Source of the DNA: Bacteroidetes bacterium ADurb.Bin145
GTDB lineage: Bacteria > Bacteroidota > Bacteroidia > Bacteroidales > VadinHA17
Direction of reading: 5' to 3'
NCBI GenBank assembly: GCA_002070505.1
Contig: MWDJ01000002.1
Coordinates: 62,001-126,000 of the forward strand
DNA: 64,000 nt
The notes under the pieces are model-generated. The model was not told the origin of the DNA. It saw nothing but the letters and a program-made list of their open reading frames with translations, and did no database searches. Both the position numbers and the translations under genes were made by a program. Each line of letters starts with the position of its first letter. Within the stretch, counting starts at the first letter, position 1. Of the stretch, positions 1 to 64,000 are shown one piece after another.

Positions 1-3000
1 CGGATGAAAATGGGACCTTTTACCGGATTATCATTCCGGGACATATTCCCGCTGTTGCAACTGGCAAACCGGAAATTCCGGTACTGAGCCGTCTGATTAC
101 CGTTCCTGATGATTTTTCGTACAAGATAAAGATATCAGATGTAAGATCCTCAGAAATAAATCCGGCCAGGCTGAAGATAAAAGGTATTCTGTTCCCAGCC
201 CAGGAAGGGGAAACAAAAGAGCCTCAGAAGAAAAAACAGTTTTCTTTCGATAAAGCAGTTTATGCATCGCGGGAATTCATCAAGACCGATACAGTAACAA
301 TTGAGCCGGCAGGCAGATTGAGGAATATTAACCTGGCAACCCTGACTATCTCTCCCGTCAGGTATAATCCTTCATCAAACCTGCTCAATGTGATCACCTC
401 GATGAAAATTGAGATAATCTTCTCAGGTTCAAAATCACTGACACCGGTATCACCTGCTCTCTCAAAATTGCTTGAGAAGGGGATTGCCAACTACTACCCT
501 GACGATGTGATCCCCGGTTATACTGATAAACCTGTAAGGATGGTCATTCTTACTGATACTACTTTCCGTAAATACCTTGATCCGTTAATAGAATGGAAAA
601 CCCTGAAAGGTTTTAAAACTGAAGTACTGTACAGAGGTGAGAAATATGCCGGTCAGGATTATACTGCCATTAAAAATACTCTTACCAACATCTATAATGC
701 CTCTTCGAAAGAGAATCCTCCACCGGAATACCTTCTGATAATCGGAGATGTGACAAAGATCCCGCGTTGCGGAGTTTCACAGGTCACTGATTTGTATTAC
801 GGAGAGTTCGACGGCAATGGTGATTATATACCTGAGATGTTCATAGGAAGGCTTCCCGTTAAGGATACCACAGAACTAAAATCGGTGATAAAGAAGATCG
901 TTGAATATGAGAGATTCGAGTTTGCCGATACAAACCGTTTTTATGAGAACAGCCTTGTAACAGCGGGCTATGACGGAACTTATTATCCTTACATGAACGA
1001 ACAGTTGAAATATGCCGTATCCAATTATCTTACCGCTTCAAACAAAATAAAGGAATTTCATTTCTATTACCCTCAGACCCAGCCTGCTCATGAAGACTCT
1101 GTCAAAAAGATAATAAATAAGGGAGTATCTTTCTTGAATTATTCCGGCCATGGTTCAGTAAGCGGATGGCTTCATCTCAATATTGACACATCAGATGTAA
1201 GAAAGCTGACAAACAATAAGATGTATCCCCTTGTTGTTAGCAATGCCTGTCTTACATCAAAATTCGACGTAGCTTCACTTGGGAACAAAATGGTACTTTC
1301 CAAAAACAAAGGAGCGATAGGATTCATAGGATGCTCAAATGATTCATTCTGGAATGAAGATTTCTACTGGTCAGTTGGCCTGGGAATACCATCAGAAAAC
1401 CCCACATATGAGACGACTGGCCTGGGATTCTACGACCGGCTGTTTCATACCCATGGGGAAAATGCGTCGGACTGGTATTTTGCCATGGGCCAGATGAACT
1501 TTGCCGGTAATCTTGCGGTAAGTGCCAGTAACAGTCCACGAAAAAAATATTACTGGGAGACATATAATCTTGTCGGAGATCCGAGCATAATACCTGTCAT
1601 AGGAATACCTGAAGAATTCAACATCAATTTTCCCGACACATTACCGCCAGGTATCACATCCTTATCATTTTTATCAGAGCCTTTCTCATACGCCGCATTA
1701 TCTGATTTCAAGAACCTCTGGGATGCCTCATATGCCAGTCCTTCAGGATTAGTGACTCTGGAAATGCCTGCCCTGAAAGGCGATTCCTGCCTGCTTGTTG
1801 TTACCGGACAGAACAGAAAACCCCTGATAAAGACGATCTACTTCTCAGGGATCAATGGTGAATTCATTAACATGACAAAAGCCGGGATTGAAGATATAAA
1901 AGGCAATAATAATGGTCTGGCAGATTATGGTGAGTCGATCTACCTGGCACTTACGATAAACAATTACGGGAACAAAGATGCCACTAACCTTTCCGCAAGG
2001 ATGACAACCACTTCGCCATGGGTGACTGTCAATAAGGGGACAGTGAATATCGGGACTCTTGGTGCCGGAAAGCAAATAGTGATAAGTAACGATCTTGAAT
2101 TCACGCTGGCACGGGAGATCCCTGACAAAGGCGTTATAACACTCGATCTCATACTTAAAGATGACCGGACGGAAAAACACTATAAAATTGATGTCACGGT
2201 CCACGCGCCTGAGCTTAAAATACTGAGTTGCGTCATTAATGATGCCGGAACCGGTAACGGTGATCTTATTGCCGATCCCGGAGAAACATTCAGTCTTGTT
2301 TTCAGGATCCGCAACGACGGGAGCAGCAATATAGCAGGTGTGATCAATCTCAATACCCCGGATGATGGTGTTTCTATACTTGAACCATCCAAAAATTCCG
2401 GTGAACTGATCGCCGGAGAGACTTTTGAAATCCCGGTTCTTATACGCTTATCACAGACTGTCGGATCGGGATCAACGATAACAGTAAAAGCATTTCTGGA
2501 TTGTGACCCATATTTTGTGAATAAAGATTTTTCATTCAGGGTAGGACGCATAAGGGAGTCATTTGAATCTTCAAATTTCAGTCTGTTCCCATGGATCAAT
2601 CTGAGTTCACAGCCATGGACGATAACCAAATCGGGAAGCGCTGACGGAATTATGGCTGCAAAGTCCGGAGCAATATCACATAGCAGTTCAAGCTCACTCG
2701 TAATCAGAACATATTATGAGAAAGATGATATCATTAAATTCTATACCAGGGTCTCCTCAGAACAGGATTGTGATTTCCTCATCTTCAGGTTGAATGATAA
2801 GGAAATCTTCAGACTATCAGGAGAAATTCCATGGGAACTGAAATCCGTTCCTTTGACTGCCGGGTATAATAAGCTTGAATGGATCTATAAAAAGGATATG
2901 TCGATATCTTCCGGCGGCGACTATGCAATGATCGACATGATAGACTTTACTGTAAGCGGCACGGTGCGTTATATAGAAAAAGATCTAATAACTGGCAGGA

Positions 3001-3560
3001 TCATCTCTCCCGTTCAGGAGGATAACCTTGGACGAGAGCAGGTTACAGTAAACCTTGTGAACCTTGGACCTAAGGCAATTTCAGGATTTAATCTTGCCTA
3101 TACAATCGACAACAAACCTCCTGTTATACAGCATTTCGACAACAACCTGATACCCTCACTTGACTCGGTATCAGTCACCTTTAACGCACTGGCCAACCTT
3201 TCACGTTACGGCATCTATGATATTACCGTCTACTCGCTTGATAATGATGATGAAAATCCTTTCAATGACACTCTTTCCGTGCGAATAGAGAATAATAAAC
3301 TGGATGAACCCCTGCTGATCTTCCCGAATCCTTTTACAGATGAATTGAACCTTGTAATTAATTCAAAAGCTGAAGGAACAGTTAGAATAACCCTTTTCAG
3401 TTCTCTCGGGAAAAAGATATTAGATTATGAGCTGCCGGTTACGGAAGGAATGAATGAGACAGTAATCAGTGATAACAGGCTTATACCTGCTGTTTATTAT
3501 CTTCGGGTTACATCACCTGAAGCAACTATAACGTTACCTGTTGTAAAAATGAGGAGATGA
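1..3560 (+). CDS. Gingipain-like C25 cysteine protease with T9SS sorting domain (5' partial)
   Basis: The frame is open from base 3, so the start codon lies outside the window. The visible N-terminal part (PVLSRLITVP, followed by beta-rich sequence) resembles the propeptide of family C25. The catalytic domain follows: the His of YSGHGS is encoded at 1149-1151 and the Cys of SNACLTS at 1248-1250, which is the gingipain His/Cys pair. Downstream are several Ig-like/CARDB-like beta domains, including repeated segments with GNGDLIADPGE-type sequence, and a discoidin-like region around 2560-2960. The last ~80 residues (from IFPNPFTDEL to the end) are a typical type A C-terminal sorting domain of the type IX secretion system, so the product should cross the outer membrane and be anchored or released at the surface. 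It probably degrades extracellular protein. The family call is firm; the substrate is unknown. Confidence 0.9.
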   Translation, partial: DENGTFYRIIIPGHIPAVATGKPEIPVLSRLITVPDDFSYKIKISDVRSSEINPARLKIKGILFPAQEGETKEPQKKKQFSFDKAVYASREFIKTDTVTIEPAGRLRNINLATLTISPVRYNPSSNLLNVITSMKIEIIFSGSKSLTPVSPALSKLLEKGIANYYPDDVIPGYTDKPVRMVILTDTTFRKYLDPLIEWKTLKGFKTEVLYRGEKYAGQDYTAIKNTLTNIYNASSKENPPPEYLLIIGDVTKIPRCGVSQVTDLYYGEFDGNGDYIPEMFIGRLPVKDTTELKSVIKKIVEYERFEFADTNRFYENSLVTAGYDGTYYPYMNEQLKYAVSNYLTASNKIKEFHFYYPQTQPAHEDSVKKIINKGVSFLNYSGHGSVSGWLHLNIDTSDVRKLTNNKMYPLVVSNACLTSKFDVASLGNKMVLSKNKGAIGFIGCSNDSFWNEDFYWSVGLGIPSENPTYETTGLGFYDRLFHTHGENASDWYFAMGQMNFAGNLAVSASNSPRKKYYWETYNLVGDPSIIPVIGIPEEFNINFPDTLPPGITSLSFLSEPFSYAALSDFKNLWDASYASPSGLVTLEMPALKGDSCLLVVTGQNRKPLIKTIYFSGINGEFINMTKAGIEDIKGNNNGLADYGESIYLALTINNYGNKDATNLSARMTTTSPWVTVNKGTVNIGTLGAGKQIVISNDLEFTLAREIPDKGVITLDLILKDDRTEKHYKIDVTVHAPELKILSCVINDAGTGNGDLIADPGETFSLVFRIRNDGSSNIAGVINLNTPDDGVSILEPSKNSGELIAGETFEIPVLIRLSQTVGSGSTITVKAFLDCDPYFVNKDFSFRVGRIRESFESSNFSLFPWINLSSQPWTITKSGSADGIMAAKSGAISHSSSSSLVIRTYYEKDDIIKFYTRVSSEQDCDFLIFRLNDKEIFRLSGEIPWELKSVPLTAGYNKLEWIYKKDMSISSGGDYAMIDMIDFTVSGTVRYIEKDLITGRIISPVQEDNLGREQVTVNLVNLGPKAISGFNLAYTIDNKPPVIQHFDNNLIPSLDSVSVTFNALANLSRYGIYDITVYSLDNDDENPFNDTLSVRIENNKLDEPLLIFPNPFTDELNLVINSKAEGTVRITLFSSLGKKILDYELPVTEGMNETVISDNRLIPAVYYLRVTSPEATITLPVVKMRR

Positions 3561-3603
3561 ACCTCAGAACCGGCCGTAACAAATAACACTAAAGACCAAT
3601 TCA

Positions 3604-4218
3604 ATGACCCGGACAATTCCTGACAGAGCATCAGCTCTCGAGCTGTTTAAAAAGTACAATAAATCCGAAAGCCTTATGAAGCATGCGCTTGCTGTTGAAG
3701 GTGTTATGCGCTATATGGCCAGGAAATACGGTGAGGATGAAGAAAAATGGGGAGTTATTGGCCTCATACATGACCTGGACTACGAAATGTACCCCGACCA
3801 GCATTGTAAAATGACACGTAAAATACTGGAAGAGAACGACTGGCCGGATGATTACATAAGGGCAGTTATGAGTCACGGCTGGGGACTTGTAACAGATGTT
3901 GAACCCATGTCGCTGCTTGAAAAGACAATTTTTGCAGTTGATGAATTAACCGGGCTGGTTGTTACAAGTGCGCTTGTAAGACCTTCAAGGAGTGTGCTTG
4001 ATATGGAGGCGAAATCGGTGAAAAAGAAATGGAATGACAGGCGATTTGCTGCTGGTGTTGACAGGTCTGTAATAGAAAAAGGCGCAACAATGCTTGGGAT
4101 AAGTCTGGAAGAACTTATCACTGATTGTATAATGGGTATGCGGGAGGTTGCCGGAGAAACAGGTCTTACCGGTAATCTTTCCCGGGAGGAAGGTCACCCG
4201 CCGACGGTTGGCGGATGA
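3604..4218 (+). CDS. HD-domain hydrolase
   Basis: A 204-residue cytosolic protein of the HD superfamily. The metal-binding pattern is visible as H27 (MKHALAVEG), the HDLD doublet near residue 57 and a further His in MSHGWG around residue 91. These small single-domain HD proteins act on nucleotides or other phosphoesters, but the substrate cannot be read from the sequence. It follows the C25 gene by 43 bp on the same strand and is convergent with the DUF1080 gene. The last eight codons (GHPPTVGG) and the stop lie inside a terminator hairpin (4192-4220), so the C-terminal tail may reflect RNA structure more than protein function. Confidence 0.8.
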   Translation: MTRTIPDRASALELFKKYNKSESLMKHALAVEGVMRYMARKYGEDEEKWGVIGLIHDLDYEMYPDQHCKMTRKILEENDWPDDYIRAVMSHGWGLVTDVEPMSLLEKTIFAVDELTGLVVTSALVRPSRSVLDMEAKSVKKKWNDRRFAAGVDRSVIEKGATMLGISLEELITDCIMGMREVAGETGLTGNLSREEGHPPTVGG

Positions 4219-4230
4219 CCATGTCTTTTT
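4192..4230 (+). terminator. Intrinsic terminator embedded in the end of the HD gene
   Basis: An 11-bp stem, 4192-4202 against 4210-4220, pairs except for one C-A mismatch around a 7-nt loop. It is followed by TCTTTTTA (4224-4231). The stop codon TGA (4216-4218) lies in the right arm. The reverse strand has no T-run after the stem, so it terminates rightward transcription only. Confidence 0.75.
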
Positions 4231-4960
4231 ATAATTCCCGGATCTTAATATTCCTGAACCAAACTTCAAAACCGTGATCCTGGAGACCAATATGTCCTTC
4301 CTTTGCAGTATTGACAAACCATTCCCAGTCTTTGAATTTTGAGTTGGCGCACATCTGCTTCCACTCATCGGTACCCAGGGTGAAAGTGACAACATTTTCT
4401 CCGTTCAGTTTGAAAACAACACGGCCATTGTCAGAAAGTATACCTACCTGGTTCCACTCTCCTGCCGGCTTTGCATTCTGAGGAACGGCCGGGATCATAT
4501 CATACAATGAACCTGCCTGCCTGTTACCATTGACTCCCAGTTTGGCATCAGGATGATTCTGGTTATCGATCACCTGCATTTCGGGTGCCGACATATAAAT
4601 AGGCTTTTCAGGAACTTCCTGGGCAAAGATGAAAATGCCGCTGTTCCCTCCCTGCGAGATATTCCATTCCAGAGATAGTTCAAAATTACTGTATTTCTTC
4701 TCGGTGATCAGATCAGTGTTTGTCATATCACCTTTTCCAATACCTCGGCAATGGAAGCAACCATCGACAATCTCCCAGTAGGCATTAGGGAATGCCGGCG
4801 AATTGTAACCGCGCCATCCTGTGGAAGTTTTGCCGTCAAACAGAGAAACCCAGCCTTTTTCAGCTTTAGCTTCTTCTTTTGCCGGTTTATTTTTTGATTT
4901 ACATGAAGATAATAGTCCCACGACAAGGACAAAGGACAAGAATAGATTTACATACTTCAT
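4229..4960 (-). CDS. DUF1080 / 3-keto-disaccharide hydrolase-family lipoprotein
   Basis: A 243-residue protein with a lipoprotein signal (LLSSC, Cys at about residue 20) and one concanavalin-like beta-sandwich domain of the PF06439 type, recognised by WVSLFDGKTSTGWRGY, GDMTNTDLITEKKYSNFEL, GNSGIFIFAQE and the C-terminal IGLQDHGFEVWFRNIKI. PF06439 is named 3-keto-disaccharide hydrolase because members cleave glycosides whose sugar has been oxidised at C3. It lies 102 bp downstream of, and on the same strand as, a Tat-exported Gfo/Idh/MocA oxidoreductase that could supply such a 3-keto substrate. The product is probably anchored in the periplasm or at the surface. Family certain; activity inferred. 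Confidence 0.85.
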   Translation of the reverse strand: MKYVNLFLSFVLVVGLLSSCKSKNKPAKEEAKAEKGWVSLFDGKTSTGWRGYNSPAFPNAYWEIVDGCFHCRGIGKGDMTNTDLITEKKYSNFELSLEWNISQGGNSGIFIFAQEVPEKPIYMSAPEMQVIDNQNHPDAKLGVNGNRQAGSLYDMIPAVPQNAKPAGEWNQVGILSDNGRVVFKLNGENVVTFTLGTDEWKQMCANSKFKDWEWFVNTAKEGHIGLQDHGFEVWFRNIKIREL

Positions 4961-5062
4961 AGTTATACGATATTTAGGTTAGTAATAACAATTCAAATTA
5001 TTGATATTCGATATATTGCAAGGCAATTATAATTACCGCTCAATTAAAGGTATTTCTCAATC

Positions 5063-6544
5063 TTATGCCGGCATATCAGGCAATGACCAGCCCTGGCGAT
5101 AAGTATGTCTTACCATCTCATTTGCAAAAGCCTTAGCATTCATGTTAATGTTCGGACGGTCAAATTTGGGGTCACCGTCAATTATCGTGAAGTTATCAGA
5201 TATTGTAAGTCTTACCTGATCAGTGTCGCTTATGTTGGTGAATTCCATTTTTTCCCCGTTCCATTCCAGCTCTTTATTAAGTCCCTGAAGTCTGACGGCA
5301 AGGACCCCCATAACAACCATTTCGTTAAATGGTCCGGCTTCGGAGAAATCTGATTTGGTCGGGATCCTGTTTTCCGGGCTCTCCTTGCAGGCACGTACCC
5401 AGTCCATTTCATGACTTACCTCCACTCTTCTTTCGGTTTTCGGAACAACAGGAACGCGGCCTGATAACAGCCAGGGATCGCGGCCATAGCATCCGCAGAT
5501 AAGGATATCCTTACTTCCATGGAAGAGCACTCCTCCCCCGTTGTTGTTCATATTTTTTCCGGCAGGCCAACCATTTGGTTTAGGTGGTTGCAGACCACCG
5601 TCATACCATACCACTTCAAGCTGTGGGTATTTGATCTTAGAGCCTTTTGGCGCAACTCTTTCAGGGTATGTTAGTTTGACCATCTGTGCATTTGGAGCAC
5701 AATCAGTTAATAACAGTGTGGAGCTTCCCTGCGCTTTGATAGGGTACTGCAGACGCAGGCTCTTAAATACGGGATGAAGAATATGGCAGGCCATATCGCC
5801 AAGGGCACCTGTTCCGAAATCCCACCATCCGCGCCAGTTCCATGGTGTATACAGGCTGTTATAGGGACGCATTTTTGTCGGGCCGATGAAAAGATCCCAA
5901 TTAAGTGTATCAGGAACCCATTCTCCTTTTGGCACATTCAGTCCCTGGGGCCATATCGGACGATCGGTGAACGCTTCCACCTTTCTTATATCTCCTATCT
6001 CACCGTTCTGGATCCATTCTTTTGTCAGGTTAACACCTTCAGCCGACGATCCCTGGTTACCCATCTGGGTAGCGACCTTGTATTTAGCAGCTAACCTTGT
6101 AAGAAGCCGGGATTCATAAACAGTATGGGTTAGTGGTTTCTGAACATAAACATGTTTTCCTAAAGTCATAGCCGTGGCAGCAATTATTGCATGACTATGA
6201 TCGGCAGTGGCAACTATCACAGCATCGATCGATTTCCCCATTTCGTCGTACATCTTCCGCCAGTCCCAGTATGCTTTGGCATCCGGATTTTCAGCGAAGA
6301 CATTTTTGGAATACGCCCAGTCGACATCGCATAGAGCCACAATATTTTCAGTTCCTTTAACAGCCTTAAGGTTCGAGTTACCCATCCCTCCTATCCCTAC
6401 AACTGCAATATTCAGCTTATCGCTTGGCGCTCTTTTTCCGAGACCGCTGATGACCGAGCCGGGAAGTATAGTGAAACCCGCGGCAACCGCACCGGTGGTT
6501 TCCAGAAAAGACCGGCGCGTAATGTTCTTATTATTCTCTTTCAT
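5063..6544 (-). CDS. Tat-exported Gfo/Idh/MocA-family oxidoreductase
   Basis: 493 residues. The N-terminus carries a twin-arginine signal (TRRSFLETTG at residues 9-18, then a hydrophobic stretch). A Rossmann NAD(P)-binding fold follows (NIAVVGIGGMGNSN near residues 44-57), then the family motif with a lysine after the cofactor domain (HVYVQKPLTHT), and a C-terminal alpha/beta domain ending in a Bacteroidota-type tail (NEMVRHTYRQGWSLPDMP). These exported members carry a tightly bound nicotinamide cofactor and oxidise or rearrange sugars outside the cytoplasm. It is the upstream gene of a probable two-gene operon with the DUF1080 lipoprotein, which suggests C3 oxidation of a glycoside followed by cleavage. 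Substrate unknown. Confidence 0.85.
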   Translation of the reverse strand: MKENNKNITRRSFLETTGAVAAGFTILPGSVISGLGKRAPSDKLNIAVVGIGGMGNSNLKAVKGTENIVALCDVDWAYSKNVFAENPDAKAYWDWRKMYDEMGKSIDAVIVATADHSHAIIAATAMTLGKHVYVQKPLTHTVYESRLLTRLAAKYKVATQMGNQGSSAEGVNLTKEWIQNGEIGDIRKVEAFTDRPIWPQGLNVPKGEWVPDTLNWDLFIGPTKMRPYNSLYTPWNWRGWWDFGTGALGDMACHILHPVFKSLRLQYPIKAQGSSTLLLTDCAPNAQMVKLTYPERVAPKGSKIKYPQLEVVWYDGGLQPPKPNGWPAGKNMNNNGGGVLFHGSKDILICGCYGRDPWLLSGRVPVVPKTERRVEVSHEMDWVRACKESPENRIPTKSDFSEAGPFNEMVVMGVLAVRLQGLNKELEWNGEKMEFTNISDTDQVRLTISDNFTIIDGDPKFDRPNINMNAKAFANEMVRHTYRQGWSLPDMPA

Positions 6545-6668
6545 GTCAGGTAGATATTGATTTATGCTTATAAAAATAGTAAAATGAATTATAATCAGGA
6601 ATAGATCACAGATTAAAATTTCATATATTGGCCGATCAATAATGAAGTGTTTTTCAATTAATTAATAA

Positions 6669-7142
6669 ATGGAAAATAAACATATACCTCTAGATTTTAA
6701 AAGTAATACATTGTTTGTCAGGATATTACAGGTAATATTCGGTTTTGCTTGTCTTGCAGTGGCAATATTCTGGATCGTTTTCAACATGAAGTCAGTTCAG
6801 ACTGACATCTCTCTCTGGATCACCACCCTGCTGCTCATTGCCTTTGGTCTCTACCAGGTTTTATCAGGGTTCGGAAAAACCAGGAGATTTATCAACATTA
6901 ACGGTAATGATATTATCCTTAAAAAGAATGCCCTCTTACCGGGATCAAAGTTTGATAACATTGATATTAAGAAGATCGAGTTATTTCCTCTGAACATTAT
7001 TTTCTACATGAAAAACGGAAGAAAGACAATCCTGAGATTCGGCATCAATTACCCTGAAGTGATAAACATTGTGAAAGACGCTTTAAAGGAGTTCTCGGAA
7101 CTTAATAATATTGAATTTGATATCACAAATGATCCGGATTAA
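6669..7142 (+). CDS. Two-helix membrane protein, unknown function
   Basis: 157 residues that I cannot assign to a named family. Two hydrophobic helices lie at about residues 14-40 and 48-68, followed by a soluble C-terminal half of alternating beta-strand character (RRFININGNDIILKKN, KIELFPLNIIFYMKNGRK) that resembles a bacterial PH-like domain. The acidic end (EFDITNDPD) is cytosolic if both helices form a hairpin. It starts divergently from the Gfo/Idh gene across 124 bp and has no obvious operon partner. Confidence 0.6.
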   Translation: MENKHIPLDFKSNTLFVRILQVIFGFACLAVAIFWIVFNMKSVQTDISLWITTLLLIAFGLYQVLSGFGKTRRFININGNDIILKKNALLPGSKFDNIDIKKIELFPLNIIFYMKNGRKTILRFGINYPEVINIVKDALKEFSELNNIEFDITNDPD

Positions 7143-7285
7143 GCTTGTTTCTATCTCAGCACGTCATCGGCAAATCCATAAATAAATCGCTGTCCTTAAG
7201 CTTCAGCGCTCATCACTAATTGTTAATTGCTCATTGTTAATTGTTAATTGCAAATTACCCGTATAACTGAAGTTAAGGTAAAAAG
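7143..7285. repeat. Low-complexity intergenic repeats (TTGTTAA/TCATCAC type)
   Basis: The gap before the radical SAM gene contains degenerate short direct repeats: ATTGTTAATTG occurs three times, mixed with GCTCAT, in 7206-7256. The same style of GCTCATC/ATTCATTG sequence recurs at 61405-61461. No ORF or hairpin terminator is evident. Confidence 0.5.
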
Positions 7286-7288
7286 GTG

Positions 7289-7296
7289 TATTTTTG
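7289..7296 (+). promoter_or_regulatory. Bacteroidota -7 promoter box for the radical SAM gene
   Basis: TATTTTTG matches the Bacteroidota TAnnTTTG consensus exactly and lies 20 bp before ATG 7316. It overlaps an in-frame GTG at 7286, which argues that the upstream GTG is not the start. I see no clean -33 TTG. Confidence 0.6.
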
Positions 7297-7315
7297 CAGT
7301 GCAAAACCTTCAGTT

Positions 7316-8335
7316 ATGCTGACTCTCTTCACAAAAAGCGGAGATAAACTGCAATGCCTTCTCTGTCCTCATAAATGTATTTTAAGCGAAGGGAGATCCG
7401 GAATATGCGGAGCGAGAAGAAACAATGAAGGAACAATAGAACTGATCACCTACGGAGTTATTTCAGGTTACGCTCTCGATCCTGTCGAAAAGAAACCGCT
7501 TTACCATTTTTTCCCCGGTACAAACATATTATCAATCGGATCCTACGGATGTAACATGCACTGTGATTTCTGCCAGAATTATTCAATATCACAGAGAACT
7601 GCAGCTGGATTTACAGTCAAGACAGAACCGGAAAAGATACTTAAGGATGCAACATCGGCGCTTCATAATATAGGAATCGCATTTACATATAACGAACCTG
7701 TAATCTGGTTTGAATATATTCGTGACGTTGCTGTAAAGGCCAGGAAGAATGGACAAAAGATCGTTCTTGTCAGCAACGGTTATGTGAACGAAGAGCCTCT
7801 GGATGAGATAATCTCGTTTACTGATGCATTTAACATTGACCTGAAGGCATTCAACAATAATTTTTACAAAAAGCTTACCGGGGCAGAACTTGAACCGGTT
7901 AAGAAGAGCATTCTCAGGATCGCAAAATCAGGCAGGCATCTTGAGATAACAACACTTGTAATTCCCGGTTATAACGATAATGAGAATAAGATTGCACAAC
8001 TGGCCCGGTGGATCGCCGATGAAACCGGGAAAGACACGCCCCTTCACCTGAGCAGGTATTTCCCGATGTACAAAAGAGAGGATCCTGCCACACCTGATGA
8101 GACATTAAAAAGACTTGAGAAAATCGCTTCGGATTATCTGAGTTATGTTTATATAGGGAATCTTGTCACAGATAGTGGACAGAACACCATGTGTCCCAAT
8201 TGCCATAAATTAGTGACACGAAGGAGCGGATACAATATAAAACTGCTGAACCTTGATCAGAAAGGAAACTGCTCGTCCTGCGGCACACCTATCTACAAAT
8301 ACTTTACTTCTTTTTCTTCTTCGATAAAGAACTGA
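7316..8335 (+). CDS. amrS: AmmeMemoRadiSam system radical SAM enzyme (AmrS)
   Basis: 339 residues from ATG 7316, chosen because the promoter box covers the possible GTG further upstream. The CX3CX2C radical SAM cluster is C79, C83, C86 (GCNMHCDFC). Before it lies a Cys-rich N-terminal segment (CLLCPHKCILSEGRSGICGAR), and the C-terminal zinc-like cysteine pairs are MCPNCH and CSSCG. This arrangement is that of AmrS, the radical SAM partner of the AMMECR1 and Memo proteins, although neither partner gene is in this window. The substrate of the system is not well established. The gene is convergent with the next, overlapping it by 32 bp. Confidence 0.88.
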   Translation: MLTLFTKSGDKLQCLLCPHKCILSEGRSGICGARRNNEGTIELITYGVISGYALDPVEKKPLYHFFPGTNILSIGSYGCNMHCDFCQNYSISQRTAAGFTVKTEPEKILKDATSALHNIGIAFTYNEPVIWFEYIRDVAVKARKNGQKIVLVSNGYVNEEPLDEIISFTDAFNIDLKAFNNNFYKKLTGAELEPVKKSILRIAKSGRHLEITTLVIPGYNDNENKIAQLARWIADETGKDTPLHLSRYFPMYKREDPATPDETLKRLEKIASDYLSYVYIGNLVTDSGQNTMCPNCHKLVTRRSGYNIKLLNLDQKGNCSSCGTPIYKYFTSFSSSIKN

Positions 8336-8600
8336 GCCGCCCGAATAAATCGTCTATCCCGTCAGTAAATTCCTTTCGGATTTCCTGAAAATGCTTTTTC
8401 ATCTTAACATCATTTTCTCCTGATAAAGGAGCATTGATCTTACGAAAAAGATTATTCCGGAGCATAACTGCTTCAGATATCAGGCTTGAAACATCATCCT
8501 GGTTCTTTTCAGGATTTAATGCTGAATAGGTGAGACAATCCGAAATCACTTCATAGACACAGGTATCTATTTCCTTCTTTAGCGTCCTGATATTTGCCAT
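8304..8600 (-). CDS. Conserved small helical protein, unknown function
   Basis: 98 residues, almost entirely helical and charged, ending in a lysine run (SLSKKKKK). No signal peptide or membrane helix is seen. I recognise it only as the kind of short conserved Bacteroidota protein that sits near housekeeping genes. Its 3' end overlaps the AmrS gene by 32 bp on the opposite strand. Coding is supported by an unbroken frame, absence of a competing reading, and a plausible amphipathic composition (TLKKEIDTCVYEVISDCL). Confidence 0.6.
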   Translation of the reverse strand: MANIRTLKKEIDTCVYEVISDCLTYSALNPEKNQDDVSSLISEAVMLRNNLFRKINAPLSGENDVKMKKHFQEIRKEFTDGIDDLFGRLSSLSKKKKK

Positions 8601-8647
8601 ATTGGTTTATTATTAGTTGAACATTTTAAGAATAATCAGATAATGAT

Positions 8648-9481
8648 TCAGAGATTTACTGACCTGAACCGGGCAATGCTCTCTTCGGCTTTGATAATAT
8701 ATAGTTTGCGCAGCTTTTCAATAAGCGGAATACCGACTTTAAAATTTTTATTATCGATGCAACAGAATGGTAATACAATTGGAGATGTGCCGGTCATGAA
8801 AACTGCATCATAATCCGTTATTGAACCGGCCATCACACATTCCAGTTTCACCGGAATATTATTCTCCTTACAGATATCAAGAATGTGCTTCCGGGTAATC
8901 CCGTTAAGTATCAATCCATCGGGAGCAGTGACAAGAGTATCTTTTTTCAGAAAGAAAATATTGGAGCGGCTTCCTTCTGTTATCTGTCCCCGTTCATTTA
9001 CGAGCAGGGCTTCATACCCGCCTTCAAGTATAAGCTTATGAAAAATACTTGACCGCAACTTATGATCAATTACCTTTGAGGCAGGATCCTTCCTCTCGGC
9101 ATAGAACAATATTCCTTTCACTCCATTCCGGTATTGCGCTTCAGAAGGATAGATTGGTTCAATGAAATAAACGATATAATTGTAAGACCCTGGCTTATAG
9201 TTGAATACAATTTTGAGATTTAATTCTTTCTTTTTGTCGGATTTAGTCAGGTTTATTATATCACGTTTAAGAGTTTCCGGGTCCGCAAGCATCTTTTTCT
9301 TCTGCATCTTTACGCTTGATTCAAGGCGCTCCATATGATCATAGAAAAATACAGGATTCCCTTTTGTCATCCTTATTACCTCATAAATTGAATCTCCTTC
9401 ATATACGAAGGAATTATCAAATGAATCTGCATCCTGCAGTTCCCCGTTAATTATGAATTTTCTTCCAAAACACTCATTCAT
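8648..9481 (-). CDS. Class IV PLP aminotransferase / aminodeoxychorismate lyase-like
   Basis: 277 residues with the fold-type IV layout: an N-terminal segment with FVYEGDSIYEVIR, a basic mid-region with the probable PLP lysine in IDHKLRSS (around residue 140), the family hallmark ITEGSRSNIFFLK and the PLP phosphate-binding region NGITRKHIL. Members include branched-chain and D-amino acid transaminases and 4-amino-4-deoxychorismate lyase (PabC); the sequence alone does not choose between them. No pabA or pabB neighbour is present. It is transcribed away from the DnaQ/GIY-YIG gene and has a promoter box 20 bp upstream of the ATG. Confidence 0.8.
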   Translation of the reverse strand: MNECFGRKFIINGELQDADSFDNSFVYEGDSIYEVIRMTKGNPVFFYDHMERLESSVKMQKKKMLADPETLKRDIINLTKSDKKKELNLKIVFNYKPGSYNYIVYFIEPIYPSEAQYRNGVKGILFYAERKDPASKVIDHKLRSSIFHKLILEGGYEALLVNERGQITEGSRSNIFFLKKDTLVTAPDGLILNGITRKHILDICKENNIPVKLECVMAGSITDYDAVFMTGTSPIVLPFCCIDNKNFKVGIPLIEKLRKLYIIKAEESIARFRSVNL

Positions 9482-9500
9482 ATTTTCCAGACTTTAGTAA

Positions 9501-9528
9501 CAAAAATACAAACTATAAACAACACAAA
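9501..9528 (-). promoter_or_regulatory. Promoter of the class IV aminotransferase gene
   Basis: On the minus strand TATTTTTG (9508 to 9501) matches TAnnTTTG, preceded after 16 bp by TTTG (9528 to 9525) as a -33 element. The spacing is slightly short but the -7 box is exact, giving a leader of only about 13 nt before ATG 9481. Confidence 0.6.
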
Positions 9529-9577
9529 GTTCATTTGTGACTATATTCGTAAAGTATATTACAGTGAAATTTTCCAG

Positions 9578-10948
9578 GTGTTTGCTATAATTGACATTGA
9601 GACTACGGGAGGCAGCGCAAGGCTGGAGAAAATAACCGAGATTGCCATCTATCTTCATGATGGGGAGAAAATCACAGGAGAATTTAAAACACTTGTAAAT
9701 CCGGAAAGGAATATTCCATATTTCATCACTAACCTGACAGGCATTACAAATGAGATGGTTGAAAATGCACCCCGATTCTTTGAAATTGCCAAAACGATAG
9801 TTGAAATGACTGAAGGAAGGACTTTTGTGGCTCATAATGCAAGGTTCGATTATTCTTTCATACGGCAGGAGTTCAAATCGCTCGGGTATAATTTCAGCAG
9901 GAATCTCATCGACACAGTTTCGCTGAGCCGTAAACTTTTCCCCGGACATCGTTCATACAGTCTTGGCAATATTTGCAGGGATCTCCGGATTGATATCCCC
10001 GGAAGGCATCGTGCCGCAGGTGATGCCATGGCTACTGTCAGGCTTTTTGAGATGCTCCTGAAAAAGGATATTGATTTAAACGGCAGGTATTCCAGCCTTA
10101 TCAGGAACACCAGGATTTCAAAGCTGAATCCAAAGCTTGATATTTCAAAGCTCAATACCATCCCCGAAGAACCAGGGGTGTACTATTTTTATAATGAGGA
10201 AGGGACTCTGATATACATCGGGAAAAGCCGTAATCTCCAGCAAAGGATCAATACTCACCTATCAAATAATACTACCAACAGGGCAATGGAAATGCGCGAT
10301 ATAATTGCTGACATTGACTGGGAGGCAACCGGGAGTGAACTGATCGCTCTATTACGCGAGTCATTTGAAATAAAAGACAATAAGCCGATCTATAACAGGG
10401 CCCAGCGACGATCCGGCTTTCAGTGGGGAATATTCACTTTTACTGATAATAATGGCTACCTTAATTTCCGGTTTGGTTCTCTTGATTCAGATGATGAACC
10501 ACTGTCAGTCTTTACTTCAAGGGAAAGGGCTAAATCGAAACTTGCTTCACTTGTTGAAACTTATGGTCTGTGCCAGAAGCTTACAGGTCTCTACGAATGC
10601 AATGGTGCCTGTTTTCAGCATCATGTAGGCATCTGCAAGGGTGCCTGCTGCGGGAATGAGTCTCCCTCAGAATATAACGACAGGGCAACAAAAGCTGCTG
10701 ACGAGTTCATTTTCAGCCGGAGTAACTTCCTGATTATTGACAGGGGAAGATCTGATGATGAAAGAAGTGCAGTAAAAGTCATCAATGGTAAATATGCCGG
10801 CTACGGATACTTCAATATTAATGACCTGGGATTTGGACTTGCAGCCGTACATGATTGTATCAGGCCGGCATCAGACAACCGTGATATACAGGTAATCCTT
10901 AAGACATATCTCAGGCACAACAAGGTTGAGAAAATTATAAATTTCTGA
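9578..10948 (+). CDS. DnaQ-like 3'-5' exonuclease fused to a GIY-YIG (UvrC/Cho-like) nuclease
   Basis: 456 residues from a GTG start; the exonuclease core begins at once (MFAIIDIETTGG), so no earlier start is needed. The DEDDh exonuclease residues are D6 and E8, D91 (HNARFDYSF) and H144/D149 (HRAAGDA). A GIY-YIG domain follows: VYY at 201-203, YIG at 213-215 and the Arg-rich helix KSRNLQQR. The C-terminal third holds a Cys-rich segment (CNGACFQHHVGICKGACC) like that following the GIY-YIG domain of UvrC/Cho. It combines proofreading-type exonuclease with a repair incision nuclease in one chain and probably acts in DNA repair. Similar fusions are known in other bacteria. Confidence 0.88.
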   Translation: MFAIIDIETTGGSARLEKITEIAIYLHDGEKITGEFKTLVNPERNIPYFITNLTGITNEMVENAPRFFEIAKTIVEMTEGRTFVAHNARFDYSFIRQEFKSLGYNFSRNLIDTVSLSRKLFPGHRSYSLGNICRDLRIDIPGRHRAAGDAMATVRLFEMLLKKDIDLNGRYSSLIRNTRISKLNPKLDISKLNTIPEEPGVYYFYNEEGTLIYIGKSRNLQQRINTHLSNNTTNRAMEMRDIIADIDWEATGSELIALLRESFEIKDNKPIYNRAQRRSGFQWGIFTFTDNNGYLNFRFGSLDSDDEPLSVFTSRERAKSKLASLVETYGLCQKLTGLYECNGACFQHHVGICKGACCGNESPSEYNDRATKAADEFIFSRSNFLIIDRGRSDDERSAVKVINGKYAGYGYFNINDLGFGLAAVHDCIRPASDNRDIQVILKTYLRHNKVEKIINF

Positions 10949-11013
10949 TATTCTGATATTTATTTAGTACTTTTATGTTCATATTATATGAATAAATCAT
11001 AATAATCATCTTC

Positions 11014-11043
11014 TTGTTCATAATTCAAATAATCATACTTTTG
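11014..11043 (+). promoter_or_regulatory. Promoter of the phosphate transport pair
   Basis: TTG (11014-11016), a 19-bp spacer, and TACTTTTG (11036-11043) match the Bacteroidota -33/-7 consensus with ideal spacing, 26 bp before ATG 11070. This is the best-formed promoter in the window. Confidence 0.75.
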
Positions 11044-11069
11044 ATATTGTAACCATTTTATAGTTTGTC

Positions 11070-11720
11070 ATGGCTGTTTTTACTCGGACTACAAAGAATC
11101 TGATCATCCGTATTGATGAATTTATAGATAATGTAGAGCTCGGCTTGCTTGTTTTCAGGGAGGGTATAAAAGCCTATCTCGAAAAGGACGAAGAGGCGTT
11201 CCTCCGGCATCTGTGTAAGCTTGACACTCTTGAGAGCAATGCTGATAAGTTGCAGCGGTCGATTGAAAATGAGATGATCACTCATTCCATTCTTCCCCAG
11301 CACCGTCAGGATGTAATTACACTTATTGATGAACTTGATGAAATAATAGATGTCCTGAAGAGCTCATTGAACGAGTACAATATTGAAAAGCCTGAAATAC
11401 CGGTATCTCTCAATAAGAGTTTCATAAGTCTTGCGGATGCTTCCCTTTTTGCAGCAGAAGAGCTTATCCCCGCAGCCCGGGCATATTTCAGAGCTCCCCA
11501 TACTGTAAGGGAAAAACTGTTGAAGGTTTATTACTTCGAAAGTGAGACAGACAAGATATCTAAGAGCATGAAAACAACCATCTTTCAGGAAATGAATGAG
11601 TTGGATCTTGCCCGAAAAGCTCATCTCAGATATATTATCAATCATCTGGAGAATATTTCGGATCTGGCTCAAAAGGCTGCCGATCTGCTTTCCGGTATGG
11701 CCATCAAGCTAACGATGTAA
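11070..11720 (+). CDS. DUF47 / PhoU-like phosphate transport accessory protein
   Basis: 216 residues, all alpha-helical, without signal or membrane segments, with the PhoU-related three-helix repeats typical of DUF47 (PF01865): acidic/hydrophobic heptads such as DTLESNADKLQRSIENEM and a second copy ESETDKISKSMKTTIFQEM. DUF47 proteins are encoded next to PiT transporters and are thought to control them. The PiT gene follows after 2 bp, so the two are co-transcribed from the promoter at 11014-11043. Confidence 0.88.
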   Translation: MAVFTRTTKNLIIRIDEFIDNVELGLLVFREGIKAYLEKDEEAFLRHLCKLDTLESNADKLQRSIENEMITHSILPQHRQDVITLIDELDEIIDVLKSSLNEYNIEKPEIPVSLNKSFISLADASLFAAEELIPAARAYFRAPHTVREKLLKVYYFESETDKISKSMKTTIFQEMNELDLARKAHLRYIINHLENISDLAQKAADLLSGMAIKLTM

Positions 11721-11722
11721 TT

Positions 11723-12955
11723 ATGATCCTGTTTTTTTTAACCAGCGGATTGTTCCTTGGCTGGTCACTGGGTGCCAATGACGCTTCTAATGTTTTCGGG
11801 ACCGCTGTCGGGTCTAAAATGCTGTCTTTCCGCAAAGCTGCAATAATTGCATCAGTTGCAGTGATAGTTGGTGCAGTCATTCAGGGTGCCGGAGCTTCAC
11901 AAACATTAGGCAAACTCGGTTCTGTCAATGCTATCGGAGGATCATTTACATTGTCACTTGCTGCAGCTGTAACAGTTTATACAATGACTAAATTCTCTGT
12001 ACCGGTATCAAGCACACAGGCTATCGTAGGAGCAATTATCGGATGGAATTTCTTTACTGGCAATAAAACTGATTCTGCCACTCTTATCAAAATAGTATCA
12101 ACATGGATAACAGGGCCAATAATTGGTGCAATATTTGCCATACTGCTGTATCTTCTGGTAAGATGGATAAAAAGAACTGCCAATATTCACCTCATAAGAT
12201 TTGAATCATTTATAAGAACAGGCCTGATAATAGTCGGAGCATTCGGAGCATATAGCCTCGGAGCCAATAACATTGCCAATGTGATGGGAGTATTTGTTCC
12301 GGCATTCAACCTTCAGGAACTTGATCTCGGCATCTTTTCACTTTCTTCTGCACAGCAGTTGTTCCTTATCGGTGGACTGGCAATTGCAGTTGGGATCATT
12401 ACGTATTCAAAAAGAGTAATGGAAACAGTCGGAAGTAATATAATTGAGATCTCAGCTGAAGCAGCACTTGTCGTTGTTCTTGCTCACTCACTTGTGCTGT
12501 TCATTTTTTCATCAACTGCTCTCTCTGATCTTCTTTTAAAAGCAGGCCTGCCACGTATCCCAATGGTCCCTGTATCAAGCACCCAGGTCATTGTCGGATG
12601 TATTGTAGGCATCGGCCTGTATAAAGGAGTAAGGAATATCAATTTCAGGCTGCTCGGAGAAATAGCTCTCGGCTGGATTACTACACCCGTTATTGCAGGT
12701 CTTCTGAGTTACTTTTCCCTGTTTTTCATGAAAAACATTTTCAATATTCAAACAGGATACAAAAATACTGACAGCAATGCAAGTAATGCTATCCTTACCA
12801 CTCCTGATGAAAGTATATCTTTAATCTTCAGGTATTTGCTTATCGGTCTGATTATTATTGGCGCCCTTTTGATTATATTTTACACATTACTTGAAAGAAA
12901 GAAAACAAGGGAAATGAGAATATCGGAAGAGAAATTCTGGAAAAACATAAAATAG
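11723..12955 (+). CDS. pit: PiT-family inorganic phosphate transporter
   Basis: 410 residues with about ten to eleven hydrophobic helices. The two family signature repeats are clear: GANDASNVFGTAVGSKML near residue 18 and GANNIANVMGVF near residue 180, each followed by a PVSSTQAIVG-type motif (VPVSSTQAIVGAIIG and VPVSSTQVIVGCIVG). Members carry phosphate as a metal-phosphate complex with H+ or Na+ symport across the inner membrane. The C-terminal tail after the last helix is basic. Two bases separate it from the DUF47 gene, so transporter and regulator form one unit. Confidence 0.93.
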   Translation: MILFFLTSGLFLGWSLGANDASNVFGTAVGSKMLSFRKAAIIASVAVIVGAVIQGAGASQTLGKLGSVNAIGGSFTLSLAAAVTVYTMTKFSVPVSSTQAIVGAIIGWNFFTGNKTDSATLIKIVSTWITGPIIGAIFAILLYLLVRWIKRTANIHLIRFESFIRTGLIIVGAFGAYSLGANNIANVMGVFVPAFNLQELDLGIFSLSSAQQLFLIGGLAIAVGIITYSKRVMETVGSNIIEISAEAALVVVLAHSLVLFIFSSTALSDLLLKAGLPRIPMVPVSSTQVIVGCIVGIGLYKGVRNINFRLLGEIALGWITTPVIAGLLSYFSLFFMKNIFNIQTGYKNTDSNASNAILTTPDESISLIFRYLLIGLIIIGALLIIFYTLLERKKTREMRISEEKFWKNIK

Positions 12956-12973
12956 GTCATTTCAGTTTTAAAA

Positions 12974-13681
12974 ATGAACGGAATAATTGAAAAAATAAGA
13001 GCAGATCTCAGGTTGTTTGCTGATGAAAAAACCCGATTACAGGGAGAGAGATTCTTTAAGGAAGATATAAAGCTATATGGCCTTAAGGCAGCCAGGGTAA
13101 CTGAACTGGCAAAGACATATTTTAAATTAATACCTGAAAGAAGCAAAAAGAAAGTTTTCGAACTATGTGAAGAATTATGGAGATCCGGTTACGCTGAGGA
13201 AGGATTCATAGCCTGCGAATGGTCCTATTCCGTGAGGAAAGAATATGTCAGAGATGATTTTGCGGTTTTCGGAAGATGGGTTCACAAATATATAACCAAC
13301 TGGGCCACTTGTGATACGCTGTGTAATCACACAGTCGGGACATTCATTGAGATGTATCCTGAATTCATAAGTGATCTTAAAAAATGGGCTCATTCAGATA
13401 ACCGCTGGGTAAAACGCGCATCTGCGGTTTCATTTATTGTGCCTGCAAGAAAAGGAATGTTCCTGAACGATATTTTCGAAATTGCTGATATCCTGCATTC
13501 CGACAGTGACGATATGGTCCGCAAAGGATACGGTTGGATGCTTAAGGCTGCAAGCCAGGCTCACCAGAAAGAGGTCTTTGATTATGTCATGAAGAGAAAA
13601 GCCACGATGCCGCGTACATCTCTCAGATATGCAATTGAAAAAATGCCGCAGGAATTAAAAAAGCTGGCGATGGCCAGATAG
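12974..13681 (+). CDS. AlkD-like DNA alkylation repair HEAT-repeat protein
   Basis: 235 residues, all helical. The HEAT-like repeats of the AlkD family are recognisable: AARVTELAKTYFKLIPERSKKKVFELCEELWRS is split over two helices, followed by the family segment WATCDTLCNHTVG, where a Trp and Asp lie in the DNA/base-binding groove, and NRWVKRASAVSFIVPAR. AlkD enzymes excise N3/N7-alkylated purines without base flipping. The gene is 18 bp after pit on the same strand and may be read through from it, but no functional link is apparent. Confidence 0.85.
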   Translation: MNGIIEKIRADLRLFADEKTRLQGERFFKEDIKLYGLKAARVTELAKTYFKLIPERSKKKVFELCEELWRSGYAEEGFIACEWSYSVRKEYVRDDFAVFGRWVHKYITNWATCDTLCNHTVGTFIEMYPEFISDLKKWAHSDNRWVKRASAVSFIVPARKGMFLNDIFEIADILHSDSDDMVRKGYGWMLKAASQAHQKEVFDYVMKRKATMPRTSLRYAIEKMPQELKKLAMAR

Positions 13682-13718
13682 TCGACTCTCTTTTTTACCT
13701 TTACAAAAAAAATCTAAG

Positions 13719-15407
13719 ATGAAAGGAGTATTATCCATCATTATAATTCTTCTGGTAACCAGGTCTGTCTTCTCCCAGGACCGCATCACAGGGCATGATT
13801 TTGCGACCAGGTCTGAAGTAATAGCTGCAAACGGTATGGCTGCTACCAGTCAGCCACTGGCTACCCAGGCTGCCCTGGACATACTGAAGAAAGGTGGAAA
13901 TGCAATTGATGCTGCCATAGCTGCCAATGCTGTTCTGGGTGTGGTTGAACCTACCGGAAGTGGCATCGGCGGTGATCTATTTGCTTTGATCTGGAGTGCC
14001 GAAAAGGATAAGCTGTACGGACTTAATGCCAGTGGTAAATCTCCAAGGTCCCTGAAACTAGAGTACTTCAAGGATAACGGATATGAGTTTATCCCCCCTT
14101 ACGGACCACTACCTGTATCAGTACCGGGATGCGTAGACGGATGGTTTGAAATGCACGAGATGTTCGGCAGACTTCCAATGAGAGATATACTACAGCCGGC
14201 AATCAACTATGCAAGGAATGGTTTTCCGGTTACTGAGCTTATTGCTTTTTACCTGGAACGGAACACTCAAAGACTGGCAGAATACCCAAACATCAAATCG
14301 GTTTATATGCCCGGAGGTAAAAGTCCGGCCAAAGGTGAGATTTTTAAAAATCCCCTGCTGGCGAATACTCTTGAAAAGATTGTTAAGGGAGGCAGAAATG
14401 AGTTTTACAGGGGAAGCATTGCGAAGGATATTGCAGCTTTTATGCAGAAGCAGGGAGGCTTTTTAAGTTACGACGATCTTGCAAGACATCACTCGGAATG
14501 GGTTGAACCTGTATCGACAAATTACAGGGGCTATGATGTATGGGAGCTTCCTCCCAATGGCCAGGGTATCGCTGCACTGCAGATACTAAACATACTTGAA
14601 GGTCTTGATATTGCCGGAATGGGATTCGGATCCGCTGAATATATCCATGTCTTTACCGAGGCAAAGAAACTTGCTTTCGAGGACCGTGCAAGATATTATG
14701 CCGATCCGCTTTTTACAAAAGTGCCCGTTTCGCAACTTGTCTCAAAGAGATATGCCGCCGAGAGACGGAAATTAATAGATCCTCTTAAGGCAGCCAGGGT
14801 CTATGACGCCGGAGTCATTGAAGCCGGTAACACAGTTTACCTTACTGTTGCTGATAAAGAAGGTAATATGGTTTCACTGATCCAGAGCAATTACAGAGGT
14901 ATGGGGTCAGGTATGTGTCCTACAGGTCTCGGATTCGTTTTGCAGGACCGTGGAGAGATGTTCAGTCTTGCTCCGGGCCATGCAAACGTATATGCCCCCG
15001 GCAAAAGGCCGTTTCATACAATTATACCTGGTTTCATAACTCGGAACAACAGACCATGGGTTAGTTTCGGCGTAATGGGAGGAGATATGCAGCCCCAGGG
15101 TCACGCTCAGATCGTTGTAAACCTGGTTGATTTCAATATGAATCTCCAGGAAGCCGGCGATGCTCCCAGAATATATCATACGGGTTCATCAGAACCCACA
15201 GGGCAAATAATGACAAACGGAGGGGTCCTTCATCTTGAAAGTGGTTTCCGCACCGAAGTGATCCAGAAACTGATGAGCATGGGTCACGTGATACAATGGG
15301 ACCTCGGAGGATATGGAGGATACCAGGCTATTAAGTGGGATGAAAAAAACAAGGTATGGTTCGGTGCATCCGAATCCCGTAAGGACGGCCAGGCCGCAGG
15401 ATATTAA
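13719..15407 (+). CDS. ggt: Gamma-glutamyltransferase family protein
   Basis: 562 residues with a cleavable signal peptide (LLVTRSVFSQ, cut near residue 20). The Ntn-hydrolase precursor is complete: the large-subunit motif AANAVLGVVEPTGSGIGGDLFAL, and T372 (GNTVYLTVAD, codon 14832-14834) as the expected autocleavage nucleophile starting the small subunit, followed by GNMVSLIQSNY and GLGFVLQDRG. The variant pattern around the nucleophile resembles the YwrD-like branch more than E. coli Ggt. It should hydrolyse or transfer gamma-glutamyl groups (glutathione and similar) in the periplasm. A near-consensus -7 box, TACCTTTA, lies about 20 bp upstream. Confidence 0.88.
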   Translation: MKGVLSIIIILLVTRSVFSQDRITGHDFATRSEVIAANGMAATSQPLATQAALDILKKGGNAIDAAIAANAVLGVVEPTGSGIGGDLFALIWSAEKDKLYGLNASGKSPRSLKLEYFKDNGYEFIPPYGPLPVSVPGCVDGWFEMHEMFGRLPMRDILQPAINYARNGFPVTELIAFYLERNTQRLAEYPNIKSVYMPGGKSPAKGEIFKNPLLANTLEKIVKGGRNEFYRGSIAKDIAAFMQKQGGFLSYDDLARHHSEWVEPVSTNYRGYDVWELPPNGQGIAALQILNILEGLDIAGMGFGSAEYIHVFTEAKKLAFEDRARYYADPLFTKVPVSQLVSKRYAAERRKLIDPLKAARVYDAGVIEAGNTVYLTVADKEGNMVSLIQSNYRGMGSGMCPTGLGFVLQDRGEMFSLAPGHANVYAPGKRPFHTIIPGFITRNNRPWVSFGVMGGDMQPQGHAQIVVNLVDFNMNLQEAGDAPRIYHTGSSEPTGQIMTNGGVLHLESGFRTEVIQKLMSMGHVIQWDLGGYGGYQAIKWDEKNKVWFGASESRKDGQAAGY

Positions 15408-15410
15408 CAG

Positions 15411-15436
15411 AGCGGGAGTGAGAGCGGGAGTGAGAG
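15411..15436. repeat. Short tandem repeat GCGGGAGTGAGA
   Basis: Two copies of the 12-bp unit GCGGGAGTGAGA follow the ggt stop codon. They are part of the window-wide pattern of short direct repeats at gene ends. Confidence 0.55.
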
Positions 15437-15465
15437 TAGAAAAGAGCAGATGACGGTAAAAGTGA

Positions 15466-16941
15466 TTAAGAATCTACTAATTCTTTTATTTCAAGGACTT
15501 TAGTATTGCCTCCGGTTTCAAGGTTGATCTCATGAGGTTTATTAGTCTTCCATGAACCATTTGTAAAATCAGGTACATCGATCGATCCCGATCTGTTAGC
15601 CACCGACCATTCGCTGAGAGGTGCTACTGAGCTCCATAGGGCACCGTCATAAACATCCTGGTCGAGAGGCAATCCGTTCCTTAGACAGTCAATAAGACGC
15701 CAGTCCATTATGAAATCCATCCCTCCGTGTCCGCCAACCTGTCTGGCAAGTTCTCCGACTCTTTTAATTATTCCGGGTGTATGTTCTTCCCTTAAAAGGT
15801 CAAGTTCCTCTTTCGTGAACCAGCTCTCTCCTATTGCCATGAGTTGCTGAGGATACTTTACAGCCATACCCTTCGTACCTTTTACAAGGTGAATCCTTGA
15901 ATATGGTTGAGTTGACGAAACGTCATGCTGGATCATCATTGTTTTTCCAAGATTTGTCCTGATTATAGTTGTATTTATGTTCCCACGATAATTCCTTCCG
16001 GTGAACTCGTTATAAAAAGGATCGGTTGCTGCAAGTTCTGCTGCCCTTTTTGCCATTGTGAAATCGTTGCCTGAAACAGAAGAGAGATATTCCATCCTGT
16101 CTCCCCTGTTGATATTCAATACCTGACAGATAGGCCCCAGGCCATGAGTGGGATAAAGGTTCCCGTTTCTCGAAGCATTCTCTTTCAACCTCCACATATC
16201 CGTATAACCATCATCAGTCTGCCGGCTGTCATCAGGTTTATTGAAATTAAGTCCGATAAGATTATGTATATAGGCACCTTCACCATGGATAATATCTCCG
16301 AACATACCCTGACGAGCCATATTCAGAGTCAGCAATTCGAAGAAATCATAGCAGCAGTTTTCAAGCATCATGCAATGCTTCTTTGTTCTTTCTGAAGTCT
16401 CTACAAGCTGCCATGCTTCCTCTATAGTTCTGCATAAAGGAACTTCACAGGCTACGTGCTTGCCATTCTCCATTGAATATAATGCCACAGGAGCATGGAG
16501 TACCCAGGGAGTGCAGATATAAATAAGATCAATATCCGGTAATTCGACCATCTTCTTCCAGGCGTCTTCAGATCCGAAGAACTCCTTTGCAGGTGCCCTG
16601 CCAATACCTGAAAGATACTTCTGGGATTCTTTTACAGCTACCTCTCTTTTGTCTCCCAATGCTGCTATTTCAACACCTTCAATCCGTGTAAGCCTCTTTA
16701 CCGCACCGCTTCCCCTGTCGCCCAAACCTATTACTCCGATCCTTACCACTGGTATTGAAGGGGCTGCATAGCCTGACATATTAAATATTTGATAATGGGT
16801 CTTTTTAACAGACGCCAGGATCTCAGGCATGTTAGAGATCTCTTCTTTTGAACGTGAGCATCCTGAAAACATTCCTCCGGCAAGAGCTCCGGCTCCCGCA
16901 AAAGAGGTTGTTTTAAGAAAGTTACGGCGGTTGGTCTTCAT
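15466..16941 (-). CDS. Gfo/Idh/MocA-family exported glycosidase-like protein (GH109-like)
   Basis: 491 residues. The N-terminus has a Tat motif (NRRNFLKTT) followed by a lipobox-like SGCS near residue 28, so the product is probably a Tat-exported lipoprotein. The NAD-binding fold (RIGVIGLGDRGSG), the motif GKHVACEVPLCRT, ENCCYDFFEL and the segment YPTHGLGPICQVLNINRGDR match NAD-dependent alpha-N-acetylgalactosaminidases of GH109, which cleave through a transient C3 oxidation. The later segment GGHGGMDFIMDWRLID is also typical of that group. Substrate specificity in GH109 is broad, so alpha-GalNAc is only one possibility. It is separate from the Gfo/Idh gene at 5063-6544 and only distantly similar to it. 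Confidence 0.8.
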   Translation of the reverse strand: MKTNRRNFLKTTSFAGAGALAGGMFSGCSRSKEEISNMPEILASVKKTHYQIFNMSGYAAPSIPVVRIGVIGLGDRGSGAVKRLTRIEGVEIAALGDKREVAVKESQKYLSGIGRAPAKEFFGSEDAWKKMVELPDIDLIYICTPWVLHAPVALYSMENGKHVACEVPLCRTIEEAWQLVETSERTKKHCMMLENCCYDFFELLTLNMARQGMFGDIIHGEGAYIHNLIGLNFNKPDDSRQTDDGYTDMWRLKENASRNGNLYPTHGLGPICQVLNINRGDRMEYLSSVSGNDFTMAKRAAELAATDPFYNEFTGRNYRGNINTTIIRTNLGKTMMIQHDVSSTQPYSRIHLVKGTKGMAVKYPQQLMAIGESWFTKEELDLLREEHTPGIIKRVGELARQVGGHGGMDFIMDWRLIDCLRNGLPLDQDVYDGALWSSVAPLSEWSVANRSGSIDVPDFTNGSWKTNKPHEINLETGGNTKVLEIKELVDS

Positions 16942-17025
16942 AAATTTAAATTTAATCCTGAGAAAACTAATATCAATAAAAAAATGTTAATCACAACGGG
17001 TTCTTTTTATCAAATACAAGAAATT

Positions 17026-18174
17026 TTATTGCACATCGTAGGGTAACAGTGCCCTGTAAAATGATGCTACTTTCAATGATTCGTTTTCCCAGTTCAGTTC
17101 TTCAGAAGCAGCAGACGAATTTCTTTTCAGTTCATTTCTCAGGTTGCCATTATCTCTTAATTCGATAACTGCCTGGCTGATATTCAATGAAGTGATATCA
17201 GGTATTATTATACCGCACCTGTATCCCTCCACTATCTTTTTTATTTCGGGAAGGTTTCCTGCAACGACAGGAATGCCTGCAGATATATAATCGCATAACT
17301 TATTCGGGATACTGAACCTGTAATTAAGATTGGTGCCTTTTTCAAGGCACATACCTGCATCAACCGATTTGGTATATCTCATAAGTTCTTCCCATTTCAG
17401 CTTCGGGACAAACCTTACCCGGCGGCCAAGATCCATTGTGGTAACCATTTTCTCCAGGTCCTCAAGTATATCTCCTGATCCGACTATTAAAAGCGAAACA
17501 TTCTCAGTTATCCTTACCGCTTCAATAAGCTCCTCTCCTCCCTTATCAGCATTTATTCCGCTTCCCTGGATAATCAGCAGGAAATCCTTCTCGTTTATTC
17601 CCATTTCCTTCCTTGAATGACCCTTCAGATGCTGTGATCTTTTTGAACAGTTCTTAACAACCAGAGGCCTCACACCGTATTCTTTTTCGTACTGATCAGC
17701 CAATGAATCACTTACAGTTATAATATTATTCAGATACGGGAATATTGATTTTTCAATCAGTTTCCAGACACTTTTAATAAATGGCCTTCCGTTTAACTCC
17801 GGAACACCCGTGAAATATTCGTGTGAATCATATACAAGTGGAAGACGTCTCAGCTTTGAGACAAGAAAATTTGGAAGAAGAGTATCAAGGTCGTCAGCTA
17901 CCAGAATATCAGTTTTAACAAACAGGAGGAAGAAAAAAAGTTTAAGATTAAAGGTTGCATAAAAAAGAAATTTCCTGTTAAAGAGCATTCTGAATCTTTT
18001 AACCGGAAAGGGAACCATACCATTCCTGCAACATTCGCCACGCGTTCTTCCGATTATCAGAACTTCACAACCCAATCCCTTTACTGTTTCGGCCATTTTC
18101 ATTACACGCTGGTCGAAGCAGATGCAATTTGTGACAGAGAAAGTCACCCTGGCCTGTTTTATTGGTTGTGGCAT
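17026..18174 (-). CDS. GT4-family glycosyltransferase
   Basis: 382 residues with the two-Rossmann GT-B layout. The N-terminal domain contains RVMKMAETVKGLGCEVLIIGR and VADDLDTLLPNFLVSK; the C-terminal nucleotide-sugar domain contains LIIQGSGINADKGGEELIEAV, VRFVPKLKWEELMRYTKS and the donor-binding EX7E-like region PNKLCDYISAGIPVVAGNLPEIKKIV. A hydrophobic stretch near residues 70-90 may be a membrane-binding helix. It presumably builds a surface glycan, but no other sugar-biosynthesis genes flank it. Acceptor and donor are unknown. Confidence 0.87.
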   Translation of the reverse strand: MPQPIKQARVTFSVTNCICFDQRVMKMAETVKGLGCEVLIIGRTRGECCRNGMVPFPVKRFRMLFNRKFLFYATFNLKLFFFLLFVKTDILVADDLDTLLPNFLVSKLRRLPLVYDSHEYFTGVPELNGRPFIKSVWKLIEKSIFPYLNNIITVSDSLADQYEKEYGVRPLVVKNCSKRSQHLKGHSRKEMGINEKDFLLIIQGSGINADKGGEELIEAVRITENVSLLIVGSGDILEDLEKMVTTMDLGRRVRFVPKLKWEELMRYTKSVDAGMCLEKGTNLNYRFSIPNKLCDYISAGIPVVAGNLPEIKKIVEGYRCGIIIPDITSLNISQAVIELRDNGNLRNELKRNSSAASEELNWENESLKVASFYRALLPYDVQ

Positions 18175-18216
18175 GAGGTAAATTTAGTAATTAAGTTGAA
18201 ACGTTGAAAGAAGTCT

Positions 18217-18306
18217 TGCAGGTCGTGCAGGTCGTGCAGGTCTTGCAGGTCGTGCAGGTCGTGCAGGTCGTGCAGGTCGTGCAAGTCGTGCAGGTCGTGC
18301 AAGTCG
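18217..18306. repeat. 9-bp tandem repeat, 10 units of TGCAGGTCG
   Basis: Ten head-to-tail 9-bp units. Seven are exactly TGCAGGTCG; one ends in T (18235-18243) and two read TGCAAGTCG (18280-18288 and 18298-18306). The array is intergenic, 43 bp from the glycosyltransferase start and 43 bp from the end of the adhesin-like gene. It has no spacers, so it is not a CRISPR array. Confidence 0.9.
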
Positions 18307-18349
18307 TGGGCATCATTTAAGACTCCAAGACTCTGAGACTATCAGACCA

Positions 18350-20854
18350 TTACCTGGTAACAAACATTTCTCTAATCTTTCTGACTTCTTCCTTTAGTGC
18401 CTGGAGTTCAGCTTTCAGTTCACTGTTTTCAGTTTTTGCAGCTTCAAGTTGTTTCTGCTGTTCCTTGATGCCTTCAAGAAGAAGGACAGGCAGCTTTTCG
18501 TATGAGACAGCCTTATATCCATTATCGTCAGTTCTGACAAGGTCAGGGAATATCCTTTCAACGTCCTGTGCCACGAGCCCTATCTGTTTCCTGTTTTCAA
18601 AATTCATATCAGGATATTCGTCAGTCCTCCAATTGAATGATGTACCTTGAAGCTTAACTAACTTCGGAAGGATTTCGCCAAGAGACTGAATGTCTTTTTT
18701 CCATCTCAGATCTGAACCGGCCCAGCTGCCTGTGCAATAGGCACTTCCGGCAACATTAAGAGCATATGATCCGGGATTTGCAGTCGTAGCAACTGATACT
18801 TTATCAGCAAATACATTATAGCTGCCTCCATAACCCCAGCTATAATATGTGCCATCGTACCAGATAGCTTCCGAGTCATTGACTTTCAGGGCCGCTCCTG
18901 TCTGGGATTTATTAAGATTAAGGAACCATCCCAAATCAGCAATCCCGCTTTTATAGACTGTCATAGCATTTGATCTGCTATCCTCTGAGGACCCGTTGCC
19001 TATAACAAAAATCGGGTCCCACATATTCCACTCATTTGATAATCCGACAAGGGTATTATATCTTCCCAGCACCAGGGATGCATAGCACTGAGCAGTTGAA
19101 TAGTAACCCAGGGCAGTCGAATATGATCCTGAAGCAACTGTTGAAATTCCAGCAGCCATCGATCCTCGTCCTGATGCTGTATTTGAAAGACCGATTGATG
19201 TGGAACCATAACCTGATGCCGTAGTTCCAAAACCAGTTGCCAGGGCGAAATCTTTGGATGAGGATACCTGGTATCCCATTGCAACTGAGCCATAAGCTGC
19301 TGCCGTTGCATGATATCCCATTGCAAGAGAGAAGCTCTGCGTAGCATTTGACCATTCACCCATTGCAATTGCGTTACCGCCACTTGCATTACAACCGCGG
19401 CCAATAGATATTGCTTCCGTCCCGGTTGCATAATTATTAAGTCCCATTGCAATTGAAAACTCACCGTATGCGTTTGTATAATAGCCTATTGCCGTTGAAA
19501 AATTTCCAATAGCTGAATCTGCAATTCCAATACTGAACGATCCCTTTCCAATTGATTTAGATCCCTGACCTAACGCAAATGAGTAATTACCAATTGCTGA
19601 AGTGACGTCGGTTGCATAGCCGGAAATATCAACGCCTGCACTACCGAATGCGAAACTTCTGTAGCCTTTTGCCTTGGCGCCCCTGCCAAATGCATAGCTT
19701 TCATCGTTCGCAGCAAATGCACTTTCTCCTAATGCGAATGAATTGATTTGCCTGGCGACAGCGTTTTTCCCGATCGCTGTTGAATAGTCTCCCCTGGCTA
19801 TTGCCTTGAATCCCAACGCCTGCGACCAGTCACCAACTGCCTTCGACTCATAGCCGCTGGCAAACGAATTCTCTCCAACACTATCAGGTTTTTGAATCAG
19901 AACTTTCCCCGTTAAAAAAGCATTCTTTAATGGATACCAGAGCACTCTGTTCTCCGACGGATTAATTATTCCGTTCGCATCTGTTGCCACATCAAGAAAA
20001 TGACCACTCGGTCCTTTTCTCATGCCAAAGCCTCCTACAGCAAACCCTCCCTTAGCTGCCTTGCTTTCAGTGTCATCTATGTACATGCGGATGCTGTCAG
20101 GACTTACATGCACATATTCATTAGTCGTATTCTTCATAAGATTATAACCTCCCACTGCAAACCCTCCTTTCGCTGCCTTTACTGCCGGATCATCATATAT
20201 ATATGCCCTGATGCTGTCCGCATCAACATAAAAATAATTCTGCGATCCCGCTTTACCCGTATTGAAGCCTCCTACCGCAAAACCTCCCTTGGCTGCTTTG
20301 GCTGTCCCATTATCAACATAAACCCTTACCCCTTCATTGTATACTGCAAATACCGTCTGCCCGATCCTGTTCTTCACTTCAAACAAAGCCTCTTCCATGT
20401 TTGTCGTCGTTCCTGTGATCCCAAGCTTCGTTATCGGTCCTTCAACATCCTTTGCTACCATCGAATACGGCACTGACCATAACTGTGTTGTCCCCATTAC
20501 TGTCCATGTCGTACCAGGATATCTTATCGTCGTTTTCAGATACAAGGGTTGTGCATTCCAGTCTATAGCTGAAAAAGTCGCCGCCGTACCCGCTTTCTTA
20601 GTTTCTGTCCCTACTACAAGATATATCAGTCCAAACTGATTTGATGTTACCGACATATGCTCCTCTTCCCAGATCGTTGTGCCTCCTGTGAGGGATGTCT
20701 GGATAGTTATTCGGACAGGCAGGGTTGTATTAGCTATTATCTGACCCGAGCCATCCCGGGCAATAGCCTGGTAAGTGAATCCCTGTGGCACCTGAGATGA
20801 TGCAAGATAAAACATGAGGGAGAATGCAGCGGAGAGGGTGAGTCTTGTTTTCAT
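18350..20854 (-). CDS. YadA-head-repeat surface protein with C-terminal S74 (endosialidase-type) chaperone domain
   Basis: 834 residues. A signal peptide (ends near SSQ, residue 21) is followed by a Bacteroidota-type N-domain beginning VPQGFTYQAIARDGSGQ. Around residues 180-290 are three ~40-residue repeats, each containing AAKGGFAVGG. Residues ~330-600 are a long run of YadA-like head repeats of pattern SxAxGxxS, which form a left-handed trimeric beta-roll. The C-terminus (RWKKDIQSLG, KQIGLVAQDVERIFPDLV) is a peptidase S74 intramolecular chaperone followed by a coiled coil (QQKQLEAAKTENSELKAEL). The mature product is probably a trimeric surface fibre released by self-cleavage. Its binding target is unknown. 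Tandem-repeat arrays lie on both sides. Confidence 0.87.
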   Translation of the reverse strand: MKTRLTLSAAFSLMFYLASSQVPQGFTYQAIARDGSGQIIANTTLPVRITIQTSLTGGTTIWEEEHMSVTSNQFGLIYLVVGTETKKAGTAATFSAIDWNAQPLYLKTTIRYPGTTWTVMGTTQLWSVPYSMVAKDVEGPITKLGITGTTTNMEEALFEVKNRIGQTVFAVYNEGVRVYVDNGTAKAAKGGFAVGGFNTGKAGSQNYFYVDADSIRAYIYDDPAVKAAKGGFAVGGYNLMKNTTNEYVHVSPDSIRMYIDDTESKAAKGGFAVGGFGMRKGPSGHFLDVATDANGIINPSENRVLWYPLKNAFLTGKVLIQKPDSVGENSFASGYESKAVGDWSQALGFKAIARGDYSTAIGKNAVARQINSFALGESAFAANDESYAFGRGAKAKGYRSFAFGSAGVDISGYATDVTSAIGNYSFALGQGSKSIGKGSFSIGIADSAIGNFSTAIGYYTNAYGEFSIAMGLNNYATGTEAISIGRGCNASGGNAIAMGEWSNATQSFSLAMGYHATAAAYGSVAMGYQVSSSKDFALATGFGTTASGYGSTSIGLSNTASGRGSMAAGISTVASGSYSTALGYYSTAQCYASLVLGRYNTLVGLSNEWNMWDPIFVIGNGSSEDSRSNAMTVYKSGIADLGWFLNLNKSQTGAALKVNDSEAIWYDGTYYSWGYGGSYNVFADKVSVATTANPGSYALNVAGSAYCTGSWAGSDLRWKKDIQSLGEILPKLVKLQGTSFNWRTDEYPDMNFENRKQIGLVAQDVERIFPDLVRTDDNGYKAVSYEKLPVLLLEGIKEQQKQLEAAKTENSELKAELQALKEEVRKIREMFVTR

Positions 20855-20880
20855 GATATGAGGGTATTAAGGTTTTACGG

Positions 20881-20928
20881 CGTTACGGCGTTAAGGCGTT
20901 ACGGCGTTAAGGCGTTACGGCGTTAAGG
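20881..20928. repeat. 8-bp tandem repeat, 6 units alternating CGTTACGG/CGTTAAGG
   Basis: Six 8-bp units alternate strictly between CGTTACGG and CGTTAAGG, giving a 16-bp higher-order unit present three times. The array sits 27 bp upstream of the adhesin-like start codon, within its presumed promoter region. One further copy of CGTTACGG occurs at 60179-60186. Confidence 0.88.
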
Positions 20929-21074
20929 TGTTCATAAACAGGCTTAAAATAAGAAAGTTAAGATAAAAATAAAGGCGAGTCAAGTTTTTTGGAAATTAAA
21001 TGATCATGGAAGCCGGGATTCCGGAGCAGGACAGGATCCGGAAGATTAATTTTCCTATTTTTACAAAAAAAAGA

Positions 21075-22103
21075 ATGCAGATCTACAAGAATATACCACT
21101 TACCAATTATAACACATTCAGGTTAGGTTATCATGCTGATTGTCTGGTGCGAATAAGGACCGTTGAAGAGGCAGTCAGTTTTTTTAAGCGTGGTAATATC
21201 TGTAAAAAACCTATACTCATAATAGGATCAGGAAGTAATATACTGTTCACTGAGGAATTCAGAGGAACAATAATTTTTCCTGATATGAGAGGAATAAGGA
21301 ATGAAAAAAGCAATAAAAAAGAAGCAATTATCTCAGCTGGTGCCGGCGTGAAATGGGACAGTCTTGTGGAATGGACAGTACTTAAAGGTTTGGGCGGGCT
21401 TGAGAATCTTTCCCTAATACCAGGTCGCACGGGAGCGGCTGCGGTTCAGAATATAGGGGCTTATGGTGCAGAGATAAAAGATACTATCATTAAAGTAAAA
21501 GCTGTCTCAGTACAGGATGGATCAGTACGGATATTTGACAGGGATGAATGCAATTTCGCTTACAGGAGTTCTGTTTTCAAGACCACGCTGAAGGGGAAAT
21601 TCCTGGTAACGAGGATATGGTTCAGGCTTTCGAAAGATCCGGAATTTAAAGTTGGTTATGGATCGGTCAAGGAGGAACTTGACAAACTCGGGCAGTTAAG
21701 CCTGGTAAATATCAGGCAGGCTGTTATCAACATCCGTCGCAATAAGCTTCCTGATCCTGACATAACCGGTAATGCCGGAAGTTTCTTTAAGAACCCTGTA
21801 GTTTCAGCAGAAAAAGCCGTGGCTTTGAGAAATATCTATCCGGAGATGCCCTGCTATGAACAGACTTCAACAGATGTTAAACTGGCTGCCGGTTGGCTGA
21901 TAGATCAGTGCGGGTGGAAGGGTAAGAGAATTGGTGACGCAGGTGTTCACGATAAACAGGCGTTGGTACTGATTAATTACGGTAAGGCAACCGGTGAAGA
22001 GATATTTGCCTTGTCAGAAATGATAAGGAAGTCGGTGTCAGATAAATTCGGTATAGAACTGGAAAGAGAAGTTGAGGTTATCGGTAGATCCTTCTCCTGT
22101 TGA
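21075..22103 (+). CDS. murB: UDP-N-acetylenolpyruvoylglucosamine reductase
   Basis: Reduces UDP-GlcNAc-enolpyruvate to UDP-MurNAc with NADPH and FAD in cytosolic peptidoglycan precursor synthesis. The start is taken at ATG 21075 (MQIYKNIPLTNYNTFRLGY), giving 342 residues, the length of E. coli MurB. An upstream in-frame ATG would add an unrelated N-terminus and overlaps a near-consensus -7 box (TATTTTTA, just upstream). FAD-binding motifs include LIIGSGSNILF and GLENLSLIPGRTGAAAVQNIGAYG; the catalytic Ser lies in GNAGSFFKNP. The C-terminal type I-like segment ends LEREVEVIG. The last 26 bp overlap mltG on the opposite strand. Confidence 0.95.
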   Translation: MQIYKNIPLTNYNTFRLGYHADCLVRIRTVEEAVSFFKRGNICKKPILIIGSGSNILFTEEFRGTIIFPDMRGIRNEKSNKKEAIISAGAGVKWDSLVEWTVLKGLGGLENLSLIPGRTGAAAVQNIGAYGAEIKDTIIKVKAVSVQDGSVRIFDRDECNFAYRSSVFKTTLKGKFLVTRIWFRLSKDPEFKVGYGSVKEELDKLGQLSLVNIRQAVINIRRNKLPDPDITGNAGSFFKNPVVSAEKAVALRNIYPEMPCYEQTSTDVKLAAGWLIDQCGWKGKRIGDAGVHDKQALVLINYGKATGEEIFALSEMIRKSVSDKFGIELEREVEVIGRSFSC

Positions 22104-23106
22104 GTTCTCTCTGGTAATCGGCTGCATACCTGTTATGCTCCGAGAGCGTTCTCGAAAAGTTGTGATAACCCGAAAAATCAGCTTTAGCAGCAAAATACAG
22201 GTAGTCGTGATCTTCAGCATCAAGAACAGCCTCAATACCCTCTATTGAGGGACAACCAATAGGTCCGGGGGGAAATCCTCTGTACTTGTAAGTATTATAT
22301 GGAGATTCGAATGAGAGATGCTTTGTCAGAACCCTTGTTATTGTAAAATCGTTCAGTGCAAATTTAATTGTCGGACATGCCTGTAAGGGAATGCCTCTTT
22401 TCAACCTGTTCAGATATACGCCGGCTATTTTTGGCTTTTCATCGGCTTTCGTCACTTCATCGTCGATTATGGATGCAAGAATAGATACTTCAAGCGGATC
22501 CAGGTTCTTTTCCTTCGCCCGGGCCAGCCGGTCTTTATTCCAGAATTTCTTATATTCTTTTAACATCCTGTCATAAAACTCACTGGCCGAGGTATTCCAG
22601 AAAAACTCGTAAGTATTTGGAATAAAAACGGCTATGATATTATCTTTTGTAAAACCGTCTTTTGCATAATTATCCGGATCAGAAAGAAAATTAATTATTT
22701 CAGCCGAATCAGCTTCAATTTTGCCACCTACCCTACCGGCAAGATCATTCAGGGTACGGATATTATTAAAAGTGACATTGACTGGAGACTGTCGCCCAGA
22801 GCGTAGTAAATCAATAAGAGCATTATAGCTCAAATCTTTATCAATAAAATATCTTCCGGGTTTTACAAGAAGAGGGTATTTTTTCTTTTCCGCCACCCAT
22901 TTAAGAAGCTTTAAATTCCTGACATTGAGATTAGCTTCCAATGAATCAATTACCTGTCCATAGGTTGCTTCACTGGGTATATAAATTGTCGTTTTCTCCT
23001 GATTGACTTTTATTCCTGGCTCAAATAAAATCTTATAAGAAAAAAAGATGAGAATTAATGCCAGGATACCTGCAGCAACAAGGATATATTTAAATGGTTT
23101 CTTCAT
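22078..23106 (-). CDS. mltG: Endolytic murein transglycosylase MltG
   Basis: 342 residues from ATG 23106; an upstream TTG at 23124 lies inside a promoter box and is rejected. An N-terminal membrane anchor (FKYILVAAGILALILIFFSY) is followed by a LysM-like region and the YceG catalytic domain. Family motifs are NTYEFFWNTSASEFYDRM, LASIIDDEVTKADEKPKIAGVYLNRL (which contains the acidic catalytic region), LQACPTIKFAL, SPYNTYKYRGFPPGPIGCPS and the closing YLYFAAK. MltG cuts nascent glycan strands at the inner membrane and may set their length. It overlaps murB tail to tail by 26 bp, placing two peptidoglycan genes convergently. Confidence 0.93.
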   Translation of the reverse strand: MKKPFKYILVAAGILALILIFFSYKILFEPGIKVNQEKTTIYIPSEATYGQVIDSLEANLNVRNLKLLKWVAEKKKYPLLVKPGRYFIDKDLSYNALIDLLRSGRQSPVNVTFNNIRTLNDLAGRVGGKIEADSAEIINFLSDPDNYAKDGFTKDNIIAVFIPNTYEFFWNTSASEFYDRMLKEYKKFWNKDRLARAKEKNLDPLEVSILASIIDDEVTKADEKPKIAGVYLNRLKRGIPLQACPTIKFALNDFTITRVLTKHLSFESPYNTYKYRGFPPGPIGCPSIEGIEAVLDAEDHDYLYFAAKADFSGYHNFSRTLSEHNRYAADYQRELNRRRIYR

Positions 23107-23121
23107 TCTTTTCAGGAAAGG

Positions 23122-23129
23122 CAAATTTA
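23122..23129 (-). promoter_or_regulatory. -7 promoter box of mltG
   Basis: On the minus strand the sequence is TAAATTTG (exact TAnnTTTG), 15 bp before ATG 23106. Transcription would start about 7 nt downstream, leaving a leader of roughly 10 nt. This supports the ATG over the upstream TTG. Confidence 0.6.
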
Positions 23130-23249
23130 ATCATAATGTCTTTTCTGCAAAAACAAGGCAGTGGGCAAAAGTAGTAAAAACAGATTGTATCATTGGTTTT
23201 ATTCCTACTTTTACAGAGCCGAAATATCATAATAACTAAATAAAATCTT

Positions 23250-23624
23250 ATGAATATGTCCGTTACAACTTTACTTATTCTGCTCCTGGTAGGGGTAGTT
23301 ACAGGTTTTATGGCCGGAATGCTGGGTATCGGAGGGGCTATAATTATGGTCCCAGCTCTGATCTATATACTGGGGTTCAGTCAGCATATGGCCCAGGGAA
23401 CCAGTCTGGCCGTTATGCTTCCTCCAATAGGCATTATTGCTGCTTATAATTACTGGAAAGCAGGTCAGGTAGATATAAAAGTGGCAATTATACTGATAAT
23501 TACATTTTTATTAGGATCATACTTCGGATCAAAACTTGCTATAAATCTTCCCCAGGCAACATTAAAGAAGATCTTTGCCATTCTCCTCCTTCTTGTTGCA
23601 ACAAAAATGCTTTTTACAAAGTAA
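23250..23624 (+). CDS. Half-length TSUP (TauE/SafE) family permease
   Basis: 124 residues with four hydrophobic helices and the TSUP N-terminal signature GVVTGFMAGMLGIGGAIIMVP, followed by GFSQHMAQGTSLAVMLPP and GSYFGSKLAINLPQATLKKIFAILLL. Usual members have about 250 residues with two such halves in inverted arrangement; only one half is encoded here, with a proper stop and no second half downstream in any frame. It may act as a homodimer. TSUP proteins move sulfite, sulfoacetate or other anions across the inner membrane; this one's substrate is unknown. Confidence 0.85.
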   Translation: MNMSVTTLLILLLVGVVTGFMAGMLGIGGAIIMVPALIYILGFSQHMAQGTSLAVMLPPIGIIAAYNYWKAGQVDIKVAIILIITFLLGSYFGSKLAINLPQATLKKIFAILLLLVATKMLFTK

Positions 23625-23651
23625 AAAAAGAGGGGTGTGCTCCACCCCTCT
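23623..23651 (-). terminator. Intrinsic terminator of the porin-like gene
   Basis: A perfect 9-bp stem (23629-23637 with 23643-23651, 5-nt loop) is followed on the minus strand by seven T. It lies directly after the porin-like gene on that strand and abuts the stop codon of the permease. Confidence 0.8.
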
Positions 23652-23676
23652 CTAAATACCTTCTGGTGATATTCTA

Positions 23677-24291
23677 TCAGAACATGAAGCCAACACTGAG
23701 TGTAAATGACGGCTGACGGCTGTCAAGATTGAATGTCTGTGAACCGATCGTTACTGCGTCGCCGAATTTGCCGCTAAGGCTGCCATTATATCTTGCATCA
23801 ATAGTCAGCTTCTTGAAGAGGTCTACTCCGAGGCCGGCTGTATACCCAAAGGTTGCCGACCTGTACATTTCCTTGAAATCAGGATCTTCAATAAGAGCCT
23901 TCGGAGAACCAATCTGAATCGCTGCAGACGGTCCGGCATTAATATGAAGAGGACCAAGTTTTACCCCAAGAAGAACCGGTATATCAAGCCTGTCAAATTT
24001 CTGTTTGACGGCTTCTGTACCTGAAACAGTAGTAACATTATATTCATATGTATTAGATGCAAAGAGTACTTCAGGCTGAACAAAGAATGAACTTATGCCA
24101 ATACGAAGAAATGCACCTGCCTGAAATCCCCATGCTGCATCTTTAAGGGCTTCAATATTGTTTGTCCCTGTTGTAATATCATAAGTTGGAACTGTTGCGG
24201 TGCTGGCACCGATTTTCAGGCCAAAATTGATCTGGGAAAAAACCGGAACAGCAATAATCAATGCAAAAAGAAAAACCAGTAGTTTTTTCAT
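23677..24291 (-). CDS. Outer-membrane beta-barrel protein (porin family, PF13568-like)
   Basis: 204 residues from ATG 24291 (MKKLLVFLFALIIAVPVFSQ, a clean signal peptide cut after FSQ); the longer reading adds seven residues before the signal. The mature chain begins INFGLKIGAS and consists of alternating hydrophobic strands ending in aromatic/hydrophobic residues (FTLSVGFMF), the C-terminal signature for BAM-dependent insertion. It resembles the small 8-strand Bacteroidota barrels. Function unknown; it is probably structural or an adhesin-like channel. Confidence 0.85.
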   Translation of the reverse strand: MKKLLVFLFALIIAVPVFSQINFGLKIGASTATVPTYDITTGTNNIEALKDAAWGFQAGAFLRIGISSFFVQPEVLFASNTYEYNVTTVSGTEAVKQKFDRLDIPVLLGVKLGPLHINAGPSAAIQIGSPKALIEDPDFKEMYRSATFGYTAGLGVDLFKKLTIDARYNGSLSGKFGDAVTIGSQTFNLDSRQPSFTLSVGFMF

Positions 24292-24416
24292 AATCGTGTT
24301 TTTAAGTTTCATTAAACCAATTGATTAATTTAAAATTACATTGCAAACATATTATATATAACGAAAAAGCACGTAAAAAGTTACATGCCTGAATATTTTT
24401 TTAAACTCTGGAAACA

Positions 24417-24441
24417 AAAAAGGGAATAAGCCAGACTTATT
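24417..24441 (-). terminator. Probable terminator overlapping the TlpA-like stop codon
   Basis: A 6-bp stem (24425-24430 with 24436-24441) contains the TAA stop of the minus-strand gene and is followed on that strand by CCCTTTTTT. The stem is short, so the call is moderate. On the plus strand it is also followed by T residues. Confidence 0.5.
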
Positions 24442-24970
24442 TTTTTTCTAGCTCTTTAAAGATCACATCCTTCATTTTATCGAATTCTTCCCTGTCGAAA
24501 AGCCTTGTAAGAAAAATTATTTTCCCGTTGCGGTCGATAATTACATTTCGGGTTACTCCTGCTTCCTTGTCTGAAAAGAGCCCGAAAATATCTGCTCCGG
24601 GGTCGAGTGCAAGAGGATATGTGATTGCCATATCCTGCTGAAATTTCCGCACCGTTTCCACAGGCTCATCACGATCAATACCAATCACTACAAGACCGGC
24701 ATCTTTTTTAGCCTGCCATATTTCCTTTTCGATAAACGGCATTTCTTTCCTGCATACACTGCACCAACTGGCTGTGAACTGGAGCATAACGATTTTTCCT
24801 TTGAGGTCTGAAAGCCTGTATGATTTTCCTGAAGCCTCCTTAATAACAAAATCAGGAGCTGTATCACCGGTCTTTACCAGGTAGCCCCGGTCATCCGGTT
24901 TCCGGGCATTGCTGCAAGATACAAGGCTTAAAATGAAAGTTAAAAGTATAATTGTGACTGACTTCTTCAT
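24437..24970 (-). CDS. TlpA/ResA-like thioredoxin-fold lipoprotein
   Basis: 177 residues. A lipoprotein signal (SLVSC, Cys at about residue 19) leads a thioredoxin/AhpC-TSA fold: DFVIKEASGKSYRLSDLKGKIVMLQFTASWCSVCRKEMP, written here in the order seen, with the CXXC redox pair in WCSVC at about residues 69-73. DPGADIFGLF and NVIIDRNGKIIF follow as in TlpA/ResA. It probably reduces or exchanges disulfides in the periplasm, or serves cytochrome maturation or oxidative defence. It is divergent from the M28 peptidase gene with only 43 bp between starts. Confidence 0.85.
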   Translation of the reverse strand: MKKSVTIILLTFILSLVSCSNARKPDDRGYLVKTGDTAPDFVIKEASGKSYRLSDLKGKIVMLQFTASWCSVCRKEMPFIEKEIWQAKKDAGLVVIGIDRDEPVETVRKFQQDMAITYPLALDPGADIFGLFSDKEAGVTRNVIIDRNGKIIFLTRLFDREEFDKMKDVIFKELEKK

Positions 24971-25013
24971 AATTTTATATATTTTGCCGGCTGTAAAGAT
25001 AAGTATTTATAAG

Positions 25014-26609
25014 ATGAAAAATGGGAGATACATTATCCTGGTATCAGGATTGTTCATCAGCTCAGTAATTTACAGCCAGGAATCAGAAATCAATAAAGGC
25101 CTCCAGGCCATAACTCCCGATGCGATCAAAGCACAGCTTGGATTCCTCGCATCCGACTGGATGGAAGGAAGGGAAGCAGGAGAGAAAGGAGAATACCTGG
25201 CATCAGAGTATATTGCAAGTATGCTGCAACTTTATGGTGTAAAACCGGGAGGAGATAACTTACCTCTAATAAATCCTGGAAGCGGATTTAAAGAAAGATC
25301 CTATTTTCAGAATTTTGTCATACTCAGAACTACTCCGGGTAAAAATCAGTCTCTTCAACTGAAAGAATATGACGGAAATACAACAAGAGTAACCGATTTT
25401 GTCCATAATGTTGACTTTACGATGAATCCAGTATCCTATCCAATTGAAGCAGAGGCTCCTGTTGTATTTGTCGGTTATGGTTTCAGAAACGATAAAATAA
25501 GGTATAATGACTTAATTAAAAGCGACCTGAAAGGTAAGATCGTGCTTAAGGTAACGGGATATCCCTCATTTGCTCAGAAAATACTAACGCTTTCTGAAAT
25601 AAATGAATCAGTTATTAACTCTGAAAAAATGATAAGGGAGTCAGGTGCGATCGGGATAATTGAATTCAACCCGTCAAAACCAGTTGCCGGAAATCCTTTG
25701 AAAAATGATCTTAATAATACTCCTTCATCTGAGGCAAAAAGCCTGATTCATGAATTTAATGCGAAATATTCATTGCCCGGAACCAGAATACCGTCTGAAT
25801 TTTTAAGGATCACAATTTCTGCAAGGGCAGCCAATGAGATTTTGAAAGGCACAGGAATATCTGCTGATGAATACCTGAAAAAAGCTGATTCCAACAGTCA
25901 GCTGCCTCAGCTGCCTGCTATTTCAAAAACAATTCGTCTGAAGAGTGATGTGATAATAACCCAGATACCCGTCAGGAATATAATCGGGATCATTGAGGGC
26001 GAAGCCAGCGACCAGATTATTGTTGTTGGAGCCCACTATGACCATATGGGTATCAGCGATGGTATTATCTGGAACGGAGCTGACGACAACGGTTCAGGCA
26101 CGGTTGGCGTAATGACCCTTGCCAAAGCCCTGGCAGCTACAGGTGTCAAACCAAAGAAGACTATCATATTTGCATTTTGGACAGCAGAGGAAAAAGGATT
26201 GCTGGGATCGAGGTATTTTGTCAGGAATACATCATATCCTGTAAATAACATCCGGCTCAATCTGAACTTTGACATGATAGGCAGATATATTTCAGAGACG
26301 CAGAAGAATGGAGTTGTTATGACATATACCAGTTCTCAGAGGAATTTCAGGGAGCTTACGGAAAACAACCTGAAGAAATTCAATATTGATCTTAATGTTG
26401 ATTATCAGCCATCTGATGATCCTCCCGGAGGAACTGACCACAGGTCATTTGTTGAAGCAGGGATACCTGTAATGAGATTCAAGCCCGGACATCGTGAACA
26501 GTACCATACTCCATATGACGAGGTCGCAACGATAGACTGGGATATAATGGAAAAAATCATCAGGATCAGCTTTGTTAATCTCTGGATCCTCGCCAATAGT
26601 TCCTGGTAA
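25014..26609 (+). CDS. M28-family exported aminopeptidase
   Basis: 531 residues from ATG 25014, where a signal peptide begins (KNGRYIILVSGLFISSVIYSQ); a longer reading starting inside the divergent gene is unlikely. After an N-domain (LGFLASDWMEGREAGEKGEYLASEYIA) comes a PA-like insert, then the M28 zinc-peptidase domain: VVGAHYDHMG with its His ligand, the bridging Asp in GADDNGSGTVGVM, the catalytic/metal Glu pair in FAFWTAEEKGLLGSRYF, FDMIGRY, and the last His in GTDHRSF. It should remove N-terminal amino acids from peptides in the periplasm or outside the cell and could work downstream of the T9SS protease. Confidence 0.9.
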   Translation: MKNGRYIILVSGLFISSVIYSQESEINKGLQAITPDAIKAQLGFLASDWMEGREAGEKGEYLASEYIASMLQLYGVKPGGDNLPLINPGSGFKERSYFQNFVILRTTPGKNQSLQLKEYDGNTTRVTDFVHNVDFTMNPVSYPIEAEAPVVFVGYGFRNDKIRYNDLIKSDLKGKIVLKVTGYPSFAQKILTLSEINESVINSEKMIRESGAIGIIEFNPSKPVAGNPLKNDLNNTPSSEAKSLIHEFNAKYSLPGTRIPSEFLRITISARAANEILKGTGISADEYLKKADSNSQLPQLPAISKTIRLKSDVIITQIPVRNIIGIIEGEASDQIIVVGAHYDHMGISDGIIWNGADDNGSGTVGVMTLAKALAATGVKPKKTIIFAFWTAEEKGLLGSRYFVRNTSYPVNNIRLNLNFDMIGRYISETQKNGVVMTYTSSQRNFRELTENNLKKFNIDLNVDYQPSDDPPGGTDHRSFVEAGIPVMRFKPGHREQYHTPYDEVATIDWDIMEKIIRISFVNLWILANSSW

Positions 26610-26652
26610 ATGTAAGCGGTAACCCCCAACAAAATATCTTAAATTAGCTATC

Positions 26653-27018
26653 TTACTGATATTCAAGATATTGGGCGTTTTCGCTCAGTTCAATGAAATC
26701 ATCTCCTGCTTCTGAATAGCCGTATTCGAAACAGTAATGGAATTTCTTTCCGTTCATTGCCTCAATTACATGGGTAAAGAAGCTGAAATTGTAGCCAAGG
26801 GCAAAGAGTGCGTCCTTGTGGATCCTCCGCTTCCCGTCATTGTAGAGATCGGACAGAATCCTGCGGTTCTTCCTTAACAGACCGTGAACATTTCGTACAA
26901 AATTATTTGTATCCCTGTTCAGCTTGTTGTTGTAGTTATTTCTGCACTGATCAGAACAAAATTTCTTATCAGTGCGACCACGGAGGGGGGCTCCGCAATC
27001 GAGACATTTTTTTTCCAC
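26653..27018 (-). CDS. Zinc-ribbon small protein, Bacteroidota-type
   Basis: 121 residues beginning with a treble-clef zinc ribbon: KKCLDCGAPLRGRTDKKFCSDQCR, two CxxC-type pairs near residues 4-7 and 21-25. It is followed by an asparagine-rich basic helix (NNYNNKLNR) and a helical C-terminal half with FALGYNFSFFTHVIEAM. The protein is likely nucleic-acid or protein binding. I do not know a function for this family. It stands alone, convergent with the M28 gene and divergent from ssb. Confidence 0.7.
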   Translation of the reverse strand: MEKKCLDCGAPLRGRTDKKFCSDQCRNNYNNKLNRDTNNFVRNVHGLLRKNRRILSDLYNDGKRRIHKDALFALGYNFSFFTHVIEAMNGKKFHYCFEYGYSEAGDDFIELSENAQYLEYQ

Positions 27019-27135
27019 AGCACTAAAGTTTTGATAAAGATATAAAAAAACGTTTTCAAACGGTTACAAACACCTAAAAATGATTCTATAACGGGTATAA
27101 ATGATTAGTTACCGAGTCGACCGGAATACTGGGTG

Positions 27136-27143
27136 TAAGTTTG
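27136..27143 (+). promoter_or_regulatory. -7 promoter box of ssb
   Basis: TAAGTTTG is an exact TAnnTTTG match 40 bp before ATG 27184. The transcript would start near 27150, so the in-frame ATG at 27148 is too close to the transcription start to be used. Confidence 0.55.
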
Positions 27144-27183
27144 ATCCATGATAAATTTTAAGTCTAACAAAAAATTTAATACC

Positions 27184-27546
27184 ATGAATGCGTTAAGGAA
27201 CAGAGTTCAGTTAATTGGAAACCTGGGGCAGGACCCGGAGATCAAAACCCTGGAAAGCGGAAAGAAGGTTGCTCATTTTACTATTGCAACAAATGATGCC
27301 TACAAAAATTCTGAAGGGCAGAAAGTAGAAGAGACTACATGGCATAATATTGTAGCATGGAATGGTCTCGCTGAAAGAGCTGCAAAATACCTTAAGAAAG
27401 GAAAGCAGGTTGCTGTTGATGGAAGAATAAATTACAGGAGCTATGAAGACAAAAAAGGTGTAACGAAGTATATCACGGAAATAGTCCTGAATGAGCTTCT
27501 TCTTCTACAGTCGGGAAAGGGCAATGTCAAAGAAGAGGAGTCGTAA
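27184..27546 (+). CDS. ssb: Single-stranded DNA-binding protein, short form
   Basis: 120 residues from ATG 27184 (MNALRNRVQLIGNLGQDPEI), the conserved start of SSB. The OB fold is complete: VAHFTIATNDAYKN, TTWHNIVAWNGLAERAAKYLKKGKQVAVDGRI and YRSYEDKKGVTKYITEIVLNEL. The chain stops soon after the fold (SGKGNVKEEES) and lacks both the long disordered linker and the acidic DDDIPF-type tip that recruits partner proteins in canonical SSB. It is probably a secondary paralogue; a full-length SSB would be expected elsewhere. A good terminator follows. Confidence 0.92.
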   Translation: MNALRNRVQLIGNLGQDPEIKTLESGKKVAHFTIATNDAYKNSEGQKVEETTWHNIVAWNGLAERAAKYLKKGKQVAVDGRINYRSYEDKKGVTKYITEIVLNELLLLQSGKGNVKEEES

Positions 27547-27568
27547 ATGACAATTGCGCTTTCTGTCT

Positions 27569-27597
27569 GAGGCTGCTGCACGAGGCAGCCTCTTTTT
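27569..27597 (+). terminator. Intrinsic terminator of ssb
   Basis: GAGGCTGC (27569-27576) pairs with GCAGCCTC (27585-27592) around an 8-nt loop, then TTTTT. It lies 22 bp after the ssb stop. Confidence 0.85.
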
Positions 27598-27599
27598 AC

Positions 27600-27705
27600 T
27601 TACCCCTAAATCCCCCAAGGGGGACTTATTGATATTCAGGATTCTAGAGAACCTCCTTTATGGGGCAGGGGGTGGTTTTCCGGCCTTCGAGGCGGCCTCT
27701 TTTTT
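27600..27705. repeat. Intergenic palindromic element with CCCCTAAATCCCCC and second hairpin
   Basis: The gap between ssb and iorB holds TCCCCCAAGGGGGA (27610-27623, a perfect small palindrome) and a second G/C-rich hairpin ending GAGGCGGCCTC followed by eight T (27690-27710). From memory, C-run/G-run elements of this look are scattered between genes in many Bacteroidota genomes. It may be a mobile or structural repeat, and the second hairpin could act as a backup terminator for rightward transcripts. Confidence 0.5.
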
Positions 27706-28293
27706 TTACTTTGGAGAGTTTTTTTTCGTGAAATCCCTCCCTGCCTTCAGTGCACGGAGGTTCATCTCAACTATCTCCTCTCCTTTCTTTCCAAAGAGCT
27801 TCCTTACCCCGTTTTCAAGACTCTCATAAGGAATACTGATATAAGGAGATGCTGCACCAAGAACAACAATATTCCCTGCGCGGGCTGATCCTGTCTCCTT
27901 TGCTATCTTATCAGCATCAATAACTATATTGTTCGTAATTTTACGGATCTCCTCAATAATCTTATCAGCAGGAGGATAATTTGAAATATTTATAAAAGGT
28001 TCTGAGTTTGTTATTATCCAGCCCTGGTCTGAAAGCCAGGGCAGATACCTTAATGCCTCCATCGGCTCAACAGAAATTATAAGATCTGCATGTCCATGAG
28101 GTATCAGATCTGAAGCTATGGGAGTATCCGACAGCCGGAGATGAGACTGAACATCACCGCCTCTCTGGCTCATACCATGGACCTCTGATTGCTTAAGGAA
28201 AAGGTTCTTTTCTACTGCGGCAAAACCAATTACAGCAGCTATTGAGAGGATCCCCTGCCCTCCAACTCCGGATAAAATAATATCATTCTTCAT
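27706..28293 (-). CDS. iorB: Indolepyruvate oxidoreductase subunit beta
   Basis: 195 residues of the pyruvate ferredoxin oxidoreductase gamma-domain type: DIILSGVGGQGILSIAAVIGFAA at the start, EVHGMSQRGGDVQSHLR, and VVLGAASPYISIPYESLENGV. With the alpha subunit it oxidatively decarboxylates aryl pyruvates (indolepyruvate, phenylpyruvate) from aromatic amino acids to aryl-acetyl-CoA, reducing ferredoxin. It lies 12 bp downstream of iorA on the same strand. Confidence 0.92.
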   Translation of the reverse strand: MKNDIILSGVGGQGILSIAAVIGFAAVEKNLFLKQSEVHGMSQRGGDVQSHLRLSDTPIASDLIPHGHADLIISVEPMEALRYLPWLSDQGWIITNSEPFINISNYPPADKIIEEIRKITNNIVIDADKIAKETGSARAGNIVVLGAASPYISIPYESLENGVRKLFGKKGEEIVEMNLRALKAGRDFTKKNSPK

Positions 28294-28305
28294 ATCAAAT
28301 AAGCT

Positions 28306-29913
28306 TTATTCGCGGGCAGCTTCAGATTTTTTTCTCCTTGCCGCTGTCTGGATGCATTCCCTGGAGGAAATAATGACCGAAACACCCTTGTATTCAAATT
28401 CCTTTTTCATGATTTCCACATTTTCGTCGTGGTTTTTTCGCAACGGGACAATTACTTTAATATGATCAGGGCTCACTCCTATTCCCGCGCATATCTGTTC
28501 AAGTTTTCCAGTAGCCGCTGATTTTTGTCCTCCGGTCATTCCTGTTGTTGAGTTATCGGAAATAATTATTGTGACGCTTGAGTTTTTATTCACAGCGTCA
28601 AGCAGTCCTGTCATCCCCGAGTGAGTAAATGTTGAATCACCGATAACAGCCACCGAAGGGAACAGTCCTGCATCAGCAGCTCCTATTGCCATTGTGACTG
28701 AGGCTCCCATATCGACACATGAATTAATGGCATTATATGGAGGCAGGGCTCCAAGAGTATAACAACCAATGTCGGAAAAAACCCTTCCCGGTCCGTATTT
28801 CTTCAAAGCTTCTGTAAGCGCAAGGAACGTATCAGAGTGCCCGCATCCCTTGCAAAAAGAAGGCGGACGCATTTTAACGAGGTCAGGCACTTTTTTTATC
28901 GGAGAAACAGGCATCCCGAGAGCTCTAGCTACAATAGAAGGATTAAGCTCGCCATCACGCGGGATTGTGCCGTCCATCCGGCCATATATCTTTATTCCAT
29001 TATCAAGTATTCCCCGTAAGCCCTCTTCAATTATCGGGTAACCTTCTTCGAGAACAAGCAGTTCCTTGCAGCGCCCGGTAATATCTTTTATCAGGTCAGC
29101 AGGAAAAGGATATGCCGATATTTTAAGTACCGGGTAGCTGACGGAAGCTTCATTTAAGTTCTCCATAAGATAATTATAGGAAATGCCACAGGCAATAATA
29201 CCAAGATCCCTGTGCCTGTTATCCTTAAAACTGTTAAATCTTGATATTCTCGCATCCAGTCGTATTGTCTCGTATGTTGAAAGCAGGGATCTGTATTTCT
29301 TCCTGGCAATGGCCGGAAGAAGGACAAACTGCACCGGATCAGCCGGAAGTTTCATTTTTTTCTGAGGCATACTCTCTCTGGCAAGACTTACGCCCGCCCT
29401 CGAGTGAGCAAGACGGGTTGTGATCCTGAAAAGCACCGGAACCTTGTATTTTTCAGACAATTCAAATGCGTCAAATATCATATCGTAAGCTTCCTGCTGA
29501 TCTGAAGGTTCGAAACATGGGAGGTATGCAAATTTTGCATAGAACCTTGAATCCTGCTCATTCTGTGACGAATGCATTGAGGGATCATCAGCCGAGACGA
29601 CAATAAGTCCTCCGTTAATGCCGGTCATTGCTGAGTTGATAAAACTGTCAGCCGCAACATTAAGTCCGACATGCTTCATTGCCACCATTGCCCTTTTGCC
29701 GGCATAGGACATGCCCAGGGCAGCTTCCATTGCAGTTTTTTCATTTGATGACCATTCCCTGTGAATTTTTCTTTCAGCAGCTGCGGGTGATGACTGAATA
29801 TATTCCATTATCTCGGTGGAAGGAGTTCCCGGATAAGCATACATTCCGCTCAAACCAGCATCAATTGCCGCCTGCGCTATAGCTTCGTCACCCAGAAGCA
29901 GTTGATTCTTCAT
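28306..29913 (-). CDS. iorA: Indolepyruvate oxidoreductase subunit alpha, lacking the C-terminal ferredoxin domain
   Basis: 535 residues from ATG 29913 (MKNQLLLGDEAIAQAAIDAGLSG); an ATG two codons earlier (29919) is equally possible and a longer reading is not needed. Domains in order: the pyrimidine-binding domain with AYPGTPSTEIMEY and EWSSNEKTAMEAALGMSYAGKRAM, a transketolase-C-like domain, then the TPP-binding domain with SFCKGCGHSDTF and VIGDSTFTHSGMTGLLDAV. The protein ends soon after SVIISSRECIQTA, where longer IorA proteins continue into a 2[4Fe-4S] ferredoxin domain. Electrons must therefore leave by another route or a separate ferredoxin. It forms an operon with iorB. Confidence 0.92.
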   Translation of the reverse strand: MKNQLLLGDEAIAQAAIDAGLSGMYAYPGTPSTEIMEYIQSSPAAAERKIHREWSSNEKTAMEAALGMSYAGKRAMVAMKHVGLNVAADSFINSAMTGINGGLIVVSADDPSMHSSQNEQDSRFYAKFAYLPCFEPSDQQEAYDMIFDAFELSEKYKVPVLFRITTRLAHSRAGVSLARESMPQKKMKLPADPVQFVLLPAIARKKYRSLLSTYETIRLDARISRFNSFKDNRHRDLGIIACGISYNYLMENLNEASVSYPVLKISAYPFPADLIKDITGRCKELLVLEEGYPIIEEGLRGILDNGIKIYGRMDGTIPRDGELNPSIVARALGMPVSPIKKVPDLVKMRPPSFCKGCGHSDTFLALTEALKKYGPGRVFSDIGCYTLGALPPYNAINSCVDMGASVTMAIGAADAGLFPSVAVIGDSTFTHSGMTGLLDAVNKNSSVTIIISDNSTTGMTGGQKSAATGKLEQICAGIGVSPDHIKVIVPLRKNHDENVEIMKKEFEYKGVSVIISSRECIQTAARRKKSEAARE

Positions 29914-30045
29914 CCTCATAAAACTCTTTTTAAAACCTTTGAAATTATTAAAATTTAGCAAAATAATTCAGGGTTATGATCAATAATGTTTACTTTGCAG
30001 ACTTGAATCTGACAATTTGCGTTATTAAAAGGTTGTAGATCCCAA

Positions 30046-30747
30046 TTGAGGAAATTAATATATATAGTGTTTCTGTGCTCAATCACGTTAATTCCTGTAA
30101 GAAGTCAGGTATCCGGGCAGAGAGGGCCGGAAAAATTTGTACAGGTCAGTGGCATTATTACTGATGAATTACTACATCCTGTTCAGGGAGTAGCTGTAGT
30201 CTCCAAAAAATTACGAAGAGGTATCATCAGCGAGAGAACAGGCATTTATTCTCTTACCAGCACTCCCGGAGACACTATTTTTTTCAGGGCTCTCGGGTTC
30301 AAAAGATACCACACTGTTATCCCCGAATCCTATGAGGGCAGGTTTGTTATGGTTGATATAGTGCTTGAACCGGATACAATACCTATTGAAGAGGTCACGA
30401 TACTTCCATGGAAGACATATAGTGATTTTATCAGGGATATGACCAAGGAACAACCTGTAGATCCTGTTACCGAAAATATGAATGAGAATATCGCTTCAAT
30501 TTATGTTGCCATAACGAGTGATGCCAATCTTAATGTCTCTCCGGAGGCCGGGTACAGATATTCAATGGAGCAGAATTTCTCTGCTATGTCAACACGTGGT
30601 CAGTACCCTGTAAATAATCTTCTGAATCCTCTTGCCTGGTCAAAGTTCATAAGCTCGGTCAGAAACGGACTCTTCAAAGACAGGACAGTTAAAAAGCCTG
30701 AACCTGCTAAAGTTATCAAGAAGAAGAAAAAGACCACGAAGAAATGA
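30046..30747 (+). CDS. Exported protein with carboxypeptidase-regulatory-like (CNA-B/TonB plug-type) domain
   Basis: 233 residues from a TTG start at 30046, immediately followed by a signal peptide (RKLIYIVFLCSITLIPVRSQ); no ATG fits. Residues ~28-110 form the CarboxypepD_reg-like beta-sandwich common at the N-terminus of SusC-like receptors (VQVSGIITDELLHPVQGVAVVS, GIYSLTSTPGDTIFFRALGFKRY). A short conserved segment (IEEVTILPWKTYSDFI) follows and the C-terminus ends in a lysine run (IKKKKKTTKK). There is no barrel, so it is not a receptor itself. It sits just upstream of a TonB-like protein and may belong to the same envelope process. Confidence 0.75.
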   Translation: MRKLIYIVFLCSITLIPVRSQVSGQRGPEKFVQVSGIITDELLHPVQGVAVVSKKLRRGIISERTGIYSLTSTPGDTIFFRALGFKRYHTVIPESYEGRFVMVDIVLEPDTIPIEEVTILPWKTYSDFIRDMTKEQPVDPVTENMNENIASIYVAITSDANLNVSPEAGYRYSMEQNFSAMSTRGQYPVNNLLNPLAWSKFISSVRNGLFKDRTVKKPEPAKVIKKKKKTTKK

Positions 30748-30796
30748 TGTCACAGTATTCTGCCTCAAAAAAGAATAATTGCTAATTTCGTATTTG

Positions 30797-31534
30797 ATGA
30801 AGAAATATGAAGGCAGACTGGCAGGGGTTCTCGGAACAGTGATAATTCATCTTATCGCAGCCATTATTTTTATGTCATTCCAGCTGAAGTCTATCCGGAG
30901 GGAGATCAGGAATGAGTTTACTGTTGAATTCATGCAGGTTACAGAACCAGAAGAGGAAGAAAAAAAGCTCATAGAACTTCCAGCTTCAAATATTGAAAAA
31001 ATTCTGCAAGGTGATGAAGAAATGCTTAATATAGTGAGGAATCTTGCCAACAAGGCTGATGTAAAGATAGATCCACAGGAATATATCGACAAGGTAAAGG
31101 ATGAGTTGATTGAGAAAGGCCTTCTGAAGCCTGAAAATTTTATTGATGAACAGAAAGCTGAGGATAACTCAGATCCTGAGGAAAGCCTTTCACTTCAGGA
31201 AAACACAGAAAACAAACCTGCAGAATCACAGGAAATCGCTGCCAATTACCAGGGTCCGACGCGAATATATTACAACCTTGAAGGACGTAACCATACATAC
31301 CTTCCTATTCCGATTTATAAATGTCCCGGATCAGGAAAAGTCGTTCTGCTGATCCGTGTGAATCAGAGAGGTATAGTAGAAGCTGCAACTATTATCGGAG
31401 CAGAAAGCACTACATCAGATCCATGCCTTTCAGAAACAGCCGTTGCAAGCGCATTGGTTTCCCGTTTCAATTCAGATCTGAAAGCTCCGAAATTACAGAC
31501 CGGAACTCTAACCTATCATTTTGTTGCTCAATAG
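30797..31534 (+). CDS. TonB-like inner-membrane protein with acidic linker
   Basis: 245 residues from ATG 30797. One N-terminal helix (LAGVLGTVIIHLIAAIIFMSF) anchors it in the inner membrane. The linker (residues ~40-160) is acidic (VTEPEEEEKKLIEL, DPEESLSLQENTEN) instead of the Pro/Lys-rich linker of classical TonB. The C-terminal ~85 residues (YLPIPIYKCPGSGKVVLLIRVNQRG, then VEAATIIGAESTTSDPCLSETAV in sequence) have the TonB/TolA C-domain pattern, with two cysteines that could pair. It may transduce energy or link the envelope layers. A TATTTG element overlaps the start. Confidence 0.7.
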   Translation: MKKYEGRLAGVLGTVIIHLIAAIIFMSFQLKSIRREIRNEFTVEFMQVTEPEEEEKKLIELPASNIEKILQGDEEMLNIVRNLANKADVKIDPQEYIDKVKDELIEKGLLKPENFIDEQKAEDNSDPEESLSLQENTENKPAESQEIAANYQGPTRIYYNLEGRNHTYLPIPIYKCPGSGKVVLLIRVNQRGIVEAATIIGAESTTSDPCLSETAVASALVSRFNSDLKAPKLQTGTLTYHFVAQ

Positions 31535-31550
31535 ACCTTAGATAACTTAT

Positions 31551-31595
31551 AGTGCCTAGAGTGCCTGGAGTGCCTAAAGTGCCTAAAGTGCCTAG
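31551..31595. repeat. 9-bp tandem repeat, 5 units of AGTGCCTAR
   Basis: Five 9-bp units AGTGCCTAG, AGTGCCTGG, AGTGCCTAA, AGTGCCTAA and AGTGCCTAG stand 16 bp after the TonB-like stop. The same unit is repeated at 61328-61363. It lies between two convergently transcribed genes. Confidence 0.85.
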
Positions 31596-31643
31596 AGTTT
31601 TAGGAAATAACCAAATACTTTAGCTCACTTTAAGAACAAAAAG

Positions 31644-34600
31644 TTATTTCTTACCGCTTTTATCCGGGAAAGGCGGTATTGCAGGTACTTTCCGGCTACC
31701 GGTCTTCAGCTGCTCAAGCACGACACTGATTGCCTTGTCGAGCTGGTCATCCTGTCCCAGATATTCCCTATGGGGATCATTATCTATCACAATATCCGGA
31801 TCAACGCCATAGCCCTCGATTATAAAGCTGCTTCCATCAGCTGCATAGGGAGCCCATGAAGGAGTATTAATACTTCCTCCGTCGATACATGGCTGAGGCC
31901 CTGAAATACCGACCACTCCGCCCCAGGTCCTTGTTCCGATCAAAGTTCCAATCTTATTATATTTGAACCTGTAGGAAAAAAGGTCTCCGTCAGAGGCAGA
32001 ATACCTGTCGCATAATGCAACTTTAGGTCCCAGATGAGTCATTTCGGGATTTGCATCCCCTGTTGGTGCATTGGTTGTCATGGTGGCATAAGTGATACTG
32101 CGCATTAGGCGTTCAATGATCTGCGGAGATACATTACCACCGCCATTTCCCCTGTCATCAATTATAAGCGCTTCTTTTGTCAGTTGGGGATAGTAGTGTT
32201 CAACAAACTGATTCAGTCCTGCTACCTGCATATCGGGGATATGAATATAACCAACCCTTCCGCCGGTTGCATCACTTACCTTCTTTGTATTCTCCTGCAC
32301 CCAGTTATAATAGTAAAGAGAAGATTCAGAAGCCAGGGGTTTTACAATTACCTTACGGCTTCCATTCACATCGGGCCTGGAATTGATTGTAAGTTCCACA
32401 AGTTTCCCTGCTTTCCCAATAAGCAACTGATAGATATCCTTTACCTTGTTTACCGGTTCACCGTTCACTGCAAGAATAAAATCCCCTTCTTTTGCTTCGA
32501 CACCTATCTCGCTCAGAGGTGAGATAAGGGATGTGTTCCAGTTAGCCCCTGAAAGTATTTTATCTATACGTGCATATCCTGACTGGTCCATACTGATCTT
32601 AGCCCCTAGAAGACCGGTCTGTAACCTCTCTGGCATTGGCCGTTCTCCATTGGCTACATATGCGTGTCCGACACTCAGTTCAGCAATCATTTCGCCAATG
32701 AGATATGTCAGATCATTCCTGTGATTCACATAAGGAAGAAGTACAGAATATTTTTCACGCATTTTGTTCCAGTCAATGCCGTGCATCCCCGGATCATAAA
32801 AGAAATCCCGCATCTGCCGCCATGATTCGTTGAAGATATTGTTCCATTCTTCTCTCAGATCGACAAGAACCTGCATATTACCTGTATTAATTGTCTCTTT
32901 CAGATCAACTTTTCCCGAGGGGACAGGAATAATAGCGTATTTTCCACCCTGACGGGCCAACATTTTCTTGCCACTTGTGACAACAGTAAGAGACAGTCCC
33001 TCTCCTACCTCTACTTCCTTTTTTTCATTAAGATCAAAATATTTGACGACAGAGCCCCCTTCACTTCCTCTTGTATTCATAGAATAGAACAATTTTTCGC
33101 CCGCTGACTGGAGGTTTGAATAATTCGATGGTTTGACCGGAAGTGAGACGACCCTGTTCATGATGCCGTCGAGATCAACTTTAATATCTTTAACGACAGG
33201 CTCCGGTTCTTTCTTTTCCTGCACCTTTTTATCTTTTTTAGCTGTCTCAGATGCAGCTGATCCGGCATCTTTTACTTCGGCTTCCTTAACCTGGTCATCG
33301 ACTGATCCCAGAGGTGACTTTGTCTCCTTAGCAAGAGTAATAAGGTAGATCCTGTCCATATTCAGGTAGGCATGATTAAATTCAGTCAGACTATATACTG
33401 GATTGAAATCCCTTTGGGATACAAAGAAAAGGTACTTCCCGTCATCACTGAATACCGGTCCGTGTGAATAATACCAGTTGTTTGTAAGATCAGTTGAAAC
33501 CTGTTTATCAAGGTTGTATAAACGGATAACCGGAAATGTGACCTCCTCTCTCACGAAGGCTATCCATTTGCTGTCAGGTGACCAGTCAGCATCATAATAA
33601 GGGCTTCTTGGTGACTTGTCGACGACTGTAATTTTACCTGTTTGAATATCAACGTAGCATAATTCATTTTTCTTTGTGTTGTAAAGGATCTTTTTACTGT
33701 CAGGGGCCCAATCCAGACCGAACAGATATGTTTTCTGGTCTTTTGTAAGTTGTCTGGCCGGTTCCGATCCATCGGCTTTTTGCAGCCATATTTCAAATTC
33801 GCCGGATGCGTCAGATATCCATGCTATGTTTTTTCCATCAGGTGACCATTCTGCATTTCTCTCATGAACACCTGAAGTGGAGGTCATATTCCTTGTAACT
33901 CCCTCTTTAGATGGAAGATTGAATATATCTCCCCTTGCGCTGAAAACAACTCTTTCCCCATCAGGTGAGGGGCTGGTATTTGTGATCATTTCTGATGCAT
34001 TTTTCATGACCTTTCTACCTGCTTCAAAATCATCAGCTATTATAATCGTCAGTTTTTCAGCTTTTCGGCTTTTCACATCCATTTTATAAAGGAAACCTCC
34101 TTTTTCGAAAACAATTTTATCCTTACTGGCGGAAGGAAATTTAATGTCATAATCATCGTAGTTTGTCACTTTTTCAGTGGTCCTGGTAACAGTATTATAT
34201 ACGAATAAATTCATTGTTCTGTCCCTGTCGGACAGGAAGAAGATCTCATCCCCTATCCACATCGGGATGATTTCCTGTGCCTTAGTATCGGTGATCTTTT
34301 CAACTGCTCCTGTTTTAAAATCATATATCCTGATGTCATCAGCCATTCCTCCCTCGTAATATTTCCATGTCCTGAATTCCCTGAAGACCCAGTTAAATGC
34401 GAGCTTGCTTCCATCAGGAGAATAGGAACAGAATCCGCTTTTAGACAGTGGGATCTCATTTGACATACCTCCTTCCACAGGCACCGAAAAAAGCTGCCCG
34501 GTAAAATCGTTGAATGAATATCTTCTGGATCTGTAGATTACGTTCTTTCCGTCCGGGGTCCAGGTCATTACAATATTATTGGGGCCCATTCTGTCGCCGA

Positions 34601-34937
34601 TATCATCTCTTGTCAGAGTGGCAGTATATGTCAGTCGTTTTGGGTTGCCTCCTTCACCGGGTATCATGAACACTTCTGTATTACCCTCATACTGACCTGT
34701 AAAGGCGATGTATTTACCGTCAGGTGAAAACCTGGGAAATATCTCATATCCTACACCGGTTGTAAGCTTACGCGCCATTCCGCCGTTTGAGTTTACCGAA
34801 TAAAGATCACCGGCATAACTAAAAACTATCTGATCACCATATATTGCAGGAAATCGTAACAGTCTGGCTTCGTTTTGCCCGGATAGGGACAAGCATGCAG
34901 TAAGTAATATTACTGATAATTTGAAATTTAAGCGCAT
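31644..34937 (-). CDS. Tricorn-like S41 protease with TolB-type beta-propeller
   Basis: 1097 residues. A signal peptide (LLTACLSLSGQ) is followed by a large N-terminal beta-propeller made of TolB/WD40-like PDxxP repeats (FSPDGKYIAFTG, WTPDGKNVIYRS, WSPDGKNIAWIS, WAPDSKKILYNT). A charged linker rich in Lys/Glu (AKKDKKVQEKKEPEP) separates it from the C-terminal half, which has the tricorn core domain, a PDZ domain (EIGVEAKEGDFILAVNGEPV) and an S41 catalytic domain. Catalytic elements are the His of LSVGHAYV and the nucleophile Ser in YSASDGDLFSY; IIDDRGNGGG forms the oxyanion region. This gives an exported peptidase probably degrading peptides in the periplasm. Confidence 0.9.
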   Translation of the reverse strand: MRLNFKLSVILLTACLSLSGQNEARLLRFPAIYGDQIVFSYAGDLYSVNSNGGMARKLTTGVGYEIFPRFSPDGKYIAFTGQYEGNTEVFMIPGEGGNPKRLTYTATLTRDDIGDRMGPNNIVMTWTPDGKNVIYRSRRYSFNDFTGQLFSVPVEGGMSNEIPLSKSGFCSYSPDGSKLAFNWVFREFRTWKYYEGGMADDIRIYDFKTGAVEKITDTKAQEIIPMWIGDEIFFLSDRDRTMNLFVYNTVTRTTEKVTNYDDYDIKFPSASKDKIVFEKGGFLYKMDVKSRKAEKLTIIIADDFEAGRKVMKNASEMITNTSPSPDGERVVFSARGDIFNLPSKEGVTRNMTSTSGVHERNAEWSPDGKNIAWISDASGEFEIWLQKADGSEPARQLTKDQKTYLFGLDWAPDSKKILYNTKKNELCYVDIQTGKITVVDKSPRSPYYDADWSPDSKWIAFVREEVTFPVIRLYNLDKQVSTDLTNNWYYSHGPVFSDDGKYLFFVSQRDFNPVYSLTEFNHAYLNMDRIYLITLAKETKSPLGSVDDQVKEAEVKDAGSAASETAKKDKKVQEKKEPEPVVKDIKVDLDGIMNRVVSLPVKPSNYSNLQSAGEKLFYSMNTRGSEGGSVVKYFDLNEKKEVEVGEGLSLTVVTSGKKMLARQGGKYAIIPVPSGKVDLKETINTGNMQVLVDLREEWNNIFNESWRQMRDFFYDPGMHGIDWNKMREKYSVLLPYVNHRNDLTYLIGEMIAELSVGHAYVANGERPMPERLQTGLLGAKISMDQSGYARIDKILSGANWNTSLISPLSEIGVEAKEGDFILAVNGEPVNKVKDIYQLLIGKAGKLVELTINSRPDVNGSRKVIVKPLASESSLYYYNWVQENTKKVSDATGGRVGYIHIPDMQVAGLNQFVEHYYPQLTKEALIIDDRGNGGGNVSPQIIERLMRSITYATMTTNAPTGDANPEMTHLGPKVALCDRYSASDGDLFSYRFKYNKIGTLIGTRTWGGVVGISGPQPCIDGGSINTPSWAPYAADGSSFIIEGYGVDPDIVIDNDPHREYLGQDDQLDKAISVVLEQLKTGSRKVPAIPPFPDKSGKK

Positions 34938-35058
34938 ATGAATATTTGTTTAGATTATAATCAGGTAATTTAATAAAACTCCCTGAGCTTAATGCTGTTA
35001 TTTGTCAGGAAAACGAATTTAAGTATATAAATCTATCAATAAGGATAAATCCCGAAAG

Positions 35059-35787
35059 CTACAGAAAAAGAGAATCATTGTTCTTCCACGAATATTCTCT
35101 TATAATTTCCGGTGTGTTCCTGTTGGAGTTTCTATCATTAATAAGCGGACTTATTGTATGAGCCCTGAGAAAATCTTCCGGACACGGACTTAGTAAAGCT
35201 AATGCGTCTTCAGGTTTGATGGTCAGGTCGAGCCATTTCTTTTCAGAATCAAGGTTAAGCACTGCCGGCATCCTTTTTTTTGAGTTATGAACTTCCGCCA
35301 TCAGCTGATTGGCTTCAGTTGTGATTATAGTAAATGTGCTGACATTAACACCGGTATTTGTTTCAGTCCATTCACTGAAAAGTCCTGCCAGCGAAAAGAT
35401 CTCATAGCTGGAGCAATATATGTACCATGGAATCTTCCGGCTGCCTGCATGCTGCCATTCATAGAAGCCCTTGACAGGTATTATGCATCTTTTTGATCTG
35501 AAAGAAGATGAGAATGATGGTTTGGATGAAATACTTTCAGCTCTTGCATTAAATGTTTTTGTGCGGATCTCCGCTGCATCCTTTTCCGATTTCACCCAGG
35601 AAGGTATCAACCCCCATTTCAGCAGTCTGGCATTTCCGGGATCATCAGAACAAATGGCCGGTATTTCAGGCAGTGCGAAAGCCTGGTAATAATAGCTTGG
35701 CTCATACCTGTACTTATCCGGGAAGTTTACACCGTATCTGTCTTCAATCTCCTCCTTTACAAGATTTACATTTACCGAAAAGCACAT
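35059..35787 (-). CDS. SRAP/HMCES-family abasic-site-processing protein (YedK-like)
   Basis: 242 residues beginning MCFSVNVN, so Cys2 becomes the N-terminal catalytic residue after Met removal. It crosslinks to abasic sites in single-stranded DNA. Family motifs are present: LKWGLIPSWVKS, IRTKTFNARAESI with the conserved Asn, RCIIPVKGFYEWQH with the Glu, IPWYIYCS and EVHNSKKRMPAVL with the active His. It protects stalled replication forks. It lies 3 bp downstream of the beta-lactamase-fold gene on the same strand, and the two are likely co-transcribed without an evident functional link. Confidence 0.92.
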   Translation of the reverse strand: MCFSVNVNLVKEEIEDRYGVNFPDKYRYEPSYYYQAFALPEIPAICSDDPGNARLLKWGLIPSWVKSEKDAAEIRTKTFNARAESISSKPSFSSSFRSKRCIIPVKGFYEWQHAGSRKIPWYIYCSSYEIFSLAGLFSEWTETNTGVNVSTFTIITTEANQLMAEVHNSKKRMPAVLNLDSEKKWLDLTIKPEDALALLSPCPEDFLRAHTISPLINDRNSNRNTPEIIREYSWKNNDSLFL

Positions 35788-35790
35788 CGG

Positions 35791-37107
35791 TTACAGGTTG
35801 TTTGAAGAATCTTTAATATCAGAGAAAAGCGGAACCGGGAGTGAATATTCAAACAGGTCGTCATAAGGCCATTTTTTGACCTGCGAAATTATTCTCGACA
35901 TCATACCGTTGATGTATGAGTGAATTTCCGGTCCGTTCCATGCACTTGAGTTAAGCAATACAACCCAAAGGATGCCGTCAGGCTGCCTTTTTATCATTCC
36001 GGCGGTACCAGGGTATGATCCTGTTCTCCACCAGGTACCATTGGGATAAGTTGTTTTCCATCCAATCGGAGCGAATCCGTTGGAATTGTCTGTCATGAAA
36101 TCAACAGTATAGTCGGCGAGAATATCCTTTCTGGTATCAAAACCATCTACTGCCAGTGCCAGGCGGACAAGATCAGGTGCTGTAGCCAGCCACGCTCCGG
36201 CTCCCCCCAGAGCCTCAATATCGTTGCCTCCGTAACTCGGGGAAACAAGTTCATTTGTTCCGTAAATTGATGGTTTAGGCACAATGTCTGAGGGTTCGTA
36301 ATATGTCACTTCAAAAGGAGCTTTCTGAGATGGCAGATTATGAGCCATCTGCATATCATAAATACCTATAGGAGCAAGGATATACCGTCGGCAGTAGTCC
36401 TCATAAGGCATGCCGGTAACTTTCTCAATTACAAGGCCCAGAATACTATAGCCAAGATTTGAATAAGCCTTCCCTTTCCCGGGAGTGAAATGAAGCCTTT
36501 TATCAAGAGCATACCGGATTATGGTTCTGGTAGATACGGGAGGCTTTAAACCCATTTTATCCGCTACTGTCAGAGGCATGAACATCTGGTCACCCCAGCG
36601 CATTGTCCAACCGCCTTCATGACTCAACAGATGTGCCACTGTAATATCATATACTCTTTTATCAACAGGATTACTGAAATAATCATCATTAAGAATACCC
36701 CCAGGGCCGAAGACCTTGTCATCAAGAGATAATTTACCTTCCTCATTCAATTTCATAACAGCAACAGCTGTAACAAGCTTTGAAATGCTTGCTGTACGGA
36801 ATTTGTGATATGGTTGAACCACTTCTCCGGATAATGTATCTACAAATCCAAATCCCTTTGCATAGATAAGCTTACCGTCTTTTGCTATGGCTATTGAAGC
36901 TCCGCTGATTGACCACTGGCGCATGAAAGATCTGACTGTTTTCTCTGCAGCTTCAAAATCCTTTCCTGATGAATTATCATTTGTAAGTCTTACATTTCCA
37001 GGTCTTAGCTTGTCAGTAATAAGATGTTCCTTTTCGACTGCACCCGGATTATAACTGAACAGAGAGACAAGCAATGTAGCCAACAGTATTTTTCGTAGCC
37101 GTGTCAA
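35791..37107 (-). CDS. Exported serine hydrolase of the beta-lactamase (class C/PBP-like) fold
   Basis: 438 residues if translation begins at TTG 37107, directly before a signal-like sequence (TRLRKILLATLLVSLFSYNPGA); a longer open frame to 37281 has no signal features and runs across the divergent gene's promoter. The domain is that of PF00144: WSISGASIAIAKDGKLIYAKGFG, the nucleophile motif RTASISKLVTAVA (SxxK), a YSNLGYSILGLVIEKVTG (YxN) motif and HLLSHEGGW. It may be an esterase, peptidase or carboxypeptidase rather than a true beta-lactamase. It is expressed ahead of the SRAP gene. Confidence 0.85.
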   Translation of the reverse strand: MTRLRKILLATLLVSLFSYNPGAVEKEHLITDKLRPGNVRLTNDNSSGKDFEAAEKTVRSFMRQWSISGASIAIAKDGKLIYAKGFGFVDTLSGEVVQPYHKFRTASISKLVTAVAVMKLNEEGKLSLDDKVFGPGGILNDDYFSNPVDKRVYDITVAHLLSHEGGWTMRWGDQMFMPLTVADKMGLKPPVSTRTIIRYALDKRLHFTPGKGKAYSNLGYSILGLVIEKVTGMPYEDYCRRYILAPIGIYDMQMAHNLPSQKAPFEVTYYEPSDIVPKPSIYGTNELVSPSYGGNDIEALGGAGAWLATAPDLVRLALAVDGFDTRKDILADYTVDFMTDNSNGFAPIGWKTTYPNGTWWRTGSYPGTAGMIKRQPDGILWVVLLNSSAWNGPEIHSYINGMMSRIISQVKKWPYDDLFEYSLPVPLFSDIKDSSNNL

Positions 37108-37170
37108 CTTAAGTATTTTTTTCAGGGATAAAAATAAAAAAAGTATTCCATCTGCATCAAAATATAAAAT

Positions 37171-37178
37171 TAAATTTG
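37171..37178 (+). promoter_or_regulatory. -7 promoter box of the ankyrin gene
   Basis: TAAATTTG is an exact TAnnTTTG match 20 bp before ATG 37199, giving a leader of about 13 nt. Confidence 0.6.
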
Positions 37179-37198
37179 TAGTAACGTTAAATGATTTC

Positions 37199-38620
37199 AT
37201 GCCGATCCGAAAATCTACTATAGCTTTAATTATATCCGGAATCAGCTGTCTGCTTTCCGGGCAGCAAATTATGATTGACACTTCTGAATATCTGCCGGAT
37301 TTTTATTACGGGGCTCTAGAATATAATCTCATCATTGCCTCATCAAAAGGTTACGAAAATGAAGTCAGAAAATTGATCTCACGGGGAGCTGAAGTCGATA
37401 CTGAGACATCAACAGGAGCGACACCTTTGTTTTTCGCAATATCAAATGATAATCTTTCAATCGTCAATATTCTTTTATCCAGCGGGGCAGATCCGAATAA
37501 AAAAACAAACACCGGAGAGACACCTTTAATTCTGGCTTCCAGGAGAAATGACTTTGAAATTGCCGAGAGTCTTATAAGAGCCGGTGCGGAAGTAGATCAC
37601 CAGGATATGTACGGAGCCACAGCGTTGCATTATGCATCTATATATAATTTCATAGCACTTACTGACTTGCTTTTATATTATGAAGCAAGCGTAGATATCA
37701 AGACTAATGAAGGGACAACACCCTTAATGGCTGCAGTCTGGGCCGGAAATTTGGAGACAGCTGATCTCCTTATAAGGAACGGGGCAAACCTTGAAGCAAG
37801 GGACAGGAACGGTTTTACACCTTTCCTGATAGCAGCGCAGAATGGGGACACTCTGTTAATGAATATGTTCCTGGAGAAAAACGTTGATCTCTATGAAAAG
37901 AATGCATATAACTGGGATGCGCTGAGTCTAACTATAAGGTCGGACCAAAAAAGTGCTGCTGAGTTCCTTTTGAAGAAAGGCAATAAATGGAACGACGCCG
38001 AAAGGGAAGTTGTCAATCCTTTCAATATCGCCGCAGGCTACCGCAGAAAAGAGATGATCGGATTGCTAAACGGATCTGATCTGCAGGGCGGCTATAAACG
38101 CCAGTTTAATATTCTGGAATTATCACTCTCATCAAAGTTCACAACAAGGGATTTTTATACAGGATTTGCTGTTTCTTTCAGGGAACCCCTTAGCAATATA
38201 GGCCTCACAGCGGGATTTGACACTAAGCCTATTTACACAAAAGTATTAATGAAGGAATCCGAAAATCTATATTATCAGTATCTTGATAAAAGTTCGCTTG
38301 TTTATTTTGGAGTACTGAAGGACTTTGCACTTACCGATAAGCTGTTTGGAAGCAATTTTTCTTTAACAACCTCATTATGTGCAGGTTATTATTTTGGTGA
38401 AAAGTTTAAGGGGACGCGTACAGGGCCTGAGGGAAAAATAATAATTGTCCCTTCTGCCTCAATCAAATGGGTAATGAAAAGATTTACCCTTTTCACTGGT
38501 GCAGAATTCATGAATTCGGATTTCTACAAGATAGGCCCGATATGGTGCCGTACAGGCTGTTCATTCAGCTTTCAGTTCAACAATGTTAAAGCTCCGGTAA
38601 AAACTATCAGATGGTATTAA
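37199..38620 (+). CDS. Exported ankyrin-repeat protein with C-terminal beta-barrel-like domain
   Basis: 473 residues with an N-terminal signal, possibly lipoprotein (STIALIIISGISC-type, then LLSGQQ). Residues ~45-260 contain about six ankyrin repeats recognisable by TPLFFAISNDN, TPLILASRRND, TALHYASIYNF, TPLMAAVWAGN and TPFLIAAQNGD, each followed by a G-A/D-x-x hairpin. From about residue 285 the sequence changes to alternating beta-strands rich in aromatic and Ser/Thr residues (LELSLSSKFTTRDFYTGFAVSF, TLFTGAEFMNS, CSFSFQFNN), like an outer-membrane barrel or a large beta-sheet domain. An ankyrin stack facing the periplasm is uncommon. It probably forms a unit with the next lipoprotein gene, 7 bp on. 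Confidence 0.75.
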   Translation: MPIRKSTIALIISGISCLLSGQQIMIDTSEYLPDFYYGALEYNLIIASSKGYENEVRKLISRGAEVDTETSTGATPLFFAISNDNLSIVNILLSSGADPNKKTNTGETPLILASRRNDFEIAESLIRAGAEVDHQDMYGATALHYASIYNFIALTDLLLYYEASVDIKTNEGTTPLMAAVWAGNLETADLLIRNGANLEARDRNGFTPFLIAAQNGDTLLMNMFLEKNVDLYEKNAYNWDALSLTIRSDQKSAAEFLLKKGNKWNDAEREVVNPFNIAAGYRRKEMIGLLNGSDLQGGYKRQFNILELSLSSKFTTRDFYTGFAVSFREPLSNIGLTAGFDTKPIYTKVLMKESENLYYQYLDKSSLVYFGVLKDFALTDKLFGSNFSLTTSLCAGYYFGEKFKGTRTGPEGKIIIVPSASIKWVMKRFTLFTGAEFMNSDFYKIGPIWCRTGCSFSFQFNNVKAPVKTIRWY

Positions 38621-38627
38621 AAATTTC

Positions 38628-39050
38628 ATGAAAATAATCTTTAAATCTCTTATATTCCTGTTGCTGGTGCTATGTTTCTCCTGCGAAAAATTGCCATATT
38701 ATCTTGTTAATTGTGACGGGAATGATTGCACAGTTAACAAACCTTACAATACACAGCTTGAGATAAAACTGGAAAATGACGGAATCCTTGTCCTTGTGAA
38801 TATCTATGAAGGCATCCTTGAAGATAATACACTCTATGATTCATTCCATACAAGATTTTCATCAGCCACCCGCACAGTTGCCCTGAACAAGACCTACACT
38901 ATTACCGCGACATATTATTATGAAGAAGGCACTTACGTTGCAGTAAATTCCGTCACTCCATCTGTAAGATATGTAAGGGATATGTGTGAAGATCCCTGTT
39001 ATCATGTATATGACAAAGTTGTAAACCTTAAATTGAAGTATATAAAATAG
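38628..39050 (+). CDS. Small putative lipoprotein, unknown function
   Basis: 140 residues with a hydrophobic leader and Cys (LIFLLLVLCFSCEKLPYY), typical of Bacteroidota lipoproteins though the lipobox is loose. The mature part is a single beta-sandwich-like domain with several cysteines (YLVNCDGNDC near the start, MCEDPCYH near the end) that could form disulfides. It is 7 bp after the ankyrin gene and is probably co-expressed with it. Confidence 0.65.
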   Translation: MKIIFKSLIFLLLVLCFSCEKLPYYLVNCDGNDCTVNKPYNTQLEIKLENDGILVLVNIYEGILEDNTLYDSFHTRFSSATRTVALNKTYTITATYYYEEGTYVAVNSVTPSVRYVRDMCEDPCYHVYDKVVNLKLKYIK

Positions 39051-39179
39051 TGACAACCCGCTGTTATTCTTCCTGCATTCGCAGAATGAGATGATTGTCA
39101 TGTATGCTTCCGCAACTTTCATCGTTTTGCTCCATTGTGCCTTAATGTCTATATTTGCTGATTATAAATCTTTTAATAT

Positions 39180-39779
39180 ATGGGAAACTCATTTTTCGAT
39201 TCAAATCTGTTCACTCTGGGTTTAATACCCTTTTTGATTTTTCTGGCTCGTATTTGTGATGTGTCAATAGGTACCATCCGGATTATCTTTGTATCGAAGG
39301 GGAATAAAAGAATCGCTCCGATCCTGGGATTCTTTGAAGTGCTGATCTGGATAACTGCGATAAGCAAGATTATGCAGAACCTTGATAATTATGTCAATTA
39401 CGTGGCATATGCAGCTGGTTTTGCAACAGGTAATTTTGTCGGAATGATTATTGAGGAGAAACTTGCAGTGGGAATCCAGATGATAAGGATAATCACTCAT
39501 CAAAGCGGAAATGAGCTGGTACAGAGCCTTAACAGTAAGGGATATGGGGCCACTTCAGTTGAAGCCAAAGGAGCCAAGGAAAAAGTGCATCTGATCTATT
39601 CAATTGTACAACGTCAGGAACTTGACAGGGTTATTCAGATAATAGATACCGTAAATCCTAAAGCATTCTATACTATTGAAGATATAAGATCTGTAAATGA
39701 GGGGATATTTGTGCCGAACAAACAAAGGTATATTTTCCCTTTTACGAACATTTTAAGGCAATGGAGAAAGGGTAAATAA
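39180..39779 (+). CDS. UPF0316 / DUF5698-DUF2179 membrane protein
   Basis: 199 residues. Three hydrophobic helices (LGLIPFLIFLARICDVSIGTIRIIFVS; APILGFFEVLIWITAISKIM; NYVAYAAGFATGNFVGMIIE) are followed by a cytosolic C-terminal domain of DUF2179 type (GYGATSVEAKGAKEKVHLIYSIVQRQELDRVIQII, given in order). The sequence RICDVSIGTIRIIFVSKG is characteristic of UPF0316. The function of the family is not established; DUF2179 domains may sense ligands. Start ATG 39180. Confidence 0.85.
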   Translation: MGNSFFDSNLFTLGLIPFLIFLARICDVSIGTIRIIFVSKGNKRIAPILGFFEVLIWITAISKIMQNLDNYVNYVAYAAGFATGNFVGMIIEEKLAVGIQMIRIITHQSGNELVQSLNSKGYGATSVEAKGAKEKVHLIYSIVQRQELDRVIQIIDTVNPKAFYTIEDIRSVNEGIFVPNKQRYIFPFTNILRQWRKGK

Positions 39780-39807
39780 CAAGATTTTAATAATAAAACA
39801 ACACTCA

Positions 39808-40638
39808 ATGGAAAACCTAAAAGAACATCCTCTATACCGGAAACACACGCTTGATACAGTAATGAGCTCATTATGGGAGTTTTACAGAAAGAAGTTTCTT
39901 GTATTGTTCATTACATCATTCATTCTTTCTGTCACCACGCATCTGTTAATGCTTAATTTCAACTTAACTGAACTTCAGAATTTCACCGATCCTATGGAAG
40001 TACTGGAAAAGGTAAGGGGTATGATACTGCCGATTGCAATAATCTCTGTTATAAGTCTCTATTTCACAGTTGTGCTGCAATATTATGTGATTTGCAATCC
40101 TGTTGACAGAGATATTACTATTTTATCATCAACATATAAATCCCTGAAGTATTTCCTCCCTTATCTTATAATAATTATCCTTCTTTCATTTTTTGGGTCC
40201 ATTGCTTTGGCACTGGGATTATTGGTTTTTATTATCGGGATATTTTTTGCGGCCTTATATATAGCCACCCTGTATATGTTTTTTCTGCCGGTTCTGATTG
40301 TTGAAGGCACTGATATAGGAAATGCTATAGCCAGAACGTTTTCCCTGGTTCATAAAAGATTCTGGATCAACATAGGATGGGTTGCCGTTTTTATAGTAAT
40401 ACTGATGGTCTTATCCGTGATTCTGTCAGGGCTCATACTTATTCCTTTCTCAGGAAGTTTCCTGAAGATAATGGTCAATCCTGAGGAAGCATCAACTATT
40501 ATGGATTTTGCATCAAATCCACTTTATATAATCCTTTCATCAGCAGCTAATGCCTTATATCTGCCGGCACTACCGATATTTGCTGCAATACTGTACTTTC
40601 ACGGCAGAGCCTCAGACGAGCCGGTCACTAATCCCTGA
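39808..40638 (+). CDS. Polytopic membrane protein, unknown function
   Basis: 276 residues with about six hydrophobic helices, the central ones (residues ~105-170) nearly continuous. The pattern FFLPVLIVEGTDIGNAIARTFSLVHKRFW before the fifth helix resembles membrane proteins of the glycerophosphoryl-diesterase-membrane-domain/DUF975 type, but I cannot name it with confidence. It is 28 bp after the UPF0316 gene and overlaps kduD by 11 bp tail to tail. Confidence 0.65.
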   Translation: MENLKEHPLYRKHTLDTVMSSLWEFYRKKFLVLFITSFILSVTTHLLMLNFNLTELQNFTDPMEVLEKVRGMILPIAIISVISLYFTVVLQYYVICNPVDRDITILSSTYKSLKYFLPYLIIIILLSFFGSIALALGLLVFIIGIFFAALYIATLYMFFLPVLIVEGTDIGNAIARTFSLVHKRFWINIGWVAVFIVILMVLSVILSGLILIPFSGSFLKIMVNPEEASTIMDFASNPLYIILSSAANALYLPALPIFAAILYFHGRASDEPVTNP

Positions 40639-41428
40639 TCTCATTCTCGCCCCTGACATATCCGAAGTTTGCAAGTATCCCGCCGTCGACATAAAGTATA
40701 TGACCATTCACGAAATTACTTGCCCGGGAGGCTAGGAAAAGAGCTGCATAGGCAACATCTTCTGGTTCGCCCCATCTTCCGGCAGGGGTGCGGGTCATTA
40801 CAAGATCATTGAAAGGATGTCCATTTTCACGTATCGGAGCTGTCTGCGCAGTGGCTATATAACCGGGACCAATACCATTGACCTGAATATTGAATCTGGC
40901 CCATTCGCACGTCATACTCTGGGTAAGAAGCTTAAGTCCGCCTTTTGCCGATGCATATGCAGAAACCGTGTTTCTTCCATAAACACTGAGCATGGAACAC
41001 ATGTTGATTATCTTGCCTGCCCTCTTTCTGATCATTCCGGGTGCAACTCTTTTTGAGACTATCATAGGTGCGACAAGATCGACATCTATGACCTGCCTGA
41101 AATCATCGACGGCCATGTCAAGAACGGGGATACGCTTAATTATCCCGGCGTTATTTACAAGTATGTCAACCGTACCGATATTCTCCTCTATCTGAGAAAT
41201 ACCAGCATTCACCTCATCCTCTCTTGTGACATTGAATTTCAAAGTATAGACCTCCAGGTTTTCTTTCGCATAAGCTTCTTTACAGGCCTCAATTTTTTCA
41301 TCCTGGATATCATTGACACATACTTTTGCCCCTGCTTTAGCCAGGACAATACCTATCGCAAGACCTATACCATGGGTGCCGCCTGTAACAAGTGCTGTTT
41401 TGCCGGTCAGATCAAATAATTCTTTCAT
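40628..41428 (-). CDS. kduD: 2-dehydro-3-deoxy-D-gluconate 5-dehydrogenase (SDR)
   Basis: 266 residues, a classical short-chain dehydrogenase: TGGTHGIGLAIG nucleotide loop, NNAG at about residue 91, catalytic Ser in NMCSMLSVYG and YASAKGG (YxxxK), ending with ASNFVNGHILYVDGG. KduD reduces 3-deoxy-D-glycero-2,5-hexodiulosonate to 2-keto-3-deoxygluconate, the last step before KDG phosphorylation in unsaturated-uronide breakdown. The call rests on the SDR family plus kduI directly upstream (55 bp, same strand). KdgK and KDPG aldolase are not in this window. Confidence 0.88.
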   Translation of the reverse strand: MKELFDLTGKTALVTGGTHGIGLAIGIVLAKAGAKVCVNDIQDEKIEACKEAYAKENLEVYTLKFNVTREDEVNAGISQIEENIGTVDILVNNAGIIKRIPVLDMAVDDFRQVIDVDLVAPMIVSKRVAPGMIRKRAGKIINMCSMLSVYGRNTVSAYASAKGGLKLLTQSMTCEWARFNIQVNGIGPGYIATAQTAPIRENGHPFNDLVMTRTPAGRWGEPEDVAYAALFLASRASNFVNGHILYVDGGILANFGYVRGENEIRD

Positions 41429-41483
41429 GGGATTATAATAATTGATAACAGATTTTGATCATTGCTGTGATTCAGAAGACAGG

Positions 41484-42320
41484 CTACTTAAGTGAATCAG
41501 GATACCGTACATCCATATCACCGTAATCAAGATTCTCTCCGGCCATTCCCCAGATAAAGGTATAGTTGGAAGTACCGGCAGCGCTGTGGATGCTCCATGA
41601 TGGAGATAAAACAGCCTGTTCATTCTTCATCCAGATATGACGTGTTTCATCCGGATCACCCATAAAATGGCAGACAGCCTGTTTATCCGGCACTTCAAAA
41701 TAGAAATATGCTTCCATACGTCTGTTATGCGTATGCACCGGCATTGTATTCCAAACGCTTCCAGGTTTTAGTTCTGTCATTCCCATCTGAAGCTGACAGG
41801 TCTCTACAACACTGTTGATAAGAAGTTTGTTGATTGTTCTGTGATTTGACGTCTCAAGACTTCCCAGAACAACAACCTCAGCTTCTTTGAGTGTAACTTT
41901 TTTTGAAGGGAATTTGTGATGGGCAGGAGCTGAATTTATATAGAGCTTAGCAGGATTCTTCGGATCAGCCGATGTGAATATCACATCCTTTGTTCCTTTT
42001 CCAAGGTACAATGCCTCCTTATGGCCAATGTTATAAGTTATTCCATCTGCTTCAACCAAGCATTCTCCCCCGATATTTATGATCCCCATCTCCCTTCTCT
42101 CAAGGAAATAAGGTGATTTCAGGTCATCGGCACTTTCCAGTTTCAAGGCCTTTTTTACAGGCATCGCCCCTCCCACCATGTAACGGTCATACATCGAGTA
42201 AACCATCAGCATATCATCGGGAATAAAGATCTTTTCTATAAGGAATTCCTTACGGATCCTCTCAGTGTCATAAGATTTCACATCGCATGGATGACCTGCA
42301 TATCTCAGTTCTATTTTCAT
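41484..42320 (-). CDS. kduI: 5-dehydro-4-deoxy-D-glucuronate isomerase
   Basis: 278 residues of the cupin-fold KduI family. The zinc ligands are H196, H198, E203 (PVHTHNRRMEAYFYF) and H245 (SPSWSIHSAAGT), the same numbering that I recall for the E. coli enzyme. It isomerises 4-deoxy-L-threo-5-hexosulose uronate, which forms spontaneously from the unsaturated uronic acid released by lyases or GH105/GH88 enzymes. It is 35 bp downstream of the lyase-like gene and followed by kduD, making a three-gene leftward operon. Confidence 0.96.
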   Translation of the reverse strand: MKIELRYAGHPCDVKSYDTERIRKEFLIEKIFIPDDMLMVYSMYDRYMVGGAMPVKKALKLESADDLKSPYFLERREMGIINIGGECLVEADGITYNIGHKEALYLGKGTKDVIFTSADPKNPAKLYINSAPAHHKFPSKKVTLKEAEVVVLGSLETSNHRTINKLLINSVVETCQLQMGMTELKPGSVWNTMPVHTHNRRMEAYFYFEVPDKQAVCHFMGDPDETRHIWMKNEQAVLSPSWSIHSAAGTSNYTFIWGMAGENLDYGDMDVRYPDSLK

Positions 42321-42355
42321 GTATTTATTGGTTTTATTTAATTTATCCTCTTGAA

Positions 42356-44437
42356 TTACTGGTTACCGGTTTCTCTTATGGCATTTTTAAAATCCAGAAT
42401 TACTTTTTCATTCTTGTAGTTAATTTCAACCTTATCCGAAGCAAATTCAGTCCTGGAAAACGGATTATCAAATCGCAGATAGTCATCTAAAGGAATGATC
42501 TCACCCTTAACCTGAAAATCTTTTGACCAACCATACTTCATTTCACCCAGGGAAGGAGAATTATATATTACATTTAATCCTTCACAATTTACTTTAGCTT
42601 TGCTTATGGCAGTAACAAAACGGGAAAAATCCTTCCAATCTGTTTTTGAACCCATCTCGACTATCCAGATATTTCCCCTGCCTTTTGCTATAAGATCTGC
42701 ATTTTCTTCCTTTTCATTCCATTCTGTTGGATTCCTTGAATACAAAGCTATATACCCATCGCCTTTCTTTCCGAAAATCCAGTTACCTTTTTCAATCACT
42801 TCATCAAAAGCATTCCTTGGGAAATAAGCATGTGTAAAAGGTATTGGCGGATCAGCGGGTACTAATTGATCCAGGGTGTTATAATATTCTTCCGAAAATT
42901 GCCTGCTCTTCTGTTCAGAACGTTTATATGGAAAAGGATTACTTTCAGGGATATCATAAATACAAAACAAAACATTTTTATATTGTGCTGCTTTTGGCAA
43001 TATTCCATTTCCGGCCCAATAATTAGGACGTGAACTTTCGTCCATTGAACCTGGATGATTGGTAAAAACAGTTGCATCAATACCAAGAGTTGCCTGCCAT
43101 ATATGCTGCTGGTAACCAGGACTGCCCGGCCTGAATTCCTGGGCACAGCTCAATGAATAATCAGCAGTTTTGTAAGTTTCGATATTTGTTTCTGTCATGG
43201 CATGAGCATCCAGTTCAGGTGTAATTATTTTTCCGTATTGCTGAACCTGTTGATCATAAACCATTCTGTATTTTTCGTAATCTCCACCCAGCCATACTCT
43301 GTATTTCTTTGTATTTTTTTCCATCATATCTACAATCGCCGGGTGAGCATAATCCTGAATACCTAAATATAAATTTGCAAATGATTCATCACAATATGAC
43401 AAACCATATTTATAAGCATCTTTTATATCAATACTTTGGCGTTGGTGAATCCTTAAGGGTACGGAATAATCATTGGCAATTTTTTGAATTATTTCAGGAC
43501 AACGATAAGAAGAAGTCGCAAGCGATACTGTGCCATTTGAAGCTCCGGTAAAAACACCCACACCGAAAATAAGTTTCATTGTTCCCAGGGTTCCTTCTCC
43601 TCTGGCACCTTTAATGGATCTTGTATAAGTTCTGCCATGTGAACTGGCAAAGACACCCTGAAAATTATGAAGCGCCATCTCAAATAACAATCCATCGATC
43701 AATAAACCTGCTCTGGCAGAAACTGTTTTATCTTCTGCAAAATCATACAAATTACATAGCGTCATCAAGTCCACCTCATAATAACTATGAGCAAGCCACT
43801 CACTCCATCCAAATCTAATCCTCCAATCTATCCATTGTTCCAAACGATCCAATGCATGTTGCATATGCCATCTCCCGTTCTGGCGGTTATTTGTGAAAAT
43901 TTCATCTTTTAACAACTGACCAGCTAAAAGTTCTACTGAATGAAAAGCCCCCTCATGGTTTTCAGTCCAATAGCATCGGCCGTCAAATCCAGGTTCTGTG
44001 TACCAGTATTTAAAATCCTTTAAGCACTGCAAAATGTCCTTTTTCTGCCTGTCGGTAATCAATGGAGTATCTTTATACAGATAATAAAGTCTAAGCAGTC
44101 CTGCAAGTATAAATTCATTTGTATCTTCATTCCTGTAAACAGTGTTTATCTGAGATTTAAGAACTTCATCATTCAATTGATTTCCTGATGCTAAACGAGC
44201 TATCTCATTAGATATTCCTCCTCTGCCTGACATATCAGGCTGACGGGAACAAAAATCCAAAAACAAAGCTTTCCGTTCATCATATGTTTTTTGCGGCCGT
44301 GGCCAGTATTCATCCTGAATTCTCTGTGGCGGCATATTTCCGGGTGATTGTGCATTCTCAACCATTCGATTTTGTGCCTGTGAATTTATTATGCATAAAA
44401 GACACAATAAAAGCATTATGGTTAATTTATTTTTCAT
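42356..44437 (-). CDS. Exported (alpha/alpha)-toroid protein, candidate polysaccharide lyase
   Basis: 693 residues with a cleavable signal (LLCLLCIINSQAQ). Residues ~40-380 are helix-rich with aromatic residues spaced as in an (alpha/alpha) toroid; residues ~430-690 are beta-rich, as in the C-terminal sandwich of multidomain lyases. Polar clusters that could form an active site are TENHE (N160, H161), a Tyr pair before Glu (YYEVD, 219-223) and SSHGRTY (H267, R269, Y271). I do not recognise it as a numbered PL family. Position at the head of the kduI-kduD operon and opposite GH105/uxaC strongly suggests it makes unsaturated uronides outside the cytoplasm. Function inferred. Confidence 0.65.
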   Translation of the reverse strand: MKNKLTIMLLLCLLCIINSQAQNRMVENAQSPGNMPPQRIQDEYWPRPQKTYDERKALFLDFCSRQPDMSGRGGISNEIARLASGNQLNDEVLKSQINTVYRNEDTNEFILAGLLRLYYLYKDTPLITDRQKKDILQCLKDFKYWYTEPGFDGRCYWTENHEGAFHSVELLAGQLLKDEIFTNNRQNGRWHMQHALDRLEQWIDWRIRFGWSEWLAHSYYEVDLMTLCNLYDFAEDKTVSARAGLLIDGLLFEMALHNFQGVFASSHGRTYTRSIKGARGEGTLGTMKLIFGVGVFTGASNGTVSLATSSYRCPEIIQKIANDYSVPLRIHQRQSIDIKDAYKYGLSYCDESFANLYLGIQDYAHPAIVDMMEKNTKKYRVWLGGDYEKYRMVYDQQVQQYGKIITPELDAHAMTETNIETYKTADYSLSCAQEFRPGSPGYQQHIWQATLGIDATVFTNHPGSMDESSRPNYWAGNGILPKAAQYKNVLFCIYDIPESNPFPYKRSEQKSRQFSEEYYNTLDQLVPADPPIPFTHAYFPRNAFDEVIEKGNWIFGKKGDGYIALYSRNPTEWNEKEENADLIAKGRGNIWIVEMGSKTDWKDFSRFVTAISKAKVNCEGLNVIYNSPSLGEMKYGWSKDFQVKGEIIPLDDYLRFDNPFSRTEFASDKVEINYKNEKVILDFKNAIRETGNQ

Positions 44438-44515
44438 CTTTATTGTTTAAAATTTCCTAAAAATATAACAAAAAACCGTTATTCAGTCACGAAGCCGGCT
44501 ATTTTAGTCCGGAAC

Positions 44516-44523
44516 TATATTTG
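44516..44523 (+). promoter_or_regulatory. Isolated -7 box in the divergent region
   Basis: TATATTTG matches TAnnTTTG exactly but lies 237 bp before uxaC. It could start a long leader or a small RNA reading toward uxaC. No clean -33 element is seen. Confidence 0.4.
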
Positions 44524-44657
44524 CAGAATGATTTAATCAGAATTAGCGTGAAGTGCCACCATCATAATACGGGAAAGAATAATACTGACATAGCAAGTGC
44601 ATTCATTGCCTGTGGCAGGGTAAGAAATATTCCACAGTATTATTTTACTACTATTTC

Positions 44658-44688
44658 TTGAAAGATTGATTAGTTATATCTATTTTCG
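44658..44688 (+). promoter_or_regulatory. Candidate uxaC operon promoter
   Basis: TTG (44658-44660), a 20-bp spacer and TATTTTCG (44681-44688, one mismatch to TAnnTTTG) lie 72 bp before ATG 44760. The -33 element overlaps the right arm of an 8-bp inverted repeat, a position suited to repression. Confidence 0.45.
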
Positions 44689-44759
44689 TGACTGTTCAAA
44701 AAATCAAACTCCCATTTCCCTGATAGACTCTTCTACTTTTTGAGATAAAAAACCTGATT

Positions 44760-46163
44760 ATGAAGACATTTATCAACGATGATTTTCTTCTTGGGAACAA
44801 GACTGCAAGAAGGTTGTATCATCAATATGCCGAAGATCAGCCCATAATAGATTTTCATTGTCACCTCTCGCCGCAGATGATCGCAGATGACAGGCAGTTT
44901 GACAGTATCACCCAGGCCTGGCTCGAAGGTGATCATTATAAATGGCGTGCGATGAGAACCAATGGTATTGATGAGAAATACTGCACTGGTAAAGCATCTG
45001 ATGAGGAGAAATTCAGAAAATGGGCTGAGACAGTACCTGTCACTATCGGTAATCCGCTGTATCACTGGACTCATCTGGAGCTTGCGAGGTATTTCGGGAT
45101 ATTTGATCTCCTGTCGCCTGAGACTGCTGATTCTATCTATAAAAGGGCAAATGAGCTCCTCAGGTCAAAGGAATACAGCATCCGCTCGCTTCTGACAATG
45201 GTTAAAGCTGAAGTGGTATGCACAACTGACGATCCCGCCGATAACCTTGAACATCATAAAAGACTCAAAGGTGCAATCGAAACAGCTATACTTCCAACCT
45301 GGCGGCCTGATAATGTGATCAAAACAGATGATACTCAGAAGTTCATAAATTACATTGAACGGCTCGGCAAATCAGCGGATATTGTAATAAATGATTTTAA
45401 CACTCTTGTTGAAGCACTGGAGAACCGTCACAAATTCTTTCATGAAATGGGTGGAAGATGTTCCGATCATGGGCTTGACAGGTTCTTTTTTACTCCTTAT
45501 ACTGCGTCTGAAGCAGATAAAATGTTTAAAAAGTTACTTAAAGGAGATTCTCTTAGCAGCGACGAATCGGAGAAATATAAGACAGCAATAATGACGGAAC
45601 TGTGCAGGATGAACCACAGAAGAGGATGGGTTCAGCAGTTTCATGTCGGGGCGCTGAGAAACAATAATTCCCGTATGTTCAGGCTGATGGGTCCGGACAC
45701 GGGGTGGGATTCGATAGCAGCACCACAGGATGCATTCAGGATGTCAAAATTCCTCAACTCTCTCGATGATACTGATCAGCTGGCAAGGACAATCCTTTAC
45801 AATCTCAATCCTGCCGACAACGAGATGATGGTAACAATGGCCGGCAATTTCAACGATGGATCGACAGCTGTAAAGGTACAATACGGACCTGCCTGGTGGT
45901 TCCTTGACCAGAAGAACGGAATGGAGAGACATATGAGGGACCTTTCATCACTCGGATTAATGAGAAGATTCATAGGGATGGTAACGGATTCCAGAAGCTT
46001 CCTTTCTTATCCGAGACATGAATATTTCCGTCGCCTTGCATGTAATTATATCGGCGAAGAGGTTGAAAAAGGACTAATTCCCGATGATGATGAACTTCTC
46101 AGACCCCTGATTGAAGGAATATCATATAAGAATGCAAAAGAGTACTTTGGTTTTAATAAATAA
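44760..46163 (+). CDS. uxaC: Glucuronate/galacturonate isomerase
   Basis: 467 residues, the usual length for UxaC. The amidohydrolase-fold metal motif is DFHCHLSP at about residue 27; other family segments are DDRQFDSITQAWLEGDHYKWRAMR, VCTTDDPADNLEHH, WRPDNV, RGWVQQFHVGALRNNN and AGNFNDGSTAVKVQYG. The enzyme converts D-glucuronate to D-fructuronate and D-galacturonate to D-tagaturonate in the cytosol. It is the first gene of the rightward operon and makes the substrates for the SDR and UxaE encoded downstream. Confidence 0.97.
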   Translation: MKTFINDDFLLGNKTARRLYHQYAEDQPIIDFHCHLSPQMIADDRQFDSITQAWLEGDHYKWRAMRTNGIDEKYCTGKASDEEKFRKWAETVPVTIGNPLYHWTHLELARYFGIFDLLSPETADSIYKRANELLRSKEYSIRSLLTMVKAEVVCTTDDPADNLEHHKRLKGAIETAILPTWRPDNVIKTDDTQKFINYIERLGKSADIVINDFNTLVEALENRHKFFHEMGGRCSDHGLDRFFFTPYTASEADKMFKKLLKGDSLSSDESEKYKTAIMTELCRMNHRRGWVQQFHVGALRNNNSRMFRLMGPDTGWDSIAAPQDAFRMSKFLNSLDDTDQLARTILYNLNPADNEMMVTMAGNFNDGSTAVKVQYGPAWWFLDQKNGMERHMRDLSSLGLMRRFIGMVTDSRSFLSYPRHEYFRRLACNYIGEEVEKGLIPDDDELLRPLIEGISYKNAKEYFGFNK

Positions 46164-46247
46164 ACCATCATCAGTCCTTATAATAAATTGAAAATTAAGA
46201 AAATAACAGATGATCTTCATGAAGGATATAAACTTACAAATCAGGAA

Positions 46248-47084
46248 ATGAACGATTTAAATTTAAAGGGTAAAGTCGCGGTAATAACCGGTGGTGCTGG
46301 TATTATCTGTTCGGAGATGGCAAAGTCACTTTCACAACAAGGTGTTAAAACTGCAATACTCGATCTCAACAGGGATGCTGCCGTCAGAGTAGCGAAAACA
46401 ATCGAGAAAGAGATAAAATCGCAGTGCATCGGACTTGCTGCAAATGTACTTGACAAGAAATCTCTTGAAGATGCAAAAGATGAGATAAACAGGATTTTCG
46501 GACCGGTGGATATACTCGTCAACGGAGCAGGAGGAAATTCACCTGCAGCTACAACAAAGGTAGAAAAGATAGAAGGATCGGAAGATCCTGCAGATACTTT
46601 CTTTGGGTTGCAGATCGAGGGATTTGATAAAGTATTCGATCTTAATGTAAAAGGAACAATAATTCCTACAATGGTCTTTGCCGTCGATATGGTGAAGAAA
46701 AGGTCGGGAGTTATAATAAACATTTCCTCAATGAATTCATACAGGCCCCTTACCAAGATTGCCGCCTATTCTGCCGCGAAAGCTTCTGTTAATAATTTAA
46801 CACAGTGGCTGGCTGTTCATTTTTCTAAAACAGGAATCAGGGTCAATGCAATTGCTCCCGGTTTTCTGCTTACAAACCAGAACCGCTTCCTTCTCGTAGA
46901 TGAGAAGACAGGAGAATCGACACCGAGAGGCAGGAAGATAATCAATAATACTCCTATGGAAAGATACGGTACAGCGGAGGAATTGACAGGTACATTGTTA
47001 TATCTTGCGTCGGATCTTTCCAGGTTCGTTACCGGTGTTGTGATCCCGGTAGACGGGGGATTCAGTGCATACTCGGGAGTGTAA
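46248..47084 (+). CDS. SDR-type D-mannonate oxidoreductase (fructuronate reductase)
   Basis: 278 residues from ATG 46248 (MNDLNLKGKVAVITGG), preceded by AGGA; a TTG-initiated reading from 46188 would add 20 residues unlike other SDRs. Motifs: TGGAGIICSEMA nucleotide loop, NGAGGNSPA, catalytic NISSMNSY and YSAAKAS (YxxxK), and the closing VTGVVIPVDGGFSAYSG. The GAGG-NSPA-AT insert followed by a long loop (residues ~95-125) is typical of the SDR group annotated as D-mannonate oxidoreductase, which replaces UxuB. It should reduce fructuronate to D-mannonate. It is 84 bp after uxaC and before the LarA homologue. Confidence 0.85.
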   Translation: MNDLNLKGKVAVITGGAGIICSEMAKSLSQQGVKTAILDLNRDAAVRVAKTIEKEIKSQCIGLAANVLDKKSLEDAKDEINRIFGPVDILVNGAGGNSPAATTKVEKIEGSEDPADTFFGLQIEGFDKVFDLNVKGTIIPTMVFAVDMVKKRSGVIINISSMNSYRPLTKIAAYSAAKASVNNLTQWLAVHFSKTGIRVNAIAPGFLLTNQNRFLLVDEKTGESTPRGRKIINNTPMERYGTAEELTGTLLYLASDLSRFVTGVVIPVDGGFSAYSGV

Positions 47085-47242
47085 CCAGGGAGCAGGGGGC
47101 AGGGAGCTTGGAGCTCGGAGCAATGCGACGATTCCGCGACAGCGGAAGGTGAGAGGTGAGCGATGAGAGATGAGAGGTGAGTGGTAAGTTAGTGAAAGAA
47201 AGTAAGCGAAGAAGGGGAATCAAGTATTTGAAATTATCTTAA
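47085..47242. repeat. G-rich degenerate tandem repeats between the SDR and larA-like genes
   Basis: The gap begins with a degenerate 7-8 bp GGGAGCA pattern (47089-47122) and continues with GTGAGAG/GATGAGA units (47150-47188). An imperfect palindrome, TTCCGCGACAGCGGAA, lies between them (47131-47146). No terminator T-run follows. The repeats interrupt what otherwise looks like one operon, so an internal promoter or processing site here is possible. Confidence 0.6.
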
Positions 47243-48520
47243 ATGAGAATGATTTATTATCAGAGAGGCTCGGAAAATAGTGTTATTGATTCACAAAGTC
47301 TTGAGGAGGGATTGTTTTCGGCGCTCGATAAGATCGGGAAGAAAAAGAAAGTGCTTGTTGTACCGCCTGACCAGACCCGGATACATTCACGCGCCGGCGA
47401 GATTACAGCTCTTCTGTACAAGTACTATAAAAATGATCTCAAGGATATTCTTCCCGCGCTGGGCACTCATACGCCAATGACTAACAATCAGATCGGTGAG
47501 ATGTTCGGTGATATTCCCAGGGATCTGTTCCGTGTCCACGACTGGAGGAAAGATGTTGTCACAGTGGGTACAGTCAGCGGAGATATGGTTTCGCAGATCA
47601 CAAACGGGGCTCTTGATTACTCATGGCCGGCTCAACTTAACAAGATTGTTCTTAATGGAGGCCATGACCTTATTCTCTCAGTCGGACAGGTAGTCCCGCA
47701 TGAGGTGATGGGAATGGCAAATTATAACAAGAACCTCTTTGTCGGTACGGGCGGCCATGAAGGTATCAATAAAAGTCATTTCATTGCCGGTGTATATGGC
47801 ATGGAGAACCTGATGGGGAAAGCGGATAATCCTGTAAGAGGGATGCTTAATTATGCTGCCGGCAATTTTATCCCGCATCTTCCGGTGATATATATTTTAA
47901 CTGTAATAGGGTATGATGATTCCGGTAAGCTTGTCATCCGAGGTCTTTTCATAGGCGATGATATACAGGCCTTCTATAAAGCTTCAGAACTTTCACTTAA
48001 GGTCAATTTCACGGTATTCGACAAGCCTCTTCGCAAAGTTGTTGTGTACCTTGACCCTGTTGAATACAAAAGCACATGGCTTGGAAATAAAAGTATTTAC
48101 AGAACCAGAATGGCGATGGACGATGGTGGCGAAATAATCGTACTGGCGCCCGGACTTAAGGAATTCGGCGAGGATAAGGAGATCGACAGACTTGTCAGAA
48201 AATATGGTTATATAGGGACTCCCGCAGTGCTCGAAGCTGTCAGAAAAAATGAAGAACTGAGACAAAACCTGGGTGCCGCTGCACACCTGATCCATGGTAG
48301 TTCCGAAGGCAGATTCTCCGTAACTTACTGCCCCGGGCATCTGAGCAGGGAGCAGATAGAATCAGTTAAATTCAGATATCACAGTCTGGTAGATGCTTTA
48401 AAGAAATATGATCCGCACAAGATGAAAGACGGATTCAATATGATGCCTGACGGAGAGGAAGTTTTTTATATTTCAAATCCATCACTCGGGCTCTGGAGTT
48501 CAAAAGCACGTTTGGGATGA
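47243..48520 (+). CDS. LarA-family nickel-pincer hydroxyacid racemase/epimerase homologue
   Basis: 425 residues, full length for LarA (DUF2088). The residues of the nickel-pincer site are in place: PPDQTR near residue 41, H76 (GTHTPMT), H153 (VVPHEVMG), K163 (NYNKNLFVG) and H179 (INKSHF). The H-10-K-16-H spacing equals that of the Lactobacillus plantarum enzyme (H174, K184, H200 from memory), where the Lys carries the cofactor and the last His binds nickel. LarA homologues racemise or epimerise C2 of alpha-hydroxy acids, and one characterised group is a D-gluconate 2-epimerase. Placed between mannonate dehydrogenase and 6-phosphogluconate dehydrogenase, D-mannonate to D-gluconate is the likely reaction. 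The cofactor genes larB, larC and larE are not here. Confidence 0.85.
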   Translation: MRMIYYQRGSENSVIDSQSLEEGLFSALDKIGKKKKVLVVPPDQTRIHSRAGEITALLYKYYKNDLKDILPALGTHTPMTNNQIGEMFGDIPRDLFRVHDWRKDVVTVGTVSGDMVSQITNGALDYSWPAQLNKIVLNGGHDLILSVGQVVPHEVMGMANYNKNLFVGTGGHEGINKSHFIAGVYGMENLMGKADNPVRGMLNYAAGNFIPHLPVIYILTVIGYDDSGKLVIRGLFIGDDIQAFYKASELSLKVNFTVFDKPLRKVVVYLDPVEYKSTWLGNKSIYRTRMAMDDGGEIIVLAPGLKEFGEDKEIDRLVRKYGYIGTPAVLEAVRKNEELRQNLGAAAHLIHGSSEGRFSVTYCPGHLSREQIESVKFRYHSLVDALKKYDPHKMKDGFNMMPDGEEVFYISNPSLGLWSSKARLG

Positions 48521-48565
48521 TCTGATGAACCTTAAATAAACGAATTTGAAACAATTTTGAAAGTA

Positions 48566-50020
48566 ATGAATAAATTATCTGACATAGGATTGATAGGACT
48601 GGCAGTAATGGGCGAGAACCTTGTGCTCAATATGGAAAGCAAAGGCTTCAGAGTAACTGTTTTTAACAGGACAGTGCAGAAAGTTGATGATTTTATTAAC
48701 GGAAGGGCCAAAGGCAAAAATATTACCGGAGCTCACTCGATTGAAGAGTTCGTTGCTTCGCTGAGCCGTCCGAGGAAGATAATGATAATGGTTAAGGCAG
48801 GTAATGCCGTGGATGATATGATAAACACCCTGATTCCACACCTTGAGCCGGGAGACATAATTATCGATGGCGGGAACACACATTTTCCTGATACAAACAG
48901 GAGGACCGCATATGTAGAGAGCAAAGGTCTTCTCTATATCGGGACAGGTGTCTCCGGTGGTGAAGAGGGAGCTTTGCTTGGTCCCTCTATTATGCCCGGA
49001 GGTTCCAAAGCAGCATGGCCTGCTGTTAGACCGGTTTTCCAGGCTATAGCTGCCAAAGTGGAGGACGGTTCACCATGTTGCGACTGGGTAGGTGAGAATG
49101 GAGCCGGACATTTCGTAAAGATGGTTCATAATGGCATCGAATACGGCGATATGCAACTTATCTGCGAGGCTTACCAGGTAATGAGGGACCTTCTGAAAAT
49201 GACAGCAGACGAAATGCATCTTGTATTCAAAGAATGGAATGAGGGTGATCTGAACAGTTACCTTATTGAGATAACGAGGGATATCCTTGCTTTCAGGGAC
49301 ACTGACGGGCATCCTCTTGTTGACAAGATACTTGACACTGCCGGTCAGAAAGGTACGGGCAAATGGACAGGTATTGCTGCTCTTGATCTTGGAATTCCTC
49401 TGACCCTGATTGGTGAAGCAGTATTCTCAAGGTGTCTTTCTGCAGTAAAGGACGAGAGAGTAAGGGCGTCGAAGATCCTGCATGGACCTGATTCTGCCCT
49501 TCCCGGAAAGAAATCTCAGTTCCTGAACGATCTCAGAGACGCTCTTTATGCTTCAAAGATCGTTTCGTATGCCCAGGGATATTCACTGATGAAAGCAGCT
49601 GCAGAAGAATATAATTGGGACCTGAACTATGGAGGCATAGCTCTTATGTGGAGAGGCGGCTGCATAATCAGGTCAGCATTTCTCGGGAAAATAAAAGAAG
49701 CTTTCAATAATGATCCTTCAATAACTAACCTGCTGCTTGATCCTTTCTTTAAGGAAAGGGTTGAAAAAGCCCAGGAAGGATGGCGGAGGATTGTTGCATC
49801 GGCAATTTCAAACGGTATACCTGTACCCGCGATGTCATCAGCTTTGGGTTATTTCGACGGTTACCGCTGTGAAAAGCTCCCTGCCAATCTGCTGCAGGCT
49901 CAGCGCGACTACTTCGGTGCTCATACTTATGAAAGAACAGATAAGCCAAGAGGGGAATTCTTCCACACGAACTGGACCGGAAGAGGCGGAGCAACTTCAT
50001 CTTCGACTTACAATGTTTAA
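48566..50020 (+). CDS. gnd: 6-phosphogluconate dehydrogenase, decarboxylating
   Basis: 484 residues from ATG 48566 (MNKLSDIGLIGLAVMGENLVLNM); an in-frame TTG three codons earlier is unlikely. Motifs: GLAVMGENL NADP loop, DGGNTHFPDTNRR, GVSGGEEGALLGPSIMPGG, the catalytic Lys in FVKMVHNGIEYGDMQ, GTGKWTGIAALDLGIP, and the C-terminal ANLLQAQRDYFGAHTYER ending as in long-form Gnd. It oxidises 6-phosphogluconate to ribulose 5-phosphate and CO2. Its place inside a hexuronate operon, with no zwf or pgl neighbour, suggests the substrate comes from gluconate, which needs a gluconokinase encoded elsewhere. Confidence 0.97.
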   Translation: MNKLSDIGLIGLAVMGENLVLNMESKGFRVTVFNRTVQKVDDFINGRAKGKNITGAHSIEEFVASLSRPRKIMIMVKAGNAVDDMINTLIPHLEPGDIIIDGGNTHFPDTNRRTAYVESKGLLYIGTGVSGGEEGALLGPSIMPGGSKAAWPAVRPVFQAIAAKVEDGSPCCDWVGENGAGHFVKMVHNGIEYGDMQLICEAYQVMRDLLKMTADEMHLVFKEWNEGDLNSYLIEITRDILAFRDTDGHPLVDKILDTAGQKGTGKWTGIAALDLGIPLTLIGEAVFSRCLSAVKDERVRASKILHGPDSALPGKKSQFLNDLRDALYASKIVSYAQGYSLMKAAAEEYNWDLNYGGIALMWRGGCIIRSAFLGKIKEAFNNDPSITNLLLDPFFKERVEKAQEGWRRIVASAISNGIPVPAMSSALGYFDGYRCEKLPANLLQAQRDYFGAHTYERTDKPRGEFFHTNWTGRGGATSSSTYNV

Positions 50021-50041
50021 GCTCAAATAAAAACAAAAATT

Positions 50042-51442
50042 ATGTCAGCCACTTCAATCAGTGAAACTATCGGGAAATACAGGTGGACAATATGTGCACT
50101 GGTCTTTTTCGCTACAACTGTCAACTATTTCGACCGGAATGTTTTAGGCCTCCTGAAACCTGTTCTTTCTGAAGAGGGTATCTTCGGTGCAGATAAGGCT
50201 AACCAGGAACTTTATTATTCCTGGGTCGTCATGAGTTTCCAGATCGCATATGCCATAGGTATGACAATTGCAGGAAGATTCATTGACTGGATTGGCACGA
50301 AAAAAGGTTATGCATACTCTCTTCTGGGATGGAGCTTTGCCGCAATTGGTCATGGACTCGCCTATAACACATTTACTTTCGGAATATGGCGAGCTGCTCT
50401 TGGTCTCACGGAAGCCGGAAATTTCCCGGCAGCCAACAAGACAATTGCAGAATGGTTCCCTAAGAAGGAAAGAGCTTATGCAACCGGAATTTACAACTCC
50501 GGAACAAATATAGGTGCAATCGTCACTCCCCTTTTCGTTCCCTGGATAGCTATGCACTGGGGATGGAAATGGGCCTTTATTTTTGTCGGTATCATCGGAC
50601 TCAGCTGGTTGTTCTTTTGGTACAGGATTTATGCTTCTCCGGATCAAAAACTAAAGGCAGGTAAATTATCTCAGAAGGAATACGATTACATACACAGTGA
50701 CATTGATGAGAAAGCCGATGTAGATAAAGCCACGGAAAAGGTATCCTGGGCTAAGCTACTAACATATCGTCAGACATGGTCCTTTTTTCTGGGTAAGTTC
50801 CTGACTGACCCGGTATGGTGGTTCTATCTGTTCTGGCTGCCGGCTTTCCTCAGTGGTGAGAATGCAAGAAAAATCGAACAATTCAAGGCATTGAATCCGA
50901 ATTTTTCCGGCGATAATTCAGATATTCCCGGTATAATAACCTGGACACTTGCTGTAGCTGTAGTCTATACTATTTCCACTATCGGTTCAGTTTACGGAGG
51001 ATGGCTGCCTAAGAAATTCATAAATGGCGGTATGGCAACATACAAAGCCCGCAAACTGTCAATGTTCATCTATGCCCTGTTTCCGCTGACTGTTTTATTT
51101 GCCAGCTGGTTAGGCAAATATAACACATGGTATGCAGTTCTTGTTATAGGGCTTGCCTGCGCTGCACATCAGGCATGGTCGGCAAATATTTTTACAACCG
51201 TATCCGATATGTTCCCCAAAAAGGCTGTCGCATCGGTAACGGGTATCGGCGGAATGGCCGGAGCTGTAGGTGGTATTCTCGTGGCACAATCGGCAGGTCT
51301 GCTTCTGAAACATTATACTGCTCTGGGCAGAATCGAGGCAGGTTATTCTATGCTGTTTGTGTACTGCGGACTGGCATATGTCGGAGCGTGGGTAGTTATG
51401 CATTTTCTCATTCCCAGGATGAAAAGAGTAGAGAACCTGTAA
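50042..51442 (+). CDS. MFS hexuronate transporter (ExuT-like, ACS family)
   Basis: 466 residues with about 12 hydrophobic helices. The N-terminal part (WTICALVFFATTVNYFDRNVLGLLKP) and the first-loop motif (GRFIDWIGTKKGYAYSLLGWS), followed by GLTEAGNFPAANKTIAEWFPKKERA and GIYNSGTNIGAIVTPL, are typical of anion:cation symporters such as ExuT and GudP. A large central loop lies near residues 200-240, and a second loop near 275-300 carries an insertion (ALNPNFSGDNSD). It should import galacturonate/glucuronate with H+. The operon position, 21 bp after gnd and before uxaE, fits. Confidence 0.9.
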   Translation: MSATSISETIGKYRWTICALVFFATTVNYFDRNVLGLLKPVLSEEGIFGADKANQELYYSWVVMSFQIAYAIGMTIAGRFIDWIGTKKGYAYSLLGWSFAAIGHGLAYNTFTFGIWRAALGLTEAGNFPAANKTIAEWFPKKERAYATGIYNSGTNIGAIVTPLFVPWIAMHWGWKWAFIFVGIIGLSWLFFWYRIYASPDQKLKAGKLSQKEYDYIHSDIDEKADVDKATEKVSWAKLLTYRQTWSFFLGKFLTDPVWWFYLFWLPAFLSGENARKIEQFKALNPNFSGDNSDIPGIITWTLAVAVVYTISTIGSVYGGWLPKKFINGGMATYKARKLSMFIYALFPLTVLFASWLGKYNTWYAVLVIGLACAAHQAWSANIFTTVSDMFPKKAVASVTGIGGMAGAVGGILVAQSAGLLLKHYTALGRIEAGYSMLFVYCGLAYVGAWVVMHFLIPRMKRVENL

Positions 51443-51484
51443 AAGATCATCATTCGTTTCATAACTGATGAAGATAATTGCTTC

Positions 51485-52738
51485 ATGAAAACACTCGGAA
51501 AATATTCTATCGGAATGGGCGATCGATTTGGCCGCCAGGGCAGTGCCCAGCTGAAAGCTGTAATAGAAGCCGGAACTAAGGGCATCGATATAACACCCGT
51601 CTGGAATAAATCCAACAGGGAACATATGATAATCGGAACCCGGCCTGATGATGTAAGAAAAGAAGCTGACGAGGTCACAAAAAAAGCTGGTTTTACTAAA
51701 CCCTATTTCGTGGACGCTGATCATATTAACCTTGACACTGTTGACAGGTTCATAGACTGTTCCGATTTCTTTACGATCGATGTGGCTTCATATATCGGCA
51801 ATAAAGCAGATGAGGAGAAGATTGAGGAATTTGTGATCCGGTCAATGGTATATTCTGGTAAAATACGATTTAACGACATTGCAGAACCGATTGAGGTATC
51901 CCTTAAAAAAATAAAAAACATAGCTGAGAAATACCTGTTTGCAGCACTGAAAGCCCGGGAGATATATGAAATAATTGAAAAAAAGAAAGGAAAGGGAAAT
52001 TTTGTTACCGAAGTATCCATGGATGAAGTGCCTCATCCTCAGACACCTGTCGAACTGCTTTTCATTCTCAAGATGCTTGGTGATCTAAAAATACCAGCTC
52101 AGACCATTGCTCCCAAATTCTCAGGAAGGTTCAATAAGGGAGTTGATTATTCAGGCGATCCCGATAAATTTGCCGCTGAGTTTGAATCTGATCTGATGGT
52201 AATTGACTATGCAATTAAGGAGTTTGGGCTCCCGGATAATCTTAAGATGAGTATTCATTCCGGTTCCGATAAGTTTGCCATTTACCCTTACATAGGATCA
52301 ATCATAAGGAAGCACGATAAAGGTATTCATTTGAAAACTGCAGGTACCACCTGGCTTGAAGAGGTTACAGGCCTGGCTCTTTCAGATGGAGCGGCGCTTG
52401 AATTCGTAAAGGAGATCTATTTCAGTTCCCTCGAGAAAACTGACGAATTATGTGCGCCTTATGCCGATGTTATTGATATTGATAAGTCCGGATTGCCATC
52501 AGTGAAAGAAGTATCAGGCTGGAGCAGCAAAAAATTTGCTGATTCAATAAGACATGTAGAAGGGAACAGCGATTATAATCCAAATATAAGGCAGCTCATT
52601 CATGTAGCTTATAAGCTCGCCGCTGAGAATTCGGATAAATTTTTCATACTGCTGGCTGAGAACAGTAAAACTGTCGCAGAATGCGTTTTTGAGAATTTGT
52701 ATAACAGGCATATATGCAGATTGTTTGATATCAGATAA
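51485..52738 (+). CDS. uxaE: Tagaturonate/fructuronate epimerase (UxaE family)
   Basis: 417 residues, matching the UxaE family: LGKYSIGMGDRFGRQGSAQLKA at the start, TPVWNKSNREH, PYFVDADHINLDTVDRFI, VSMDEVPHPQTPVELLFIL, IAPKFSGRFNKGVDY, and KMSIHSGSDKFAIYP. The His/Asp/Glu residues in DADHI, DEVPHPQT and HSGSDKF are the likely metal and proton-transfer sites. UxaE interconverts D-tagaturonate and D-fructuronate, which lets galacturonate enter the glucuronate/mannonate branch without a separate altronate pathway. Start ATG 51485; it is the last sugar gene of the rightward operon. Confidence 0.92.
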   Translation: MKTLGKYSIGMGDRFGRQGSAQLKAVIEAGTKGIDITPVWNKSNREHMIIGTRPDDVRKEADEVTKKAGFTKPYFVDADHINLDTVDRFIDCSDFFTIDVASYIGNKADEEKIEEFVIRSMVYSGKIRFNDIAEPIEVSLKKIKNIAEKYLFAALKAREIYEIIEKKKGKGNFVTEVSMDEVPHPQTPVELLFILKMLGDLKIPAQTIAPKFSGRFNKGVDYSGDPDKFAAEFESDLMVIDYAIKEFGLPDNLKMSIHSGSDKFAIYPYIGSIIRKHDKGIHLKTAGTTWLEEVTGLALSDGAALEFVKEIYFSSLEKTDELCAPYADVIDIDKSGLPSVKEVSGWSSKKFADSIRHVEGNSDYNPNIRQLIHVAYKLAAENSDKFFILLAENSKTVAECVFENLYNRHICRLFDIR

Positions 52739-52772
52739 GGAGGCTAAGTAGAAATCACTTTCATACAATATC

Positions 52773-53240
52773 TTGAAAAGGGAAATTGAAAGAAAATTCA
52801 TTGTGACCGGAGAATTCCGGAAAGACGTTCTGAATTCCACCCGGATAATCCAGGGTTACCTGTCAAGCGTCCCGGGAAGAACAGTAAGGATCAGGATCAG
52901 GCAGGACAAAGCATTCATAACAATAAAAGGCCCCGGCGATCCATCCGGGATAAGCCGCTATGAATGGGAAAAAGAGATCTCTGTTCCTGACGCTGAAGAT
53001 CTTTTAAACCTCTGTGAGCCAGGCATCATAGAAAAGGTCCGCCATGAGGTAAAGATAGGAAAACATGTATATGAGGTTGATGAATTCCTGGGTGAGAATT
53101 CGGGTCTTATAATCGCCGAATTAGAACTGTCAGACGAAAATGAATCTTATGAGAAACCAGTCTGGCTCGGTAAAGAAGTAACCGGGGATATCAGATTTTA
53201 CAGTTCATTTCTTTCGGCTCACCCATATTCGAAATGGTGA
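52773..53240 (+). CDS. CYTH-domain protein (triphosphate tunnel metalloenzyme)
   Basis: 155 residues from TTG 52773: the frame is closed by TAG at 52749 and no ATG lies between. The signature ExExK is E4-I-E6-R-K8 (REIERKF). Tunnel strands with alternating Arg/Lys/Glu follow (RTVRIRIRQDKAFITIKG, RYEWEKEI, VEKVRHEVK-like segment, YEVDEFLGENSGLIIAELEL). Such proteins hydrolyse inorganic triphosphate or make cAMP; in bacteria of this size, triphosphatase is more likely. It is 34 bp after uxaE, probably by read-through, and no sugar role is evident. Confidence 0.88.
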   Translation: MKREIERKFIVTGEFRKDVLNSTRIIQGYLSSVPGRTVRIRIRQDKAFITIKGPGDPSGISRYEWEKEISVPDAEDLLNLCEPGIIEKVRHEVKIGKHVYEVDEFLGENSGLIIAELELSDENESYEKPVWLGKEVTGDIRFYSSFLSAHPYSKW

Positions 53241-53278
53241 AGGCAAGCTGTATAAGCAGCGATCTTACCGACAATCAG

Positions 53279-54475
53279 TTACCTGTCAAGTTCAATAGCA
53301 GCAATTATAAAGGCACCAACTCCCTTTGTATCATTATCCACGCGTTTTTCTCCTATATAATATTCATATGAACCATCGCGGTATGGATTGCCTCCCAGTC
53401 CGCATCCCCCGCAGATATTATGCATTGTAATGATCCCTTTTTCATCGACAGTGATAAGTTCTTTCAGAATGGCATCGAATGAATCATTGGCTATGTCAAG
53501 ATACTTCTTATCGAGATATCCCAGTTTCGCACCCTTCGCATAAACGTAAGTATACATTGCCGATCCTGATCCTTCAATGTAGTTGCCTTCTCTCCCACCC
53601 ATGTTAAGGACCTGATACCAGAGCTTTTTTTCAGGATCCCTCACTTTCATCAGTGCATCACAGGTATTCCTCAGTATTGAGATCAGATCTTCCCGGCCGG
53701 GGTGACCGGCAGGAAGATAATCAAGGATATCAACAATGGCCATTGTATACCATCCAATAGCCCTGCTCCAGGGATAATGCGACTTCCCGGTTTCCGGATC
53801 ACACCATTTCTGCTGGTGGCTCTCGTCCCATGCATGCATCAGCAAACCGGTAGCCGGATCAAGAGTCTTTTCATATATCAGTTTTGTGTTCATCACCGCA
53901 ACGTCGTACCACTCCGGGGCGTCAAATTCTTTTGCGTACTGAACCATATATGTCGAACCCATATAAATACCATCGAGCCACATCTGCCACGGATAGATCT
54001 GCTTGTGCCAGTAGCCTCCTGATTTAGTTTCCGGATGTGTTTTTAACTGTTCAATAAAGTTATCAAGAGCTGTTTTATATTTCTGTTCCGGATGCCTCCT
54101 GTATACAGTCATTACATTTCGTCCCGGATAAATCCTGTCAAGATTATATTCCTGCATTGAATAATCAATTACAGACCCGTCATCCCTGACGAAATAATTA
54201 ACCCAGTCTTCCATATAATCCGAGTACTTTTTGTCAACATTTCCGAGACGGTCGATTGCCATGCCGAGGAAAGCAACATCGTACGCCCATCTAGGTCTGC
54301 CTTCGACATAATGAATAAGGCTGTCGGCAAGGGTCATTACATTTTCGGCCATCTTTATTGACCAAAGGTTCTCAGTACCCTTCCTGGTCCCGGTTCTTCC
54401 TGTACATGATCCCGATGTTATCAGCAGAAGTGAGAGTACAATACCACAAATTATGAATATTACCTGTTTCATCAT
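53279..54475 (-). CDS. GH105 unsaturated glucuronyl/galacturonyl hydrolase, lipoprotein
   Basis: 398 residues with a hydrophobic leader and Cys (LLLITSGSC), probably lipidated. The (alpha/alpha)6-barrel of GH105 is recognisable: RPRWAYDVAFLGMAID, PWQMWLDGIYMGSTYM with the catalytic Asp, MHAWDES, WSRAIGWYTMAIVDILDYLP and NYIEGSGSAMYTYVYAKG. It removes the unsaturated uronic acid left at the non-reducing end of oligosaccharides by polysaccharide lyases, yielding the substrate of KduI. It lies convergent with the uxaC operon and downstream of the msbA-like gene (21 bp), which may drive it. Confidence 0.93.
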   Translation of the reverse strand: MMKQVIFIICGIVLSLLLITSGSCTGRTGTRKGTENLWSIKMAENVMTLADSLIHYVEGRPRWAYDVAFLGMAIDRLGNVDKKYSDYMEDWVNYFVRDDGSVIDYSMQEYNLDRIYPGRNVMTVYRRHPEQKYKTALDNFIEQLKTHPETKSGGYWHKQIYPWQMWLDGIYMGSTYMVQYAKEFDAPEWYDVAVMNTKLIYEKTLDPATGLLMHAWDESHQQKWCDPETGKSHYPWSRAIGWYTMAIVDILDYLPAGHPGREDLISILRNTCDALMKVRDPEKKLWYQVLNMGGREGNYIEGSGSAMYTYVYAKGAKLGYLDKKYLDIANDSFDAILKELITVDEKGIITMHNICGGCGLGGNPYRDGSYEYYIGEKRVDNDTKGVGAFIIAAIELDR

Positions 54476-54496
54476 ACTTTACTCTTGAGGTTCTTT

Positions 54497-56317
54497 TCAT
54501 ATTGCCTGGTAGCTGTGGAGTCTGGCGTAGAATCCGTTCTTTTTGTTCATCAGGTCATTATGCGTTCCCGTTTCAACTATAGTACCATTATCGATCACAA
54601 CAATAAGATCAGCGTTCTGGATAGTTGAAAGTCTGTGTGCAATAACTATTGAAGTCCTGTTTTTCATCAGTTTAAGTATTGCATCCTGAACGAGTCTTTC
54701 CGACTCAGTATCAAGAGCTGAAGTAGCTTCATCAAGTATCAGGATCGGAGGATTGGCCATAATTGCCCTTGCAATGCTCACCCTCTGCTTCTGGCCCCCG
54801 CTCAATTTGCATCCGGATTCACCCACAGTACTTTCATAACCCGCATCTGTTTCCATTATGAAATCATGAGCATTGGCAATACGTGCGGCATTTTCTATCT
54901 TGTCTTTATCCGCTTCTTCCACGCCAAATGCAATATTTGCGGTGAAGGTAGTGTTGAAAAGGATTGGATGCTGGCTCACTATGCCCATCAGTGAGCGCAG
55001 GTCGGAAGTCCTGAGATCACGCACATCTATGCCATCAATCAGTACGCTGCCCCTGTCGGCATCAATAAACCTCGGCAGAAGATCGACAAGCGTTGATTTT
55101 CCGGCTCCCGATTTCCCGACGATAGCAACAGTCTGACCTTTTCTGATCTTCAGATTGATGTTTTTCAATACTGGTTCACTGTTATAAGCGTACCAGACAT
55201 CCCTGAATTCTATTGAATCATCGAACTTATTAATTGGGACAGCATTCTCTTTTTCAGTGATCTTCTCTTCTGCTTCAAGAATCTGGTCGATCCTGTCTAT
55301 CGAAGCCATCCCTTTCTGGATGCTGAACCAGGCTGTTGTTATGTTCTTTGCCGGCTGTATTATCTGGGAAAAGACAATAAGGAATGCTATTAGTTTGTCA
55401 GGTGTCATGTTTGTATCTCCGCTGAGAGCAAGCAAGCCTCCGAAATACAGTAAAACCAGAACAACCATTGTTGAAAGGACCTCGCTTAAAGGTGAAGCAA
55501 GATAATTTTTCCTTGTTACTCTTTTAAATATTTTCGAATATCGTTCATTTGTTACACCAAACTGATCAATCATCTTCTTTTCGGCATTGAATCCCTTGAT
55601 AATCCGCAATCCGGAGAGAGTCTCTTCTACCACCGATAAAAGACTTCCAAGGTTCTGCTGCCCGGCCAGCGAAGAAGATCTGAGTGTCCGGCTTGTCCTT
55701 CCTATTAGAAATCCGCTGAGAGGCAAAAGAACAAGGGCAGAAAGAGAAAGCTGGTAGCTGCTTATGAAAAGATAAATGACAAAAATCAGGATATACATAG
55801 GATCCCTGAAAAGCATTGTCAATGAAGACATTACCGACAGCTCTACCTCCTGAACATCATTTGATATGCGTGTCATCACATCGCCTTTGTGGGATTCAGT
55901 AAAATACGACAGCGGGAGCCTGAGGATCTTATCATACATTTTCCTCCTGAGATCACGCACAGTACAGGCACGTATATATGCCATACTGTTATTTGCGAGA
56001 AACACGAATCCATTCTTAAATACGCTGGCTAATATAAACACGAGACAGACAAGGAGTAAGGCGCCTGCCTGCCCGTTCCTGTCGATAATATTTGAAAAAT
56101 AGTATCTCACAAGATTATTAAGATAATCGACTGAGGCTTCAAATCTGCCAGGATGTGAGATCACTTCAACCCTGTCAAAAAGGATCTTAAGAAAAGGTAT
56201 GATAAGGGTGTAGGAAACAAGTGCGAATACTGCACTTAAAATATTATACAATACACTTCGTATTGCGGACCATTTATAAGGACTTATATACTTCAGGAGC
56301 AGTCTTACCTTGTTCAT
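54497..56317 (-). CDS. MsbA-like ABC exporter (fused permease-ATPase)
   Basis: 606 residues. Six transmembrane helices span residues ~20-330, with SGDTNMTPDKLIAFLIVFSQIIQPAKN near the end. The nucleotide-binding domain has Walker A GKSGAGKST, Q-loop MGIVSQHPILFN, signature LSGGQKQR, Walker B ILILDEATSALD and the H-loop IAHRLST. It is a homodimeric type IV exporter of the MsbA/lipid-export group, probably flipping lipid A-core or another lipid at the inner membrane. It follows purB by 14 bp on the same strand. Confidence 0.9.
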   Translation of the reverse strand: MNKVRLLLKYISPYKWSAIRSVLYNILSAVFALVSYTLIIPFLKILFDRVEVISHPGRFEASVDYLNNLVRYYFSNIIDRNGQAGALLLVCLVFILASVFKNGFVFLANNSMAYIRACTVRDLRRKMYDKILRLPLSYFTESHKGDVMTRISNDVQEVELSVMSSLTMLFRDPMYILIFVIYLFISSYQLSLSALVLLPLSGFLIGRTSRTLRSSSLAGQQNLGSLLSVVEETLSGLRIIKGFNAEKKMIDQFGVTNERYSKIFKRVTRKNYLASPLSEVLSTMVVLVLLYFGGLLALSGDTNMTPDKLIAFLIVFSQIIQPAKNITTAWFSIQKGMASIDRIDQILEAEEKITEKENAVPINKFDDSIEFRDVWYAYNSEPVLKNINLKIRKGQTVAIVGKSGAGKSTLVDLLPRFIDADRGSVLIDGIDVRDLRTSDLRSLMGIVSQHPILFNTTFTANIAFGVEEADKDKIENAARIANAHDFIMETDAGYESTVGESGCKLSGGQKQRVSIARAIMANPPILILDEATSALDTESERLVQDAILKLMKNRTSIVIAHRLSTIQNADLIVVIDNGTIVETGTHNDLMNKKNGFYARLHSYQAI

Positions 56318-56331
56318 ATCGGGATTCCCTC

Positions 56332-57675
56332 TTAAAAGCCTGTGTAATTGAATGGTGTGACTGCCTTAAGTTCTGTCCGCACTTCTTCACTTATTTCAAG
56401 TGTATCGATAAAAGCAGCTATAGCTTCTCCAGTTATTTTCTGATTGGTACGGGTCAGTTCAAGAAGTGCTTCATAGGGTTCCGGATAACCTTCACGCCTT
56501 AGTATTGTCTGTATAGCTTCTGCAACAACTGCCCAGTTATTATCCAGGTCAGATCTGATCTTATCCTGATTTATTATGAGCTTGCCAAGTCCTTTAAGTA
56601 TAGAATTGAAGGCAAGTATTGAATGTCCGATGGGTACACCGATGTTCCTGAGCACTGTTGAGTCAGTCAGATCACGCTGGAGCCTTGATACCGGGAGCTT
56701 TTCAGACAGATGTCCGAATATGGCATTGGCATACCCCAGGTTGCCTTCACCATTTTCGAAATCGATAGGATTGACCTTATGCGGCATAGCCGAAGATCCA
56801 ATTTCTCCTTTTCTTATCTTCTGTCTGAAATAGTCCATTGAAATATACGTCCACATGTCTCTTGCAAGGTCGATAAGAATAACATTTACCCTTCGCATAT
56901 TATCAAAGAGGGCGGCAAGATTATCATAATGTTCTATCTGGGTTGTAGGATGTGAGCGCTGTAATCCCAATTCTTCATTTACAAAATTATCTGCAAAAGA
57001 TATCCAGTTAATCTCAGGATAGGCTGCTTTATGGGCATTCATATTACCAGTTGCTCCGCCGAATTTTGCTGAATAGGGTATCTGCCCGAAATATTTTGAC
57101 TGTTCATCGATTCTGGCAATAAATACTGCGATCTCCTTGCCTAAACGTGTCGGCGATGCTGGTTGCCCGTGAGTTCTTGCCAGCATAGGAATATCCTTCC
57201 ATTCATCGGCCATTGAAGCCAGAACTTCCCTAAGCTCAAAAAGCACAGGAAAATAAATATTGATAAGGGCATCTTTTATCGAAAGCGGGATTGCTGTATT
57301 GTTTATATCCTGTGATGTAAGACCGAAATGAATGAATTCACTCCATTTGCCCCATCCGGAATGAAAGAATTTTTCCTTCAGGAAATATTCAATGGCTTTT
57401 ACATCATGGTTGGTTATCTTCTCCTTCTCTTTTATCTTTTCCGCATCTTCAATTGAAAACTCCTCGTAAATGGATCTCAGCAATTTAAAATTATCCTTTT
57501 TAAAATCAACCAGCTGTGGAAGCGGAATTCCACAAAGTGCAATAAAATACTCTATTTCCACCATGATGCGGTATTTGATCAGTCCGAATTCGGAAAAATA
57601 AAGAGCAAGTTCATTTACTTTCTGTCTGTACCTCCCGTCGAGGGGCGAAATAGCGGTAAGAGAGTTTAATTCCAT
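56332..57675 (-). CDS. purB: Adenylosuccinate lyase
   Basis: 447 residues of the long-form PurB type: start MELNSLTAISPLDGRYRQKV, SEFGLIKYRIMVEIEYF, TNHDVKAIEYFLKE with the conserved His, HFGLTSQDINNTA, ARTHGQPASPTRLGKE with the catalytic His, and the mobile loop GSSAMPHKVNPIDFEN containing the catalytic Ser. It cleaves SAICAR and adenylosuccinate in purine and AMP synthesis, in the cytosol. It heads a leftward run purB, msbA-like, GH105. Confidence 0.97.
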   Translation of the reverse strand: MELNSLTAISPLDGRYRQKVNELALYFSEFGLIKYRIMVEIEYFIALCGIPLPQLVDFKKDNFKLLRSIYEEFSIEDAEKIKEKEKITNHDVKAIEYFLKEKFFHSGWGKWSEFIHFGLTSQDINNTAIPLSIKDALINIYFPVLFELREVLASMADEWKDIPMLARTHGQPASPTRLGKEIAVFIARIDEQSKYFGQIPYSAKFGGATGNMNAHKAAYPEINWISFADNFVNEELGLQRSHPTTQIEHYDNLAALFDNMRRVNVILIDLARDMWTYISMDYFRQKIRKGEIGSSAMPHKVNPIDFENGEGNLGYANAIFGHLSEKLPVSRLQRDLTDSTVLRNIGVPIGHSILAFNSILKGLGKLIINQDKIRSDLDNNWAVVAEAIQTILRREGYPEPYEALLELTRTNQKITGEAIAAFIDTLEISEEVRTELKAVTPFNYTGF

Positions 57676-57716
57676 TTAATTTGTTTTTATGATTTTTACC
57701 ATTGTAACCATAAATG

Positions 57717-57724
57717 CAAAAGTA
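57717..57724 (-). promoter_or_regulatory. -7 promoter box of purB
   Basis: On the minus strand the sequence is TACTTTTG (exact TAnnTTTG), 41 bp before ATG 57675. Confidence 0.55.
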
Positions 57725-57786
57725 GTATTTTAGGATAGTAAAATTAGTTAAAATCCTGTAATAGTCATTTTGAGCAGAATTCTGAC

Positions 57787-58548
57787 ATGAGCAAAGAAAG
57801 AATAAGGATATCAGCTGTTAAATATGCAAATACCTATCCCTTCATCTACGGGATGACAGTGACAGGTTTTGACAGGAACGTCATACTTACAACTGATCAT
57901 CCCGCAAATTGTGCTTCAAAACTTATAAGCGGAAAAGTTGATATCGGACTCATTCCTGTAGCTGCATTGCCATTAGTTCATGATTATCAGATTATCACTG
58001 ATTTTTGTCTCGGTGCATACGGAAAGGTAAGAACAGTAATGTTACTCAGCAATTCCAGGTTTGAGGAAATAAATAAGATCTTCCTTGATTACCATTCAAG
58101 ATCATCAGTAAATCTTGCCCGCATACTTGCCCGGAATTATTGGAACAGGACTTTTGAATGGGCAGGCACCTCTGAAGGATTTGATTTCCTTAACATATCC
58201 CTCTCTGAAGCCGTTGTACTTATCGGCGACAGGTGCTTTCAGTATGAAAAGAAGTTCAGGTACAGAATTGACCTGGCGGAGGAATGGTTTAAGTTCACCG
58301 GACTTCCCTTTACATTTGCATGCTGGACTGCCAACCGGAAGCTTGAAGAAGAATTCCTGAAGGAGTTCAATAATGCACTGGCCGCAGGTGTAAATAATAT
58401 TCCTGATGTGGTGAAAAAACATGGTCATTCAGGCATTATCAGGGGGAATGATCTCCTCAGTTATCTGACAGATAATATGAGCTTTGATCTCAATGCTGAC
58501 AAAAAGAAGGCAATAGAATTATTCCTCAGCCTGATGAAAGAACTATAA
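57787..58548 (+). CDS. mqnA: Chorismate dehydratase
   Basis: 253 residues of the periplasmic-binding-protein-like MqnA/MqnD fold: RISAVKYANTYPFIYGM, the substrate loop SGKVDIGLIPVAALP, TDFCLGAYGKVRTVMLLS, VVLIGDRCF and DLAEEWFKFTGLPFTFACW. MqnA dehydrates chorismate to 3-enolpyruvylbenzoate, the first step of the futalosine route to menaquinone, so the organism should use menaquinone made that way. Other mqn genes are not in the window. Confidence 0.92.
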   Translation: MSKERIRISAVKYANTYPFIYGMTVTGFDRNVILTTDHPANCASKLISGKVDIGLIPVAALPLVHDYQIITDFCLGAYGKVRTVMLLSNSRFEEINKIFLDYHSRSSVNLARILARNYWNRTFEWAGTSEGFDFLNISLSEAVVLIGDRCFQYEKKFRYRIDLAEEWFKFTGLPFTFACWTANRKLEEEFLKEFNNALAAGVNNIPDVVKKHGHSGIIRGNDLLSYLTDNMSFDLNADKKKAIELFLSLMKEL

Positions 58549-58606
58549 ATATTTTGATTGCCAGAAAAAAATGAGTATCAGGAATTCATCTTAAAGTATT
58601 AGTGAA

Positions 58607-59050
58607 ATGACTAAACAATCGGATTTTACAGTAAGGGAGTACCGGCAGAGCGATTATCAGGAAGTAATTCATCTGTGGGAATCAACAGGGATGGGGGATT
58701 CAAAAAGAGGTGACGATGAGAAGATAATTGAAAAGACAATTGAGATTGGCGGTTGTTTGCTTGTCATGGAGGATAAGAATAACGGCAGGGTGTGCGGAAC
58801 ATCCTGGATGACCTTTGACGGCAGAAGGATACATCTTCATCATTTCGGTATCCTGCCGGAATACCAGGGAACAGGCCTTTCAAAATTATTACTTGCTGAA
58901 TCGATGAAATTCGCCAGAAACAAAGGAATACAGGTCAAGCTGGAGGTTCACAGGACAAACAGGAAGGCCATCAATCTGTATAAAAGTGAAGGATTTCAGT
59001 ACCTTGGCGACTTTGATGTTTATATAATACGTGATATCCGGAAAACATAA
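58607..59050 (+). CDS. GNAT-family N-acetyltransferase
   Basis: 147 residues with the GNAT fold: an N-terminal strand-helix (FTVREYRQSDYQEVIHLWESTG), central strands VCGTSWMTFDGRRIHLHHFGILPEY, and the acetyl-CoA-binding motif A PEYQGTGLSKLLL (Q/RxxGxG/A). The C-terminus has VHRTNRKAINLYKSEGFQYLGD, typical of the group. The acyl acceptor is unknown. It lies 58 bp after mqnA on the same strand. Confidence 0.88.
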   Translation: MTKQSDFTVREYRQSDYQEVIHLWESTGMGDSKRGDDEKIIEKTIEIGGCLLVMEDKNNGRVCGTSWMTFDGRRIHLHHFGILPEYQGTGLSKLLLAESMKFARNKGIQVKLEVHRTNRKAINLYKSEGFQYLGDFDVYIIRDIRKT

Positions 59051-59147
59051 GGTAAATAATTGATAATCTTATTTTTAATCCCGGATTCAGTTTAACAGGA
59101 AATAATGATATTTTTCAATTAGGTTTTTAACTTAGGAAATAAAACAA

Positions 59148-59155
59148 TATCTTTG
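59148..59155 (+). promoter_or_regulatory. -7 promoter box of the small HTH gene
   Basis: TATCTTTG is an exact TAnnTTTG match 41 bp before ATG 59196. It sits in an A/T-rich 145-bp gap. The gene is thus independently transcribed and is closed by a strong terminator. Confidence 0.6.
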
Positions 59156-59195
59156 AGATTAAGGCAAAACTATAAAAACATAAAATATAAAAAAC

Positions 59196-59441
59196 ATGGC
59201 AAAAACAATCACTTTTGATGAACTCCGGAAGATAAAAGATCAATTACCCTCCGGAAGTATGAGAAAAATAGCTGAAAAGCTTGATCTGAATGAAGAAACA
59301 GTCAGAAACTACTTCGGAGGGAGAAATTTTGAAAAGGGACAAAGCATGGGTGTTCATTTTGAACAGGGGCCGGGAGGCGGAATAGTCAGTATTGATGATA
59401 CGACTATTCTCGATATGGCCAGGGATATGATCAAGACCTGA
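59196..59441 (+). CDS. Small HTH-like DNA-binding protein
   Basis: 81 residues. Residues ~5-35 read as a helix-turn-helix (FDELRKIKDQLPSGSMRKIAEKL, then NEETVRNYFGGRN), similar to transposase/LacI-type HTH motifs. The C-terminal half (HFEQGPGGGIVSIDDTTILDMARDMIKT) is a glycine-rich turn and an amphipathic helix, possibly for dimerisation. I know no function for this family. It has its own promoter box and terminator, the layout of a highly expressed monocistronic gene, so a chromatin-like or regulatory role is possible. Confidence 0.75.
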   Translation: MAKTITFDELRKIKDQLPSGSMRKIAEKLDLNEETVRNYFGGRNFEKGQSMGVHFEQGPGGGIVSIDDTTILDMARDMIKT

Positions 59442-59463
59442 TGATTTATGTGGAAGCCTGTTC

Positions 59464-59494
59464 AAAAGCAAAAGGCATTGTCTTTTGCTTTTTT
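59464..59494 (+). terminator. Strong intrinsic terminator after the small HTH gene
   Basis: A perfect 11-bp stem, AAAAGCAAAAG (59464-59474) with CTTTTGCTTTT (59482-59492), 7-nt loop, then TTG and more T. It lies 22 bp after the stop codon. Confidence 0.85.
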
Positions 59495-59520
59495 GTTTAT
59501 CGTTGTTCAATAAAGCCGGA

Positions 59521-60192
59521 ATGATAATGAATTTGCCTGATATCATAAAAGCTGCAGAGGGCAGATACCTGGCTCTTCTGGAATCATTCTTCAATGCCAG
59601 ATGGAGAGATACCAGGCTGTGGTCTCACGATCTGTCTCACCACCGGCGGGTGTGGCAATATGCGAAGGAATTACTGAGTTTCACATATAATGCACAGGAA
59701 GAAGATTTCATTGATGAACTCCTTATTGCATGTTACCTCCATGACATAGGGATGGCAGAGGACAGAGGAGAGAAACATGGTATAAACAGCAGAAAGCTAT
59801 GTGAAAAATTTCTTGCTGGAATTAATAAACATCCAGATGATTTTGCAGATCTTTTAAATGTCATCGAATGCCATGATAATAAATCTTATTCAGGATCACC
59901 AGTACAAGGCAGGCTGTTTCTGCTCCTCTCTGCAGCCGATGACCTTGACGCTTTCGGTTATACAGGGATATACAGGTATCTCGAGATATATCTTGCACGG
60001 GGTATCGAACCTGGTAAAATAGCTTCCCTTATACTAAAAAATGCCACATCCAGATTTGAATATTTCGAACGGAATTTCGGTAATTATCCCGAACTGATCT
60101 CCAGCCACAGAAAGAGATATAATGTGCTCAGGGATTTCTTTCAAAACCTTGAATCCGAGTTTTCAACAAAATCAAAGGCGTTACGGCGATAA
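59521..60192 (+). CDS. HD-domain hydrolase
   Basis: 223 residues from ATG 59521 (a second ATG, two codons on, is possible); the earlier TTG reading lies inside the terminator and is rejected. HD motifs: H in WSHDLSHHRRVWQYA (~residue 36-40), the HD doublet in ACYLHDIGMAED (~residue 80), and later ECHDN and SAADDLDAFG. It is probably a phosphohydrolase; the substrate is unknown. It is not closely similar to the HD protein at 3604-4218. Its last residues (KALRR) and stop fall in a copy of the GCGTTACGGCG intergenic repeat. Confidence 0.83.
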   Translation: MIMNLPDIIKAAEGRYLALLESFFNARWRDTRLWSHDLSHHRRVWQYAKELLSFTYNAQEEDFIDELLIACYLHDIGMAEDRGEKHGINSRKLCEKFLAGINKHPDDFADLLNVIECHDNKSYSGSPVQGRLFLLLSAADDLDAFGYTGIYRYLEIYLARGIEPGKIASLILKNATSRFEYFERNFGNYPELISSHRKRYNVLRDFFQNLESEFSTKSKALRR

Positions 60193-60254
60193 GAACTTAC
60201 TAATTAGACGTCCTACAGCCCTAAAACCTTAATGCCCTAAAGCCCTAAAGCCTT
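60179..60254. repeat. Degenerate 8-bp repeats AAAGCCCT with a CGTTACGG unit
   Basis: CGTTACGG (60179-60186) matches the unit at 20881-20928 and overlaps the end of the HD gene. It is followed by about five degenerate units related to AAAGCCCT (60215-60254) up to the end of dinB, which runs on the opposite strand. Confidence 0.65.
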
Positions 60255-61322
60255 TTACCTAAACAGATCCAGTTGCTTCTCTCCTTCCTCTTCCTGATCC
60301 GGTTCCATGTTTGAAATGCTCACTCCGAGCAGTCTTATCCGGGTACCCGCCAGATCAAGTGATTTTCTTATTTCGGTTACACACCGGTGCAGAACATCGA
60401 AGTCGCGTATGAAATCAGGAAGCGTCCTGCTGCGTGTGATCTGCCTGAAATCGGAGAATTTAATCTTCAATGTGACCGTTTTACCCGTTGTTCCTGCAAT
60501 TTTCATTCTTTCCATCAATTCTTTTTCGATCTTATACAGTTCCGCTATGATCTCAAACCTGGTGGTAAGATCCTTTTCATAGGTAAGTTCTGTACCGAGT
60601 GATTTTCTTTCGGAAACAACTTCAACCGGACGCTCATCAATTCCTCTGCAGATATCGTAATAAAATTTACCTGTCTTCCCGAAATTTCTGACAAGATCGG
60701 GCAGTTCCCATTTTTTGAGATCCTTACCCTTGTGAATTCCCAGGTTGTGCATTTTTTCAGCTGTAACCTTTCCTATGCCAAAGAATTTTTCGACTGGCAA
60801 TTCCTCAATGAATTTTTCTGCATCTTCAGGAAGTATAACAAACAGGCCATCAGGCTTTTTTATATCTGATGCTATTTTGGCAAGGAATTTATTAAATGAA
60901 ATCCCGGCTGACGCGGTAAGTCCTGTCTTCTTCCGAATCTCCTTTTTTATTTCTTTAGCAATAAGTGTTGCGGATCCAATATTCTTTTTGTCGGTTGTTA
61001 CATCAAGGAATGCTTCATCAATTGATAGCGGTTCGACCAGATCGGAATAGTCACGTAATATCTGAAAGACTTCTTCCGAGATCTCTTCATACCTTTCAAA
61101 ATGATGTTTAACGAATATCAGATCAGGACATAGTCTTTTTGCTATCACTGATGGCATAGCGGATCTAACACCATATTTCCTGGCTTCATAACTTGCTGCT
61201 GCCACCACGTGTCTTTCTCCGCTGCCTCCCACTGCAACAGGTTTCCCTTTCAGATCAGGATTATCCAGCTGCTCAACAGAAGCAAAGAAGGCATCCATAT
61301 CTATGTGGATGATTTTTCGCAT
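60255..61322 (-). CDS. dinB: DNA polymerase IV (Y-family)
   Basis: 355 residues. The Y-family catalytic acids are D8 and D10 (HIDMDAFFASVEQ) and D102/E103 (PLSIDEAFLDVT). Next are the conserved ASAGISFNKFLAKIASDIKKPDGL segment and the helix-hairpin-helix region (FFGIGKVTAEKMHNLGIHKGKDL), then the little finger domain. The C-terminus QLDLF (351-355 in EKQLDLFR) is a sliding-clamp binding motif. It performs translesion synthesis. Tandem 9-bp repeats lie directly upstream of the ATG. Confidence 0.96.
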   Translation of the reverse strand: MRKIIHIDMDAFFASVEQLDNPDLKGKPVAVGGSGERHVVAAASYEARKYGVRSAMPSVIAKRLCPDLIFVKHHFERYEEISEEVFQILRDYSDLVEPLSIDEAFLDVTTDKKNIGSATLIAKEIKKEIRKKTGLTASAGISFNKFLAKIASDIKKPDGLFVILPEDAEKFIEELPVEKFFGIGKVTAEKMHNLGIHKGKDLKKWELPDLVRNFGKTGKFYYDICRGIDERPVEVVSERKSLGTELTYEKDLTTRFEIIAELYKIEKELMERMKIAGTTGKTVTLKIKFSDFRQITRSRTLPDFIRDFDVLHRCVTEIRKSLDLAGTRIRLLGVSISNMEPDQEEEGEKQLDLFR

Positions 61323-61327
61323 AAAGT

Positions 61328-61363
61328 AGTGCCTAGAGTGCCTAGAGTGCCTAAAGTACTTAA
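61328..61363. repeat. 9-bp tandem repeat, 4 units of AGTGCCTAR
   Basis: Units AGTGCCTAG, AGTGCCTAG, AGTGCCTAA and the decayed AGTACTTAA stand 5 bp upstream of the dinB start codon. The unit is the same as in the array at 31551-31595, about 30 kb away. Confidence 0.82.
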
Positions 61364-61379
61364 AGTTATATATTAAGTT

Positions 61380-61500
61380 GAATTTTTCTGCTTTTGTTTA
61401 AATTCATTGTTCATTATTCATTGCTCATCGGCTCATAACTCATCGCTCATCACTCATCACCCCCTCCTTCTTCCGGTTTCCGGACTCCGGTCTCCATTTT
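61380..61500. repeat. Degenerate CTCATCAC/ATTCATTG and CCGG-rich repeats
   Basis: Between dinB and the flavodoxin-like gene: ATTCATTGTTCATTATTCATTG-like sequence, then GCTCATCG and CTCATCAC units (to 61461), and a CTTCCGGTTTCCGGACTCCGG stretch (61470-61491). No ORF or terminator is apparent. Confidence 0.55.
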
Positions 61501-61535
61501 GTATCATTTTTACTATATTAGCAAAAACTCCGTAA

Positions 61536-62120
61536 ATGAAAGTACTTGGAATAAACTGCAGCCCCAGAAAGGGAGGCAATACTGAACTGCTGATAAAAGA
61601 GACCTTTAAAACACTTGAGGAAAATGGAATTGAAACAGAATTTTTTCAGCTTGGAGGAGAAAAGGTCAACGGATGCATAGCATGTCTCAAATGCAGGAAG
61701 GAAAAAGATGCTCAATGTCATCAGGATAATGAGGCTATTAACAGTTGTATTAAGAGGATGCTTGAAGCCGACGGGATAATAATCGGAGCTCCGGTATATT
61801 TTGCTGATCTTGCATCGGAGGCAAAGGCACTGATCGATGTAGCCGGGTATGCAATCCGTGGAGCAGGCAACGCATTAAAAAGAAAAGCAGGAGCGGCAGT
61901 AATAGCTGTAAGACGTGCAGGAGCGATACATGCCTTCGATAGTATCAATCACTTTTTCCTTATAAACGAAATGATAATCCCTGGTTCTTCATACTGGAAT
62001 ATCGGAATCGGGAGAGAAAAAGGTGAAGTTCTGAATGATGAAGAGGGGTTGAATACAATGAGAGTACTTGGAGAGAACATGGCGTTCCTGCTGAAAAGAC
62101 TAAATGAAAGGCAGTCTTAG
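61536..62120 (+). CDS. Flavodoxin-fold NAD(P)H-dependent FMN reductase (iron-sulfur flavoprotein-like)
   Basis: 194 residues: GINCSPRKGGNTELLIKE is the FMN phosphate loop, followed by NGCIACLKCRKEKDAQC, a compact Cys cluster as in multimeric flavodoxin/Isf proteins, then DGIIIGAPVYFADLASEAKALIDV (FMN isoalloxazine region). The cysteines may bind a [4Fe-4S] cluster, making this a cytosolic electron carrier or oxygen/quinone reductase in an anaerobe. No partner gene is adjacent. Confidence 0.85.
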   Translation: MKVLGINCSPRKGGNTELLIKETFKTLEENGIETEFFQLGGEKVNGCIACLKCRKEKDAQCHQDNEAINSCIKRMLEADGIIIGAPVYFADLASEAKALIDVAGYAIRGAGNALKRKAGAAVIAVRRAGAIHAFDSINHFFLINEMIIPGSSYWNIGIGREKGEVLNDEEGLNTMRVLGENMAFLLKRLNERQS

Positions 62121-62149
62121 AAGTTAACGATAACAGTGTTGGTATCCTG

Positions 62150-62611
62150 TCAGGTAGCTGCTGCTGCAGAAGAGTGTTGTCTGAAGAAGTTCCTCAGGAA
62201 GAACCCTGATAATATCAACACATCCTCTGAGGTATAAGAATCGATTGTACCTGTCAGCCATTTCGAATAATATTTCACCAGAGTACCATACTCGTAGCTT
62301 ATGCTCCATCTGGTACTCCAGAAATTATCAAACTGCCATGGGTATTCTTTGTCCCCTAACTTTATAACCGAGCTTCGTTTAAATGGGAAGATTGTAATAT
62401 TGCCGATAACTGAATCATTATTCAGATTGATGATCTCAGCTACAGGTTTGAATAGTTTCTTCATCTCAAATGAGTATCTCCTTCCGTTCATTTCTCCGAT
62501 GGATTTTCTCGAGAAAGCTATTTTTTGAAGCTCTCCGCATTTCATGTCATTCCTGAAGATCTCGAATTTCCTGCTGAAGAATTTTGTCTTCCAGGTATAA
62601 TGTGCTTCCAT
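62150..62611 (-). CDS. Conserved-looking protein of unknown function
   Basis: 153 residues, not recognised. It is beta-rich with regular aromatic residues (HYTWKTKFFSRKFEIF, GDKEYPWQFDNFWSTRWSISYEY), somewhat like tubby/LURP-type or DUF-type antiparallel sheets, and ends in a hydrophobic helix region (DVLILSGFFLRNFF) and a low-complexity SSAAAAT tail. No signal peptide. It is convergent with the flavodoxin-like gene. Confidence 0.55.
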   Translation of the reverse strand: MEAHYTWKTKFFSRKFEIFRNDMKCGELQKIAFSRKSIGEMNGRRYSFEMKKLFKPVAEIINLNNDSVIGNITIFPFKRSSVIKLGDKEYPWQFDNFWSTRWSISYEYGTLVKYYSKWLTGTIDSYTSEDVLILSGFFLRNFFRQHSSAAAAT

Positions 62612-62698
62612 GTACGAAAAAATTATTTATGCAATTTACGAAAAAAGCATATCAGAAGACAGTTCTACCCGAAAATCCCGGATGATTCCTGTTTAATC

Positions 62699-62730
62699 AA
62701 AAAGAGAGGGTGTCCTTATGAGACACCCTC
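62699..62730 (-). terminator. Intrinsic terminator of the hydrogenase gene
   Basis: A perfect 9-bp stem GAGGGTGTC (62706-62714) with GACACCCTC (62722-62730), 7-nt loop; on the minus strand it is followed by TCTTTTTG. It lies 8 bp after the hydrogenase stop. Confidence 0.85.
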
Positions 62731-62737
62731 CTGATAT

Positions 62738-64000
62738 TTAGTAGCTTTCCCTTTCGGTATAGTGTGTATGCAGCAACTCATGGGCTGCATGACTGTTCGG
62801 CTTGCCAAGGAATTCCTTGTATATTGCAATCACATCGGGATTCTCATGTGATTTGCGCAGCACCATATGCTCATCTTCTGAATAGATGGCTTTCATCCTG
62901 TTCTTTCTTATCTCCATGCTAGTCGGGATAGGCTGACCACCACCACCGATGCATCCTCCGGGACATGCCATTATTTCTATAAAGTGGTAAGGTGCCTTAC
63001 CTTTGCTTACCAGCCTCATGAGCTTATTGGCGTTTACAAGTCCATGAGCTATAGCGACCTTCAGTTCAGCCCCTTCAAGGAATTTCCAGTCGTCGACGCA
63101 GCCTTCTATCTTCAGAGATGCTTCCTTAACGCCTTCCATTCCCCTTACGGGAGTTATATTCAGATTTTTAAAAGGAATTTCCCTTCCGGTAACTATTTCG
63201 TAGGCAGTACGTAATGCAGCCTCCATAACACCGCCTGTAGCTCCGAAAATGACTGCCGCTCCGGTCGATTCGCCCATTATCGAATCATAGTGAGAAGGTT
63301 CAAGGTTTCTGAAATCGATACCTGCCTGTTTGATCATTACGGCCAGTTCGCGTGTTGTAAGAACATAATCTATATCCTTATAACCGCTTGACCTCATCTC
63401 TGGTCTGTCGGCTTCGTATTTCTTTGCAGTGCAAGGCATCACTGATACTGAAACAACTTTTGCCGGATCGATCTTTTTCTTAGATGCAAAGAATGTTTTA
63501 GCCAGTGCACCGAACATCTGCTGTGGTGATTTGCATGTAGAGAGATTCGGCAGCAATTCCGGGTACTTATGTTCAATGAATTTTATCCAGCCCGGTGAGC
63601 ATGATGTAAACATTGGTACCCTGGTTTTCTTATCACCATCGACAAGCACTTTTTTCAACCTTGTCAGAAGTTCAGTTCCTTCTTCCATGATCGTAAGGTC
63701 GGCACTGAAGTCTGTATCAAGAACGGAGTCAAAACCAAGCTGACGCAGGGCGGTTACCATTTTGCCGGTTACCCTCTCACCCGGATCATAACCGAGATCC
63801 TCACCAAGAGCAACACGTACAGCAGGGGCTGTCTGAACAACAACATGCTTATCCGGGTCATAGATTGCATCCCATACCTGATCAATATAGGTCTTTTCCA
63901 CAAGGGCTCCGGTGGGACAGCGGTTAACGCACTGCCCGCAGTTGGTACAGACCACGTGGCTCATAGGACGGTCGTGGAATGATGATATTTTCTGATGCAT
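62738..64000 (-). CDS. FeFe hydrogenase catalytic subunit (N-terminally cut by window edge)
   Basis: 420 residues visible; the frame runs off the right edge and the ATG exactly at 64000 is probably internal, since hydrogenase large chains carry more FeS domains before this point. Seen here: one 4Fe-4S ferredoxin motif (CTNCGQCVNRCPTGAL), the H-cluster motifs TSCSPGW, MPCTAKKYEADR and MACPGGCIGGGGQP, and the C-terminal small-subunit-like domain ending in HELLHTHYTERESY. This pattern is that of HydA/HndD-type, often NAD(P)-linked or electron-bifurcating hydrogenases. It would dispose of fermentation electrons as H2. A strong terminator follows. Confidence 0.93.
   Translation of the reverse strand: MHQKISSFHDRPMSHVVCTNCGQCVNRCPTGALVEKTYIDQVWDAIYDPDKHVVVQTAPAVRVALGEDLGYDPGERVTGKMVTALRQLGFDSVLDTDFSADLTIMEEGTELLTRLKKVLVDGDKKTRVPMFTSCSPGWIKFIEHKYPELLPNLSTCKSPQQMFGALAKTFFASKKKIDPAKVVSVSVMPCTAKKYEADRPEMRSSGYKDIDYVLTTRELAVMIKQAGIDFRNLEPSHYDSIMGESTGAAVIFGATGGVMEAALRTAYEIVTGREIPFKNLNITPVRGMEGVKEASLKIEGCVDDWKFLEGAELKVAIAHGLVNANKLMRLVSKGKAPYHFIEIMACPGGCIGGGGQPIPTSMEIRKNRMKAIYSEDEHMVLRKSHENPDVIAIYKEFLGKPNSHAAHELLHTHYTERESY

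Follow-up and report, generated by a model that had tools for sequence, protein, structure and literature searches.

Among the closest described systems is that of Thermotoga maritima, for which an exit from mannonate through gluconate to 6-phosphogluconate has been proposed, in a network of UxaE, UxaD, GntE and GntK (Rodionova et al. 2012). The epimerase activity of GntE2 was shown in 2020 (Sci Rep, PMC7583248). In the available parts of this literature, GntE2 is placed in LarA group 20, and gntE reportedly lies between the fructuronate reductase and gluconate kinase genes. The isomerase-phosphoketolase pathway of Lactobacillus suebicus follows a different order, with mannonate phosphorylated first and 6-phosphomannonate then epimerized; both activities were measured in cell extracts, the genes not being identified in the portion available (Valk et al. 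2020, PMC6978723). Among LarA groups 18-20, which include GntE, an activity for group 18 had only been hypothesised, and the accessible parts of the LarA family papers (Sci Rep 2020, PMC7583248; JBC 2024, PMC11770544) contain no group 18 assay and no mention of the Bacteroidota operon and kinases described below. The same papers describe a hexonate-type signature consisting of a loop EV/S, a Trp in alpha-11 and A/V in alpha-14.

The uxaC operon and its predicted nickel-pincer epimerase

The window, a stretch of 64,000 nucleotides from Bacteroidetes bacterium ADurb.Bin145, contains a one-strand operon uxaC–SDR–larA–gnd–exuT–uxaE at 44760-52738, with intergenic gaps of 24, 158, 36, 21 and 42 bases. 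All six genes named in the preliminary description were found in one direction with small gaps, and its cluster bounds (46248..50020) are replaced by the full span from uxaC to uxaE. No uxuA, zwf or gluconokinase gene is among the operon genes. The relevant features are:

40628..41428, minus strand: SDR resembling KduD, for the second step on the KDG exit (its best NCBIfam model is NF005488 'gluconate 5-dehydrogenase', at 426 bits with a cut-off of 369)
41484..42320, minus strand: kduI, 5-dehydro-4-deoxyglucuronate isomerase, which opens the separate KDG exit taken by lyase products (NF002091, 435 bits, cut-off 250)
44760..46163, plus strand: uxaC, uronate isomerase, galacturonate to tagaturonate and glucuronate to fructuronate (PF02614, 663 bits; NF002794, 621 bits, cut-off 387)
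46188..47084, plus strand: SDR of the fructuronate reductase / D-mannonate oxidoreductase type (NF006132, 393 bits, cut-off 281)
47243..48520, plus strand: larA group 18, predicted nickel-pincer hexonate 2-epimerase (NF052594, 645 bits, cut-off 500; residue map onto GntE2/4NAR)
48557..50020, plus strand: gnd, NADP-dependent decarboxylating 6-phosphogluconate dehydrogenase (TIGR00873, 782 bits, cut-off 427)
50042..51442, plus strand: MFS transporter resembling the hexuronate transporter ExuT (PF07690; the highest-scoring NCBIfam model, TIGR00893 for galactonate transporters, gives 178 bits and so stays under its cut-off of 395)
51485..52738, plus strand: uxaE, tagaturonate/fructuronate epimerase (PF16257, 181 bits)
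53279..54475, minus strand: hydrolase of family GH88 that probably acts on unsaturated uronyl ends (PF07470, 294 bits)

An alternative ATG start is possible for the SDR at 46248. The kduI and kduD genes lie upstream of the operon and divergent to it; the kduD-like SDR scores below the cut-offs of the KduD models, and its KduD role is assigned because kduI adjoins. No solved relative was found for a 693-residue neighbour protein.

The window LarA falls in NCBIfam NF052594 (NPN_18, "putative hexonate epimerase", LarA group 18) with 645.2 bits against a curated cut-off of 500, and scores 131 bits against 4NAR, the group 20 GntE2. Alignment to GntE2/4NAR places cofactor residues at R46, K163 and H179 and catalytic residues at D43, H76, H153 and K283 (the GntE2 catalytic numbering is our own mapping), including the pincer-site residues H76, H153, K163 and H179 of the preliminary description. 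These key residues are invariant in all 16 aligned sequences, the window protein and 15 relatives. E154, W279 and N342 match the loop Glu, Trp and Asn of GntE2, whereas N282, which stands just before the catalytic Lys, and V155 replace a Gly and a Ser. The hexonate-type signature is present as E154-V155, W279, N342 and A346-A347. As judged from the alignment, the window LarA keeps the cofactor and catalytic residues of GntE2 and most of its substrate residues, and interconversion of D-mannonate and D-gluconate is its predicted function. Genes for cofactor synthesis, for which the preliminary description had proposed a search, were found: larB, larE and larC are contiguous at G000:C5 of the window genome, each above its cut-off (LarB 304, LarE 294, LarC1 215 and LarC2 142 bits).

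Kinase candidates in the window genome and at the operon slot of relatives

The window genome is 92.5% complete, so that absences in it are weak. It yielded no match to zwf, in keeping with the earlier remark that gnd stands without zwf at the locus, and no match to the gluconokinase family TIGR01313. The TIGR01314 gluconokinase cut-off was reached by none of the five FGGY kinases scanned, of six in the genome (best 229 of 648.55 bits). The six resemble glycerol kinase, fuculokinase, xylulokinase, a XylB-like kinase beside an ABC transporter, a rhamnulokinase-like kinase and ribulokinase, the last label being guessed from neighbours and length rather than from a profile scan; of the FGGY proteins, the XylB-like one (L040) is still the strongest candidate. 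The two families searched thus supplied no recognised gluconokinase, and a PfkB protein is the candidate instead. Its gene (G000:C6:113199-114275) adjoins pgi, its usual neighbour across the genus, in trans to the uxaC operon, and C6 phosphorylation of gluconate is predicted for it from genome association.

Assignment of this PfkB as the KDG kinase was judged less likely, because a different, KDG-kinase-like paralogue, 26% identical to it, matches the kinase portion of NF041633, an aldolase-kinase fusion model, with 500 bits (the PfkB with only 171), and relatives of that paralogue adjoin kduD in G003, G004, G010 and G011, four members of the genus. Against the KDG-kinase models themselves, the paralogue stays below cut-off.

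In most relatives of the window operon, a kinase is found in the locus itself. Among the 22 other Bacteroidota genomes with LarA18 in the phylum sample, 17 carry a kinase between SDR and larA; it belongs either to one of two PfkB clades or to a third group, the relatives of PPi-phosphofructokinase. No kinase of these groups was found in the locus stretch examined in G044 and G069. Of 392 genomes, 6 hold the PfkB clade of the window genome, and every one of them belongs to the 23 that have LarA18 (2e-8, treating genomes as independent). In the five non-window genomes its gene stands in the interval from SDR to larA, four times immediately before larA and once with a HAD gene intervening. The PFK type was likewise seen in 6 of the 392; each of these has some LarA, and in five the PFK gene is within two genes of it. 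The kinase type changes repeatedly along the LarA tree, which took 6 of 17 loci with sub-cut-off LarA (11 omitted: L178-L186, L188, L189) and 7 of 19 cross-phylum loci (L002-L006, L008, L016, all with gnd; 12 omitted), with the partial larA of G005 omitted and G013 entered as half a gene. As a control, 22 genomes with sub-cut-off LarA were used, of which 17 loci were examined (without G284, G034, G194, G288 and G352). A kinase of the three groups is present in 5 of these (PFK in G416, G209 and G406; PfkB_4 in G230 and G085) and was not found in the other 12, most of which differ in context; gnd at more than 50% identity occurs in 6 of the 17.

Both PfkB clades, 26-36% identical to the KDG-kinase-like paralogues of the window genome, have KDG kinases as their nearest relatives, and KDG kinases act on a six-carbon acid related to hexonates. 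PfkB_4 could be a KDG kinase in loci holding KDPG aldolase; counted against this, the PfkB_4 loci G357, G065 and G402 hold the KDG-kinase-like PfkB_2 as well. The operon PFKs of L003 (367 bits) and G254 (365 bits) exceed the PRK14072 PPi-phosphofructokinase subfamily cut-off of 273, and the operon PFKs carry Asn-Asp-Ser after GG and Lys before TIDND, which we take to be the PPi-type motifs of the fold. They differ from PRK14072 enzymes in an insertion after TIDND and in the position equivalent to E. coli R162, presumably the sugar 6-phosphate contact: as read by eye from the alignment, on which alone the pocket was judged, Pro stands there in 10 of 10 operon PFKs; of 9 comparison PFKs, 7 have Arg or Lys, one has Gln and one Gly.

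These observations suggest, as a tentative reading, that the kinases working with LarA-family hexonate epimerases are interchangeable: enzymes of two PfkB clades, and a PFK-fold enzyme acting as a PPi-driven gluconate or mannonate kinase, would have replaced one another several times at one operon slot. If a PFK-type enzyme does phosphorylate a sugar acid, this would be a new substrate class for a kinase family that has been studied very thoroughly, and the reaction might also be driven by pyrophosphate. The slot kinase families are not described in the papers found on LarA hexonate epimerases, and the kinase is the novel part of the finding; the pathway itself had already been proposed.

The proposed route and its alternatives

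The gene set probably serves to convert sugar acids derived from pectin to gluconate by means of a nickel enzyme and to consume this gluconate through the pentose phosphate pathway. UxaC and UxaE would bring galacturonate and glucuronate to fructuronate, which the SDR would reduce to D-mannonate. LarA, with the nickel-pincer cofactor supplied by LarB/C/E, would invert C2 to give D-gluconate; the trans-encoded PfkB beside pgi may then form 6-phosphogluconate, from which Gnd would release ribulose 5-phosphate and NADPH by decarboxylation. We consider it likely that this hexuronate module with a pentose-phosphate exit, the PfkB acting in trans, describes the window organism. As in T. maritima, UxaE, a fructuronate reductase, a LarA-family epimerase and a proposed 6-phosphogluconate exit occur together, and the window operon unites UxaC, UxaE, fructuronate reductase, LarA-type epimerase and Gnd. 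The differences, as far as the T. maritima accounts available extend, are a group 18 instead of a group 20 LarA and, in place of a gluconate kinase gene, a PfkB in trans or, in relatives, one of the three slot kinases. The route would give NADPH and pentose from galacturonate, extends the Thermotoga-inferred pathway to Bacteroidota carrying pectin and uronate genes, and provides group 18 with a testable role and the missing kinase with concrete candidates. Valk et al. (PMC6978723) describe their own variant, in the part available, as redox-cofactor-neutral to ribulose 5-phosphate, a property relevant to pectin fermentation.

Family membership, larBCE, the lack of a zwf match and the proximity of larA and gnd give good support to the core of the preliminary description, a LarA-type conversion of mannonate to gluconate followed by a kinase and Gnd. 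The bypass idea is not new, being published for T. maritima, with the related GntE2 activity shown. Clustering of larA and gnd was observed in other Bacteroidota, gnd lying at most two genes from larA in 20 of 22 non-window LarA18 genomes; transketolase follows gnd in 4 of 20 loci compared in the phylum (one confirmed by family). Counted against this reading are the location of the kinase outside the operon with pgi as its usual genus neighbour, the two LarA18 genomes with no slot kinase in the stretch examined, a UxuA-family protein in the genome, the presence of zwf in 15 of 19 genus members, where Gnd therefore has another source of 6-phosphogluconate, and 12 of 19 cross-phylum loci with LarA relatives (Planctomycetota, a Spirochaete, Kiritimatiellia) in which gnd is not beside larA (the L015 sequence stops at larA, and that of L011 is short).

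The suggestion that the route simply replaces the KDG exit did not hold. Lyase-derived unsaturated uronates would take a separate way through KduI/KduD to KDG and KDG kinase, and on the best reading the hexuronate route sits beside this retained exit. Likewise, uxuA is missing from the operon as described, yet one UxuA-family protein with a Tat signal is encoded elsewhere, above the subfamily cut-off (NF003027, 224 bits against 191) and below the equivalog cut-off (TIGR00695, 159 against 199.55); its His/Cys/His/Asp metal-ligand columns are kept and the ligands look intact. Locus comparisons used uxuA_L027 (577 bits to TIGR00695) as the UxuA query.

The main rival is that the kinase acts first, yielding 6-phosphomannonate, which LarA18 would convert to 6-phosphogluconate for Gnd. 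The route would resemble that of L. suebicus, in which both activities were measured and, in the part of that work available, an upper isomerase route is joined at mannonate to 6-phosphogluconate dehydrogenase; there, phosphoketolase lies downstream. Read literally, the gene order SDR-kinase-larA in the 17 loci mirrors this step order, and 16 of them have gnd no more than two genes away from larA; the accessible parts of the group 18 literature set no assay against it. However, the loop Glu, Trp and Asn of LarA18 are common to GntE2, which accepts unphosphorylated D-mannonate (PMC7583248, in the part available), and LarAs with GntE2 as nearest solved relative likewise have two of the kinase groups nearby (G406, G230). 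We regard this order as unlikely.

Rather improbable is the reading in which the larA-linked PfkB and PFK are phosphofructokinases feeding fructose 6-phosphate from the pentose phosphate pathway into glycolysis, some other enzyme being the hexonate kinase. The PFK score of 367 bits against 273, the PfkB–pgi adjacency in this genus and a Gln-Arg pair kept in the operon PFKs near E. coli R252, presumably another phosphate contact, are consistent with it. It leaves the loci, however, without an enzyme for the step between LarA and Gnd; the window genome already has four other PFK-family proteins (two above equivalog cut-offs), and both the kinship of the PfkB clades to KDG kinases and the invariant Pro at the anchor argue against it.

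An ordinary KDG route, with a dehydratase elsewhere taking mannonate, LarA acting on another hexonate and gnd a general pentose-phosphate gene placed by chance, could draw on the UxuA relative with its metal ligands, the KDG-kinase-like protein and the uxuA kept beside larA and gnd in G020 and L004, but is very improbable given the export signal on that relative, the lack of a UxuA-family match in 12 of 19 genus genomes as against a LarA18 match in 19 of 19 searched, the larA-gnd proximity in 20 of 22 genomes and the window genome's lack of a zwf match.

The operon and its LarA protein

The window occupies positions 62001-126000 of contig 2 (C2) in its genome G000, an assembly of 3.95 Mb in 218 contigs that is 92.5% complete. 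Its uronate operon comprises six genes separated by gaps of 24, 158, 36, 21 and 42 bases, and the SDR is assigned to the D-mannonate oxidoreductase subfamily.

Features of the uronate locus
44760-52738, one strand: uxaC, SDR, larA, gnd, MFS transporter, uxaE, in this order
Upstream of the operon, divergent: kduI, a kduD-like SDR gene and the gene for a 693-residue protein
42356-44437, minus strand: the 693-residue predicted secreted protein, inside the uronate locus
Downstream of the operon: GH88-family hydrolase

For the 693-residue protein, Pfam, NCBIfam and PDB sequences gave no match, and neither did BLAST against the compared loci L001-L020 and L111-L192; it is possibly a new polysaccharide-degrading enzyme.

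The preliminary description proposed that hexuronate is converted via D-mannonate to D-gluconate by LarA, then to 6-phosphogluconate by a kinase and to ribulose 5-phosphate by Gnd. LarA was found to score 645 bits (cut-off 500) against NF052594, the model of LarA group 18 ("nickel-dependent putative hexonate epimerase"); models of malate and lactate racemases gave it just 52, 37 and 33 bits. Its closest named relatives, 73% identical, come from Bacteroidales metagenome assemblies. In an alignment to Thermotoga maritima GntE2 (LarA group 20, structure 4NAR), the cofactor residues R46, K163 and H179 and catalytic residues D43, H76, H153 and K283 have counterparts, and the substrate positions E154, W279 and N342 agree; two positions differ (Asn282 versus Gly286, Val155 versus Ser156). 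According to the consulted portions of a 2020 study (Sci Rep, PMC7583248), groups 19 and 20 convert D-mannonate to D-gluconate, a common signature defines groups 18-20, and action of group 18 on a hexonate is a hypothesis only. Because of this score, the residue correspondence and the 2020 study, the proposed enzyme assignment is reasonable; the hexonate epimerase role is already in a curated database, there as a putative function. The larB, larE and larC genes, sought elsewhere in the genome, are contiguous on G000:C5.

Candidate kinases at the larA locus

The gap between LarA and Gnd would be closed by a single C6 phosphorylation. The expected gluconokinase was not recovered in G000: TIGR01313 gave no match, and none of the five scanned of its six FGGY kinases came near the TIGR01314 cut-off. 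The step would instead fall to a candidate kinase from one of three groups: the PfkB_gnt clade, the PfkB_4 clade and the operon PFK, a relative of PPi-phosphofructokinase.

Among 392 Bacteroidota genomes, each at least 90% complete, 23 including G000 exceed the LarA group 18 cut-off. The loci of the other 22 were fetched and annotated by BLAST with our own queries. The slot between the SDR gene and larA holds a kinase in 17 (PfkB_gnt in 5, PfkB_4 in 10, PFK in 2), separated from larA by a HAD gene in four. PfkB_4 lies elsewhere in the cluster in two more (G390, G289), and in G092 PFK and a HAD gene belong to a cluster with uxaC and uxaE on the same contig, about 17 kb off; none of the three groups was found in the stretches fetched from G044 and G069. 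gnd is at most two genes from larA in 20 of the 22 loci (exceptions, G206 and G044).

Genome-wide, PfkB_gnt was detected in 6/392 genomes at E values up to 1e-60, each of them one of the 23 with LarA group 18 (2e-8 under independence, a figure that ignores relatedness). Operon PFK was also detected in six, at E values up to 1e-80. Each of these belongs to the 45 genomes in which any LarA was matched (1.7e-6 under independence, likewise ignoring relatedness), and in five of the six PFK lies at most two genes from larA. The larA beside PFK in G209, G406 and G416 is not group 18. The two non-group-18 LarAs compared with solved structures, those of G406 (with PFK) and G230 (with PfkB_4), scored 214 and 229 bits to 4NAR, versus 131 for that of the window; since the LarAs of G209 and G416 group with these two in one well-supported clade, PFK and PfkB_4 also accompany a GntE2-like LarA type. 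Among 17 fetched loci with a LarA below the cut-off, one of the kinase groups was seen in five and none in 12, the latter a point against the proposed route.

Within the genus of the window, PfkB_gnt occurs in 13 of 19 genomes and operon PFK in five, never together; G002 (75% complete) has neither. PfkB_gnt lies inside the operon, adjoining uxaE, in G009. At 10 of the remaining 11 fetched loci, including that of G000, PfkB_gnt directly follows a gene of 447-482 residues on its own strand. By family, this gene encodes glucose-6-phosphate isomerase in G000; the eleventh locus ends at a contig edge. When kinase labels assigned from genome-wide or locus evidence are placed on a tree built from 56 LarA proteins (bootstrap not settled), the kinase label requires at least 18 changes and the PFK label eight, four of these forced by well-supported branches. 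That kinases have been exchanged repeatedly at a single slot is an argument for a reaction shared by the kinase groups.

The nearest relatives of PfkB_gnt and PfkB_4 are KDG kinases, whose substrate is an acid related to the hexonates; identity to the KDG-kinase-like paralogues of the genome is just 26-36%. G000 also encodes four PFK-family proteins, two above the equivalog cut-off, one above the subfamily cut-off and one just under it. The operon PFKs retain the TIDND and MGR motifs, with Asp and Lys at positions that we take to mark PPi-dependent enzymes. In the alignment, Pro stands at the position of E. coli PfkA R162 (10/10 operon PFKs; Arg/Lys in 7/9 comparison PFKs) and TIDND is followed by about five inserted residues, which points to a putative substrate without a 6-phosphate; counting against this is a Gln-Arg pair kept near R252, presumably another phosphate contact. 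Several genus members have another PFK clade (L076-L080) that carries PPi-type motifs, is 35-37% identical to operon PFK and was not fetched beside larA.

Order of steps and other exits

In the consulted portions of Valk et al. (PMC6978723), Lactobacillus suebicus uses a kinase and then a 6-phosphomannonate epimerase, the genes not being identified. LarA group 18 could be an epimerase of that kind. However, it carries GntE2-like residues, and two of the three kinase groups occur with GntE2-like LarAs; both points favour epimerisation before phosphorylation, though not decisively.

In a cross-phylum scan, 12 of 19 loci with LarA relatives (51-63% identical), all 12 non-Bacteroidota, show no gnd beside larA, which counts against the proposed route. 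Of these, L015 stops at larA, only a short stretch represents L011, and L013 encodes, at a greater distance, a gnd-like protein of just 27% identity. The 12 loci (L007, L009-L015, L017-L020) belong to Planctomycetota, a Spirochaete and Kiritimatiellia; their LarAs possibly serve another use.

The mannonate dehydratase UxuA, noted earlier as missing from the locus, has one family member in G000 (L037:3274-4407, on C56), which exceeds the subfamily cut-off (224 bits, cut-off 191) but not the equivalog cut-off (159 bits, cut-off 199.55). It bears a Tat signal and by alignment retains His, Cys, His and Asp columns, presumably metal ligands. Also counting against the proposed route, this exported relative could consume mannonate outside the cytoplasm. 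Its neighbour is related to enolase-superfamily sugar-acid dehydratases and has an N terminus resembling a signal (L037:2010-4407 for the pair); both are apparently exported sugar-acid dehydratases. UxuA-family matches were found in 7 of the 19 genus genomes and not in 12, and LarA group 18 matches in all 19 (17 above the cut-off, G013 split in two pieces, G005 ending at a contig edge). For zwf, no match was found in G000, G003, G007 or G013; the other 15 genus genomes searched have it. A KDG exit probably coexists in G000, since KduI, KduD and a KDG-kinase-like protein are encoded. In G020, L004 and G406, uxuA, larA, gnd and a kinase share one cluster.

Precedents and accompanying genes

According to later papers that cite them, Rodionova et al. 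(2012) proposed the mannonate-gluconate route in Thermotoga maritima. In partly consulted literature on PfkB- or PPi-type gluconokinases and on hexonate, gluconate and mannonate 2-epimerases, no such kinase was found described. The pathway idea is known; the host group, LarA group and candidate kinases are new.

Genes accompanying larA
Between larA and gnd, PdxB-like 2-hydroxyacid dehydrogenase: L151:9633-10799, L122:5121-6281, L152:11317-12459, L157:6460-7602, L154, L163
HAD-family protein, about 296 residues: L003:8870-9760, L161:8638-9528, L170:6872, L166:3883
Transketolase immediately 3' of gnd: L153:9676-11673, L154, L157, L162

The PdxB-like protein, seen in these six loci, exceeds the PdxB cut-off in both scanned. 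A GFO/IDH/MocA oxidoreductase takes this position in most of the genus, though not in the window. One idea is rescue of 2-keto acid leaking from the LarA reaction. The HAD protein accompanies the PFK-type kinase in all 14 PFK loci seen, and PfkB_gnt and PfkB_4 once each. Transketolase after gnd in four larA loci (one family-checked) fits entry to the pentose phosphate pathway.
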